Of a stretch of 40,617 bases of DNA, positions 1 through 40,617 are shown one piece after another (positions within the stretch are counted from its first letter, which is position 1; each line of letters starts with the position of its first letter). The stretch spans positions 1 to 40,617 of the IMG/VR virus record IMGVR_UViG_3300035698_003935. The stretch is one strand, 5' to 3'. The notes below the pieces were generated by a model, which searched no databases, was not told where the DNA came from, and was given only the letters and a program-made list of their open reading frames with translations. This DNA comes from a virus. Made by a program: the position numbers and the translations under genes.

Positions 1-127
1 TATTAGAAGACCACAACTATATATCTACCATGTGTCTAGTAAGGAAGAAAGATTTTGTAGAGGTTGGGGGATTTGATGAGAGGATAGAGAGATTTCAAGA
101 CTGGGACTTATGGCTTACAATGTTGAA
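1..127. repeat. Terminal direct repeat, left copy
   Basis: These 127 bases are identical to 40491-40617. An exact overlap of this length at both contig ends is the usual sign of a circular assembly. The glycosyltransferase frame entering from the right end continues here without a break, which supports closing the circle. Confidence 0.95.
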
Positions 128-251
128 GCACAACAAAACAGGTGTATGGTGTAGAAGTATAATATTTCAAAGTGAATCAAGATTAGCTATGCCAGACCCA
201 GTAAAATATGAAGAACTTAAACAAATAGTAAAAGATAAATATGAAAAATAA
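1..251 (+). CDS. GT2 glycosyltransferase, C-terminal part (gene crosses the circle join)
   Basis: This is the 3' part of the gene that starts at 40145. Joining 40145-40490 to 1-251 keeps the frame and gives 198 residues. This part carries the second half of a GT-A domain, with FDERIERFQDWDLWL resembling the acceptor-side ED/DWD segment of GT2 enzymes. The ATG at 30 is internal, not a real start. The stop overlaps the next gene by 11 bases. It probably moves a sugar from a nucleotide donor onto a glycan; donor and acceptor cannot be told. Confidence 0.85.
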   Translation, partial: LEDHNYISTMCLVRKKDFVEVGGFDERIERFQDWDLWLTMLKHNKTGVWCRSIIFQSESRLAMPDPVKYEELKQIVKDKYEK

Positions 252-867
252 GAAGATATTTCTACTGCCATATTTCGGAGAGTTACCAACTTGGATAGAG
301 GGATGGAAGAAAAATATGGAACACCTCAACTATGATTATATTATAGACCAAAACCTAGATGGATTTAAGAAAAGAGTTAAAGATATTTTAGGAATAGAAT
401 GTAATATTGTAGAGGGTACAGGAAAGGTATGGGATTTTAGACCAGCATTAGGTCTCCTATATGCTAAAGAAATTAAAGGATATACTCATTGGGGTCATAC
501 TGATTTTGATTGTGTTTATGGAGATGTAGACAAGTTTGAACCAGAGGAATATGATATATGGAGTAATCACCATAATTATATAATGGGAGCTTGGGCTGTA
601 TATAAAAACAGTGATAAAGTAAATAACTTGTTTAAAAAACATAAGGGTTGGGAAAAAATAATGAGTGGAGAGAAAATAACAGCTTGGGTTGAGCATGAGT
701 TCACAGCAACAGTCAATGCTAATTGTAATATAGTTTACACACACAACCAAACCATAAGTCAATTTGATTTTAGTAATTTAAAATATAATGAAGGAAAACT
801 TTATGATGGCTCATATGAGGTAATGATGTGTCATTTTAGAAGAACCAAGGTTTACCCAAATATATGA
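241..867 (+). CDS. DUF6625-like putative glycosyltransferase
   Basis: A protein of 208 residues. It opens with a hydrophobic strand (KIFLLPYFG) and has the block KVWDFRPALGLLYA followed by WGHTDFDCVYGDV (about residues 84-96), where D88 and D90 form a DXD-like metal and sugar-nucleotide site. This pattern matches DUF6625 proteins, which occur in polysaccharide loci and are thought to have a GT-A fold; their reaction is not established. It starts inside the end of the preceding GT2 gene and ends in an ATGA overlap with the aminotransferase-like gene, so the three are co-translated. Family assignment is fairly sure; activity is inference. Confidence 0.7.
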   Translation: MKNKKIFLLPYFGELPTWIEGWKKNMEHLNYDYIIDQNLDGFKKRVKDILGIECNIVEGTGKVWDFRPALGLLYAKEIKGYTHWGHTDFDCVYGDVDKFEPEEYDIWSNHHNYIMGAWAVYKNSDKVNNLFKKHKGWEKIMSGEKITAWVEHEFTATVNANCNIVYTHNQTISQFDFSNLKYNEGKLYDGSYEVMMCHFRRTKVYPNI

Positions 868-1478
868 AAAAATATAATCCCTACAAAGTAGTAGATGAAT
901 TTGAAAAGCAAATAGCAAAGTTTGCTGGGTCTAAGTATGCTGTGGCAGTAGAGTCTTGTAGTTCTGCTATTTTTTTATCTCTTATTTACAAGGGGATTAG
1001 TAAGTCTACATATGCTTGGATTCCTAAACATACATACCCATCAGTTCCTTGTTCTATAATCCACTCAGGTGGTGTAGTAAGATTTGATGATAGAAAATGG
1101 AAAGGTGTCTACGAGATTAAACCCTATGGTGTGTGGGATGGAGCATTAAGATTTAGAAAGGGAATGTATAAAGGTGGATTACATTGTCTCTCATTTCATA
1201 TGAAGAAGTTATTACCTATAGGTAGAGGTGGAATGATACTTACAGATGATAAGAAGGCTTACAAGGCTCTTAAACGGCTCAGATTTGATGGTAGGAGAGA
1301 GTGTCCACTAGAGAAAGATAACTTTGATATGCTAGGTTACAATATGTATATGACTCCCGACCAAGCTATAAAGGGAATACAATTATTCTCTACAATAGAC
1401 CAAAGGAGTAATAAAGATTTAGATAATACAAAACAAGGTTACAAAGATTTAAGTAAATTTAAAATATATGAGAACTAA
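864..1478 (+). CDS. DegT/DnrJ/EryC1-type sugar aminotransferase, shortened
   Basis: This PLP-dependent sugar aminotransferase homologue has only 204 residues, against about 370 for the family. It keeps the large-domain landmarks: an N-terminal EFEKQIAKFAGSKYAVAVESCSSAI segment, VWDGALRF near 91-98 (the Asp that contacts the PLP nitrogen), and SFHMKKLLPIGRGGMIL at 110-126, where the second Lys (K115) fits the Schiff-base lysine. The C-terminal small domain is missing; the frame ends cleanly and overlaps the next gene, so it is a compact version rather than a sequencing break. It may still aminate a keto-sugar or may only bind one. Confidence 0.75.
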   Translation: MKKYNPYKVVDEFEKQIAKFAGSKYAVAVESCSSAIFLSLIYKGISKSTYAWIPKHTYPSVPCSIIHSGGVVRFDDRKWKGVYEIKPYGVWDGALRFRKGMYKGGLHCLSFHMKKLLPIGRGGMILTDDKKAYKALKRLRFDGRRECPLEKDNFDMLGYNMYMTPDQAIKGIQLFSTIDQRSNKDLDNTKQGYKDLSKFKIYEN

Positions 1479-1911
1479 TATAGATTTATTACAAGTACAA
1501 AAAGAAAGAACCATGTCAATGGATAAATTTCTGTTTAACTTGAAAAATGATAAAGATGTTCGTAAATGGTCTATCGCTAGTAAAGATAAAATTAAATGGA
1601 AAGAACATTTGAAATGGTTAGATAAACATTATGCTGATATATATGTTATTTTTTATAATATGAAAATGGTTGGTGATGTAAGAGTAGATAAATATAAAGA
1701 GATAGCAATAAAAATAGATAAAGATTATAGGGGATTAGGGTTGGCAAATATAGCTATATCTTTTGCTAAGGCTATGCACTATGAACTTATAGCTAAAATA
1801 GTAGATGGTAATGTTCCATCAATGAGATTATTTATTAAGAACGACTTTAAAGTAGTAAACCATAAGGTTACTAATGGAGTCGGATATTATATATTAAAAT
1901 ATGAAAAGTAG
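1468..1911 (+). CDS. GNAT-family N-acetyltransferase
   Basis: A 147-residue protein with the GNAT acetyl-CoA loop RGLGLA at about 88-93 and a helix of the N-x-x-S/A-M-R-L-F type (NVPSMRLFIKNDF). The N-terminal half (LKNDKDVRKWS, then KWKEHLKWLDK) resembles the PseH/FlmH group, which acetylates amino-sugar nucleotides. It overlaps the aminotransferase-like gene by 11 bases, and an aminotransferase followed by an N-acetyltransferase is the usual order for making N-acetylated amino sugars. Exact substrate unknown. Confidence 0.75.
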   Translation: MRTNIDLLQVQKERTMSMDKFLFNLKNDKDVRKWSIASKDKIKWKEHLKWLDKHYADIYVIFYNMKMVGDVRVDKYKEIAIKIDKDYRGLGLANIAISFAKAMHYELIAKIVDGNVPSMRLFIKNDFKVVNHKVTNGVGYYILKYEK

Positions 1912-1944
1912 TATAAAAAAGATTAGAAAGCGAGGTGGTGTCAT

Positions 1945-2418
1945 ATGAGTAACAGAGTACTAATAGTAGCACATCCAGATGATGAAGTAATATGGTTTGA
2001 CCCATATATATATGACAGAATAATTATAGTCTATACTTATAGAGAAGATAGACCTGATATTGTTAAGGGTAGGCTAAAGATGCAAGAAAAACACCCACTA
2101 AAAAACAAAATAGAGTACCTAGATTTCTTCGAGACTAACTTTTGGAGAGACCCTAAGAAAGAAGGGGAGTATAAAAAACAATTTAGAGAGCTAACTAACT
2201 GGATAAGGTTAAATGTAAACATAAAAGACACCATAACAACTCACGATAGTAACGGAGAGTATGGACACAGCGACCACATACTTGTTAACAAGGCAGTGGT
2301 GTCAGCTCATCTAGGAGATATTAAATTCTCTAACAGAGATAAGGCAGGACATAAAAAACTAAGAGAGTCAATTAAACAATTATATAAAAAGTATGGATGT
2401 TGGACATGGGAAAGTTAA
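1945..2418 (+). CDS. PIG-L/LmbE-type GlcNAc deacetylase
   Basis: A 157-residue member of the PIG-L/LmbE family of zinc-dependent N-acetylglucosamine deacetylases. HPDDE at residues 10-14 and the HxxH of YGHSDH (H108, H111) supply the zinc ligands and catalytic Asp. It is shorter than most family members (about 220) but keeps the core. The start is supported by a GAGGTGG ribosome site before the ATG, unusual in this island, and a 33-base gap separates it from the acetyltransferase, so translation restarts here. It likely deacetylates an amino sugar on a glycan or small precursor. Confidence 0.8.
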   Translation: MSNRVLIVAHPDDEVIWFDPYIYDRIIIVYTYREDRPDIVKGRLKMQEKHPLKNKIEYLDFFETNFWRDPKKEGEYKKQFRELTNWIRLNVNIKDTITTHDSNGEYGHSDHILVNKAVVSAHLGDIKFSNRDKAGHKKLRESIKQLYKKYGCWTWES

Positions 2419-2995
2419 AGAACAAGCATTAAATAACCTAACAGACTTCAGAAAGATAATGGACTGGATTAAAGTTCCCTTTATGTTAGCTGATGGTACA
2501 TTATTAGGTGCTTATAGGGACAATGGATTTGTGGAGGGGGATGAACATGATATAGATGTAATGATTATGGATAAATACTTCCATAAGTGGGATGAGATAA
2601 AGGCTAAGATGATAGCTAAAGGATTTGAACTCACTAAAGAAGTAGACATTCAGTTTGCTAACTCAGTAGATAGTTTTACTTCTGGCTACACTAAGACGGC
2701 AGAACATCATGGTGGTTGCTTTAAGAGAGGTAATAATCACATAGACATAATGAGAATGATGCATATGGGAGATAAGGTATGTAATTATGGGGATATGGGA
2801 AGACTTATTTATCTATATCCAGAAAAGTTATTTGATAAGTTTACAGACATAGAATTTTATGGTGTTAAATATAAAGCACCCTATGACATAGACTGGTTTT
2901 TAAGTGAGAGATATGGAGATTGGAGAACTCCAGTAGGAAATGATGAGTACTCCTACAAAGACATTAAATATTCACCTAACGTAAGAACAACATGA
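2393..2995 (+). CDS. LicD-family phospho(no)diester transferase candidate
   Basis: A 200-residue LicD/fukutin-type protein. The signature ADGTLLGAYRDNGF is followed by HDIDVMI at about 52-58, where D53 and D55 are the metal-binding pair of the nucleotidyltransferase fold. LicD enzymes move phosphocholine and related groups from CDP-type donors onto sugars. Here a cytidylyltransferase and a phosphonate pathway lie in the same operon, so a CMP-phosphonate donor is a reasonable guess; the substrate is not shown by the sequence. It overlaps the deacetylase gene by 26 bases. Confidence 0.8.
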   Translation: MDVGHGKVKEQALNNLTDFRKIMDWIKVPFMLADGTLLGAYRDNGFVEGDEHDIDVMIMDKYFHKWDEIKAKMIAKGFELTKEVDIQFANSVDSFTSGYTKTAEHHGGCFKRGNNHIDIMRMMHMGDKVCNYGDMGRLIYLYPEKLFDKFTDIEFYGVKYKAPYDIDWFLSERYGDWRTPVGNDEYSYKDIKYSPNVRTT

Positions 2996-3204
2996 AAAAC
3001 ATTAAAGATAGAGATTATTTAAGACATATAGATGAAATAAATTCTATAATGAAGGGCTCTGGTATAATATTTATGTATATGGGTATACCAATAAGCATGA
3101 GAAATACTAAGGAAGATATAATGAAAATATTACTTGATATGCATTTTGGGAACAATGAAAATAAGTATGAGAAAATAATTGGAAATATTTATATTAAAAC
3201 ATAA
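2992..3204 (+). CDS. Small hypothetical protein
   Basis: A 70-residue frame of unknown function, joined by an ATGA overlap to the LicD-like gene and by a one-base overlap to the next gene. Mixed charged and hydrophobic sequence with several Met and Ile; no recognised motif or clear membrane span. Support comes only from the tight operon spacing and the AT-rich codon use it shares with its neighbours. Confidence 0.55.
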   Translation: MKNIKDRDYLRHIDEINSIMKGSGIIFMYMGIPISMRNTKEDIMKILLDMHFGNNENKYEKIIGNIYIKT

Positions 3205-3461
3205 TGAAAATAATAAAAGAATTAGTGAGTAGTGATTTTAAATTGATTCATCTTAGGTTTGTAGATTTTACTGGAATGTTGGTTGATGGTTTTGAACTAG
3301 TGAATACTGAAGAAAGAATAAGTATACCTTTTAGAGGAGATATGAAGGTTTCAGACTATAAGAAGTCAGAACCTATTTCGACTACTACTGATTATACTGA
3401 TGAAGAATATAAAGATATGTTAGATAAGCAAATAAAAAAATATTTAAACAAAACACAATGA
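3204..3461 (+). CDS. Small hypothetical protein
   Basis: An 85-residue protein with no recognised family. The N-terminal half looks like a small beta-rich domain (LIHLRFVDFTGMLVDGFELV), followed by a short charged tail. Its ATG shares bases with the upstream stop, and its end overlaps the next GT2 gene in an ATGA, so it is translated as part of the glycan operon. Confidence 0.6.
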   Translation: MKIIKELVSSDFKLIHLRFVDFTGMLVDGFELVNTEERISIPFRGDMKVSDYKKSEPISTTTDYTDEEYKDMLDKQIKKYLNKTQ

Positions 3462-4180
3462 AAATAGCAATCTTTACCATGACAAGGGATAGAATAGACT
3501 ATACTAAACGGACATTTAAAGCGTTAAAAGAAACCGCTGGAATGGACTACGACCATTATGTATTAGATAATGGGTCTAAAGATGGAACACGAGAGTGGCT
3601 TAAGACACAATCTTTCGCGGGCTTATTTTTTTCCCCCGATAACAAAGGATTGTGGCAGGGAATTAACACGATATTAACAGAGACTAAATTCTTCGAAGGA
3701 TATGACCTTGTGTTGAAGCTCGATAATGACGTAGAATTCCCTCATAAGAACTGGTTAAAAGATATGGTGGAGGCATATAAAAAGCTAGGAGCTAATTGGA
3801 TAGTATCTCCCTTTGTAGAAGGGGTATGTAATGGAGAGGGTGGAGCACCTAGACTAGAAATGTGTGTTGAAGAAGGTGTTACTGTGGGAAGGTCAGCTCA
3901 TGTAGGAGGTATGTGTATGTTGACAAGTGCTGATAATTATAGTGAAATGTTCCCTAACCTTGACTTATCGTCTGGATGGGATTACTTCTTCTGTACAAGT
4001 TCTCACTGTAGGAGTGGATATATAGAGGATATACACGTTAAACATATGGATACAAGCGAAGGACAGGAAGAAACTAACCCAGACTATTATAACAGAAAGA
4101 TAGAAGAAAGTAAAATAATTTATAAGGGAGATGTAAACAATTATGCAGGAATTCATACCAATGGAGACAATACCAAATGA
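3458..4180 (+). CDS. GT2-type glycosyltransferase
   Basis: A 240-residue GT-A glycosyltransferase. It begins with the first strand of the fold (KIAIFTMTRDRIDYTKRTF), has VLDNGSKDGTREWL at 36-48, the nucleotide-binding region of GT2, and LKLDNDVEF at 87-94, a DXD variant (D89, D91) for the metal and diphosphate. A later His-rich stretch (EDIHVKHMDTSEGQ) is often near the C-terminal active site. The next gene starts 38 bases before its stop. It probably extends or caps the glycan made by this island. Confidence 0.85.
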   Translation: MKIAIFTMTRDRIDYTKRTFKALKETAGMDYDHYVLDNGSKDGTREWLKTQSFAGLFFSPDNKGLWQGINTILTETKFFEGYDLVLKLDNDVEFPHKNWLKDMVEAYKKLGANWIVSPFVEGVCNGEGGAPRLEMCVEEGVTVGRSAHVGGMCMLTSADNYSEMFPNLDLSSGWDYFFCTSSHCRSGYIEDIHVKHMDTSEGQEETNPDYYNRKIEESKIIYKGDVNNYAGIHTNGDNTK

Positions 4181-4397
4181 TAAAATAGATGAGATAATAT
4201 CTTGGTTTAATGGTAAAATGACTAAAGATAATTGGCGTGTATTGAATCATTACAAGAGGTGTTGTAATATATTAAATAAAGAATACTGCTGGAAGCATGA
4301 AGATTGGATGTGGGCATATCTTGGACTTGACCTTTGTAGAAAATTTTTACCAGAATATATAAAATTATCAATTAAATGTGCATGGTATGAAGATTAG
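4143..4397 (+). CDS. Small hypothetical protein
   Basis: An 84-residue frame lying between two glycosyltransferase genes and overlapping both. A second Met at 4161 would shorten the upstream overlap. The protein is rich in Trp, Cys and Lys (DNWRVLNHYKRCCNILNKEYCWKHEDWMW) and has no motif I recognise. Its packing in the operon makes it likely real. Confidence 0.5.
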   Translation: MQEFIPMETIPNDKIDEIISWFNGKMTKDNWRVLNHYKRCCNILNKEYCWKHEDWMWAYLGLDLCRKFLPEYIKLSIKCAWYED

Positions 4398-5013
4398 TAT
4401 TTGCCTAGCGTCTTTCAGTAGACCAGAAAGGCTACCACTCATTAGAAAACAGCTAGAGAATCAAACCTTTAAAGATTTTGAATTTCTAGTATGGGATAAT
4501 ACCATAAAGAATAATGGAAGTCAAGCTAGGTTCTGGCTGGTTAAAGAGGCTAAAGGTGAGGCTATAATATTTATAGATGATGATGAAAATTTAGAAGAAG
4601 ACTTTGTAGAATATATGTGGAGTGAATATAAAAAACATCCTAAACATTTACTTGGATGGTTCACTAGAAGGTTTCAACAAGAAAGCTATTGGCATTCTAT
4701 CCCTTCAACATATAATTACTACGGGGTAGAAGTAGATTATGTGGGAACAGGTGGTTGCATAGTAAGTAAGAAAATATTTGATGACAACCCTGAACTATAT
4801 AAAATACCTAAAGCATTTAATAAGGTAGAAGACCTTTATCTAAGCTATGTTGCTAAGAGGGAGGGATATAAATTAATGGCAGTAGAACCTCATATAAGTA
4901 TAATAGCAGATGACAAAGACCAATACAGAGATTTAGTTAATTATAAACAAATAGCATTTGAGCTATTAAGAGAGAAAGGATTTAAGACATATGCAGACAA
5001 ACAACAACTGTAA
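4387..5013 (+). CDS. GT2-type glycosyltransferase
   Basis: A 208-residue GT-A enzyme. I start it at the ATG at 4387 (MKISICLASFSRPERLPL) rather than the GTG three codons earlier, because the fold begins with that strand. FIDDDENL at 63-70 is the DXD motif; VGTGGCIVSKKIF and KVEDLYLSYVAKREGYKL match the acceptor-side loop and the catalytic ED of GT2 enzymes. It overlaps the genes on both sides. Sugar and acceptor unknown. Confidence 0.85.
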   Translation: MKISICLASFSRPERLPLIRKQLENQTFKDFEFLVWDNTIKNNGSQARFWLVKEAKGEAIIFIDDDENLEEDFVEYMWSEYKKHPKHLLGWFTRRFQQESYWHSIPSTYNYYGVEVDYVGTGGCIVSKKIFDDNPELYKIPKAFNKVEDLYLSYVAKREGYKLMAVEPHISIIADDKDQYRDLVNYKQIAFELLREKGFKTYADKQQL

Positions 5014-5176
5014 AAGATGTTTCTCTGAGTATTCTCCATATGGTAAAGAAAGTAATAAAGAATATTGGTGTGAAATACCTATATGGATAAAGATTAAAGA
5101 TAAATTTAAGATTAAAAAACCAAAGGGATTATGTCAATTCTGTAATCCTAAGAGTAAATTTTACTTATATGAATAG
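4991..5176 (+). CDS. Small zinc-ribbon-like protein
   Basis: A 61-residue protein with two cysteine knuckles, CKRC near the start and CQFC near the end, a pattern typical of a small zinc ribbon. Function unknown. It overlaps the glycosyltransferase before it by 23 bases and the PEP mutase after it by 8, so it is translated together with them. Confidence 0.6.
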   Translation: MQTNNNCKRCFSEYSPYGKESNKEYWCEIPIWIKIKDKFKIKKPKGLCQFCNPKSKFYLYE

Positions 5177-5996
5177 AATAATTAAAGAGATTGAGGGGAA
5201 AGGATATATAAGAATCCTTGAAGCTCACAGTGGATTGTCTGCTAAGGTAGTAGATGATTCTAAGTTTGATGGTATTTGGGAGAGCTCATTGACAGACAGT
5301 GCTTCTCGTGGTCTACCAGATACAGAGTTAGTTACTATGGATATGAGACTAGATAAGATTAGAGAGATAATAAACATCTCTAATAAGATTATAATTGTTG
5401 ATGGAGACACTGGAGGACAGGTCAATCACTTCCCTTATTGGGTAAAACAGTTAGAGAGAGAAGGGGTAGACGCTGTAATCATAGAAGACAAAGCATTTCC
5501 CAAAGTAAACTCTCTAGCTATTAAAGGTAAACATCAACTAGAAAAAGTATCTAAATTCTGTGAGAAAATTAAAGCAGGTAAGGCTGTAGCTAATAATATA
5601 ATGATTATAGCGAGACTAGAGTCTCTTATAGCAGGACATAGTATGGATGAAGCTATGAGAAGGGCTACTAGATTTATAAACGCAGGAGCAGATGGTATTA
5701 TGATTCACTCTAAGGTTAAAGTAGGCGATGAAGTATTAGAATTTGCAGGAAGATTCAAAGATAAATATCCAAACGTTCCATTTGTGTGTGTCCCTACAAC
5801 ATATAATCACATTGATGATGATGAACTAAGAGATTTTGGTTTTAATATAATTATTCATGCTAACCATTTACTAAGGGGTTCACTATTAGCTATGCAAAGA
5901 ATAGCCTATGATATATATGACGCTGGAAATAATAAGGTAGTAAACTCACAAGTAATAGATGTAAAAGATTTATTAAAATTAACTAAAAGTGTATGA
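5169..5996 (+). CDS. aepX: Phosphoenolpyruvate phosphomutase
   Basis: A 275-residue PEP mutase of the isocitrate lyase/PEP mutase superfamily. It rearranges phosphoenolpyruvate into phosphonopyruvate, forming the carbon-phosphorus bond that opens nearly all phosphonate pathways. Seen here: EAHSGLSAKVV at the N-terminus, DGDTGG at 78-83 (metal-binding Asp), EDKAFPKVNSL at 106-116 (the EDK-x3-K-x-NS signature that separates mutases from lyases), ARLESLIAG, HSK at 180-182 and ANHLLRGS near 231. The length is normal and all key residues are present. It overlaps the next gene by an ATGA, and the decarboxylase halves lie just downstream. I am confident in this call. Confidence 0.95.
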   Translation: MNRIIKEIEGKGYIRILEAHSGLSAKVVDDSKFDGIWESSLTDSASRGLPDTELVTMDMRLDKIREIINISNKIIIVDGDTGGQVNHFPYWVKQLEREGVDAVIIEDKAFPKVNSLAIKGKHQLEKVSKFCEKIKAGKAVANNIMIIARLESLIAGHSMDEAMRRATRFINAGADGIMIHSKVKVGDEVLEFAGRFKDKYPNVPFVCVPTTYNHIDDDELRDFGFNIIIHANHLLRGSLLAMQRIAYDIYDAGNNKVVNSQVIDVKDLLKLTKSV

Positions 5997-6352
5997 GTAA
6001 AGCAGACCAATTTATGTATGAAATAGACTTGTTTAAAATTATAGATGCTTTAAGAGCTTCTAAAATATATCTATATAAAGTTAAAGAACATATGGGTAAT
6101 TGGAAAAAAGATAATATTAGGAAAGCACTATTTGAGGCTGTTGATGATAAAATTATTATGGGTCTAAAGATATTTACAAATAGAGATATTTTCCATTCAG
6201 TTAGAACAGCATTGTCTGCTCAAGAGAACAGTCCGTCACCAGAAGAAATAGCTGAAATATTAGGTAAATGGGAAACAATAAGAAGAATAGATTTATATAT
6301 CGATTTTATATATAGTAAGGTATCAAAAGAAACTAAACAAATAAAAGTATGA
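5993..6352 (+). CDS. Hypothetical protein within the phosphonate operon
   Basis: A 119-residue, mostly helical, charged protein (IDALRASKIYLYKVKEHMGNW and similar stretches) with no cysteines and no family I recognise. It is linked by ATGA overlaps to PEP mutase on one side and the decarboxylase alpha half on the other. That position, inside an otherwise ordered pathway, suggests a part in phosphonate or glycan metabolism or a helper role, but the sequence shows no more. Confidence 0.65.
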   Translation: MSKADQFMYEIDLFKIIDALRASKIYLYKVKEHMGNWKKDNIRKALFEAVDDKIIMGLKIFTNRDIFHSVRTALSAQENSPSPEEIAEILGKWETIRRIDLYIDFIYSKVSKETKQIKV

Positions 6353-6663
6353 TAACAGGAGTACCAGATAGTAAGCTTAAAGATTGGCTTAAAGACAAAG
6401 ACTACATCATAGCCTGTAATGAAGGTCATGCTGTAGGTATGGCAGCGGGTCATTACCTAGCGACAGGAGAGACAGCTACTGTATTTATGCAGAGTGATGG
6501 GTTTTGTAATGCTATGAACGCATTAACATCCCTTGTAATACCTTATGATATACCAATAGATTGGGTTATAAGTATTAGAAGTGATTGTCCTCAGCATCAA
6601 GTTATGGGAGAGAATATACATAAGCTGTTAAGTATCTTTAATATTAAGGCAAAAATTCTATGA
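6349..6663 (+). CDS. Phosphonopyruvate decarboxylase, alpha (N-terminal) half
   Basis: A 104-residue thiamine-diphosphate enzyme half. NEGHAVGMAAGHYLATG at 24-40 holds the Glu (E25) that activates the cofactor, and VFMQSDGFCNAMNALTSL near 45-62 is the pyrimidine-domain core. The set fits phosphonopyruvate decarboxylase, which makes phosphonoacetaldehyde and pulls the unfavourable mutase reaction forward. The matching diphosphate-binding half is encoded separately at 7340. The region before NEGH is short compared with single-chain enzymes. Sulfopyruvate decarboxylase is the close alternative, but PEP mutase in the same operon favours phosphonopyruvate. Confidence 0.88.
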   Translation: MITGVPDSKLKDWLKDKDYIIACNEGHAVGMAAGHYLATGETATVFMQSDGFCNAMNALTSLVIPYDIPIDWVISIRSDCPQHQVMGENIHKLLSIFNIKAKIL

Positions 6664-7343
6664 AGCATTTAATAATAGGTTACGGAGAAATAGGTAAGGC
6701 TATAGACAAGGTTCTGGGAGGAGTAGAACACATGGATTATATGGATGATGTGTCTAAAGCAGACATACTACACATATGTTTTGGATACAATAGTAAATTT
6801 GTAGACAATGTTAATAAATATATAATACAAACTGGTGCTAAGTTATGTATCATTCATTCAACTGTAGACATAGGTACAACAGAAAGGATAGGAGATATTG
6901 CAGTGCATAGTCCAGTAAGAGGAGTACACCCTCACCTAGAGAAAGGAATTAGAACTTTTGTCAAGTACTTTGGTGGAACGCACGCTAGAATGGCAGCTAA
7001 TATATTCTCTAAATTAGGGCTAAAGACTAAGTGTTTTAAAGATTCAAGGATTACAGAGGTAGGAAAGATGATGAGTACTACTAACTATGGTTGGAACTTA
7101 CTCTTTGAGAAATGGTTGCACGAGTATTGTGAAGACCATGATGTAGATTACAATATGGTATACAATCATTTCGGTCTAACATATAATGCAGGTTATAGTA
7201 AATTAGGTATGGGTCACGTTAAGAGACCTTTGTATTTACATATGGAAGGTAAGCTAGGAGGACATTGTATCCTTCCTAACTGTGAAATACTTAAAGACTT
7301 TGAACCTGCTAAAATAATCTTAAAAAAGAATAGAACTTTATGA
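6660..7343 (+). CDS. NAD-binding dehydrogenase, UDP-glucose/6-phosphogluconate dehydrogenase-like
   Basis: A 227-residue Rossmann protein. GYGEIG at 7-12 is the dinucleotide loop; IIHSTVDIGTTERI at 64-77 resembles the STVPPGTT segment of UDP-sugar dehydrogenases; GKLGGHCILPN near 198-208 resembles their GGHC catalytic-cysteine motif (C203). It is about half the length of a true UDP-glucose dehydrogenase and lacks the C-terminal sugar-binding domain. It lies exactly between the two decarboxylase halves and overlaps both by four bases. It may oxidise a sugar nucleotide or act on a phosphonate intermediate; the sequence does not decide. Confidence 0.65.
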   Translation: MKHLIIGYGEIGKAIDKVLGGVEHMDYMDDVSKADILHICFGYNSKFVDNVNKYIIQTGAKLCIIHSTVDIGTTERIGDIAVHSPVRGVHPHLEKGIRTFVKYFGGTHARMAANIFSKLGLKTKCFKDSRITEVGKMMSTTNYGWNLLFEKWLHEYCEDHDVDYNMVYNHFGLTYNAGYSKLGMGHVKRPLYLHMEGKLGGHCILPNCEILKDFEPAKIILKKNRTL

Positions 7344-7813
7344 CTAGAGAAGACGCTATAAATAATATACTAGATGAGATAGGTGATGCCCTTGTAATAT
7401 CTACTACTGGTAAGATTTCTAGGGAACTATATGAACTTAGAATTAAGAGAGGAGAAGAACCTAATGACTTCTATATGATGGGTAGTATGGGACATGCTCT
7501 CCCTATAGGTATAGGAGTTGCTCTTGCGACAGATAAAGAGGTTGTTGTGATTGATGGTGATGGTGCTGCCCTAATGCAAATGGGAGCTATCGCTACAATG
7601 AAACACTATAAACTAAACCATAAAAATCTAAGACATTATGTATTAAATAATAACTCTTATGATTCTACTGGAGGACAAGAGACAACATACTTTCCAGAAC
7701 TGTTCCCTAATACAGAGACTATATTTGTAGACAAAGGTTGTAGGGATGACCTAGGAAGAATACCATTGACGCCTAAACAAATAGTAAAAAACTTTAGAAA
7801 TAAAATAAAATAA
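7340..7813 (+). CDS. Phosphonopyruvate decarboxylase, beta (C-terminal) half
   Basis: A 157-residue thiamine-diphosphate-binding half. TTGKISRELYELR at 22-34 and FYMMGSMGHALPIGIGVAL at 44-62 are hallmarks of the phosphonopyruvate/sulfopyruvate decarboxylase group. The cofactor motif runs from GDG at 73-75 to NN at 103-105, and YDSTGGQ follows. Together with the alpha half 677 bases upstream it should form an alpha-beta enzyme. It overlaps the dehydrogenase gene in an ATGA. Confidence 0.9.
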   Translation: MTREDAINNILDEIGDALVISTTGKISRELYELRIKRGEEPNDFYMMGSMGHALPIGIGVALATDKEVVVIDGDGAALMQMGAIATMKHYKLNHKNLRHYVLNNNSYDSTGGQETTYFPELFPNTETIFVDKGCRDDLGRIPLTPKQIVKNFRNKIK

Positions 7814-7814
7814 T

Positions 7815-7955
7815 ATGAAATTTATAATATGGTATTTAGTATTTTGGGGAATGATTAGTATAGAACAATACAAGGGAGATGAGAAACCAAGCATAGGTTT
7901 GATAATGTTTATGTTGGTTATATTCTTTGGATTTTATGAATTATTTATTAAATAA
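7815..7955 (+). CDS. Small two-span membrane protein
   Basis: A 46-residue frame starting one base after the upstream TAA. It has two hydrophobic stretches (FIIWYLVFWGMI and IGLIMFMLVIFFGFYELFI) separated by a charged loop, so a small integral membrane protein is likely. It ends in TAA, then T, then the ATG of the alcohol dehydrogenase, the TAATATG junction common in this genome. Function unknown. Confidence 0.6.
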   Translation: MKFIIWYLVFWGMISIEQYKGDEKPSIGLIMFMLVIFFGFYELFIK

Positions 7956-7956
7956 T

Positions 7957-8727
7957 ATGAAAAAGCAAGAAACTAATTTTATAACACACAGGGATGTACC
8001 TGCTAACCCTACCCTAGATTTTGCAGAGAAAATGGTTGCAAGATTTAGTAAAAAAGATAAGGAAGGTAAGAGAAAGTTTGATGAGATAATATCTTGTGGT
8101 GGTGGTAGCACCATAGATGTGTGTAAATATGTCGCTACAAAACTAGGACTATATCATACAGCTATCCCTACAACAGCTGGTACTGGTAGTGAGGTAACAA
8201 GTTATGCTGTCTTAACTACTAATGGAAAGAAGATAACTTATAAGGTAGACCCACCAGATGAATATGCACTTATACCTAAACACTTAGAATCTCTTGATTA
8301 TATGGGTAGAGTTTCAGGGGTACTAGATGCTTATTGTCATGCTATAGAATCGTTATGGTCTCCTAAAAAGACGCCACAATCTACTATGTATTCTTATATG
8401 GCTATAGATATTATTGAAAGATATGGTAAATTATTCTGTCATGAAGGAATATGTGGTAAAGATATGTTGGAGGCATCAAATTATGCAGGAAGGGCTATAG
8501 AAATAACAGCAACATCTAAAAATCATGCTATGTCTTATTACCTTACAGAAAAACATAACATACCTCATGGAATTGCTTGTGGTATTATGATGAAAGCACA
8601 AAACATAGAAGAATTTGATAAATTATTTTTAGACTTAGGAATAGATTATAAAAATATATTAGAAAAAGTAGATATAAAAGCACTAGAAACTAGAGCTAAG
8701 AAATCAGAAAGGTATACAAATATATGA
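7957..8727 (+). CDS. Iron-type alcohol dehydrogenase, likely phosphonoacetaldehyde reductase
   Basis: A 256-residue group III (Fe-type) alcohol dehydrogenase. I start at the ATG at 7957, which follows the membrane-protein stop. CGGGSTIDV at 47-55 binds NAD(P), PTTAGTGSEV at 71-80 is the next family motif, and the four metal ligands are present as D124, H128, H190 and H204 with the spacing usual for the family. At about two-thirds of normal length it lacks the first nucleotide-binding strands and the C-terminal helices. Known homologues beside PEP mutase reduce phosphonoacetaldehyde to 2-hydroxyethylphosphonate, and that is the likely job here; the substrate is inferred from context. Confidence 0.85.
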   Translation: MKKQETNFITHRDVPANPTLDFAEKMVARFSKKDKEGKRKFDEIISCGGGSTIDVCKYVATKLGLYHTAIPTTAGTGSEVTSYAVLTTNGKKITYKVDPPDEYALIPKHLESLDYMGRVSGVLDAYCHAIESLWSPKKTPQSTMYSYMAIDIIERYGKLFCHEGICGKDMLEASNYAGRAIEITATSKNHAMSYYLTEKHNIPHGIACGIMMKAQNIEEFDKLFLDLGIDYKNILEKVDIKALETRAKKSERYTNI

Positions 8728-9158
8728 AATGTACAAATTGTGGAAAAAAAATAGTCTATAAAGAATTTTATGATGAGGATAATCTTGTTCTAGTAGATAG
8801 AGATATTAAGGATATAGCTACAATGAATGTGGTTAAAACAAATAATAGTGGTGGTAAAACAACATATGTTAAAGCTAAACTATTACATAATGCTAGGAAG
8901 AAATTAATAAAAAATACTGTATTCAATCCTAATTCATTTGTTATGAGAGAGTTTCATATTGCACCAGAAATAGAAGAATACTGTCTATCAGACATAGAAC
9001 CATCTTATTCTAAATGTGATGGTATAGAGAAGTGTAATGTTGTAGAAATATTATGTCCGTGTAAAGAGGGTATAGTAACACACGAAACTGATGTTGAAAA
9101 GAATCTATTACTAAATTACACTCACAGTATATTTAATAAATTATTTAATAATATATGA
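8724..9158 (+). CDS. Zinc-binding hypothetical protein
   Basis: A 144-residue protein opening with CTNCGKK, a zinc knuckle, and carrying further Cys residues toward its C-terminus (CDGIEKC, CPC) that could complete a zinc site. No known family recognised. ATGA overlaps join it to the alcohol dehydrogenase and to the cytidylyltransferase, so it lies inside the presumed phosphonate activation pathway. Confidence 0.6.
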   Translation: MKCTNCGKKIVYKEFYDEDNLVLVDRDIKDIATMNVVKTNNSGGKTTYVKAKLLHNARKKLIKNTVFNPNSFVMREFHIAPEIEEYCLSDIEPSYSKCDGIEKCNVVEILCPCKEGIVTHETDVEKNLLLNYTHSIFNKLFNNI

Positions 9159-9556
9159 CAATAGGATACCTACCATTTACAGGAGACCTCTTCCACGTTG
9201 GACACCTAAGAGCCATAGAACAGTGTCACAAGCTTTGTGATGTATTAGTTATAGGTCTTCTTAGTGATGGAGCTATAAAGAAATATAAAGGACAACCGCC
9301 TATAATACCTTGGAGAGAAAGAGATGAAATAATACTTCACTCTGGTCTATCATTGGTTGTAGCGAAACAACACAGTCTAAACCCTGCTAGTAACCTTAAG
9401 GCACATAAGATAGATGTTATGTTTTCTGGTGATGGGTTTGAATCTGTAGAGAAAGCAGCTGCTAAGAGATATAAAGTTAAACTTGTCAAGATAGATTATT
9501 GTTCTAAACAAAGCACAAGTAAAATTAAAAAGAAAGTATATGACCAAGCTAAATAA
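9155..9556 (+). CDS. Cytidylyltransferase, TagD-like; likely activates a phosphonate
   Basis: A 133-residue nucleotidyltransferase of the glycerol-3-phosphate/choline-phosphate cytidylyltransferase type, about full length. GDLFHVGHLRAIEQC carries the HxGH motif (H14, H17), IPWRERDEII is the mid-chain helix, and KQSTSKI near the end corresponds to RTSTSQI, which contacts the CTP phosphates. Such enzymes join CTP to a phosphate or phosphonate. With PEP mutase, decarboxylase and reductase upstream, 2-hydroxyethylphosphonate is the likely acceptor; glycerol-3-phosphate cannot be excluded. It overlaps the next gene by 17 bases. Confidence 0.85.
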   Translation: MTIGYLPFTGDLFHVGHLRAIEQCHKLCDVLVIGLLSDGAIKKYKGQPPIIPWRERDEIILHSGLSLVVAKQHSLNPASNLKAHKIDVMFSGDGFESVEKAAAKRYKVKLVKIDYCSKQSTSKIKKKVYDQAK

Positions 9557-9854
9557 AATTAGATGTTATATATGTGATAAACATTTAGGGTATGAGGCTA
9601 TAAATTATAGTGATATAAAATATATGCCTAAAGACTTCTATAGGTGTAATAACTATAAAATATATCACATGAATAAAGCTACAGTAGTAGATGAGATTAA
9701 AGTTAAGACACATATAGATGTATTTTATAATGATTATAATATATGTCCTAAATGTATAGATAAATTATTAAGATATATAGATTACTATGACCAAAACAGA
9801 AATAAACAAACTAAAAAAGCTACTACATCAGCTAGTAGTAGTAAGAGACGGTAA
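9540..9854 (+). CDS. Zinc-ribbon-like hypothetical protein
   Basis: A 104-residue protein with CYICD near the N-terminus and CPKC near residue 75, which together could bind one zinc. The tail is short, polar and Ser/Lys-rich and is encoded within a 68-base overlap with the HNH gene, so its last residues may be shaped by that gene. Function unknown. Confidence 0.55.
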   Translation: MTKLNKIRCYICDKHLGYEAINYSDIKYMPKDFYRCNNYKIYHMNKATVVDEIKVKTHIDVFYNDYNICPKCIDKLLRYIDYYDQNRNKQTKKATTSASSSKRR

Positions 9855-10158
9855 ATGTCTTAAGTGTGGTAATACAAAGAAATTACATGCGTCTCATATT
9901 TATCCTAAAGGTGGTTATCCTCATATGAAATGGATGCCCAGAAATTTGAAGGCTCTCTGTTTCTTCTGTCATCTCCATTGGTGGCACAAGAATCCTATTG
10001 AAGCAGGAGACTGGTATAAGAAGGCTTACCCTACTAATACTAGATATCTCAAGAAGAAATCACTAGAAAACAATGGACTAAAGAAACATTTAGATTTTAA
10101 ATATAATGAAAGGAAATTAAAGTATGCTATCAAAAAAGCAATTCATGAAAAAATATAA
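9787..10158 (+). CDS. HNH nuclease-like protein
   Basis: A 123-residue HNH-type protein. RDGKCLKCGNTKKLHASHI gives the first zinc knuckle and the His pair of the ββα-metal motif, and LKALCFFCHLHWWHKNP gives the second knuckle and the final His cluster. Similar small phage proteins with ASHIYPKG and CxxCHxxWHKNP are annotated as HNH or NinG/Rap-like. Role may be in recombination, or packaging-associated cleavage. The start lies well inside the preceding gene, but a later start would cut the helix before the first knuckle. Confidence 0.75.
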   Translation: MTKTEINKLKKLLHQLVVVRDGKCLKCGNTKKLHASHIYPKGGYPHMKWMPRNLKALCFFCHLHWWHKNPIEAGDWYKKAYPTNTRYLKKKSLENNGLKKHLDFKYNERKLKYAIKKAIHEKI

Positions 10159-10408
10159 TGACGGTGAGTTTAACAACAACACTATTAGTCTTTGGAAAAT
10201 GTTTACTGAAATGAAGAAGTGTCATATGTGTAAGAAGAAATTTCCTGATGGAGTAACAAGAAAAAATCCAGGTACTATATTTCCATTTAAGGCTTTCTAT
10301 ATGTTTACACCCGAGTTTCTTGTACATATGCAGACAACACACGGAATAACACCAGATGCGTTCGATATAATTTTAAATAAATGGAAGGAAAAACACAATG
10401 CTAAATAG
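10124..10408 (+). CDS. Small zinc-knuckle hypothetical protein
   Basis: A 94-residue protein with one CHMC knuckle (MKKCHMCKKKFPDGVTRKNPG) and a helical C-terminus. The start at 10124 is chosen because AAAGGA lies about nine bases upstream; an alternative ATG at 10145 has no such site. It overlaps the HNH gene by 35 bases and the winged-helix gene by 11. Function unknown. Confidence 0.55.
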   Translation: MLSKKQFMKKYNDGEFNNNTISLWKMFTEMKKCHMCKKKFPDGVTRKNPGTIFPFKAFYMFTPEFLVHMQTTHGITPDAFDIILNKWKEKHNAK

Positions 10409-10670
10409 ACTCACCCCCAAACAAAAACAAGTTCTTAATGTTATAGTGAATTATTATAATCAACATAAAGACTCACCATCTATAAGAGTTATAAGAGATG
10501 TTGTGGCGAAAGACATATCTCATATTGCTATCAATGATAGAATAAAAGCCCTCGTTGTGAAGGGCTATCTTGAGAATGATGAAGGTAAATATTACCCTAC
10601 AACTGAAGGACTAGACCAGTTGCTATTAGATGCTGGAGACCTAGCTAGAATTAAACTAACAAACAAATGA
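10398..10670 (+). CDS. Winged-helix DNA-binding protein, LexA-N-terminus-like
   Basis: A 90-residue protein. LTPKQKQVLNVIVNYY then HKDSPSIRVIRD resembles the LexA DNA-binding domain (TxRQxxxLxxI, then GxxPSxREI), followed by a recognition-helix region and a basic wing (VVKGYLENDEGKYYPT). There is no protease domain, so it would not self-cleave like LexA. It may regulate one of the two operons. Linked by overlap to its neighbours. Confidence 0.65.
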   Translation: MLNRLTPKQKQVLNVIVNYYNQHKDSPSIRVIRDVVAKDISHIAINDRIKALVVKGYLENDEGKYYPTTEGLDQLLLDAGDLARIKLTNK

Positions 10671-11062
10671 AGGAGCTTGGGGAGAGATTATACAAACTAC
10701 AGTCCGAAGCTATAAGATTTAAGTCCATATTAAATGAGGCTAAGTTAGCATTAGGTATCGCCCTTAACCAACTAAAAGATATATATGATGAGGGGGAATT
10801 TGAAGGGATGTATGAACTAGACCCAGACGATACAACCTTTAATCATTTTCTAGCAGAGCTTCACACAAACAAAAGAAGAACATATCAGATGATGAGTAAT
10901 TCTAATTATGTTCTTGACATGGAAATCCCTCCAGAAAAATATAGCCTCCTAGATAGTTCCCTTATAGATTTATGTCGTCGCAATAACCTTAATCCTCTTG
11001 ACTATATAGAATTAAGTTATAGTGACGTTTTAAGCCTAACAAAAAAGACAACTAACGAATAG
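10667..11062 (+). CDS. Hypothetical protein, last gene of the plus-strand operon
   Basis: A 131-residue mostly helical protein (LYKLQSEAIRFKSILNEAKLALG) with a C-terminal part ending in LSYSDVLSLTKKTTNE. No family recognised. It starts in an ATGA overlap with the winged-helix gene. Its distance from the minus-strand operon end (about 150 bases) marks the end of the long plus-strand run. Confidence 0.6.
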   Translation: MKELGERLYKLQSEAIRFKSILNEAKLALGIALNQLKDIYDEGEFEGMYELDPDDTTFNHFLAELHTNKRRTYQMMSNSNYVLDMEIPPEKYSLLDSSLIDLCRRNNLNPLDYIELSYSDVLSLTKKTTNE

Positions 11063-11081
11063 TCATCTTTTATATATAAAC

Positions 11082-11112
11082 CTCACCAGTGAGCTCGTGT
11101 GAGTCACAGTGA
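11082..11112. promoter_or_regulatory. Paired palindromes with GTGA repeated every 10 bases
   Basis: CTCACCAGTGAG (11082-11093) is a perfect 5-bp inverted repeat with a CA centre, and TGTGAGTCACA (11098-11108) is a second palindrome around one base. GTGA recurs at 11089, 11099 and 11109, one helical turn apart. It lies between convergent operons. No U-tract follows, so it is not a standard intrinsic terminator; a protein-binding site is possible. Confidence 0.35.
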
Positions 11113-11126
11113 TGTATTAAAACAAT

Positions 11127-11228
11127 ATGTTCATAAAAATACTAATAATTATATTGCTTATAGTAATAATTAAAAAACAGAATAACTCGGTAAGTACTAT
11201 ACCAGATATTATTGAGAACGAAGAATAA
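11127..11228 (+). CDS. Possible tiny membrane peptide
   Basis: A 33-residue frame with one strongly hydrophobic stretch (IKILIIILLIVIIKK) and an acidic tail. Its 3' end overlaps the end of the convergent minus-strand virion gene by 20 bases. No ribosome site; the start context is AATATG, like many genes here. It could be chance in AT-rich DNA. Confidence 0.3.
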   Translation: MFIKILIIILLIVIIKKQNNSVSTIPDIIENEE

Positions 11229-12597
11229 GTAAATCTGTTATTCTCTTTATTAAATCATTTTTACTAAATCCAGCTAACTTGGTATAGAGTTGTGCTCTTC
11301 CAGTCCTATTAGCTACGCTTGTTCCAGGTGCTGTTATTAATGACACTGCTGTTGCCAATGGACCATGCTTTATTTCTTCTGCTAATCCACCACTAAGTAT
11401 CTTATTAGCCACAGAGTTAGAAGATACATTAGCTACGTCATTAGCTATTGCCCATTTCTCATTTAATGTAGATATTGTAGGGATAGATTTTTCTATCTCT
11501 TTTCTAAATCCACCACTAATTCCTTTAAATAATTTAGCTCTAAAACTGTCTGCTGCACTTGTTCCTTGAACCCAAGCTGATTTAGGTATCTTCTCTGAGA
11601 ATAATATTTTATATCTATTAGCATCAGCTACTGACATTTTAGCAGGTATCTTATCTATAACACTCTTTATAGCATTGACTTCACTTTTCTTAAGTAATGA
11701 TACTGCTATCTCATCATCAAATGCTGTCTCAAATTGTTTAACCACATCTGATTTATTTACTATATTTTTGCTTGTTTTAAGTGTTTCACCAATCGCTGTT
11801 CCTAGCGATTTTTTGTTTGCTACAGATTTAACAAATATCTTATCTATACTTCCTTTATAACCTTCTCTATTAACCTTACTAGCAAAAGACTCTGCTCCTT
11901 TTCTAAGGTCAGATGCTACTCTTGTTTTACTTGGTTGTAGTGCTCTTGCAGTAAGTGTCTCACCTTTCTTCTGAAATGTTTTAGATGCTTTTCCTGCTAT
12001 GGTAGATAATAGAAATGATGTTGCTCCAGATATTGCACCAGATGTAATTGCTTTGGTAGCTACACTTTTAAAGTCTTCACCTTCCTGTAATGCTTCTCCT
12101 GCACCTCTAGTAGCTCCTATTCCTGCACCCTTTAAACCAATCTGTGCTGGTTTACTTAATTTAGATGCAACACTTGCTCCAGCAAATCCAGTTGCAAATG
12201 GTGCTATACTTGCAGCAGTTGTCAATGCCTCTCCTGCCACTTTACCCACTTCTTTTTTAGCACTAATATCTTGTCCAGTAATATTCTCAAATGCTTCTGG
12301 TGATTTAGATATTTGTTCTCTAACTATTGGGTCAAACTGTGCTAGTGATGTTCCTATTCTTTTACCTTGTTCACCTACAAATTCAGTAGCTTGTTTTATA
12401 CCAAAGAATTTAGACAAGGGACTTAAGAAAAACTTTTCACCTATATCACTTGTAGTTTCAAGAACAGATTTCTTTCTTTTTTTAGTTGGAAGTTCTTTGG
12501 TTGCACTCTGTAGATATTGTTTTATCTTAGCATCTGGCACACCAGCCTTCTTTAATTTTTGCACATTCTGTGCTATTTGTTGTCTAGTTAATGCCAT
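11209..12597 (-). CDS. Large late virion protein, ejection-protein candidate
   Basis: A 462-residue protein and the last gene of the virion operon. It starts with a short basic helical domain (LTRQQIAQNVQKLKKAGVPDAKIKQYL), then Gly/Ala-rich weakly hydrophobic helices (about residues 115-205, for example FATGFAGASVASKL), then long charged helices. In podoviruses the last virion genes often encode internal proteins that pass into the host envelope with the DNA, and the Gly/Ala-rich part suits that. No catalytic motif seen. The start overlaps the upstream gene by 14 bases. Confidence 0.6.
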   Translation of the reverse strand: MALTRQQIAQNVQKLKKAGVPDAKIKQYLQSATKELPTKKRKKSVLETTSDIGEKFFLSPLSKFFGIKQATEFVGEQGKRIGTSLAQFDPIVREQISKSPEAFENITGQDISAKKEVGKVAGEALTTAASIAPFATGFAGASVASKLSKPAQIGLKGAGIGATRGAGEALQEGEDFKSVATKAITSGAISGATSFLLSTIAGKASKTFQKKGETLTARALQPSKTRVASDLRKGAESFASKVNREGYKGSIDKIFVKSVANKKSLGTAIGETLKTSKNIVNKSDVVKQFETAFDDEIAVSLLKKSEVNAIKSVIDKIPAKMSVADANRYKILFSEKIPKSAWVQGTSAADSFRAKLFKGISGGFRKEIEKSIPTISTLNEKWAIANDVANVSSNSVANKILSGGLAEEIKHGPLATAVSLITAPGTSVANRTGRAQLYTKLAGFSKNDLIKRITDLLILRSQ

Positions 12598-14587
12598 ATT
12601 GTTGTAATAAGTTGTTTAATATATCGCCAGAGTCTTCGCTAGTATTCTCAAGATTAGGTATAGCATTAGGAAAGTCATCAAAGTTTATACCAAGTTGTAA
12701 TTGATATTGATTTTTAATTCCTTCTGTAAGTATTCTTAGATTATCTATATTTACTTCTTTTGTATCCGATATTGATGGTAATGCTTTTTTCAATCTAGCC
12801 ATTTCTTTTGTTGATACAGCTACTCCAGAAATAGATTTAACAAAGTTAGCTGCTATTGCTGTTGACATTGCAACAAATTCATTTTCCTCTGTAGTACTTG
12901 TACCTCTATGTCTTGTTCCTGGAACTATTGGAAAGCCTAAAACCTCAACACCAGAAACTCCTAATCCTTTTAATGGACCAGTCTCTACTCCATCGTCTAA
13001 TAGTTCCATTAACTTTTTAGCATTTTTAAATATTGCAATAGATGAAAATGCTGCTGATTGTTGTCCAGCTGGGAGAGATGATATTGCATTTCTTAATACC
13101 TCGTTTTCTTCTTCTTCACCGCTTATTTCTTCTGAGAACAATCTTCCTCCAGGTTGTTCATTAGAATATATATCTTTTACAATTTGGTCTTTTATAGCGT
13201 CTGGTAATGCTCCAAATTCTTGTGGTGAATTAATATCATAATCATCTAATATCTCTTGTCCTGTGTGATTCTTATACCAGTAGAATGGTGATATGTCACC
13301 ACCAGCATTGTCTATTATTTCTTTACCAAGTATAAACTTAGATGCTTCTAATCCTTGTTCTGCTGAACCAAAGTTAATTGTTGCTAATCCTCCACCAAAA
13401 TCCCTACCTTCTTCTACTCCGAAATTAAATCCAGCTTCTGTGAGAGCATCTTGCCACTCTGGTCTTGCTGTAGATATTGCTATAGGATTAAAGTTTCTAT
13501 CTGTTCTTGTTACTGCTGTTTGTGCTGGTAATAATTGTCCTGTTGCTGGGTCAAAAGTTGAAAAGTCTCCATCATCATCTACTAATTGTAAATCACTTCT
13601 TTCAGAGTCTACTTGTCTTCTGTTAGCCTCTGTGGAAATCATAGGAGATAATTTTTCTACCATTGTAGCATAATCATCTTGTAGTGATAATCCTGCATCA
13701 GAAAAGCTAATTCCAAACTTAGCAGCATCAATAATAAGAGCTTGTTTCTGTGTTAATTCTGCTTTATTCTGAGTATTCATATTACTAAGGAAATTCATTC
13801 TATCTACATTGAATTGTTTTTGTTCAGCATCTAAATTAACAACATCTGCTTCTTCCATATCTGCTATCTTTTGTCTTCTAGCTATTTCTTCTGATATGTC
13901 TGCCATTTCTTGTGTGAAAAATGTATTCACTGTTGACTGTGCAGCATTATAATTCTTTTGTAATGTGTCAGATTCTAATAAGAGTAAATTTAGGTCAGCA
14001 TTATATTGTCTATTTAGTTCAGCTTCTTTACCTCTAAATAATCTCATTGTTTCAGAGTCGCCTATTAGTGCATTTCTACCTGCTGCGTGTGATGCTTGTA
14101 ATCTCTTCATCCTGCTATCTATTTCATCTAGTGCATCTTTCTTCGCTCTTAAGTCTTGTTCTTCTTCTAATCTTCCTAACACTGACGCTCTTTCTTCATC
14201 TGGTCTACGACCTACATCTAACAAAGCTGTGTCTCTTTCTGATTCTTCTGTAACCCTTCTTGTCTCTAGGTCTGACTGTTGATTTTCTAGTAATCTCGCT
14301 TGTTGTCTTTCTATCTCAGTTCCAGCAAATTCTGATAATGCTGTTGTTCTTGCACTATCTATTCCATCATCTACTAAGCCAAGTCTATTGTCTGTGCCTA
14401 TAGATGGGTCAAGATTAGTATCTCTATCAGGTGCTAAACTTCCAAGATTCAAAGACTGACCTGCAAATATCAGGTTAGGATTTGTTATATTAGGATTAAA
14501 CTGCATTAGTTGTTCTTGCGATAACCCAGAACTCTGAGCTATACTAGAAAGTGTGTCCCCACTTTGTATTTCATGTGTGTCTACCAT
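12584..14587 (-). CDS. LysM-containing virion protein
   Basis: At 667 residues this is the largest protein in the genome. Residues about 4-50 form a LysM domain (EIQSGDTLSSIAQSSGL ... PNLIFAGQSL), which binds N-acetylglucosamine in peptidoglycan or chitin-like glycans. A long Gln/Glu/Arg-rich coiled coil follows (about 90-290). The region near 375-450 (FGSAEQGLEASKFILG ... SPFYWYKNHTG) faintly recalls lysozyme-like domains, but I see no secure catalytic Glu. It lies beside the terminal virion gene; together they may form the internal or tail-tip ejection apparatus acting on the wall during entry. Confidence 0.7.
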   Translation of the reverse strand: MVDTHEIQSGDTLSSIAQSSGLSQEQLMQFNPNITNPNLIFAGQSLNLGSLAPDRDTNLDPSIGTDNRLGLVDDGIDSARTTALSEFAGTEIERQQARLLENQQSDLETRRVTEESERDTALLDVGRRPDEERASVLGRLEEEQDLRAKKDALDEIDSRMKRLQASHAAGRNALIGDSETMRLFRGKEAELNRQYNADLNLLLLESDTLQKNYNAAQSTVNTFFTQEMADISEEIARRQKIADMEEADVVNLDAEQKQFNVDRMNFLSNMNTQNKAELTQKQALIIDAAKFGISFSDAGLSLQDDYATMVEKLSPMISTEANRRQVDSERSDLQLVDDDGDFSTFDPATGQLLPAQTAVTRTDRNFNPIAISTARPEWQDALTEAGFNFGVEEGRDFGGGLATINFGSAEQGLEASKFILGKEIIDNAGGDISPFYWYKNHTGQEILDDYDINSPQEFGALPDAIKDQIVKDIYSNEQPGGRLFSEEISGEEEENEVLRNAISSLPAGQQSAAFSSIAIFKNAKKLMELLDDGVETGPLKGLGVSGVEVLGFPIVPGTRHRGTSTTEENEFVAMSTAIAANFVKSISGVAVSTKEMARLKKALPSISDTKEVNIDNLRILTEGIKNQYQLQLGINFDDFPNAIPNLENTSEDSGDILNNLLQQYGIN

Positions 14588-14605
14588 ATTTTTATATTAA
14601 TTATT

Positions 14606-14839
14606 TTAAGCTGCGGTTAATGTATTCTTATACCAAGCAGCATTTTTATTATCATAGATATATAAGTTTGCTGTTGCACCGTCTCTATGTATTTTAATTT
14701 GTTGATTAAACCTTTTAGGTGTATATGTGGGACCAGTTACTGATTCTACAGTTTCTACCATTCCTATTAAATCATAAATAGATATTAACTGTGAGTCAAC
14801 ACCATTATGATTATGTCTTTTGTATTCTTCTTCTATCAT
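14606..14839 (-). CDS. Small tail or fibre-associated protein
   Basis: A 77-residue protein beginning EEEYKRHNHNGVDSQLI; the H-N-H-N-G-x-D motif is common in phage fibre and structural proteins at attachment points. The rest is beta-rich (IKIHRDGATANLYIYDNKN). It overlaps the nozzle-candidate gene by four bases and lies before the LysM gene. Confidence 0.55.
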   Translation of the reverse strand: MIEEEYKRHNHNGVDSQLISIYDLIGMVETVESVTGPTYTPKRFNQQIKIHRDGATANLYIYDNKNAAWYKNTLTAA

Positions 14840-16275
14840 AAGTTTTCTTCTACCTTTTCATAATATATTTTAATCTGTCTAATACCAGTTTCTCCAGCAG
14901 CCCATTCAGCTTCTATCTTAATAGATGCAGATTTCTTATCTAAGTGTTGGAATGTTCTCTGTGATATTGCTCCATCTATAGAATATGTAAACCCACCTAA
15001 GCTTACAGATGTATCTGGTGCGTCAGAATAGTATACTTTAAAGTTAATATTATCTCCAGAAACCATAGCTCCTTCTAATAATACATCTACTTTAGTTATA
15101 AGTGAATTCTCTGGTAAGTAGTATGTGTTAGAAACAAATGTTGAGTCTGGTGCATCTGAGGCGTCTGAAGTAAACTTACCAAATTTCTTTACTTTAGAAC
15201 CTACTGCTATACTATTGTTTGCATACGCTCTTATTGCTGTTATGTTTCCAGTAGCTCCTGCTGTATTATTATTCTGATTATATACGTGATAAAAAACATT
15301 ACTACCACCTGGATATAATGGTCCAAATGCTAATATTTTATCTGTTTCTGTTATGTAAATTGTATCTCCTACTGATGTTACCTTTTGTTTATATACATAG
15401 TCATCATGTGTTTGCTCTATATCCAGTTTCTTTAATGCTGTTATTCCAGAACCATTAAAGTATCCAAACATATCATCATAGAATACATATGTAGTTCCAC
15501 CATGAGTAAAGAATGATGATATAAATCCATTAGTATGTATTACTCTATTAGGTATTGTACTTGTTCCATCCCATATATATATCTTAGAATTTTGTCTTAT
15601 TCCTTGTGTTACATTAGGTTGTGCTGCTATAAGCATGTCTCCAGTAGATTCATTAACTGCTATGTCTGTAATTTCATTTAATTCTACTCCTGATAAATCT
15701 AATACATCTAGTGTTATTGCACTACCATCCCAATAATGTAATTTATATTGGTCTGTCACAAATAATTTTTTATCATATACTAAAAATCTATGATTTGATG
15801 ATTGTAATAGTCCTGTGGCTGTTGTACTCCACCAGTCAGGGTCTATTGAAGACATAGCTGCTGCATCTATTTTAGCTATATCATATCTTGATGAAGCGAA
15901 TACATTACCATTAAATCTTTGTATGTCTGTATATTTACTGCTATATGTTCTGGCTGTTCCTGTGTCGGATTGTTTTAATACTGGTGCTGCTGCACTATTT
16001 TCCCATCTATAAAATGTAGCTCCTGCTGCTCCTGTACCTTCTCCTACCATTATTAGTTCTTCTGCTAATGTAGCTGTGTCATCTTGATTCATAGCAAGAA
16101 TATTACCAGTTATTGTTCCTGATAGGTCTGTGTATGCTGGTCCTGGTTTTAATAGTCCTACTTCTGCTAATAAATTTATACTGTCGCTAGTTGGACTATA
16201 ACCACCATTAGGAGAGAACTCTGTTACTGATTCTCCAATTAAAAAGTCTTTAGCATTTATAGTTATATTTGGCAT
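14836..16275 (-). CDS. Beta-propeller-like tail protein, nozzle candidate
   Basis: A 479-residue, nearly all-beta protein with repeated blades (YKLHYWDGSAITL, SKIYIWDGTSTIPN, DMFGYFNGSGITAL, each followed by short Gly/Ser turns) and a C-terminal beta-sandwich-like region. In podoviruses the gene after the adaptor often encodes the tail nozzle, which in T7-like phages (gp12) has a propeller-like core. Order and repeat pattern fit; sequence does not prove it. It sits one base downstream of the adaptor gene. Confidence 0.6.
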   Translation of the reverse strand: MPNITINAKDFLIGESVTEFSPNGGYSPTSDSINLLAEVGLLKPGPAYTDLSGTITGNILAMNQDDTATLAEELIMVGEGTGAAGATFYRWENSAAAPVLKQSDTGTARTYSSKYTDIQRFNGNVFASSRYDIAKIDAAAMSSIDPDWWSTTATGLLQSSNHRFLVYDKKLFVTDQYKLHYWDGSAITLDVLDLSGVELNEITDIAVNESTGDMLIAAQPNVTQGIRQNSKIYIWDGTSTIPNRVIHTNGFISSFFTHGGTTYVFYDDMFGYFNGSGITALKKLDIEQTHDDYVYKQKVTSVGDTIYITETDKILAFGPLYPGGSNVFYHVYNQNNNTAGATGNITAIRAYANNSIAVGSKVKKFGKFTSDASDAPDSTFVSNTYYLPENSLITKVDVLLEGAMVSGDNINFKVYYSDAPDTSVSLGGFTYSIDGAISQRTFQHLDKKSASIKIEAEWAAGETGIRQIKIYYEKVEENL

Positions 16276-16276
16276 A

Positions 16277-16942
16277 TTAATCCATCCTTTCTGTATGAGG
16301 TTTAAGTTGTGGTCTTACAGCGACAAGTCTATTTGTATAATATTTTATTGTCTTACCCTGTATCTCATCATATAGTTCCTTAAACATCTTAACTCTTTTA
16401 TGTTGTTCTTTTTGCATAGAATAATCCATACAAGCACCATAAACTAAACCAATATGTAATTGATTTGGTAGATTAGGTGTATCTGCATCTGCTGATAATG
16501 CTGTAGCTTCATTACTATAATAAACTTTAAGTCCACTTGATACAGCTGTCTCTACTGGGTTTTGTAGAAATATAGAGTTGTCATATATCCTACAGTAATA
16601 AGAGCTACCATCTATTGTGTCGTTAGATAATGGAGACTCTAAATTCCTCATGTCTAATACTGGTAAGTTTGTCCATCCCTGGTCGTTACCAGTATAGTTT
16701 GCTTCTACTCTTTTAATAGAAAGTAAATCTGTAGGTAGTGTATATTCTTGCTGAGATGCGACCAGATTAGCGGTAGCAACCTCACCTTGACACTCCCATT
16801 CTCCACTCTCTTGTATAGCCATTGTGATTAAATCATCATAATAGCTGTTTAAGGCGATTAATATATTAGCTGATGTGTACTGAGATGTACCTACCTCATC
16901 TAATAGTAGTCTTACCTTTGTTACCATTTCTGCTTTTGTCAT
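16277..16942 (-). CDS. Head-tail adaptor protein, SU10-like
   Basis: A 221-residue protein with an N-terminal helix pair (TKAEMVTKVRLLLDEVGTSQYTSANILIALNSYYDDLI), a beta section (EYTLPTDLLSIKRVEANY), and a C-terminal helical part. This layout is typical of the podoviral adaptor that binds beneath the portal (SU10 adaptor and T7 gp11-like families). Its position just before the propeller-like gene supports the call. Confidence 0.7.
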   Translation of the reverse strand: MTKAEMVTKVRLLLDEVGTSQYTSANILIALNSYYDDLITMAIQESGEWECQGEVATANLVASQQEYTLPTDLLSIKRVEANYTGNDQGWTNLPVLDMRNLESPLSNDTIDGSSYYCRIYDNSIFLQNPVETAVSSGLKVYYSNEATALSADADTPNLPNQLHIGLVYGACMDYSMQKEQHKRVKMFKELYDEIQGKTIKYYTNRLVAVRPQLKPHTERMD

Positions 16943-16946
16943 ATTT

Positions 16947-17819
16947 TTATCTTGTAAATAATGTATATTTATTGTTAGCGGCTTTCTTAAATTTAAGCCA
17001 TATCTTTTTATCTGTTGGTCCTGATAAGTCAGCCATTAATTGTAGTGGTGCTTTGAAATTAGGATTTAGTTTAATTGATTGTAGTGTGGCATCCTTAGCT
17101 TCTTCTATTCTACTTAATTGAAAGTATGCTTGTCCTAGTAAATAATAAGCATCTGCTTTCTCCATATTGAAAATTGAACGTTCTACATATATCTTTAAGT
17201 AATATATTGCCATCTCATATATCTTTTTGAAATGGTATTCTCTTCCTAGATAGTAGACATTTCTGCGACTATCATCACCCTCTTCTTTAACTGCCTGTAT
17301 AAGCATCCTTAGTGACCTGTGTGGGTCTGCTGCGTGTGCTGGGCTATAAGCATATGTTATCTTTACATTACAATCATCTGAATCTGTATCGTTTATGTAG
17401 TTATGTATTCTTCCTTCCCACTTTATACTATCTATGTTTTTAAATATTCTAGGGAATGTAAATTCTTTAACTCCCTTACCATGTGGAAACATCTCTACAT
17501 TTATAACATTCTTCTTTGTCTGAGATATTATATCTTTAACCTTTCTAATACCATCTTCTTCTAAATATTCATCTGCATCTATGGATAATATCCATTCTCC
17601 TGTAGCTTTACTTTTAGCGTGATTTCTGGCATTAGCATAATGGTCTTCCCACTTATAGTCTGTAAATACCTTGTCTGTATATTTTTTTGCTATTTCTATT
17701 GTCCCGTCTTTTGAACCAGTATCACAGATTATAATTTCATCTGCCTCTTTGACTGATTCTAAACACCTCTCTAGCATCTTTTCTTCATCTTTTACAATGA
17801 GTACAACGCTTAATTTCAT
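16947..17819 (-). CDS. GT2 glycosyltransferase fused to TPR repeats
   Basis: A 290-residue enzyme. The N-terminal GT-A domain has SVVLIVKDEEKMLERCLESV, CDTGSKDGT at 32-40, ARNHAKSKATGEWILSID and the DXD in DADEYL (D81, D83). The C-terminal part (about 185-270) has TPR-like helices (ADAYYLLGQAYFQLSRIEEAKDA). This SunS-like architecture is known for enzymes that glycosylate proteins, with the TPRs guiding the target. The gene sits one base after the repeat-fibre gene and just before the adaptor, so virion proteins are plausible targets. Confidence 0.85.
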   Translation of the reverse strand: MKLSVVLIVKDEEKMLERCLESVKEADEIIICDTGSKDGTIEIAKKYTDKVFTDYKWEDHYANARNHAKSKATGEWILSIDADEYLEEDGIRKVKDIISQTKKNVINVEMFPHGKGVKEFTFPRIFKNIDSIKWEGRIHNYINDTDSDDCNVKITYAYSPAHAADPHRSLRMLIQAVKEEGDDSRRNVYYLGREYHFKKIYEMAIYYLKIYVERSIFNMEKADAYYLLGQAYFQLSRIEEAKDATLQSIKLNPNFKAPLQLMADLSGPTDKKIWLKFKKAANNKYTLFTR

Positions 17820-17820
17820 A

Positions 17821-17946
17821 TTAGAATATATCCTTCCATGTGTCTCCTATGTTAACTTTTCCAGCGGTAACCTCTTTCCAGCTATCACCTATGTTAATTT
17901 TCATATTGGGGACTTCTTTAAATGTATCACTTATATTAAGTTTAAA
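17821..17946 (-). repeat. Triple repeat encoding NIGDxWKEV-like units
   Basis: Three units in tandem at the C-terminus of the beta-repeat protein (NISDTFKEV, NIGDSWKEV, NIGDTWKDI), each followed by a short Met/Lys or Ala/Lys linker. The nucleotide sequences differ at synonymous sites, so the repeats are kept as protein. Confidence 0.7.
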
Positions 17947-19047
17947 ATTTGTTCCTGATTCTGGGTCCCATCCCTCAACACTGAATGTAGCCAACTGGTC
18001 TTTATTGCCATCTAATTGATATTGACAAACAAACCTGCCAACATCAAGTTCTATGTTTCTAGCATAACTAGAATTAGATGTATTGATTGCTAACAAAGCC
18101 ATATTAGCCATATTTTCATAACTTGAATCAGCGCTAACAGAATAAGCTCTAGTATCGCTGTTTCCTAATTCCATAGTTACAAAATAATGTGTTTCATCTA
18201 TTGCAGAAACTCCTACCGTGGTAGTAGTTGCACTAACAATCTCGTGGCTTTCTATTTGTGTTGTTTCATAACTACCATTAAATGAAACTGTTGTTATATA
18301 TGCCTTACTATTATATCCACCACCAATTATAATTGTACTATCATTAACTAATTTCATAGTTGTATATGAAAAATATCCTGTTGATGGCATTACTGCTGCT
18401 ATTGTTGTTGTGTCTGCTGCTGTAATATCATAATTTCCATCTAATGTATATGTTGTCAAAGTATTATTAGAACCATCATAGTGTAATGTAGCAAGATGTG
18501 TAGCATCAATTTTAATCAAATTAGGAGGAAATCCATTAGTAGTACTAAATTGATGTGTATCTTCTAATGCTATATTTTCATAACTTCCATCAAAACTAAA
18601 TGTTTTTAATTGATAATTATTACTAGAATCTTTGTATGCAATAGCGTGATGAGTACTGTCTATTACAGCAGTTGCACAAAATTCAGGACTTTCACCATCT
18701 GCAAATTTTAAACTAGCTATTTCAGCTATATTGTCTCCGTCAGCATCACAGCTAAATGTTTTAGTATATCCGCTTGCAGTTCCAGTAGATTGCCTATATG
18801 CAATAATAAAGTGGGTTTCATCTATAGCATCAACGGTAGCATAATTTGAAGTAGACGCATCATGGTCTAGTGAGTCTACTAAAGTAATATTATCAAAATT
18901 ATCATCTACAGAAAAAGTAAGTACATAATCTTTATTAGCTACAACAAACAATTTAGATGTAAGCTTTGCTAACGATTGTGGTTGTTCGTCGGTTGATAAT
19001 CCAGCACCAGTCCAATCGTTTATTTTTGTTATGTCTCCGTCTGCCAT
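17821..19047 (-). CDS. Beta-repeat fibre or receptor-binding protein
   Basis: A 408-residue protein of repeated short beta units of the form DETHFIIAY, DSTHHAIAY, DATHLATLHY, DETHYFVTM alternating with SFDGSYENI-like linkers, as in a propeller or solenoid. The last 40 residues hold three copies of a motif like NIGDSWKEV, a tag seen at the ends of some phage appendage proteins. It begins MADGDITKIND, similar to the start of the collagen-like gene upstream. Likely a host-contact appendage; the receptor is unknown. Ser, Thr and Asn are plentiful as possible glycan sites. Confidence 0.65.
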   Translation of the reverse strand: MADGDITKINDWTGAGLSTDEQPQSLAKLTSKLFVVANKDYVLTFSVDDNFDNITLVDSLDHDASTSNYATVDAIDETHFIIAYRQSTGTASGYTKTFSCDADGDNIAEIASLKFADGESPEFCATAVIDSTHHAIAYKDSSNNYQLKTFSFDGSYENIALEDTHQFSTTNGFPPNLIKIDATHLATLHYDGSNNTLTTYTLDGNYDITAADTTTIAAVMPSTGYFSYTTMKLVNDSTIIIGGGYNSKAYITTVSFNGSYETTQIESHEIVSATTTTVGVSAIDETHYFVTMELGNSDTRAYSVSADSSYENMANMALLAINTSNSSYARNIELDVGRFVCQYQLDGNKDQLATFSVEGWDPESGTNFKLNISDTFKEVPNMKINIGDSWKEVTAGKVNIGDTWKDIF

Positions 19048-19054
19048 ATTATTT

Positions 19055-19615
19055 TTATACTGTGTAAGTTAAATAAATTGAACCTTCTGTTGTATCTGTT
19101 GCTGTTGGTGCTGTTGCTTCTACTCCATATGCTACATTAACTATCATATCAGTTCTTCCAGTTCCATGGTCATCAGCTATTCTTGGGGTTGCTCCTGTAG
19201 GTCCTGTAATTCCAGTAGGTCCGACTACAGTTGAAGCAGTACCCTGTATTCCTTGTATTCCTGTAGGTCCAGTAGGTCCAGTAAATTGTGCTGCTGTTCC
19301 CTGTATTCCTTGAGTTCCTTGTGCTCCTGTAGGTCCTACAACAGTTGATGCTGTTCCTTGGATACCTTGAACACCAGTAGGTCCTGTTGGTCCAGCTACT
19401 GTGGAGGCTGTACCCTGAATACCTTGTGCTCCAGTTGGACCTGTTGGACCAGTTGGTCCTGTGGGACCTGTAGGTCCAGTAGCACCAGTGTCACCTTTAA
19501 AACTAGCCTTAGTAGCTTTCTTAGTTATTCCTGTGGTTATATCAACAACAGCAACCCAGTCGCCATCTGCTACTGTTGCTAGTGTTGTCAATTCCGTTAT
19601 TTTTCTATCTGCCAT
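19055..19615 (-). CDS. Collagen-like fibre protein
   Basis: A 186-residue protein. Residues 1-38 form an attachment-type head ([21 protein letters not shown], common at the base of phage fibres). Residues about 41-145 are Gly-X-Y repeats, mainly GPTGPTG and GIQGTAS units, able to form a collagen triple helix. A short C-terminal beta domain follows, with [13 protein letters not shown]. Thr in the Y position of the triplets is a usual site for O-glycosylation in bacterial and viral collagens; a glycosyltransferase-like gene lies just upstream (19869) and another downstream (16947). Confidence 0.85.
19180..19498 (-). repeat. Gly-X-Y collagen repeat tract
   Basis: About 105 codons with a Gly codon every third position, broken by AST and AQF insertions. 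The pattern GPTG is coded with varied synonymous codons, so this is not a simple DNA expansion. Confidence 0.85.
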
Positions 19616-19630
19616 ATTTTTATGTTATTA

Positions 19631-19795
19631 TTAAGGGGAAACTCTTTCCGTCCATGGTGTTACTCCAACTAGAGATTTTTCAATTATAATCTTTCCTCCA
19701 GTTTCTAATAAGATATAGTCTTCTACTTCATCTAACAGAAAATTACCTTCCCAAGTTGTAGAGATTGCTGACCTTTCGCTCCATGTTGTTGCCAT
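19631..19795 (-). CDS. Small virion-module protein with W-x-E-R ends
   Basis: A 54-residue frame (ATTWSERSAISTTWEGN ... GVTPWTERVSP). The near-repeat TTWSERS and TPWTERV at either end suggests a small beta-hairpin unit like those in appendage proteins. The start context AACAATATG matches neighbours. It lies between a hairpin and the collagen-like gene. Function unknown; probably a small structural or linker protein. Confidence 0.55.
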   Translation of the reverse strand: MATTWSERSAISTTWEGNFLLDEVEDYILLETGGKIIIEKSLVGVTPWTERVSP

Positions 19796-19818
19796 ATTGT
19801 TTATATTAAATTCTAATT

Positions 19819-19856
19819 AGAGAGGACTCCACCATAAACCACCACGTCCCCTCTCT
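19819..19856 (-). other. RNA hairpin between glycosyltransferase-like and fibre genes
   Basis: AGAGAGG at 19819-19825 pairs with CCTCTCT at 19850-19856; AC and GT add two pairs after a two-base bulge. The loop is about 18 bases. No T-run follows in the minus direction, so it may be an RNA processing or stability element rather than a simple terminator. Confidence 0.45.
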
Positions 19857-19868
19857 ATCAGAATTCAA

Positions 19869-20489
19869 TTAGATTCTTACGTCTAATTTCTTGCTGTTGA
19901 GTAAATCAAATGTTTTGTAATGGGAACATTTGTAATCCCAATTAACCCATATACCATATCCCTCATCTCTACATCTGTCACTAAATGCTAGGTCACTTCC
20001 AGTTGTTTTGCATCCAGTTTCTTTATCTAATATACTAGAGAATGGTGTTTTCATGTGTTCTAATACCTCTCGTCTCATGATAATACAGCCAGCTCCGACT
20101 CTATCTACCATTTGCCAACCATGTCCGCTCTTTAATGCTCGATACTGTTTATTCTTTTTGTTATAAACATTATATTTTACAACGTTATTCTTTGCTAATA
20201 TAGGTGTTGGTAAAGATATTAAATCTTTATCTTCCGTTATTAGTTCAAATAAGTTACAGTCTTTTGGGGGATTGTCTTCATCCATCATTATAAGATGAGT
20301 TGCTTCTGTTTCTAAGAACTCCTGTACTATAAAGTTTCTGTTCTCATCCACCCCTAGTCTGTTAGAAAATAATGTTTTTACATCATATCCATGATTTGTA
20401 CCGACCATTACCAATCTTATGACTTCGTTAGCTACCTGGTCTGTTACCATTCCACGAGTGAGTATTGCTACAAAGATTGTTTGTTTCAT
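19869..20489 (-). CDS. GT-A-like glycosyltransferase in the virion operon
   Basis: A 206-residue protein. MKQTIFVAILTRGMV starts the fold, IMMDEDNPP at 68-75 holds a DXD motif (D70, D72), RVGAGCIIMRREVLEHM matches the acceptor loop of GT2-like enzymes, and GSDLAFSDRCRDEGYGIWVN gives the catalytic acidic segment. Good overall fit to small phage GT-A glycosyltransferases. It starts one base after the holin-like stop and precedes the 54-residue and collagen-like genes. Confidence 0.75.
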   Translation of the reverse strand: MKQTIFVAILTRGMVTDQVANEVIRLVMVGTNHGYDVKTLFSNRLGVDENRNFIVQEFLETEATHLIMMDEDNPPKDCNLFELITEDKDLISLPTPILAKNNVVKYNVYNKKNKQYRALKSGHGWQMVDRVGAGCIIMRREVLEHMKTPFSSILDKETGCKTTGSDLAFSDRCRDEGYGIWVNWDYKCSHYKTFDLLNSKKLDVRI

Positions 20490-20490
20490 A

Positions 20491-20667
20491 TTATTTTGCG
20501 TTTCTTAATGCTACACCAAAGAGAGCTGCTAATAGCCCATATACAGTTACATCCTGTTCTGGTGTTGTATTGATTATATTAAATGCTTTTAAAACCGTAT
20601 ACACAGCAACTAGCACTGATACTATGTATGTCTTTTTTCCTGTTAAGAATGTTACAATTTTGTTCAT
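20491..20667 (-). CDS. Holin-like small membrane protein
   Basis: A 58-residue protein with a short basic N-terminus, TM1 at about 11-28 (TYIVSVLVAVYTVLKAF), a turn, and TM2 at about 41-55 (VYGLLAALFGVALRNAK). Two short spans and an A-L-R-N-A-K end are common among small phage holins. It lies 13 bases after the papain-like protease gene, so the pair may form a lysis cassette. Another role as a small membrane protein cannot be excluded. Confidence 0.6.
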   Translation of the reverse strand: MNKIVTFLTGKKTYIVSVLVAVYTVLKAFNIINTTPEQDVTVYGLLAALFGVALRNAK

Positions 20668-20680
20668 GTTTTTTTTATTA

Positions 20681-21697
20681 TTAATCTTCTATTGGTTCTC
20701 TCTTAGAGTTTATATGTTCTACACTGTTCCAATCGCTTATGCCGACTCCTATTGGTTTTTTCCAGTTAGAGTTAACCATACACTCTGTATCTTGTTTAAA
20801 TAACATTAGTTTACCATCTATACCTAATGCTAAGTGTTGACTACTACCTTCTACTAATAGATACATTTGCTTTTCTTTTATATTCATAGGCATTTGTTCA
20901 AATTGTTTAAGTATTATATTATATTGTAAACCTGAATGTCCAAATTGAAAGTCAGGTGAAAATTTAATATGTCCATGTCCATTTCTTTCGTAGTGGTCTA
21001 ATCCTAAAATTGTTCCATCACTCTCTACTTTATAAATCATTATAGCGTGATTAGGACTGTGATATGCTATATTGTTTTGATATGTTCCGTCTGTTATTGG
21101 ACTACTTGTACTATAACTAACTTGTATCGGTCCATACTTTAATTGTTGTGTTATATCTATTTGATTGACAGGTACTCTTGTATATGTTACTTCAAAGAAT
21201 TTATTAAACATTAAACCTTTTGATAAGTTCTCTACAGTTACATCTTCATAATAATCATCCCAAGTAAATACTGGTGTTCTTTGTTTATATGGAAAATCTA
21301 AATATTTTTCTGGTAATAATCCATAATCTCTTATAGCATCTCCTACTTTACTAAACCAATTACCACTATGAGTTGTATCTGATAGTTTAGCTATAAATCT
21401 ATCACTACAATTTATATCTCCATTATCATCATATAGTTCTAGTACCTTTAATAATCCTTCTACTATTGAATCATTCTCTCCCATTTTAGCTAGAGTAGTT
21501 TCTATACAGTCTAACGCTGAAAACGTCACACAAGCCATTGTGTCGCCATACAGACCTATCTGAGATTCCCACCTAGGTATAAATGGTTCACAGTTTCCAG
21601 ATGGAAAGAGTACTTCTTTAACCTTATTAGAACCTAAATTTTGATACCAATCTTTCGGACTGCTCTTATCTATAAAACCATATTTCATTTTATCCAT
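20681..21697 (-). CDS. Papain-like (C1) cysteine peptidase
   Basis: A 338-residue protein. Q46 and the stretch DTMACVTFSALDCIE put the catalytic Cys at C56, as in the papain QGxxGSCWAFS region; LKYGPIQVSYS (186-196) matches the usual GPV-x-V strand; and SPNHAIMIYKV puts the catalytic His at H217. A candidate Asn follows near GLDHYERNGHGH. About 75 further C-terminal residues hold beta-rich sequence. There is no signal peptide. Beside a holin-like gene it may act as a lysis enzyme cutting peptide links in the wall; virion protein processing is the alternative. It stands behind a large structured leader. Confidence 0.75.
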   Translation of the reverse strand: MDKMKYGFIDKSSPKDWYQNLGSNKVKEVLFPSGNCEPFIPRWESQIGLYGDTMACVTFSALDCIETTLAKMGENDSIVEGLLKVLELYDDNGDINCSDRFIAKLSDTTHSGNWFSKVGDAIRDYGLLPEKYLDFPYKQRTPVFTWDDYYEDVTVENLSKGLMFNKFFEVTYTRVPVNQIDITQQLKYGPIQVSYSTSSPITDGTYQNNIAYHSPNHAIMIYKVESDGTILGLDHYERNGHGHIKFSPDFQFGHSGLQYNIILKQFEQMPMNIKEKQMYLLVEGSSQHLALGIDGKLMLFKQDTECMVNSNWKKPIGVGISDWNSVEHINSKREPIED

Positions 21698-21709
21698 ATG
21701 TTTGAATTT

Positions 21710-21830
21710 TAATAGTTAGCTTTCAGCTTGTTAATTATTAGAGCAGATTATGACTAACTGCTTCTAGCACTTTACACCGTGCAATAGGTTGACCTTTTGA
21801 TTTTAATAATTAACTGGAAACTAACTATTA
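21710..21830 (-). ncRNA. Long cloverleaf-like inverted-repeat element upstream of the peptidase gene
   Basis: TAATAGTTAG (21710-21719) pairs perfectly with 21821-21830, 21720-21726 pairs with 21814-21820 at six of seven positions, and TTAATTATTA (21731-21740) pairs perfectly with 21804-21813, with a four-base bulge. The 63-base interior has three hairpins: AGCAG/CTGCT (21742-21762), GCAC/GTGC (21767-21782) and AGG/CCT (21786-21795). It lies a few bases upstream of the peptidase ATG. A related element heads the terminase operon. I see no minus-strand promoter just upstream, and a terminator-like hairpin on the plus strand follows, so the transcribed strand is uncertain. Confidence 0.6.
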
Positions 21831-21880
21831 GGGTTTGAGTGGACTTACGCTTTCGCTGCCACCCCATTTTTTTAGTTTTT
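21831..21880 (+). terminator. Terminator-like hairpin reading plus strand
   Basis: GTGG (21839-21842) pairs with CCAC (21859-21862) and GGG (21831-21833) with CCC (21863-21865); runs of T follow at 21867-21873 and again near 21876. No plus-strand gene precedes it. It could end a plus-strand antisense or structured RNA covering 21710-21830. Confidence 0.35.
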
Positions 21881-21887
21881 TATCCTA

Positions 21888-22073
21888 TTAAGGATACGTG
21901 AATTTTGGTTTATCCATTATTGAGAAGATTCTGCAATCTCCTCTATGATAAAACATTACTTTGTCATCTTTTTCAAAGGAGATGTATCCTGCTGCAATGT
22001 TGCAATCATATGTCCAACCTAATGCTTTGAGTTCATCCTCAGTTAGTTCATCACCAGCTTTGAGTTCATTCAT
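21888..22073 (-). CDS. Small hypothetical protein
   Basis: A 61-residue protein started at the ATG at 22073, which has a GGGAGG ribosome site five bases upstream and an ATGA overlap with the phosphoesterase stop; a longer frame running into that gene is unlikely to be used. Sequence is acidic then beta-rich (NELKAGDELTEDELKALGW, then KVMFYHRGDCRIF). No family recognised. Confidence 0.65.
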   Translation of the reverse strand: MNELKAGDELTEDELKALGWTYDCNIAAGYISFEKDDKVMFYHRGDCRIFSIMDKPKFTYP

Positions 22074-22861
22074 TTTTTCCTCCCAAAGTATTCTTTTGTT
22101 CCGTATAATGCTGTACCACCAATGATAGGTACGAAGTGTAAGTTGCATTTAGCAGAACCTAATTTAAAAAATCCGATTCCAAACCCCTGTTGCCAGTTAG
22201 GTGTTTTACCTTCCATATATTCTGCTTTAAGTTTGCAGAGACATCCACATTCAAACCAGAAATGTTTACCACCTTCGTTTGTATGAAAATGGAAACCAGC
22301 TCTATGTGTATGACCAGATACTCCTGATATACCGACTGATTCTAATTCACCTTTTGCTGTATAAGCAGAGAACTTTCTTACTAAGTTACCATGTTTTACT
22401 ACCTTTCCTCGATAGTTCATTCTTCCAATATCGTGATATGTGATACCAAGTTCTTCAAATTTTAGCAGATTAGGAACGGTTAGGTTTCTTAATCCAGATA
22501 GTTCTGAAGCCTTATTCCAAAGGTATCTTTGAAGTCTAGCTTCGTGGTTACCTTTTACAAAGTCAATCTTTGCATCAGGAAATTCTTTTCTGATTATACG
22601 AAGCACTGTTACAGCTTCATCAATTTCTTTCTGTAGTTTCATAGCTCTTATAGGGTCTTTGCTGAAAGACGATAGAGCATAGAAATCTATGACATCACCC
22701 ATTAGAAATATTCTATCAGGCTTGAACTCTTTACCAAAGGCTATTAAAGCCCTTATGGCTGCGTTGTCTTGATAAGGTGCGTGTATATCTGGTACGAATA
22801 ACACCTTCTCATACTTCCTCTCTTTTGACATATAGTTAATGTTATTAGTTAACTTTGCCAT
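22070..22861 (-). CDS. Calcineurin-like metallophosphoesterase
   Basis: A 263-residue phosphoesterase with the full metal-binding set: DIH at 25-27, GD at 55-56, GNHE at 104-107 and GHTH at 183-186. The ATG at 22861 is favoured over the GTG just before it because AGGAGG lies five bases upstream of the ATG. Phage members of this family act on phosphodiesters, phosphoproteins or nucleotides; substrate unknown. It shares an operon with small lysis-region genes. Confidence 0.85.
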   Translation of the reverse strand: MAKLTNNINYMSKERKYEKVLFVPDIHAPYQDNAAIRALIAFGKEFKPDRIFLMGDVIDFYALSSFSKDPIRAMKLQKEIDEAVTVLRIIRKEFPDAKIDFVKGNHEARLQRYLWNKASELSGLRNLTVPNLLKFEELGITYHDIGRMNYRGKVVKHGNLVRKFSAYTAKGELESVGISGVSGHTHRAGFHFHTNEGGKHFWFECGCLCKLKAEYMEGKTPNWQQGFGIGFFKLGSAKCNLHFVPIIGGTALYGTKEYFGRKK

Positions 22862-23024
22862 CACGTCCTCCTTTACCAGTTATGGTAATAGTACTGCATT
22901 TTATACACATTTTTACCTTGTCTTTGGTTACAAGGTTTATTCCTGTTTCGTGTAATACTGTCTCGTGACATTCTTTACACCAGATACTTCTGATGCAAGT
23001 GAAATGACAATTACTCTCTTTCAT
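22845..23024 (-). CDS. Small zinc-binding protein
   Basis: A 59-residue protein with C-x4-C (CHFTC) and two knuckles, WCKECH and MCIKCS, enough for a zinc ribbon. GAGGAG lies six bases before the ATG. It overlaps the phosphoesterase start by 17 bases and the membrane peptide stop by four. Function unknown. Confidence 0.65.
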   Translation of the reverse strand: MKESNCHFTCIRSIWCKECHETVLHETGINLVTKDKVKMCIKCSTITITGKGGRDGKVN

Positions 23025-23107
23025 TTTTTCTCCTCTGATATTAAACCTATTACGGTGAGTATTATGAATATAATACCAAATAATATCAAATTTATCACTT
23101 CTTCCAT
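23021..23107 (-). CDS. Tiny membrane peptide
   Basis: A 28-residue peptide made largely of one membrane span (INLILFGIIFIILTVIGLI) with acidic and basic ends. A strong GGAGG site precedes the ATG by five bases, and an ATGA overlap links it to the zinc protein. Such peptides near holin genes may tune lysis; unproven here. Confidence 0.55.
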   Translation of the reverse strand: MEEVINLILFGIIFIILTVIGLISEEKK

Positions 23108-23196
23108 TTCATCCTCCTTTCCTTGATAATATCTACCAAGGTTGTTTTATCTAGTAACAGATATAAAAAGAGGAATATACCTATTAAATATAACAT
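23095..23196 (-). CDS. Tiny membrane peptide
   Basis: A 33-residue peptide with one N-terminal span (LYLIGIFLFLYLLLD) and a basic C-terminus (KERRMKWKK). ATAGGAGG lies five bases upstream. The topology, a short span with a positive tail, fits small holin or antiholin-type proteins, though it is too short to be sure. It overlaps the next peptide gene by 13 bases. Confidence 0.55.
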   Translation of the reverse strand: MLYLIGIFLFLYLLLDKTTLVDIIKERRMKWKK

Positions 23197-23197
23197 T

Positions 23198-23389
23198 TTA
23201 GCCTCCTATATAGCTTTTTTTTATTACTGAATATAAAATTGGTAATAGAATAATATTCATTATAATCAATGCTCCAGTAGCTTTATTCTTCCAACTTTCA
23301 AGACAAGTGACTCTACCATTTGTTTTAGTTACTTTTTCTTCTACTCTTACAAGAATTTCGTGTAGTGTTTGATTTGTTATTTCTTCCAT
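23198..23389 (-). CDS. XhlA-like small membrane protein
   Basis: A 63-residue protein with an N-terminal amphipathic or coiled-coil helix (LHEILVRVEEKVTKTNGRVTCLESWKNK) and one C-terminal span (GALIIMNIILLPILYSVIKK). This resembles phage XhlA/hemolysin-type proteins that support holins. It is the first of four small genes packed together before the phosphoesterase. No Shine-Dalgarno; start context AAATATG. Confidence 0.55.
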   Translation of the reverse strand: MEEITNQTLHEILVRVEEKVTKTNGRVTCLESWKNKATGALIIMNIILLPILYSVIKKSYIGG

Positions 23390-23402
23390 ATTTTTATTTA
23401 TT

Positions 23403-24533
23403 TTATGCTGTACAAGTTATTACTTGACTAAATATTGGACTTGTATATTTTATAAAGAATACATCTATGTATGGTGGTAAAGTTGCTCCGTAGGTAACTG
23501 TTACAGTAGTATTATCTACAGTTCCATCGTGTTTATGCTCTGGCATTGTTGACTTAATTTCCTCTTTCTCTTCTATACCAACATCTTGATTTACACCTAC
23601 TGCGTGACTATGAGATGTTTGTGAATGGGTATGTGTATTATTTCCAGCAGATTGTAACGATGAACCTGATGTTGTTGGGTTTTTAATGAATCTATCTTGT
23701 ATCAATGTTTCTTCTGCCCAGTTTTCAGGAATAGCAGATTTTAATCCTTTCCACATTCCTATAATTCCATCTTGTATTATTGCAGAACCTTGATTTTGAA
23801 AAGCGTAGTAAGTTCTATATTTTTGAGCATTAGCTTCACCTGTTAGCTGTCCAACAGTTCCAGCAGAAAAGTCACATATATGTTGATGTCTATCGTGTGA
23901 TATACCAGACCCTCCAGTTAAATCGGTCTTTGGTCTGCCCTCATCGCCAACTGGACCAGAGTTTGCACTTATATGAGTATGAGTTCCTGAAGCATTGTGT
24001 AAATGTAAGCTCGTGCCAGTTCCACCAGCATCTTCTCCTGTTCCTGCTCCTCTTAAATATCTAGTTGCTAGACTAGGAGTTGAACTATCACCATCACAAA
24101 ATACGAAATCTCCTCCTGGGTCTGCATCAAATAAACCAACTACATCTTCTGGAATATCGTGTGTTCCAGCACTTTTTATAAATATAACTTCGTAATTATA
24201 TGGCTCTGAAGAACCAGTTTGATAAGTAACAGATGAAGCTACCCCAGTATTTGATGACCTATGGACATGTTCTTTAGTCACTCCAGTATCACTACCTCTT
24301 CCTTTATAACTTATTTCTTTCTCTCCAGAGAGTCCAAGTGTGAAGCTATGAGTATGAAGTGCAAGAACAGTATGAGTATGAGTAAAAGAACCACCAGTTC
24401 CACCACCAGTAGTATCACCAGAAGAACAACCGAGAGGATATTTGCTATCCATATCTGTTTCTCTACTATATCCTGCTGGAATCCCTGCGTGTGTTCCAGT
24501 CCATATTAAAATTACATCACTTGGTATTGGCAT
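23403..24533 (-). CDS. Tail-collar/receptor-fibre protein with HxH metal motifs
   Basis: A 376-residue protein with about three collar-like units, each having a P-x-D-V-x-x-W/F entry (PSDVILIWTGTHAGIPAGY) and a YG/YN-x-x-FIK exit (GATLPPYIDVFFIKY). HxH pairs occur at least seven times (THTHT, LHTHS, LHLHN, THTHI, RHQHI, THTHS, SHSHA). In T4 gp37 and similar fibres such pairs bind iron in the trimeric shaft. Likely a receptor-contact fibre. Its start overlaps the small gene before it. Confidence 0.8.
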   Translation of the reverse strand: MPIPSDVILIWTGTHAGIPAGYSRETDMDSKYPLGCSSGDTTGGGTGGSFTHTHTVLALHTHSFTLGLSGEKEISYKGRGSDTGVTKEHVHRSSNTGVASSVTYQTGSSEPYNYEVIFIKSAGTHDIPEDVVGLFDADPGGDFVFCDGDSSTPSLATRYLRGAGTGEDAGGTGTSLHLHNASGTHTHISANSGPVGDEGRPKTDLTGGSGISHDRHQHICDFSAGTVGQLTGEANAQKYRTYYAFQNQGSAIIQDGIIGMWKGLKSAIPENWAEETLIQDRFIKNPTTSGSSLQSAGNNTHTHSQTSHSHAVGVNQDVGIEEKEEIKSTMPEHKHDGTVDNTTVTVTYGATLPPYIDVFFIKYTSPIFSQVITCTA

Positions 24534-24708
24534 TTAATATACTTTCTTTAAACTTCTTAATTATTAATTCTGCGTGAATTTCTAAAACTTTAGCTATGTG
24601 AGTATCCACTCCTTTCCACATAGCTCCTTTATCAGTCCATACAAAAAATGAATCTGATTCTAAAATTTTGGCTTTTTTTCCTTCTTCTTTTACTGTTATT
24701 TTTACCAT
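24517..24708 (-). CDS. Small hypothetical protein
   Basis: A 63-residue protein between two fibre genes, beta N-terminus (MVKITVKEEGKKAKILESDSF) and helical C-terminus. No family recognised. It overlaps the collar-fibre start by 17 bases. It may be a fibre chaperone or small structural part, a common position for such genes. Confidence 0.5.
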   Translation of the reverse strand: MVKITVKEEGKKAKILESDSFFVWTDKGAMWKGVDTHIAKVLEIHAELIIKKFKESILNANTK

Positions 24709-24720
24709 AAAATTATTTTA

Positions 24721-26229
24721 TTAGTCATAATCCCAATGTATGTTAATGCACATATAAGTAATGTCTGTGCTAGGCTCTGAATCAAAATCTAAATATACCC
24801 ACTGCCCTTGAGCTACTGCTCCTGTTGTTATTGTAGTATCTACTCTAACACCACTTGTAGTATCAAAATCATTTATTACTGCAGCTGATGTATAAGAAGT
24901 CAAATCTGAAGCTTGTTTTAAATCTCCTGCTACTTGATTTCCTGTAGCATCTAAAGAAACATCTATCTTGGTAACTGTTAAATCTTCTTTGGCTCTGAAT
25001 AGAGGTATTTGAGTATCTATACCATAAGCAGTAAATGGATGTAATATTGTTGCGTGAGTTACTTTTGTTTCATTGACTATATCAAATCCACCAGTATCTA
25101 AATCAGCAGTCATAGCCCTAGTTCCATCTGCTAATAAATATTGAGGGTGGTCATCATCTGATAATCCTGCAAGACTTCCATGGTCTGATATACTTCCACC
25201 ACTTGCTTTAAGGTCTGAACCTCTCCAGTCAACAAAATCATCTCCTGAATCTGTAGATATTACCCTTGATTTAATTGAGTTATCGTGCCCACCTGATGTT
25301 TGTAAAATTATTGTTGCAACTGGAACAACTTCTTCTAAAGGTAATGTTCCATAAACCAAGTTGTTTATTTCTACATCTGCACCTGCTCTAGCCTGACCTT
25401 TAGTATTATATTCTCCTTGACCTTGTATAAATATATATTCTCTAGTAGTTCCACCAGCATTAGGCATAATACTAGTTGCAAAAATATGTGCTAAGTAGAA
25501 ATCGTTATTATCTACTTCTGTTTGAGTTCCAGCATCATTCCATGCTGCTCTATTCCCTGCACTGATTGGTTTTCCAGGAACATCTGTATTAGTCCATCTC
25601 CAATCAGTTCCATCTAAATACCACACATCATAATTATCTCCTGCCGTAATTGCTGTGACTAAATGTTCTATGTCTTCATCATAAAACTTACCTTCAGAAA
25701 CAGCGAATTGAACATCTGAGTCTAAATCTCCTCCAGTATCTACAGTCATTCCAGATAATGCCATTCCTTCTCTATAAACTGCTCCAATATTATCGTGCAA
25801 CCAATGATGAGTAGCAGGTGACATATTCATTCCGTGTACTTCCCACATTAACTTACCTAAATTATTAGTGGCATCCCATTGTACATAAGCTACTATTGCT
25901 GTTTTTTCTATCACATCATCAACTTCATCGTGACTAGGATTCTTCAAAGAAACTAACCCAGTTGAATTGATATAAAATACCCACAACCCATCTTCGTCAT
26001 CCAATGTTACAGTGAGAGGGGTTGTAATAGAATACTTATATCCCATTCGGTAATAATCAATAGAAGTTAATGGTGCTTTAGGACCAACAGATAATGTTCT
26101 AGTACCATCGACAAACGTGACTTCGACATCATCATCTGTGTTACCCCCATCAACATCTTTAAATCCGTTTTGATACCATTCAGGTCTGGTCACTAAAACA
26201 GATGTGTCTGTTGGATTATTTATATTCAT
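24721..26229 (-). CDS. Tail fibre protein
   Basis: A 502-residue fibre. A beta-rich N-terminal half (about 1-340) leads to DHGSLAGLSDDDHPQY, a motif widely found in phage tail fibres where the shaft meets the tip, followed by LADGTRAMTADLD. The C-terminal 110 residues form a beta-sandwich-like tip. It overlaps the upstream gene by four bases. Receptor unknown. Confidence 0.8.
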   Translation of the reverse strand: MNINNPTDTSVLVTRPEWYQNGFKDVDGGNTDDDVEVTFVDGTRTLSVGPKAPLTSIDYYRMGYKYSITTPLTVTLDDEDGLWVFYINSTGLVSLKNPSHDEVDDVIEKTAIVAYVQWDATNNLGKLMWEVHGMNMSPATHHWLHDNIGAVYREGMALSGMTVDTGGDLDSDVQFAVSEGKFYDEDIEHLVTAITAGDNYDVWYLDGTDWRWTNTDVPGKPISAGNRAAWNDAGTQTEVDNNDFYLAHIFATSIMPNAGGTTREYIFIQGQGEYNTKGQARAGADVEINNLVYGTLPLEEVVPVATIILQTSGGHDNSIKSRVISTDSGDDFVDWRGSDLKASGGSISDHGSLAGLSDDDHPQYLLADGTRAMTADLDTGGFDIVNETKVTHATILHPFTAYGIDTQIPLFRAKEDLTVTKIDVSLDATGNQVAGDLKQASDLTSYTSAAVINDFDTTSGVRVDTTITTGAVAQGQWVYLDFDSEPSTDITYMCINIHWDYD

Positions 26230-27083
26230 ACTAATTCTGTTACTGTTACATTTTTAGTTCCGCTTAAACTAATACCAGTTATAATACCAGTATAATCATC
26301 TTCTTCTAGTGTTCCACCTTTTGCATTTAATCTTCCACCACTATTCATAACAGCAGTAGTTCCATATTTTAGATATATTTCTTCATCACTATCATTGACT
26401 ATTGTAATACTCTTTCTGTTTGCATTAGACGCTATTATTGTTGTTGAAGTTGCCCCTACTGAAACAGCAGTAGAAGTTCCAAGTGATACATCAGTTCCAC
26501 CACCTACAGCATTTAATATCTTTTTCTGTGTTGATTCTGTAGCTGTCCCGTTCTTAGCTCCCATAGCAACATAAGAAGTAGCCATACTTTCTGATAACTT
26601 CTTTACTTGTTTATCTGGTAGTCTAACTTTAATCTCATCATATCTCTTTACTTCACCTAGTATATATTTTAGTGATTCTAGTGAATTCTCTATTGTAGTT
26701 AAATCTACATCTTTTCTATTTGATAGCTTGACAATCTTCTTTAATTCTGCTATTACTTCTGGCGTTAAATCTTTTACATCTAATACATCTCCTAGTTCTC
26801 TCAATTCTTTGACAACCTTCTTATTATTGTCTTTTGGTATTAAATTCTTCAATTCTTTAGACAAAGAGGCAAGCACCTTGTCGGTGTTGCCCTCTATTGT
26901 CCTCTTAACTTCATCTATATTGTTAACCCTAATATCACTAGGATATTCAGGGAAGTTTACCTCAGGAATGTTTACCTCAGGTATTTCAATCTGATTAATA
27001 ACTTCTGTTTTAAAGGTAAAATCTTGTACCTTTCTCCAGAGATTAGTTAAAAAGATTATTATGTTTTTAGTGTTTTTTTCCAT
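26226..27083 (-). CDS. Virion structural protein with C-terminal beta domain
   Basis: A 285-residue protein. The N-terminus has short repeats (IPEVNIPEVNFPEYP), then long charged helices (to about residue 190), then a beta domain (ATSTTIIASNANRKSITIV, DEEIYLKYG) of a kind that recurs in phage head or tail surface proteins. Likely a head fibre or tail-base protein. It overlaps the coiled-coil gene by 17 bases. Confidence 0.6.
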   Translation of the reverse strand: MEKNTKNIIIFLTNLWRKVQDFTFKTEVINQIEIPEVNIPEVNFPEYPSDIRVNNIDEVKRTIEGNTDKVLASLSKELKNLIPKDNNKKVVKELRELGDVLDVKDLTPEVIAELKKIVKLSNRKDVDLTTIENSLESLKYILGEVKRYDEIKVRLPDKQVKKLSESMATSYVAMGAKNGTATESTQKKILNAVGGGTDVSLGTSTAVSVGATSTTIIASNANRKSITIVNDSDEEIYLKYGTTAVMNSGGRLNAKGGTLEEDDYTGIITGISLSGTKNVTVTELV

Positions 27084-27429
27084 TAGCTTTTTTTTGTTCT
27101 AGTAATTTTCCCTTATAAGATTCTATAAAGTCTACTATCTCAAATACTACTTTGTCTTTTCCTAGCTTTACTTGAGTTAGTTGTTCCCATTGATTTGTAG
27201 GGAACTTCTTGAGTTCTATATCTACCAATGGTTTCATTTTCTCTTTAAGCCTCTCTGCTTTCAAACCTAGCTTTCTTTGTTCTCTTTGAGTATCTTCTAT
27301 GTCTTTAGAAAACTTATTTATTTTCTTAGCTAGCTCATCACGCTGTTTCATTATCTTTACTATCTTTGGGTTTAAAACATCAACATTTCTAATGATTTTT
27401 AAATCCTTTACCTTAATGTCCTCTTTCAT
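27067..27429 (-). CDS. Coiled-coil hypothetical protein
   Basis: A 120-residue, strongly basic helical protein; about residues 20-70 form a coiled coil (MKQRDELAKKINKFSKDIED and onward). No enzyme motif. It lies 10 bases after the GT4 gene and overlaps the next structural gene, so a small virion or assembly factor is likely. Confidence 0.55.
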   Translation of the reverse strand: MKEDIKVKDLKIIRNVDVLNPKIVKIMKQRDELAKKINKFSKDIEDTQREQRKLGLKAERLKEKMKPLVDIELKKFPTNQWEQLTQVKLGKDKVVFEIVDFIESYKGKLLEQKKANGKKH

Positions 27430-27439
27430 ATTTTTTATA

Positions 27440-28549
27440 TTATTTATAAAGCGTTTCGTATGCTTCTTCCCACTTTTGATAGTGGTCTTTTATATGATAA
27501 TTTTTTAATGTATATTCCTTAGCTTTTTTTCCCATACTTCGTCTTAACTCTTTATCATTAATAAGCCTATATGTTTCTTCTTTCCATTTTACTGGGTCGT
27601 TATCTATCAATATACCGTTCTCTCCATCTATGTCTTCGTTGTATGGTCCGTCTTCAAACTTAGAAGCTATCACAGGAATTTCTAACATCCCTGATTCTAA
27701 AAACTTTAGATTAGATTTAGCCTTATTAGTCTTACTATCTTTTCTAGGAATAAGACATATATCTAATTTAAGGTCATCTAATGTGTCCATATAGTCTTCC
27801 ATCTCAACCCATTCTACGTGTTCTAGGTTTTTAAGACTATCCCAGAATTTATATTCTTCTTTAAATGTTCTAGTACTTCTAAGGTCTTTCCATCTATTCT
27901 CTTTTTTGTCAAGTGCAAATAATACTACTTGAACTTTAGGGTCTTCATCTAGTTCTCTTATAAGGTCGCCTATAACTTGATAATCTTGTTCATATGCTAC
28001 TGAATTAGTAAATCCTATTCTAACCTTGTCTCCTTCATTTCTTTGTGGTACCTCTGTCCAGTCATCTGGGTCAACACAGTTAGGTAGCACTACAACGTTC
28101 TTATTAATCTTTCTATATTCCTTAGCAAGATACTCAGTTGTTGTTGTGACAAGGTCTGAATTTAATATAAAGTTATTTAATAAGTTTTGTTTCTGTTCTA
28201 ACCTTTCTTGTAATTCCTCTTTACTAAGTTGTTCACTTGAAAAGTATGGATGGTCTTTATCTAACTCAAATGTATCATCGTTATCAAAAACTATCTTTAC
28301 TTCTCTTCCCTCTAATGCAGCTTGTTCTTTTAAGCCTATTGCTGCTCTGTGATGCTGAACATTCTCTGGTCTATGGAATACTATAACATCAGCACTTGCC
28401 AATCCTTTCATTGTCTCTTCTACTGGAACTCTAGTTGTTCTACCAAGTCCTCTAAAATTATAGTTCCATCCATTGTATAATGCTGGAAGCCAACATCTGA
28501 GATAATTACATCCCATATAGTCCCCACCAACAATGTAAACGTTATTCAT
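27440..28549 (-). CDS. GT4-type glycosyltransferase beside the coat gene
   Basis: A 369-residue GT-B fold glycosyltransferase. The N-terminal domain has YIVGGDYMGCNYLRCWLPA and DVIVFHRPENVQHHRA; the C-terminal donor domain starts near VRIGFTNSVAYEQDY and holds NLKFLESGMLEIPVIAS, the E-x7-E-like donor site of GT4 enzymes, then NGILIDNDPVKW. Full family length. It lies among virion genes just after the coat module and two tiny genes. Virion protein glycosylation is a fair inference; host glycan modification is the alternative. Confidence 0.85.
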   Translation of the reverse strand: MNNVYIVGGDYMGCNYLRCWLPALYNGWNYNFRGLGRTTRVPVEETMKGLASADVIVFHRPENVQHHRAAIGLKEQAALEGREVKIVFDNDDTFELDKDHPYFSSEQLSKEELQERLEQKQNLLNNFILNSDLVTTTTEYLAKEYRKINKNVVVLPNCVDPDDWTEVPQRNEGDKVRIGFTNSVAYEQDYQVIGDLIRELDEDPKVQVVLFALDKKENRWKDLRSTRTFKEEYKFWDSLKNLEHVEWVEMEDYMDTLDDLKLDICLIPRKDSKTNKAKSNLKFLESGMLEIPVIASKFEDGPYNEDIDGENGILIDNDPVKWKEETYRLINDKELRRSMGKKAKEYTLKNYHIKDHYQKWEEAYETLYK

Positions 28550-28646
28550 ATTTGTCTACTTTATTTTTTAGTTCTCTCTTCTTTTTCTCTTTATCTAGTC
28601 TCCTAATTGTTTCTAGGCGATTCCTAGATATTTTTAAGTCTCTCAT
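28542..28646 (-). CDS. Tiny basic protein
   Basis: A 34-residue, very basic helical peptide (RDLKISRNRLETIRRLDKEK). AAGGAAAT precedes the ATG, and its stop overlaps the GT4 start by eight bases. Function unknown; nucleic-acid contact is possible from the charge. Confidence 0.45.
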   Translation of the reverse strand: MRDLKISRNRLETIRRLDKEKKKRELKNKVDKYE

Positions 28647-28647
28647 C

Positions 28648-28761
28648 TTATTTCCTTTTAAAGAAATCTCTTACACTTTGTCCAGGTTTTAGTTCTATTA
28701 CTTTGCCATCAGGTAATGTAATAGACCTTCTTCTACTGGTTATGTTTGTTTTTACTGTCAT
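28648..28761 (-). CDS. Tiny hypothetical protein
   Basis: A 37-residue protein (TVKTNITSRRRSITLPDGKV, then IELKPGQSVRDFFKRK): one beta-hairpin-like section and a basic helix. GGAAGGAA lies about eight bases before the ATG, between the coat-gene hairpin and this gene. Function unknown. Confidence 0.5.
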   Translation of the reverse strand: MTVKTNITSRRRSITLPDGKVIELKPGQSVRDFFKRK

Positions 28762-28778
28762 AATTGTTTCCTTCCAGT

Positions 28779-28812
28779 CCTTGAGTATCTCGGACTAGCG
28801 AGTACTCAAAGG
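28779..28812 (-). other. Hairpin just after the coat gene
   Basis: CCTTGAGTA (28779-28787) pairs with TACTCAAAGG (28803-28812) with one bulge, and CTCG (28789-28792) pairs with CGAG (28799-28802) inside. It sits 8 bases beyond the coat stop. No T-run follows in the minus direction, so it more likely slows 3' decay or partly terminates, a usual way to raise coat mRNA over downstream genes. Confidence 0.55.
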
Positions 28813-28819
28813 AAATATT

Positions 28820-29677
28820 TTAAGCTGAGGTTTTAATATAAACTCCAGATGTATCTCTATTCTCTACTGCACCATACTGTACGTCAGCTGTTACTAAAAT
28901 TCCTAAGTATTCAGGAATATAGTTAGCTTGTAATCTTACAGGTGTTGAGGCATGAGCGATAGCGTCTTTGTGAGCTAGGCAATTAACTTTACCAACTCCA
29001 CTGACACCAGAAATTGCAGGTAGTCTAGTACTCATATATACAGGAATTCCGTATAGGTGAGCATTAGGTCTCTTCATAATTGGGTCAGCACCAGCTGTAT
29101 TAATTGCTAGGGCAAATTTGTCATCGGCTTGCATGCTCCAGAATTGTGTTGGGTGTAGGAAAAAAGCTCTGTCATCAAGAGGAGAGTTAGCTAAATCTAG
29201 ATATTCAATAGATGCTCTTACAGCACTATCAAGTAATTTAGATGTAGAAACACCAGTTGTCTGAGTGAAGCTTGCGAATAATGCAATAATTGCATCTTCG
29301 TAAACAGCAGCAGTTGTATAACCAGCATTTTTAGCCATTCGTTCTTGAGTTGAGTAACTTTGTTTCATTGTTCTACCTGGTCGGTCTTCAATTATAAATG
29401 AAGTCTCATACCAAGTAGTAACAGTAAGGTCGATTGTTGTAACAGTTGTTTCGTTCAATGTTATTGTGCTTCCAATAACCTTAGCATTAGCAGTCATTTC
29501 TGCAAATGTAGGTATGTGGAAAATATCACCACCACCATCAATTTCACTAGATAAATCTGTGAAAAAGTTAGCTGTGACGAGAGCTGCACGATAAAAATCG
29601 TTTAACTTACTTGTCCAAATTTCTGGAATAACACCAGCAAGAGTAGTACCACTATAATGGTTTGTTCCTATAGCCAT
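28820..29677 (-). CDS. Major capsid protein
   Basis: A 285-residue coat protein. It starts MAIGTNHYSGTTLAGVIPEIW, has GGDIFHIPTFAEMTANAKV (E-loop-like region), RPGRTMKQSYSTQERMAKNAGYTTAAVYEDAI (spine-like helix), and a C-terminal beta part with PEYLGILVTADVQYG. The order portal, scaffold, coat and the sequence character fit an HK97-fold capsid protein. There is no cleavable N-terminal delta domain; scaffolding is supplied by the upstream gene. Confidence 0.85.
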   Translation of the reverse strand: MAIGTNHYSGTTLAGVIPEIWTSKLNDFYRAALVTANFFTDLSSEIDGGGDIFHIPTFAEMTANAKVIGSTITLNETTVTTIDLTVTTWYETSFIIEDRPGRTMKQSYSTQERMAKNAGYTTAAVYEDAIIALFASFTQTTGVSTSKLLDSAVRASIEYLDLANSPLDDRAFFLHPTQFWSMQADDKFALAINTAGADPIMKRPNAHLYGIPVYMSTRLPAISGVSGVGKVNCLAHKDAIAHASTPVRLQANYIPEYLGILVTADVQYGAVENRDTSGVYIKTSA

Positions 29678-29702
29678 ATAATTGTTTTTTCTCTTACTTT
29701 GT

Positions 29703-30221
29703 TTAGTTTCCCGTTAGGTCATTATAGTATTTTTCGTGTTCGTCTCTTGACATTTCTTTCACAGGTTTTTCAGGAGTTCCTCTTGAACCTCTTGAACTAT
29801 CAGGCATGGCATCAGCTACAGCCTTAGCTTTAGCTTGTGCTTCCAAATGAGTTTTAATCATTGGTAACTCAAGTGCTTCGTCTGGTGTAATGCCCTTTGT
29901 CTTAGCGATGTCCATGATTTCCTTTATGTCAGAACCTTGAATATCCCCATGTGTCTGAGCAAATTCTATTAGTTTTACTTTTGCCTCTAGACTAGAAGTG
30001 TCGACTTCTTTTACTATCATTTCCTTTGCGGGTTTTTCTTCAGTTTTGTTATGAGAAATTGCTTCCTCATATTTCTTTCTGAAGTGTTCTTTTTGAGCGA
30101 TTGCTGATTGAAGTTCCTTAGAAGGTCCTTCTTTCTGCTCTCCCTCGTTAGCGTTGCTTTCTTCTGATGTTTGCTCATCATTGACTGTAAGGTCGTCAAC
30201 TACCTTTGTTTCTTCTTCCAT
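29703..30221 (-). CDS. Scaffolding protein
   Basis: A 172-residue, highly charged, Glu/Lys-rich helical protein just upstream of the coat gene. An acidic disordered N-terminus (about 1-35), central helices, and a polar tail with GSRGTPEKP are typical for phage scaffolds. No protease motif. Position and composition make the call; sequence identity alone would not. Confidence 0.75.
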   Translation of the reverse strand: MEEETKVVDDLTVNDEQTSEESNANEGEQKEGPSKELQSAIAQKEHFRKKYEEAISHNKTEEKPAKEMIVKEVDTSSLEAKVKLIEFAQTHGDIQGSDIKEIMDIAKTKGITPDEALELPMIKTHLEAQAKAKAVADAMPDSSRGSRGTPEKPVKEMSRDEHEKYYNDLTGN

Positions 30222-30266
30222 TTTTAAATCTTTAGTGATTAAATTAATTTTAGGGAGTTTATTCTC

Positions 30267-30527
30267 CTATTCAAAATCCTCGCTAGAGGTTTGATTTAAA
30301 CTTGGTTTTGCTCTATCTATAGTATCTATAATCTCTTGTAATTTTGTTGCTGTTAATCCTTTAGCATAATAAGCGTGTTCTGCATCAATAACTTGGTCTC
30401 CTATTTTAAGAGGTTTTCTAACATTCTCAATTTCCTGTAATAATGGTATAAAATATCCATCTTTAATAATCTCCCATTGTGCTGAGTTAGAGAAGTTCTG
30501 TATTGCTTTTTTTGTTAAATCGTTCAT
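30267..30527 (-). CDS. Small head-module hypothetical protein
   Basis: An 86-residue helical protein between portal and scaffold genes (AQWEIIKDGYFIPLLQEIE ... KLQEIIDTIDRAKPS). No family recognised. The position suggests a head-assembly or minor head role. The 45-base gap after it holds nothing I recognise. Confidence 0.6.
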   Translation of the reverse strand: MNDLTKKAIQNFSNSAQWEIIKDGYFIPLLQEIENVRKPLKIGDQVIDAEHAYYAKGLTATKLQEIIDTIDRAKPSLNQTSSEDFE

Positions 30528-30531
30528 ATAA

Positions 30532-32295
30532 TTATGCTTGTGGTGCTCCTGGTGTTCCAGCTCCTGGTGCTCCTGCTGCTATCTGTGCAGGTGGTGCTTG
30601 TGGTGCTGCTCCACCTCCATTACCTAAATTAGTTTGTATTCCCGTCTTAGCCATTAATGTTTCTAACATATCTCTTAATGATGGGTCTTGTAAAATGTTT
30701 GGATTCTGTGCCATTAGCATTAACATATTTGTATATGTCTCTACTTCTTGTATTGGGTCTTGTTCTCCACTAATATCAATATAAACTTTCTTTTCAAAGT
30801 CTAAATAACCTTCTATAATTTCAGCAAACTCTATATCACTTACTTGAGCTTTCATAATTTCTTCTAATGCAGCTTCTTCTTCTATTGTAGGATATTTACC
30901 AAACTTAACTGTATATTTAGCTACGGCATCATTCATTCTCCTATTCACATCTCTTTCTACTATTGCTCTAATTACTTTAATATCTTGTATTTCAAAGACG
31001 TGTTCTTTAATCATCTCTGCATCAAAACTAGGAAGTATCCATTCTGTCAATACCTCTTCCCAGAACATAGATATATTTTGTCTAATAAAGTCAAATAGCT
31101 TTCCAGCGTTTTGATTCATTAATGCTCCTAATCTAAATGGAGTTCTACTAGGTAATCCTTCACCAGTTGTAATCTCAAATGCGTTAGCATTACTTCTAAT
31201 TATGTCTGATAATATTCCTTCTTCTTGTGCATATGCTCCTAAATTTCTTTCTTCATTAGCTAGTGGAGTAATCTCACTATTAACTTTAAGTACGTCACCA
31301 TCCATTACATCTGTCATTATATTTCCTTCTACTGCTGTATCTCTTGTTTGGAAGATGTGTTTAGATGAAAGTTTCATTGACTTAGCCTTCTGGTTAGCCA
31401 TTTCATTCTTTCTCTGTTGTGGGTCAAATAACATCTCAATTATTCCTAAACCTAATCCTCTTCCTTCTATTGTAAGATAATCTATTTTCTTATAAGGCAT
31501 TTTCTTTACAGGACCTTTAAATAATAACTTACCTGTTTTAGTGTTGTTACCTTTAAATGATTTACCCTTATCGGTTTTAACATCAATCATTGACATATAA
31601 GCTACACTCATTTCATAAGTATCACTTCCTTCGCTCTTAGGCATTTCAGTGTAATACTCATATACAAGTATATCATTATCCTGATTCTTTCTCATATTCT
31701 CAATAAGCTCATCTACTACTTTCTTATCCCAACCTTTCTTTACCATCTTTCTTAATCCGTCTGGTTGATAATAGTGTTCTTCTATGAAATAGCTTGATTG
31801 AATATTATAATTGTTCTCATCATTATTAACTGCTGGGTCAAATTTACATCTTCTCATTGGTATGAATTTGACATCATCTTTAACTTTCTTTATAATTACG
31901 CTACCATATTTAGGTAGTTCTTCTGAAATCTTATTGAAAAGATATCCAATATTATTTTCTCTCATCCAATATTTTAGTTCTTCGTTATAAATCATAGCTT
32001 GGATTCTATGGTTTCCATCATTAGCTTTTACTCTAACATCTTTTCTATCTATGTCAATATTCTTTGTGGCATTACCACATTGAGGATTAACTATATTATA
32101 AAAGAATTTCTTATCTCCCTGTGAATCTCTATCACCAGATTTAAACTTTGATGCTCTATAAAGTTCTATCTTATTAATAGTTTCCTTCATATTAAAAAAA
32201 TATCCATCTGTGATTTCAACTCCACTAGGTTCTTCATAATCAGCTATGTCATTATTCAATAAGCCGAATATTTCATGTTCTTGTTTGTTACTCAT
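30532..32295 (-). CDS. Portal protein
   Basis: A 587-residue portal. The N-terminal half is a mixed alpha-beta domain (YGSVIIKKVKDDVKFIPMRRCKFDPAV is typical of the portal wing), followed by the long helical stem and crown region (EMANQKAKSMKLSSKHIFQTRDTA, NEAFEI-like helices) and an Ala/Pro/Gly-rich flexible tail from about 560. It overlaps the large terminase gene by eight bases, the classic order. Size fits podoviral portals. Confidence 0.85.
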   Translation of the reverse strand: MSNKQEHEIFGLLNNDIADYEEPSGVEITDGYFFNMKETINKIELYRASKFKSGDRDSQGDKKFFYNIVNPQCGNATKNIDIDRKDVRVKANDGNHRIQAMIYNEELKYWMRENNIGYLFNKISEELPKYGSVIIKKVKDDVKFIPMRRCKFDPAVNNDENNYNIQSSYFIEEHYYQPDGLRKMVKKGWDKKVVDELIENMRKNQDNDILVYEYYTEMPKSEGSDTYEMSVAYMSMIDVKTDKGKSFKGNNTKTGKLLFKGPVKKMPYKKIDYLTIEGRGLGLGIIEMLFDPQQRKNEMANQKAKSMKLSSKHIFQTRDTAVEGNIMTDVMDGDVLKVNSEITPLANEERNLGAYAQEEGILSDIIRSNANAFEITTGEGLPSRTPFRLGALMNQNAGKLFDFIRQNISMFWEEVLTEWILPSFDAEMIKEHVFEIQDIKVIRAIVERDVNRRMNDAVAKYTVKFGKYPTIEEEAALEEIMKAQVSDIEFAEIIEGYLDFEKKVYIDISGEQDPIQEVETYTNMLMLMAQNPNILQDPSLRDMLETLMAKTGIQTNLGNGGGAAPQAPPAQIAAGAPGAGTPGAPQA

Positions 32296-33715
32296 ATGTT
32301 GGTTGTTTACTTTGTTTTACTTTAGCCGCTTTTATGTTATAGAGGCTCATTGTTTCATCTGGTCTAGCGAATGTTAGCATTAAAGCGTCAGCTACATCAG
32401 GTGATTTTATGTTACGCTTTCTAAGCGTTAATTTATCTATTATTTGAATCTTTCCATTACTACGTGTCTTGTATCGTATGTCACATAATTCAAGCCATCT
32501 AGCATCTCTATTGATTGTTCCACCAGCTTTAAGCCAGTCTCTAGTTCTCTTATATGCTTCTGCTCTTATATTAACATACTTCTCTTTATCAAGGGCACTC
32601 TCAGCCATATTGATTCCAGAGATATTCCAATTCTGTTCTCTAAATCTATCATATACTCCTGCTCCCATTCCAGTGGCATCTAGGAATATATTATTATCTG
32701 TGACTCCATGTTTCTCAGCGAAGTCTTTAGTCATACCTACAATATCCATTAAGTTGTCTGTTGTGGTTCTTCCTATAATCTCAGCATAGTTAGCTGTTCT
32801 TAAAACCCATACATTATAGTTACCACCACTTCTAGCTACATCCACACCTAAACGCTTCTCCCCATAAGCATTTGGGTCTGAATCTCTAAAAGCTGTCTTA
32901 ATATCACTCTCATTTAAAAGGATAGTCCATCCATCTACATCAACGTCTTCTTCTTCTGGAAACTTAACTTCATACATAACTCCGAAGTCAAACTCCTTAC
33001 GCATGCTCTCTACAAACTTCTCTTCTATTCTTCCTTCTTTAACTCCTTGTTGCCAATCTACCATTATGTGTGAATAGTCTTCATCATTACTACTTCTCCA
33101 AAAATGATTCCTTTTAAAAGGGTTTCCAATCTCAAACATAAAATGGTCTTTATGTCCACCAAGCATACGTTTAATTTTACTATATACATCATCATCTATT
33201 AGTGAACTCTCATCTAATACGATGTTCGGAGAACCGAATCCCATTAGAGCTTCACCTGCTGCTGCCTTGTTTCTGTTATCAGCGGATAGAACAAATATTT
33301 CTCCCCCATTACGAAACACTATTCTTCTCTTACTTGTTTCCCGTAGTAGTCTATTACCTTTCTTACTACCCTCTTCTATTTCAAGCATTGTTTTAAATGC
33401 TTCATTCTTATTACAAAACTCTATGATATATTTCATTATAATCATAGCTTTAGGTTGTGAAGGTGCGATAATAGCCCACTTCTCTGGGTGTGTCAATACT
33501 CTAGTTAATACAGCGGATGCTACAGCGAATGACTTTCCATACTGTGTATAAGTCATACAATGTACGTAAGGATGTCTTCTTTGAACTATAGTATTAAATA
33601 TCTTCTTTTGTCCTTCTCCGAATGTCACTGGTATGTCTTTACCAGCTGCTTGGTCATAAGTTAAAAACGCTTTACTTAAATCACTAACATCTTTAAACTT
33701 CTTCTTTTTCTCCAT
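32288..33715 (-). CDS. terL: Terminase large subunit
   Basis: A 475-residue packaging motor. TQYGKS at 57-62 is the Walker A variant, NIVLDES at 164-170 is Walker B with the catalytic Glu (E169), and the nuclease domain shows GVDVARSGGN (D292), FLDATGMGAGVYD near 345 and SPDVADALML near 452, three acidic positions of the RNase H-like fold. It overlaps the small subunit by 23 bases. The packaging mode cannot be read from the sequence with confidence. Confidence 0.93.
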   Translation of the reverse strand: MEKKKKFKDVSDLSKAFLTYDQAAGKDIPVTFGEGQKKIFNTIVQRRHPYVHCMTYTQYGKSFAVASAVLTRVLTHPEKWAIIAPSQPKAMIIMKYIIEFCNKNEAFKTMLEIEEGSKKGNRLLRETSKRRIVFRNGGEIFVLSADNRNKAAAGEALMGFGSPNIVLDESSLIDDDVYSKIKRMLGGHKDHFMFEIGNPFKRNHFWRSSNDEDYSHIMVDWQQGVKEGRIEEKFVESMRKEFDFGVMYEVKFPEEEDVDVDGWTILLNESDIKTAFRDSDPNAYGEKRLGVDVARSGGNYNVWVLRTANYAEIIGRTTTDNLMDIVGMTKDFAEKHGVTDNNIFLDATGMGAGVYDRFREQNWNISGINMAESALDKEKYVNIRAEAYKRTRDWLKAGGTINRDARWLELCDIRYKTRSNGKIQIIDKLTLRKRNIKSPDVADALMLTFARPDETMSLYNIKAAKVKQSKQPTYE

Positions 33716-34079
33716 CTGTGTCTCCCTCTATTATATTCTTCATTAAAGCGAACGTATCGTCTGCCTGTTGCATATTAACATTGATATTGTTCTCTTTTAA
33801 TCCTTTCACCTCCATAGCTAGTTTAAGCTCTCCTAGTCTATTACCTGGTTTCTTCTCTATATCTGCTGCTAGGTATGCTGCTAGATTCTCATCTGTTAAT
33901 CCACTATTATCCATATAAGCTAAAAATCCCTTAGACTCTGTTACAAGTTTAGGGGTCTTACATACACTATCACTATATCCTGCTTCCTTTAAAGCCTTAC
34001 CTTTATTAACCTTTTTAACTACTTTCTGTGCTATGATTATATCAGCGGCTTCTTTTTGTTTATCTGTTGGCTCTACCAT
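33693..34079 (-). CDS. terS: Terminase small subunit
   Basis: A 128-residue protein started at the ATG at 34079, because the upstream 31-residue gene ends in TAA followed by T and this ATG; a GTG start 11 codons earlier would overlap that gene in another frame. PTDKQKEAADIIIAQ then GKALKEAGYS is the helix-turn-helix of small terminases, followed by oligomerisation helices and an acidic tail (EGDTDGEKEEV). It recognises phage DNA for packaging. Confidence 0.85.
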   Translation of the reverse strand: MVEPTDKQKEAADIIIAQKVVKKVNKGKALKEAGYSDSVCKTPKLVTESKGFLAYMDNSGLTDENLAAYLAADIEKKPGNRLGELKLAMEVKGLKENNINVNMQQADDTFALMKNIIEGDTDGEKEEV

Positions 34080-34080
34080 A

Positions 34081-34176
34081 TTAGCTATTTTTACATTCCT
34101 TTTGGTCTTCACGTGATTGATTCAATGCATACTCACTTAGAGGTACATTCTTTCTAAATATGTTCTTGTGTCCCAT
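34081..34176 (-). CDS. Tiny leader-proximal protein
   Basis: A 31-residue frame (GHKNIFRKNVPLSEYALNQS and onward), the first of the virion operon. AAAGAA lies just before its ATG, and its TAA meets the terminase start as TAATATG, suggesting that termination here feeds reinitiation at the terminase gene. Function unknown; it may be mainly a translated leader. Confidence 0.5.
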   Translation of the reverse strand: MGHKNIFRKNVPLSEYALNQSREDQKECKNS

Positions 34177-34195
34177 TTCTTTTATATTACTTATT

Positions 34196-34306
34196 TAATT
34201 AACTTTCAGCTGAGGAAATAGTGTCGTGATAATCTTCAGATAGTAGCGAACTAACACTCCGATTACCTATATCATAGGACACTATCTCCTAATTGAAAAT
34301 TAACTA
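34196..34306 (-). ncRNA. Structured 5' leader of the virion operon
   Basis: On the minus strand the outer stem joins 34196-34208 to 34294-34306 and the inner stem joins 34214-34225 to 34278-34289 (12 pairs). Two plus-strand mismatches in these stems (34203/34299 and 34217/34286) become G-U pairs in the minus RNA, favouring that strand. The interior has two small hairpins (ATC/GAT near 34232-34241, TAGT/ACTA near 34242-34254). It starts about eight bases after the promoter -10 and ends about 20 bases before the first ATG. It shares AGCTGAAAG-x-TAA with the element at 21710-21830. Confidence 0.65.
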
Positions 34307-34313
34307 TGCTTCA

Positions 34314-34342
34314 ATTATATACTATTTTCTCAATGTTGTCAA
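34314..34342 (-). promoter_or_regulatory. Consensus sigma-70 promoter of the virion operon
   Basis: TTGACA (34337-34342) and TATAAT (34314-34319), read on the minus strand, are separated by exactly 17 bases. Both hexamers are perfect matches to the consensus. Transcription would start near 34307, at the foot of the structured leader. Confidence 0.85.
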
Positions 34343-35026
34343 ATAGGTGTTCTCTATATCGCCCTATGTTTCTAGTATAGTATATATAGTCCGTTAAGCA
34401 TATGTTGTTTAGTGCCTATACACTGTTAAGTTATATTATAACACGAAATAGTGCACAAATACCCCGTGTATTTAGAGTTGGTCATTTTCTTTTCCCTCTA
34501 ATAGTAAATGATTAGGGGTTGACAAATCTCTAATATCGCCCCCTTTTCGTTATTCTTTGATATATGGGGTAAAAAGACCTCTTTATTGTGTGTGTTAAGT
34601 ATAGTGTTTAGATGGTTTTATTTATATCTCTATATAAAATATATACAAGAAGTAACTTGGGCTTTACCCCCCTCTATGCCTATTCAATAGTGTAGTGTGT
34701 GTGTGTATGTCCTGTATACAATAGATATAACAACCAACTGTATGGATACATACTGGAGGGGGGTTATTGTCTAACCTATACTATACATACATATTATACT
34801 TAAGTTATGAGGGGATTTGTAGCTCATGAGTAGCTTAGTAGTATTGTATTGTTATCCTATACTATCCTATAAACTGTAAGTTATTAGTGATTTATGGTGT
34901 TTAGTTAAATTATGGACAATCCTAAGGCGATTTAAGGCGATAGAATTACCTGACTTGATACTTGTATCGTGTTAAGTATAAAATAAAGTATCTTATCTAG
35001 ATCTAAAAGTTATCAACAGTTAGCTA
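34343..35026. other. Non-coding AT-rich region, possible origin
   Basis: I see no gene here on either strand. It holds a perfect 9-bp inverted repeat of C and G runs (ACCCCCCTC at 34666-34674 with GAGGGGGGT at 34756-34764), a GT-repeat tract near 34690-34710, repeated TTAAGTATA-like words, a tandem AAGGCGAT pair near 34925, and a DnaA-box-like TTATCAACA at 35010-35018 (one mismatch from TTATCCACA). Together with outward-facing promoters at both edges, this is the best origin candidate. Confidence 0.4.
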
Positions 35027-35055
35027 TTGCATTGTTTTGTTATCTATGCTACTAT
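35027..35055 (+). promoter_or_regulatory. Early plus-strand promoter with extended -10
   Basis: TTGCAT (35027-35032), 17-base spacer, TACTAT (35050-35055), with TATGC just before the -10. The same TATGCTA start recurs at two other plus-strand promoters here (36338 and 36852). It drives the small early genes from 35106. Confidence 0.6.
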
Positions 35056-35105
35056 TAAATTAAGGTAAATAAAGTTTAATTTTTAAATAAGAAAGGAACA
35101 AACAT

Positions 35106-35279
35106 ATGGATAAAGTAAAAGTTAGAATAGTACCAGCTTTATATGGATATAAAGCAACTGTATTAAAGACAATGAAGGAAGGTAGCATTGATAAAGACAA
35201 GTTATCAGCAAGGCACTTAAAAGAGTTAAAGGAATATGGATATACATATTCAAACCAATATGCTGATAATGTATTATAA
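35106..35279 (+). CDS. Small early protein
   Basis: A 57-residue, basic protein (DKVKVRIVPALYGYKATV ... RHLKELKEYGYTYSNQY). AAAGGA lies eight bases before the ATG. It is the first gene of the early run, a usual place for a small host-takeover or regulatory protein, but no motif is recognised. Confidence 0.6.
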   Translation: MDKVKVRIVPALYGYKATVLKTMKEGSIDKDKLSARHLKELKEYGYTYSNQYADNVL

Positions 35280-35347
35280 TTAAATCTTAGTTAGCATTAT
35301 ATCAAGTTATAGTGCTAACAATAGAATTAATTAATAAATATAATAGT

Positions 35348-35479
35348 ATGAAATGTAATTGTGGCGAAAAAGCAACAAAAACAATTAATCGTATTGCTAG
35401 ATGTGATAATTGCTCAACTAAATATTTAAAAAGCAAAGAGGCTAAAAGTTATCTAATTGCTAGTATTAATTTAACATAA
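35348..35479 (+). CDS. Small zinc-ribbon protein
   Basis: A 43-residue protein with CNC near the start and CDNC at about 19-22 (KCNCGEKATKTINRIARCDN), a minimal zinc ribbon. No Shine-Dalgarno. Function unknown. Confidence 0.5.
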   Translation: MKCNCGEKATKTINRIARCDNCSTKYLKSKEAKSYLIASINLT

Positions 35480-35485
35480 AAATAT

Positions 35486-35584
35486 ATGAATAAAAAGACA
35501 GAAAAAACTATTAAAATAATATGTAAAATTAGTATGATTTGGAGTGTTTTATACATTATATTCCTTCTTCACTTTATAAAATAA
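35486..35584 (+). CDS. Tiny membrane peptide
   Basis: A 32-residue peptide with a basic N-terminus (NKKTEKTIKIICK) and one span (ISMIWSVLYIIFLLHFI). It starts seven bases after the zinc-ribbon stop, in the AATATATG context usual here. Function unknown. Confidence 0.45.
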   Translation: MNKKTEKTIKIICKISMIWSVLYIIFLLHFIK

Positions 35585-35609
35585 AAACTTTATAAACTAA
35601 AACAAAAAC

Positions 35610-35744
35610 ATGCTTGTTAACAAAAGAAAATTAAGGAGATATTACAGGGAAAATAAGGACACTATAATTCAAGGTACTATCATAACACTAGCCGTATTGA
35701 TAATGCTTGTCTATCAAATAGCTATTAAAGCTCTACTATTTTAG
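35610..35744 (+). CDS. Small membrane protein
   Basis: A 44-residue protein: a very basic N-terminus (LVNKRKLRRYYRENKD) and one span (IIQGTIITLAVLIMLVYQIAI). A terminator follows at once and overlaps the last codons, so it closes the first early transcript. Function unknown. Confidence 0.5.
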   Translation: MLVNKRKLRRYYRENKDTIIQGTIITLAVLIMLVYQIAIKALLF

Positions 35745-35760
35745 TGGAGTTTTTATTTTT
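35731..35760 (+). terminator. Intrinsic terminator
   Basis: CTCTACT (35731-35737) pairs with AGTGGAG (35743-35749), one G-U, with a five-base loop, then TTTTTATTTTT. It overlaps the end of the small membrane-protein gene and would end the first early unit. Confidence 0.8.
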
Positions 35761-35766
35761 AGATGT

Positions 35767-35815
35767 TACGGGGCAATAGAGATACAATAACAATTTATGC
35801 TCATTTTACCCCGTA
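35767..35815. repeat. Inverted repeat TACGGGG/CCCCGTA
   Basis: TACGGGG (35767-35773) and CCCCGTA (35809-35815) are perfect inverted copies flanking 35 AT-rich bases, between the terminator and the 3D-domain gene. Possibly an operator for the promoter of that gene; no clear promoter hexamers seen inside. Confidence 0.4.
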
Positions 35816-35842
35816 GAACTTAGAAATAATCAAGCTTGTCGC

Positions 35843-36325
35843 ATGATTAGAAAGATACAATTTAACACAAATAAGAAGCGTAAACATTTTAGTTTACGCC
35901 TTTTTATTTACTCAAGTATGTTGTGTTGTCTTCTAATAAGTTATTGTAGCGAATATACAACTATCAAGATAGATGAAGTCAACAAAAGAATGGATACAAT
36001 TCGAAACCGAGAGGCGACCAAAAGCGTCATTAACTATTATGAAATGGATATTATTACTACTGCTTACTCTGAGCTAGATAGCTGTCATTACCCTCTATGT
36101 ATTATGGCGAATGGTGAGGTTGCACATGTGGGGGCTATCGCTTGTAATTTCCTGTCATTTGGTACTCGTGTTGAGATTGATGGGGTTATCTATGTGGTGA
36201 AAGATAGACATGCTAAATGGTTAGAAGATAGGATAGATATATTCTTTGGTTATGGGGGAGATGCTCATGAGAGAGCACTACAATATGGTAAAAGAATAAA
36301 GAGGGTAAAAGTACTTGACTTTTAA
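35843..36325 (+). CDS. Membrane-anchored 3D-domain (double-psi beta-barrel) protein, wall-hydrolase candidate
   Basis: A 160-residue protein. A basic N-terminus (NKKRKHFSLRL) and a hydrophobic segment (FIYSSMLCCLLISYC) form a signal anchor or lipoprotein-like leader. A linker helix leads to a 3D domain from about residue 72: ITTAYSELDS, MANGEVAHVGAIACN, FGTRVEIDG, VVKDRHAKW, EDRIDIFFG, with the three conserved Asp residues. Such domains occur in lytic transglycosylases (MltA-like) and could cut the wall. Starting at 35843 gives a sensible leader; the ATG at 35918 would remove its positive charges. A terminator hairpin lies within the leader codons. Confidence 0.7.
   Translation: MIRKIQFNTNKKRKHFSLRLFIYSSMLCCLLISYCSEYTTIKIDEVNKRMDTIRNREATKSVINYYEMDIITTAYSELDSCHYPLCIMANGEVAHVGAIACNFLSFGTRVEIDGVIYVVKDRHAKWLEDRIDIFFGYGGDAHERALQYGKRIKRVKVLDF
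35876..35910 (+). terminator. Intrinsic terminator inside the start of the 3D-domain gene
   Basis: GCGTAAAC (35878-35885) and GTTTACGC (35892-35899) form a perfect 8-bp stem with a six-base loop, followed by CTTTTTATTTA. It lies 35 bases into the reading frame. It could attenuate transcription so that the gene is made only when ribosomes or an antiterminator disrupt the hairpin. Confidence 0.65.
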
Positions 36326-36343
36326 ATTTAGGTATGCTATACT
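36315..36343 (+). promoter_or_regulatory. Strong early promoter
   Basis: TTGACT (36315-36320), 17-base spacer, TATACT (36338-36343), with TATGC giving an extended -10. It overlaps the end of the 3D-domain gene and drives the genes from 36373. Confidence 0.8.
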
Positions 36344-36372
36344 AGAATTAGTTTAATAAATAATATAAAAAT

Positions 36373-36570
36373 ATGTTTTATCACAATGGAATTACACACG
36401 AGATTAAGGAATATGACAAAGAAACTATGGGTTTTGAATTGAAAGGAATTATAAGAGCTTATGATGATGCCATAACTACTGGATTCAAAACAATAAAAGA
36501 AGCTAAGAAATGGGATAGGGAATGGAAATATAATGAGATAACTGAATCAATGGATAAATTAACACAATAA
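36373..36570 (+). CDS. Small early hypothetical protein
   Basis: A 65-residue protein (FYHNGITHEIKEYDKETMGF ... TIKEAKKWDREW). No family recognised. It is the first gene after the strong promoter at 36315, with an AAAAATATG start context. Confidence 0.6.
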   Translation: MFYHNGITHEIKEYDKETMGFELKGIIRAYDDAITTGFKTIKEAKKWDREWKYNEITESMDKLTQ

Positions 36571-36574
36571 ACAT

Positions 36575-36805
36575 ATGAGTGTAAATAATATCATAAGACA
36601 ATATCTTTATGATAGATATCCTGATATAGTTCATGGGGGAACACTAGAAAGATTAGCATTTGATGAAGGATATAAAGCCTCAACATTTGATAGAGCTTGT
36701 AGAAAATTAAGAGAGAATAATATCATAGAAAATATACCAAATGAGAAAGGACACACAAGATATAGATATATTTTAGAGTCTGATAGACCATTATTAGAGA
36801 GCTAA
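36575..36805 (+). CDS. Winged-helix-like small protein
   Basis: A 76-residue protein with a helix-turn-helix layout (GTLERLAFDEGYKASTFDRACRKL) followed by a short basic wing (NIIENIPNEKGHTRYRYI). It probably binds DNA and may control nearby promoters. Starts four bases after the previous stop. Confidence 0.6.
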   Translation: MSVNNIIRQYLYDRYPDIVHGGTLERLAFDEGYKASTFDRACRKLRENNIIENIPNEKGHTRYRYILESDRPLLES

Positions 36806-36828
36806 AGTATACTTATCCCCATAACAGT

Positions 36829-36857
36829 TTTTCCCTACAACAAAAGTATGCTACAAT
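36829..36857 (+). promoter_or_regulatory. Extended -10 promoter before the structured RNA
   Basis: TACAAT at 36852-36857 with TATGC just upstream; the -35 (TTTTCC, 36829-36834, 17-base spacer) is poor. The TATGCTA extended -10 matches the other two early promoters. A TTATCCCCA word nearby (36814-36822) resembles a DnaA box with one mismatch. Confidence 0.5.
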
Positions 36858-36873
36858 ATAATTAATTAGAAAA

Positions 36874-36976
36874 TAGTTATCTCGGTCATCAATCTTAATT
36901 GATTGATATATGTATCCTAGGAAAGATTACGAGAGAAATTTGTCATTAACCTTCGGGTTGATGACTGAGATAATTA
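36874..36976 (+). ncRNA. Structured RNA, 5' domain
   Basis: TTATCTCGGTCATCAA (36877-36892) pairs with 36958-36973 at all 16 positions (one G-U), extended by three more pairs outward. The interior holds a small AATC/GATT hairpin (36891-36904, competing with the last stem pairs) and AACC-TTCG-GGTT (36948-36959), a UUCG-capped hairpin sharing two bases with the outer stem. It begins about 15 bases after the promoter and, like the two minus-strand elements, starts with ATAGTTA. Confidence 0.65.
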
Positions 36977-37180
36977 ATCTAATTGCAAGTTCTATTATGA
37001 GAGGACAATGACACTCATAAAGTCGCAGGACTTCATACTCTTATACCTATACGAAGTAAGTAATAAAATTGTATCAATTTAACAGTTACCACAAGACCAA
37101 GACATATTCTTGGGTGGGGAACACAACAATAACCTATTACTTCGGCAGGGCAAGAGGAGAAGGGAGCAAAGACTAGTTCC
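36977..37180 (+). ncRNA. Structured RNA, 3' domain (three-way junction)
   Basis: CGAAGTAA (37052-37059) pairs with TTACTTCG (37137-37144), with CCT/AGG closing it outside. Inside are AAATTG/CAATTT (37066-37080) and a nested hairpin built from GTT/AAC, CCAC/GTGG and CCAAGA/TCTTGG (37085-37122). AAGTC/GACTT with a GCAG loop (37020-37033) lies just before. No usable frame crosses it. The whole 36806-37216 interval is non-coding, so this looks like a discrete RNA or a long leader of the gene at 37217. Confidence 0.6.
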
Positions 37181-37182
37181 AT

Positions 37183-37199
37183 GGGGGAGGGGGGGGTGT
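37183..37199 (+). other. G-run with quadruplex potential
   Basis: A stretch of 16 G or A bases that is nearly all G, from 37184 to about 37197, in otherwise AT-rich DNA, 18 bases before the next ATG. It could form a G-quadruplex in RNA or DNA. An assembly length error in the run is also possible. Confidence 0.45.
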
Positions 37200-37216
37200 T
37201 AATTAACAGTAACAAT

Positions 37217-37375
37217 ATGAAATGTCCAATATGTGAAAGAAAGATGGAGAGGAGAAGACACGAGAAGATATATCCTAAGTTGCTAGAGAAACATTATTAT
37301 TTTACTGAATGGGATTATTGCGATAATTGTAATTGGGTACAACATTATGAAAAGTATAAAATAAAAAACATATGA
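37217..37375 (+). CDS. Small zinc-ribbon protein
   Basis: A 52-residue protein with CPIC at 3-6 and CDNC at about 34-37, a clear zinc ribbon. I start at 37217 (AACAATATG, beginning MKCPIC) rather than at an ATG inside the G-run. It overlaps the YopX-like gene by four bases. Confidence 0.65.
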   Translation: MKCPICERKMERRRHEKIYPKLLEKHYYFTEWDYCDNCNWVQHYEKYKIKNI

Positions 37376-37743
37376 GAGAAATAAAGTTTAGAGCTTGGGA
37401 TAAGGAAAAAAGGCATTGGCTTTGGGCAAATGGTGCCTTAGGTAAGTATTATACTTCTGGTGATGAAAATAAAGGTTGGAAATTAAATACAAATCAAAAT
37501 GTTGTTCTTACACAATACACAGGACTTAAAGATAAGAATGGAGTAGAGATTTATGAAGAGGATATTGTTAAGGTATATGCTGGATATTCTAGATATAATA
37601 GTGATATTCGTGAAGAAGAACATAATGCTGAGGTTGTTTGGGATTATGATGGTTGGTATTTTGAAGATATGACAGAAGGTGGATGGAAAGAATGTGAAGT
37701 AATAGGAAATATTTATGAAAATAAAGATTTAATTAAGGAGTGA
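37372..37743 (+). CDS. YopX-family protein
   Basis: A 123-residue YopX protein. REIKFRAWDKEKRHW opens it, LTQYTGLKDKNGVEIYEEDIVK is the family core, and EVIGNIYENKDLI is the usual end. YopX is common in phages of Firmicutes and others; its function is unknown. Confidence 0.9.
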   Translation: MREIKFRAWDKEKRHWLWANGALGKYYTSGDENKGWKLNTNQNVVLTQYTGLKDKNGVEIYEEDIVKVYAGYSRYNSDIREEEHNAEVVWDYDGWYFEDMTEGGWKECEVIGNIYENKDLIKE

Positions 37744-37754
37744 TAACGACTGCA

Positions 37755-38000
37755 ATGAACAAAACACAAGAAGCAAAGATAAAAAAACTAACTAAGTTTA
37801 CATATACCCAAATAAGAGAAATGAATGATGTAGAGTTCTATCGTAACATAACAAAGTTAATGGTAGCTAACACAATAACTCCCCTACAATATAAATGGTT
37901 AGAAGGAGAAAGATTAGGAGAAACAACCCAAAGAGTCCTAAAACTAATTGGGGGAGAATATATAGAGAAAACAAAAGAGATTAATAATTGTTTAAAATAA
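37755..38000 (+). CDS. Small hypothetical protein
   Basis: An 81-residue helical, basic protein (NKTQEAKIKKLTKFTYTQIRE). I prefer the ATG at 37755 to a GTG at 37740 that overlaps the YopX stop; an AAGGAG lies 14 bases before the ATG, rather far. It ends in TAATATG leading to the next gene. Confidence 0.55.
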   Translation: MNKTQEAKIKKLTKFTYTQIREMNDVEFYRNITKLMVANTITPLQYKWLEGERLGETTQRVLKLIGGEYIEKTKEINNCLK

Positions 38001-38001
38001 T

Positions 38002-38118
38002 ATGGTAGAATCAATAGAAGGAACAGTAAAAAGATTAAAGATAGATTTTCCTACTGCTAAAGTATATTATGATGCGAAAGAAGACGAGATTAAAATATTT
38101 TATCCACTAAAAAGCTAA
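38002..38118 (+). CDS. Tiny hypothetical protein
   Basis: A 38-residue beta-rich protein (VESIEGTVKRLKIDFPTAKV). Both ends are TAATATG junctions, so it is translated in a chain with its neighbours. Function unknown. Confidence 0.5.
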   Translation: MVESIEGTVKRLKIDFPTAKVYYDAKEDEIKIFYPLKS

Positions 38119-38119
38119 T

Positions 38120-38308
38120 ATGGACATTAATTTATGTGTGACAATAGACGACCAGAAAATAGAAAGGTCTTATGAGTGTGAACATATTACTCATATTAAC
38201 TGGAATGAGATTATGAGTGACTTATATGATGAATATGAAGATATAAAATGGGCAGATGACTGTGAAGAAGAAAAGGAGAGCGAAAGGAACGCTGATAAAT
38301 TAAAATAA
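38120..38308 (+). CDS. Small acidic protein
   Basis: A 62-residue, very acidic protein; the C-terminal half (DLYDEYEDIKWADDCEEEKE) is mostly Asp and Glu. Phages often use such acidic proteins as DNA mimics or inhibitors of host enzymes, but nothing here shows that directly. Confidence 0.55.
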   Translation: MDINLCVTIDDQKIERSYECEHITHINWNEIMSDLYDEYEDIKWADDCEEEKESERNADKLK

Positions 38309-38320
38309 TTCATTGAAAAG

Positions 38321-38431
38321 ATGTTGGTTCGAATCCAACCATTAGGATTAATTATCTTAATAAGTAGCTTAATTCTAGCTTGGTATAGCAAAGGATTATA
38401 TGCCCTAGGCGACTATAAGCTCCCAAAATAA
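38321..38431 (+). CDS. Tiny membrane protein
   Basis: A 36-residue protein with one span (LGLIILISSLILAWY). The first codons contain GGTTCGAATCC within a perfect 5-bp stem, identical to a tRNA T-arm (see findings). GAAAAG stands just before the ATG. Confidence 0.5.
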   Translation: MLVRIQPLGLIILISSLILAWYSKGLYALGDYKLPK

Positions 38432-38486
38432 TACAATGCTAGATGTTTTGGGACATCCTTTTAGTGAATTATTAACAAATAAAAAT

Positions 38487-38921
38487 ATGAAACAATGCCA
38501 CAAGTGTAACAGAACAATGACTAACCGTCATTTCAGACTTGAACCTAAGAATGAAGATAACCTTTCTAATCTATGTAGAAATTGTACAGAGTATCAAGAC
38601 AACTATAGGAAGTTCGGTAAAGCAGAACCTAATAGTCTATATGAATATCTACATACATTAAGGAGTAAATCCTCTTATTGTATGCGTTGTGGGAGATTAT
38701 TCAACTATGTAGAGCCAGAGGGTAAGAGAAGAAAGAGAAGGAAACTCGCCTATAAAGCAGAATATCTTAGAGGGTTATACTTATGTGAAGAATGTTATTG
38801 TGATGAAATGCATGAAAAGAAGTTTAAGGTCGGAGAGGGTTGGCATCTTGTTTCCGAAATAACAGTAAAAGAGTATAATAAATTATATAAGGACTACCCA
38901 AATCCTTACAAGGAGAAATAA
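38487..38921 (+). CDS. Zinc-finger protein with four CxxC knuckles
   Basis: A 144-residue protein started at 38487 (AAAAATATG, beginning KQCHKCNRTM) rather than the ATG at 38436. Four CxxC pairs (CHKC, CRNC, CMRC, CEEC) suggest two zinc sites, with a very basic stretch (EGKRRKRRKLAYKAE) between the last pairs. Probably binds nucleic acid. Ends with AAGGAG that serves the next gene. Confidence 0.65.
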   Translation: MKQCHKCNRTMTNRHFRLEPKNEDNLSNLCRNCTEYQDNYRKFGKAEPNSLYEYLHTLRSKSSYCMRCGRLFNYVEPEGKRRKRRKLAYKAEYLRGLYLCEECYCDEMHEKKFKVGEGWHLVSEITVKEYNKLYKDYPNPYKEK

Positions 38922-38922
38922 T

Positions 38923-38994
38923 ATGACTAAACTACAAGCAGAAATTATAGTAGAACAACTAAAAGAGATAGAAAGGAAAATCAAAATGCTATGA
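38923..38994 (+). CDS. Tiny helical peptide
   Basis: A 23-residue amphipathic helix (KLQAEIIVEQLKEIERKIKM). A good AAGGAG site lies seven bases before the ATG and the stop overlaps the next start as ATGA, so it may work mainly to couple translation. Confidence 0.4.
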   Translation: MTKLQAEIIVEQLKEIERKIKML

Positions 38995-39173
38995 AAATAG
39001 AAAGACGAATCCCCAAAGAACAATATGGATATTATAATATCATATTTGATTCTAAGGAAGAATTTGAAAAAGAATTTAAAAACATTAAAATAATCATAGA
39101 TGAGGTTGAATTATCTGCTGTTGAGAAAGAGCTAGATGATGAATTTGTAAGAAAAGGCTCATTTATAAGTTAA
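38991..39173 (+). CDS. Small hypothetical protein
   Basis: A 60-residue charged protein (KIERRIPKEQYGYYNIIFDS ... VEKELDDEFVRKGSF). No family recognised. Coupled by ATGA to the tiny gene before it. Confidence 0.5.
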   Translation: MKIERRIPKEQYGYYNIIFDSKEEFEKEFKNIKIIIDEVELSAVEKELDDEFVRKGSFIS

Positions 39174-39188
39174 GAAAGGTAAAATAAT

Positions 39189-39446
39189 ATGAATGTTACA
39201 AAAAGGAAGATGATGAATAAGATGTGGGATTTTATATGTGAACACAGAAAAGAGATTACAGAGTTAGAAAATAAAAGAGTATATATACCAAAAATGAATA
39301 ATATTACCTGTGTTGAAAATTTAGAACAAATCCATAAAAGTGCAACCCTTACAGAAGCAGTACAACTTATAATAGATTATTTAGATATAAAATATGAAGA
39401 TATTAAGAAAACACCAGCAAAATTAACTAAGAAAGGAACAAAATAA
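39189..39446 (+). CDS. Small hypothetical protein
   Basis: An 85-residue helical protein (KMMNKMWDFICEHRKEITEL ... TEAVQLIIDYLDIKYEDIKK). GAAAGG lies about nine bases before the ATG. Directly upstream of the SSB-like gene. Function unknown. Confidence 0.55.
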   Translation: MNVTKRKMMNKMWDFICEHRKEITELENKRVYIPKMNNITCVENLEQIHKSATLTEAVQLIIDYLDIKYEDIKKTPAKLTKKGTK

Positions 39447-39447
39447 T

Positions 39448-39885
39448 ATGGAACAGTCACCATTAAAAATGGAAATCATTAAGATTAACGGGATAGAACT
39501 CGTTGAAAAGGGAAATAACACTAATAAATGGAAAGAATATGCTGTAAAAGTAGACGATTATATTAAAGGAACTCATTATTCTATACCATTAAAGAAAAAA
39601 GATGGAGAAGAAACTGCCGCTTATAAAACATTTAAGGCTAAAAGGTCTGAATGGGAAGAACAGTTTATAGCTAATCAATCTGTAGAGGTAGGGGTAGCTT
39701 GTAGTGAAAAGATAGTAGATTGGAAGAGAGAAGGTAAAGAGGGAACATCTACTTATAAGACAATTAGGTTTTTTAAAGAAGCTGATGAATTAAGAAATGA
39801 ATTATCTAAGGAAGAATCTATTCAGACAGCACCAGAACAACCTAAGAATACAGACCCAATGCCACTAGAAGACATACCATTTTAA
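39448..39885 (+). CDS. ssb: Single-stranded DNA-binding protein (SSB-like)
   Basis: A 145-residue protein. The first 100 residues are beta-rich as in an OB fold (IIKINGIELVEKGNNTNKWK, VEVGVACSEKIVDWK), and the chain ends DPMPLEDIPF, matching the acidic D-D-D-I-P-F tip by which bacterial SSBs recruit replication proteins. AAAGGA precedes the start by ten bases. It probably coats phage ssDNA and brings in host replication enzymes, since the phage has no polymerase I can see. Confidence 0.75.
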   Translation: MEQSPLKMEIIKINGIELVEKGNNTNKWKEYAVKVDDYIKGTHYSIPLKKKDGEETAAYKTFKAKRSEWEEQFIANQSVEVGVACSEKIVDWKREGKEGTSTYKTIRFFKEADELRNELSKEESIQTAPEQPKNTDPMPLEDIPF

Positions 39886-39890
39886 ATAAT

Positions 39891-40148
39891 ATGAATAAAG
39901 AAACAATATTAAAGAAAGCTATAGAGAAAGCAGTTAAGAATGGGTATGATGATGGTGCAGGGTTTAAATACGATTTCGCTACATATCATAATGTTTATGA
40001 ATCAGTTATCTTTTCTCACGATTTCGCTAAAGCATTTTGGGGTGAAGAAAGGTCTTGTACTTATAATATAAACAGAGGGTGGAAGTATCACCTAAAACAA
40101 ATGGTATTAGAAGAAGACCCAATTAAATATTTAGAGAGGTTCCTATGA
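39891..40148 (+). CDS. Conserved phage hypothetical protein
   Basis: An 85-residue protein with SVIFSHDFAKAFWGEE and WKYHLKQMVLEEDPIKYLERF, a pattern common in small phage proteins of unknown function. Its stop overlaps the glycosyltransferase start as ATGA, tying the early genes to the glycan island in one transcript. Confidence 0.7.
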   Translation: MNKETILKKAIEKAVKNGYDDGAGFKYDFATYHNVYESVIFSHDFAKAFWGEERSCTYNINRGWKYHLKQMVLEEDPIKYLERFL

Positions 40149-40617
40149 AAAAACCATTGATTTCAATAGTCATTCCTAGAAAGATGGGTCAGGACTCAAG
40201 AGTTACTCTAAAGTCTCTTAAAACGCAAGATTTTAACGATTATGAGGTGATAGAAGTACCTGACGAATGGAAAGGAGCTAATTATGCTAGAAACTTAGGA
40301 GCAAGTAGAGCTAAGAGTAATTTAATCTTGTTTTGTGATAATGATATTGAATGGGAAGATGACGGAATAACATCTCTGTATAATGCTCTTATGTTTAATC
40401 CTGATAAGGCATATAGTTACGGTGCTTATGTATCATATCACGAGGGATATCCTGAGGTTATTTATGGAGATATAGACTTTAACCCCACAATATTAGAAGA
40501 CCACAACTATATATCTACCATGTGTCTAGTAAGGAAGAAAGATTTTGTAGAGGTTGGGGGATTTGATGAGAGGATAGAGAGATTTCAAGACTGGGACTTA
40601 TGGCTTACAATGTTGAA
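40145..40617 (+). CDS. GT2 glycosyltransferase, N-terminal part (continues at 1-251)
   Basis: Start of the 198-residue enzyme that ends at 251 on the circular map. LISIVIPRKMGQDSRVTLKS is the first strand and loop of a GT-A fold, ANYARNLGASRAKSN is the usual GT2 helix, and ILFCDNDIEW at 61-70 carries the DXD variant (D65, D67). It is the first gene of the glycan and phosphonate island and overlaps the last early gene. Confidence 0.88.
   Translation, partial: MKKPLISIVIPRKMGQDSRVTLKSLKTQDFNDYEVIEVPDEWKGANYARNLGASRAKSNLILFCDNDIEWEDDGITSLYNALMFNPDKAYSYGAYVSYHEGYPEVIYGDIDFNPTILEDHNYISTMCLVRKKDFVEVGGFDERIERFQDWDLWLTML
40491..40617. repeat. Terminal direct repeat, right copy
   Basis: Exact copy of 1-127; see the left copy. 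The circular unit ends at 40490. Confidence 0.95.

Follow-up and report, generated by a model that had tools for sequence, protein, structure and literature searches.

Between a plus-strand gene ending at position 36805 and a gene for a 52-aa Cys-rich protein starting at 37217, the viral genome analysed here (IMG/VR virus record IMGVR_UViG_3300035698_003935, 40,617 bases, called the window in the following) carries a strongly folded stretch, E1, which raises the question of whether this stretch specifies an RNA element and, if so, what such an element would do. Since its two ends overlap by 127 bases, the record probably represents the complete circular assembly of a tailed phage. Hereby, the terminase, portal and capsid genes are located on the minus strand and the early genes on the plus strand. 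The first gene 3' of E1 (37217-37375, plus strand) encodes a zinc-ribbon-like protein and lacks a Shine-Dalgarno sequence. Only 9 of the 52 start regions examined contain a Shine-Dalgarno-like string; ribosome-binding models for E. coli may thus not apply to this phage. Elsewhere in the window, a group of phosphonate-type genes (5169-8727) comprises a PEP mutase, an iron alcohol dehydrogenase and a TPP enzyme, the N- and C-terminal halves of which are separate with another gene between them, alongside several glycosyltransferases. A 145-aa protein (39448-39885) possesses an acidic DIPF tail as found in single-stranded DNA-binding proteins and shows no confident family match.

The sequence-only reading, from which this analysis started, had described the locus as a non-coding RNA of no recognised class, without a reading frame across the fold. 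Both statements are confirmed. In the region 36865-37216 no frame has the codon usage of the phage's genes. Two small ORFs were rejected as genes, a 33-aa ORF at 36910, the one of the two that was scored, with a codon score of 0.008 compared to 0.10 for the 5th percentile of coding sequence, and a 24-aa ORF at 37008. The covariance search that had been proposed as a check was carried out against Rfam 15 and returned no family, neither at the gathering score nor up to an E-value of 2 for the window, and the locus alone merely gave chance matches of microRNA type with E-values between 1 and 8.5. ARAGORN detects no tRNA or tmRNA in the window, and for a group I intron there is no Rfam match, the flanking genes being separate and intact. 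A blastn search of E1 against 50,697 phage records yielded no match at an E-value of 1.

Upstream of the fold, an extended -10 promoter element, TATGCTACAAT, is located at 36847-36857 (plus strand), for which transcription is predicted to start at about A36865. Its -35 box is weak. The element copies TATGCTATAAT/TATACT from other promoters of the same phage and its relatives: it resembles TATGCTATACT at 36315-36343 of the window as well as the late promoter box TATGCTATAAT of the related contig L003, and the late promoter of a further relative, L005, carries a like motif (ATGCTATAAT / CATGCTATAAT). The late promoters of both relatives have perfect -35 boxes. The earlier claim that the RNA has its own promoter hence appears plausible. 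The predicted start lies 7 nt past the -10 box and coincides with the first paired base of the hairpin described below. No terminator is seen between 36865 and the ATG at 37217, which argues for the 5' leader of an early operon rather than for a separate non-coding RNA, as had originally been suggested. Our main reading, to which we assign a probability of about 0.5, is that the folded RNA would form a 5' leader of approximately 350 nt of the early operon and act in cis on that message.

The predicted leader begins with a long 5'-terminal hairpin, E1a or P1 (36865-36983, plus strand). Here, positions 36874-36895 pair with 36955-36976 in 22 consecutive base pairs, four of them G-U, closing a loop of 59 nt, and the stem is extended by AUUAGA/UCUAAU (36865-36870/36978-36983). 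The pair probabilities amount to 0.99 for the 22-pair stem, which has the top score among all long stems in the window, and to 0.89 for the extension. The hairpin folds with a z-score of -4.17, and none of 300 dinucleotide shuffles folds as well. The strong folding noted earlier thus applies in full to this part of E1, the second half being only moderately beyond chance (z about -3). An alternative UUCG hairpin of 10 pairs (36942-36965, plus strand, -11.9 kcal/mol) competes with the long stem for the strand 36955-36965. Since it uses the 3' strand of the long stem, the two structures are alternatives and not neighbours. Accordingly, the initial description of a 19-pair stem together with a UUCG-capped hairpin needs to be revised: both exist, the stem comprising 22 pairs and sharing one strand with the hairpin. 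The UUCG hairpin could form first during transcription and later be displaced by the long stem.

The second, multibranched domain, E1b or P2 (37009-37201, plus strand), is closed by UGACACUC (37009-37016) pairing with GGGUGUUA (37194-37201) with a pair probability of 0.88. For the domain at 37007-37203 the z-score is -3.53, with none of 300 shuffles as good, and for the stretch 36985-37215 it is -2.84. Within this domain, the helix CGAAGUAA/UUACUUCG (37052-37059/37137-37144; pair probability 0.93) encloses the helix AAATTG/CAATTT plus a nested arm, so that the three-way junction with a nested arm of the sequence-only reading is indeed found (P3, 37052-37144, plus strand). The nested hairpin P4/P5, CCAC-AAGA-CCAAGA-CAUAU-UCUUGG-GUGG (37089-37117, plus strand), is the part that recurs in another phage (L031, 1082-1111; see below). 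The previously noted GCAG hairpin (AAGUC-GCAG-GACUU, 37020-37033, plus strand) is present in the sequence as a possible structure, but is not favoured in the ensemble. Towards its 3' end, the domain carries the G-tract GGGGGAGGGGGGGG (G5AG8; 37183-37196, plus strand), the longest G run of the window, which partly overlaps the 3' strand of P2.

A comparison with relatives had been suggested in order to look for covariation. Although relatives of the terminase are numerous, all close contigs end before reaching the E1 locus, and neither the search through the early proteins nor the genome contigs searched yielded relatives. Most of the related contigs (L002-L006, L091-L097, L105) end within about 2.2 kb on the upstream side of the terminase gene, as would be expected for a genome end or an assembly break at this place. 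In the terminase large subunit of one of them, L105 (about 620-1690), an in-frame insertion ending in THN-S interrupts the Walker A motif (TQYGK / SHT) and matches LAGLIDADG/Hom_end; the same is found in L097, L095 and L096, whereby the insertion was read directly in L105 and L097 and deduced from the match ends in L095 and L096. Judged from these motifs, the insertion is an intein, possibly of class 3, as its first residue is neither Cys nor Ser.

A covariance model (R1) built from positions 37047-37150 of the window alone was used to search 97 sources (0.94 Mb). Apart from the window itself, R1 matches two sites in L031, one of 80 YopX loci, and weakly one site elsewhere (E-value 7.5). The first L031 match (1081-1113; E-value 0.7 over all sources searched) reads ACCACACGACCUAGACUUAAUUCUAGGGUGGGA compared to ACCACAAGACCAAGACAUAUUCUUGGGUGGGG in the window. 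Common to both are the stems CCAC/GUGG and CCnAGA/UCUnGG and the bulge A-N-G-A, and one compensatory double change converts an A-U into a U-A pair. The second L031 match (3737-3825, minus strand) lies inside a coding gene and was taken as chance. The L031 core is part of the non-coding leader of the first gene on the plus strand of that phage (ATG at 1207), with an 18-pair hairpin (881-898/954-971) upstream and GGGGATGGGGG downstream. This upstream hairpin of the early leader (881-971) is terminator-like, running into U7. As cut, the two leaders measure 353 and 363 bases, the start of that of L031 not being established. The two phages are only distantly related, with portal proteins 27% identical (E-value 4e-51) and terminases without significant similarity.

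The exact geometry of the core hairpin is found in 33 hairpins within 0.99 Mb, of which only those of the window and L031 combine downstream G-tracts with an outer helix of 7 or more pairs; this filter was chosen after both hairpins had been seen. Likewise, of the more than 100 records covered, only the window and L031 have CCAC-ANGA-CCnAGA/UCUnGG-GUGG within an outer helix together with a downstream G-tract and a position before the first early gene, a family definition that is post hoc. No further core members were detected in the 100 records behind the loci or in five Manatee Spring phages, and blastn searches with the core hairpin and with the L031 leader gave only short chance matches. 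A plain alignment of the leader of E1 with that of L031 gives a weak signal (17 of 2000 shuffles do as well), and the P2 domain of L031 as a whole shows no fold beyond chance (z -1.0). The case for homology thus builds on the hairpin, the compensatory change and the context and not on plain alignment, and we consider true homology of the two core hairpins to be probable. Since there are two members and the statistics for the remainder of L031 are weak, E1 and L031 can be regarded as a candidate, but not as a proven, RNA family. In terms of covariation, the comparison hence provides no close relative spanning the locus, but one probable distant homologue with one compensatory base pair. One part of the leader is found again at the corresponding position in a distant phage, and the leader thus probably represents a genuine RNA element without a name, which would control the early message or protect it. 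L106, which carries a homologue of the window's Cys-rich gene, was also considered and rejected as a homologue of E1, as it has neither sequence similarity to E1 nor an R2 match. Upstream of this gene, L106 contains 829 nt of non-coding, strongly folded sequence (3130-3958; z -6.2) with a tRNA-like stretch, for which Rfam gave no match of note.

Long hairpins are found at further gene junctions of the phage. The late operon carries a promoter of the consensus TTGACA-17-TATAAT (34342-34314, minus strand; 12 of 12 consensus positions) with a predicted start at about 34307, followed by a 5'-terminal hairpin (34307-34186) with its stem beginning at 34306; together they form the element E3 (34180-34342, minus strand). 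Two more are intercistronic and lie between late genes, namely E2 (21706-21836, minus strand), a stem-closed element before the gene 20681-21697, and E4 (19795-19866, minus strand), a long hairpin directly after the stop of the gene 19869-20489. E2, E3 and E4 serve here for comparison with E1. In L003, the terminase of which is 91% identical, a 145-nt stem-closed element of different sequence is located immediately 3' of the late promoter. At the early promoter, the late promoter and the L003 late leader alike, the predicted start lies 0-2 nt from the stem foot. In the more distant L005, L091 and L092 the late promoter is present without a 5' hairpin, the feature thus being clade-specific and dispensable at the late-promoter site. 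In L092, L105 and L095, one stem-closed element precedes the homologue of gene 20681-21697 (site Y) and a second one is located elsewhere (site X), with z-scores between -4.8 and -6.8 for X and Y, compared to only -2.6 for L107 at the same place. When sites X and Y, not E1a, are aligned (three rows from close relatives, a small data set), all six variable pairs still pair and no exchange breaks a pair; one is a double change (A-U to C-G) and five are one-sided changes through G-U. Moreover, in E1a, E3, E4, L003, X and Y, but not in E2, folding is better for the sense strand than for its antisense counterpart, which points to selection on RNA. To judge from these comparisons, the predicted stem-closed RNAs at gene junctions of the phage and its relatives keep their position while their sequence changes. 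A sequence search would thus miss such elements, whereas they are found when fold and position are used as search criteria.

The motif ATAGTTA, noted before as a common start of E1 and two minus-strand elements, is indeed located at the foot of each of them. As a genome-wide signal it was rejected, with 17 occurrences found and 21 expected. The related ATAG[TC]T marks the stem foot in 5 of 11 elements compared to 1.1% of background windows, an enrichment that is suggestive only, as it was defined post hoc and two of the five elements, both from site X (L092 and L105), are homologous to each other. GCTGAAAG, common to E2 and E3, is near chance. A 22-position stem at 38304-38473 with a T-arm-like GTTGGTTCGAATCCAAC was set aside, since it contains a possible 36-aa membrane peptide (38321-38431, with a hydrophobic segment), though the codon score of this frame is also non-coding. 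In addition, a G6-G10 tract occurs upstream of the late promoter in the window (34667, minus strand) and in the relatives checked that cover the region (L003:266, L005:161, L092:685), and the divergent intergenic region at 34681-34800 is, for its composition, more strongly folded than any other 120-nt stretch of the window. The capsid gene is followed by a hairpin in the window (about 28750-28805, minus strand), L005 (5766-5809) and L092 (6330), which begins with TTTCCTTTG in the window and L005.

How could such a leader work? RNA polymerase would start at about A36865, and the first approximately 120 nt would fold into the long hairpin, the foot of which is the 5' end itself. With the 5' end placed in a stem, the message would offer no single-stranded 5' end for 5'-dependent decay of the RppH/RNase E or RNase J type. 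The long stem may at the same time provide double strand for RNase III processing, its 22 consecutive pairs agreeing with the length of about 20 or more base pairs of such processing sites. The second domain (36985-37201), with its bulged recurring hairpin and G-rich closing strand, adjoins the first gene and would probably set early gene expression by binding a host factor, the ribosome or the polymerase. Hereby, we infer transcription, 5'-end protection or processing as well as any ligand of the second domain.

Known systems resemble parts of this proposal. The early RNase III sites of T7 are long, imperfectly looped double strands, located in leaders and between genes. In S. aureus, RNase III cuts a long hairpin in the cspA leader, which increases the half-life from less than 2.5 to more than 16 minutes (PMC3386247); the folds predicted here are alike in that long, imperfectly looped double strands lie in leaders and between genes. 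Furthermore, hairpins at the 5' end make mRNA more stable in both E. coli and B. subtilis (PMC3997798). The stabilising stem-loops of ompA, papA and aprE, from work cited there, sit like E1a at or near the 5' end of the leader and flush with the start, which in our case is predicted, whereas the E1 stem is much longer (22 pairs) and encloses a long loop, with another structured domain downstream of it. The large RNAs GOLLD and ROOL of phages and bacteria are likewise ornate and non-coding (PMC12286853); E1 is less than half their size, and cmscan assigns it to no Rfam family.

A more far-reaching and tentative idea is that the E1 and L031 leaders are the first two members of an unnamed class of phage early-leader RNAs, in which the bulged core hairpin and the G-rich closing strand would directly engage the transcription or replication machinery of the host, in a phage for which no replication genes were recognised; we regard it as possible, yet doubtful. 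Somewhat less likely still is an antitermination leader, in which the nascent RNA would bind the transcribing RNA polymerase so that terminators further down the early operon are ignored. Its model is the put RNA of phage HK022, which acts on polymerase as RNA alone and is, like E1, a structured RNA between an early promoter and the first early gene (PMC9378689). E1 is larger and of different architecture, so that the likeness is one of location only. The recurrence of the folded RNA in a distant phage and the terminator-like U7 after the L031 5' hairpin would suit this explanation, but the Rfam search, which was the comparison made to put in sequence and fold, gave no match, the early operon shows no internal terminator known to need antitermination, and similar long hairpins lie deep inside the late operon.

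Improbable in our view is a pre-primer of replication. In ColE1 RNA II and at the mitochondrial CSB II, a folded transcript ends in a G-tract, and E1 likewise has a G-tract end, the likeness extending to G-tract and fold only; the transcript would form an RNA-DNA hybrid there and be cut to prime replication. G5AG8 at the 3' end is unique in the window, a G-tract also lies downstream of the core in L031, and no polymerase, helicase, primase or initiator was recognised among the phage proteins scanned, which would fit a host-driven origin. However, many of these proteins have no family match, so that genes for replication could have escaped notice, part of the G-tract is base-paired in the predicted fold, and the GC skew tracks the gene strand without an independent origin signal. 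A free small RNA acting in trans, for which the plausible promoter and the stable fold would speak, is similarly improbable, given that no terminator is seen before the next gene and that the one probable homologue also leads an operon. An inverted repeat that acts solely as DNA, be it as an operator, a cruciform or a recombination site, would account for a long inverted repeat in a regulatory region, but is very improbable: on the transcribed strand the stem contains four G-U pairs, the sense strand folds better in most elements, and the substitutions at sites X and Y go through G-U.

In conclusion, structured leaders of uncultivated phages are hardly catalogued. If the core shared by E1 and L031 is a true family, it would represent a testable cis-acting RNA at the start of early transcription in phages for which no cultured model was found. 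The hairpins of E2, X, Y and E3 may in turn serve as a natural set for testing in which way a phage influences the decay of the messages it produces.
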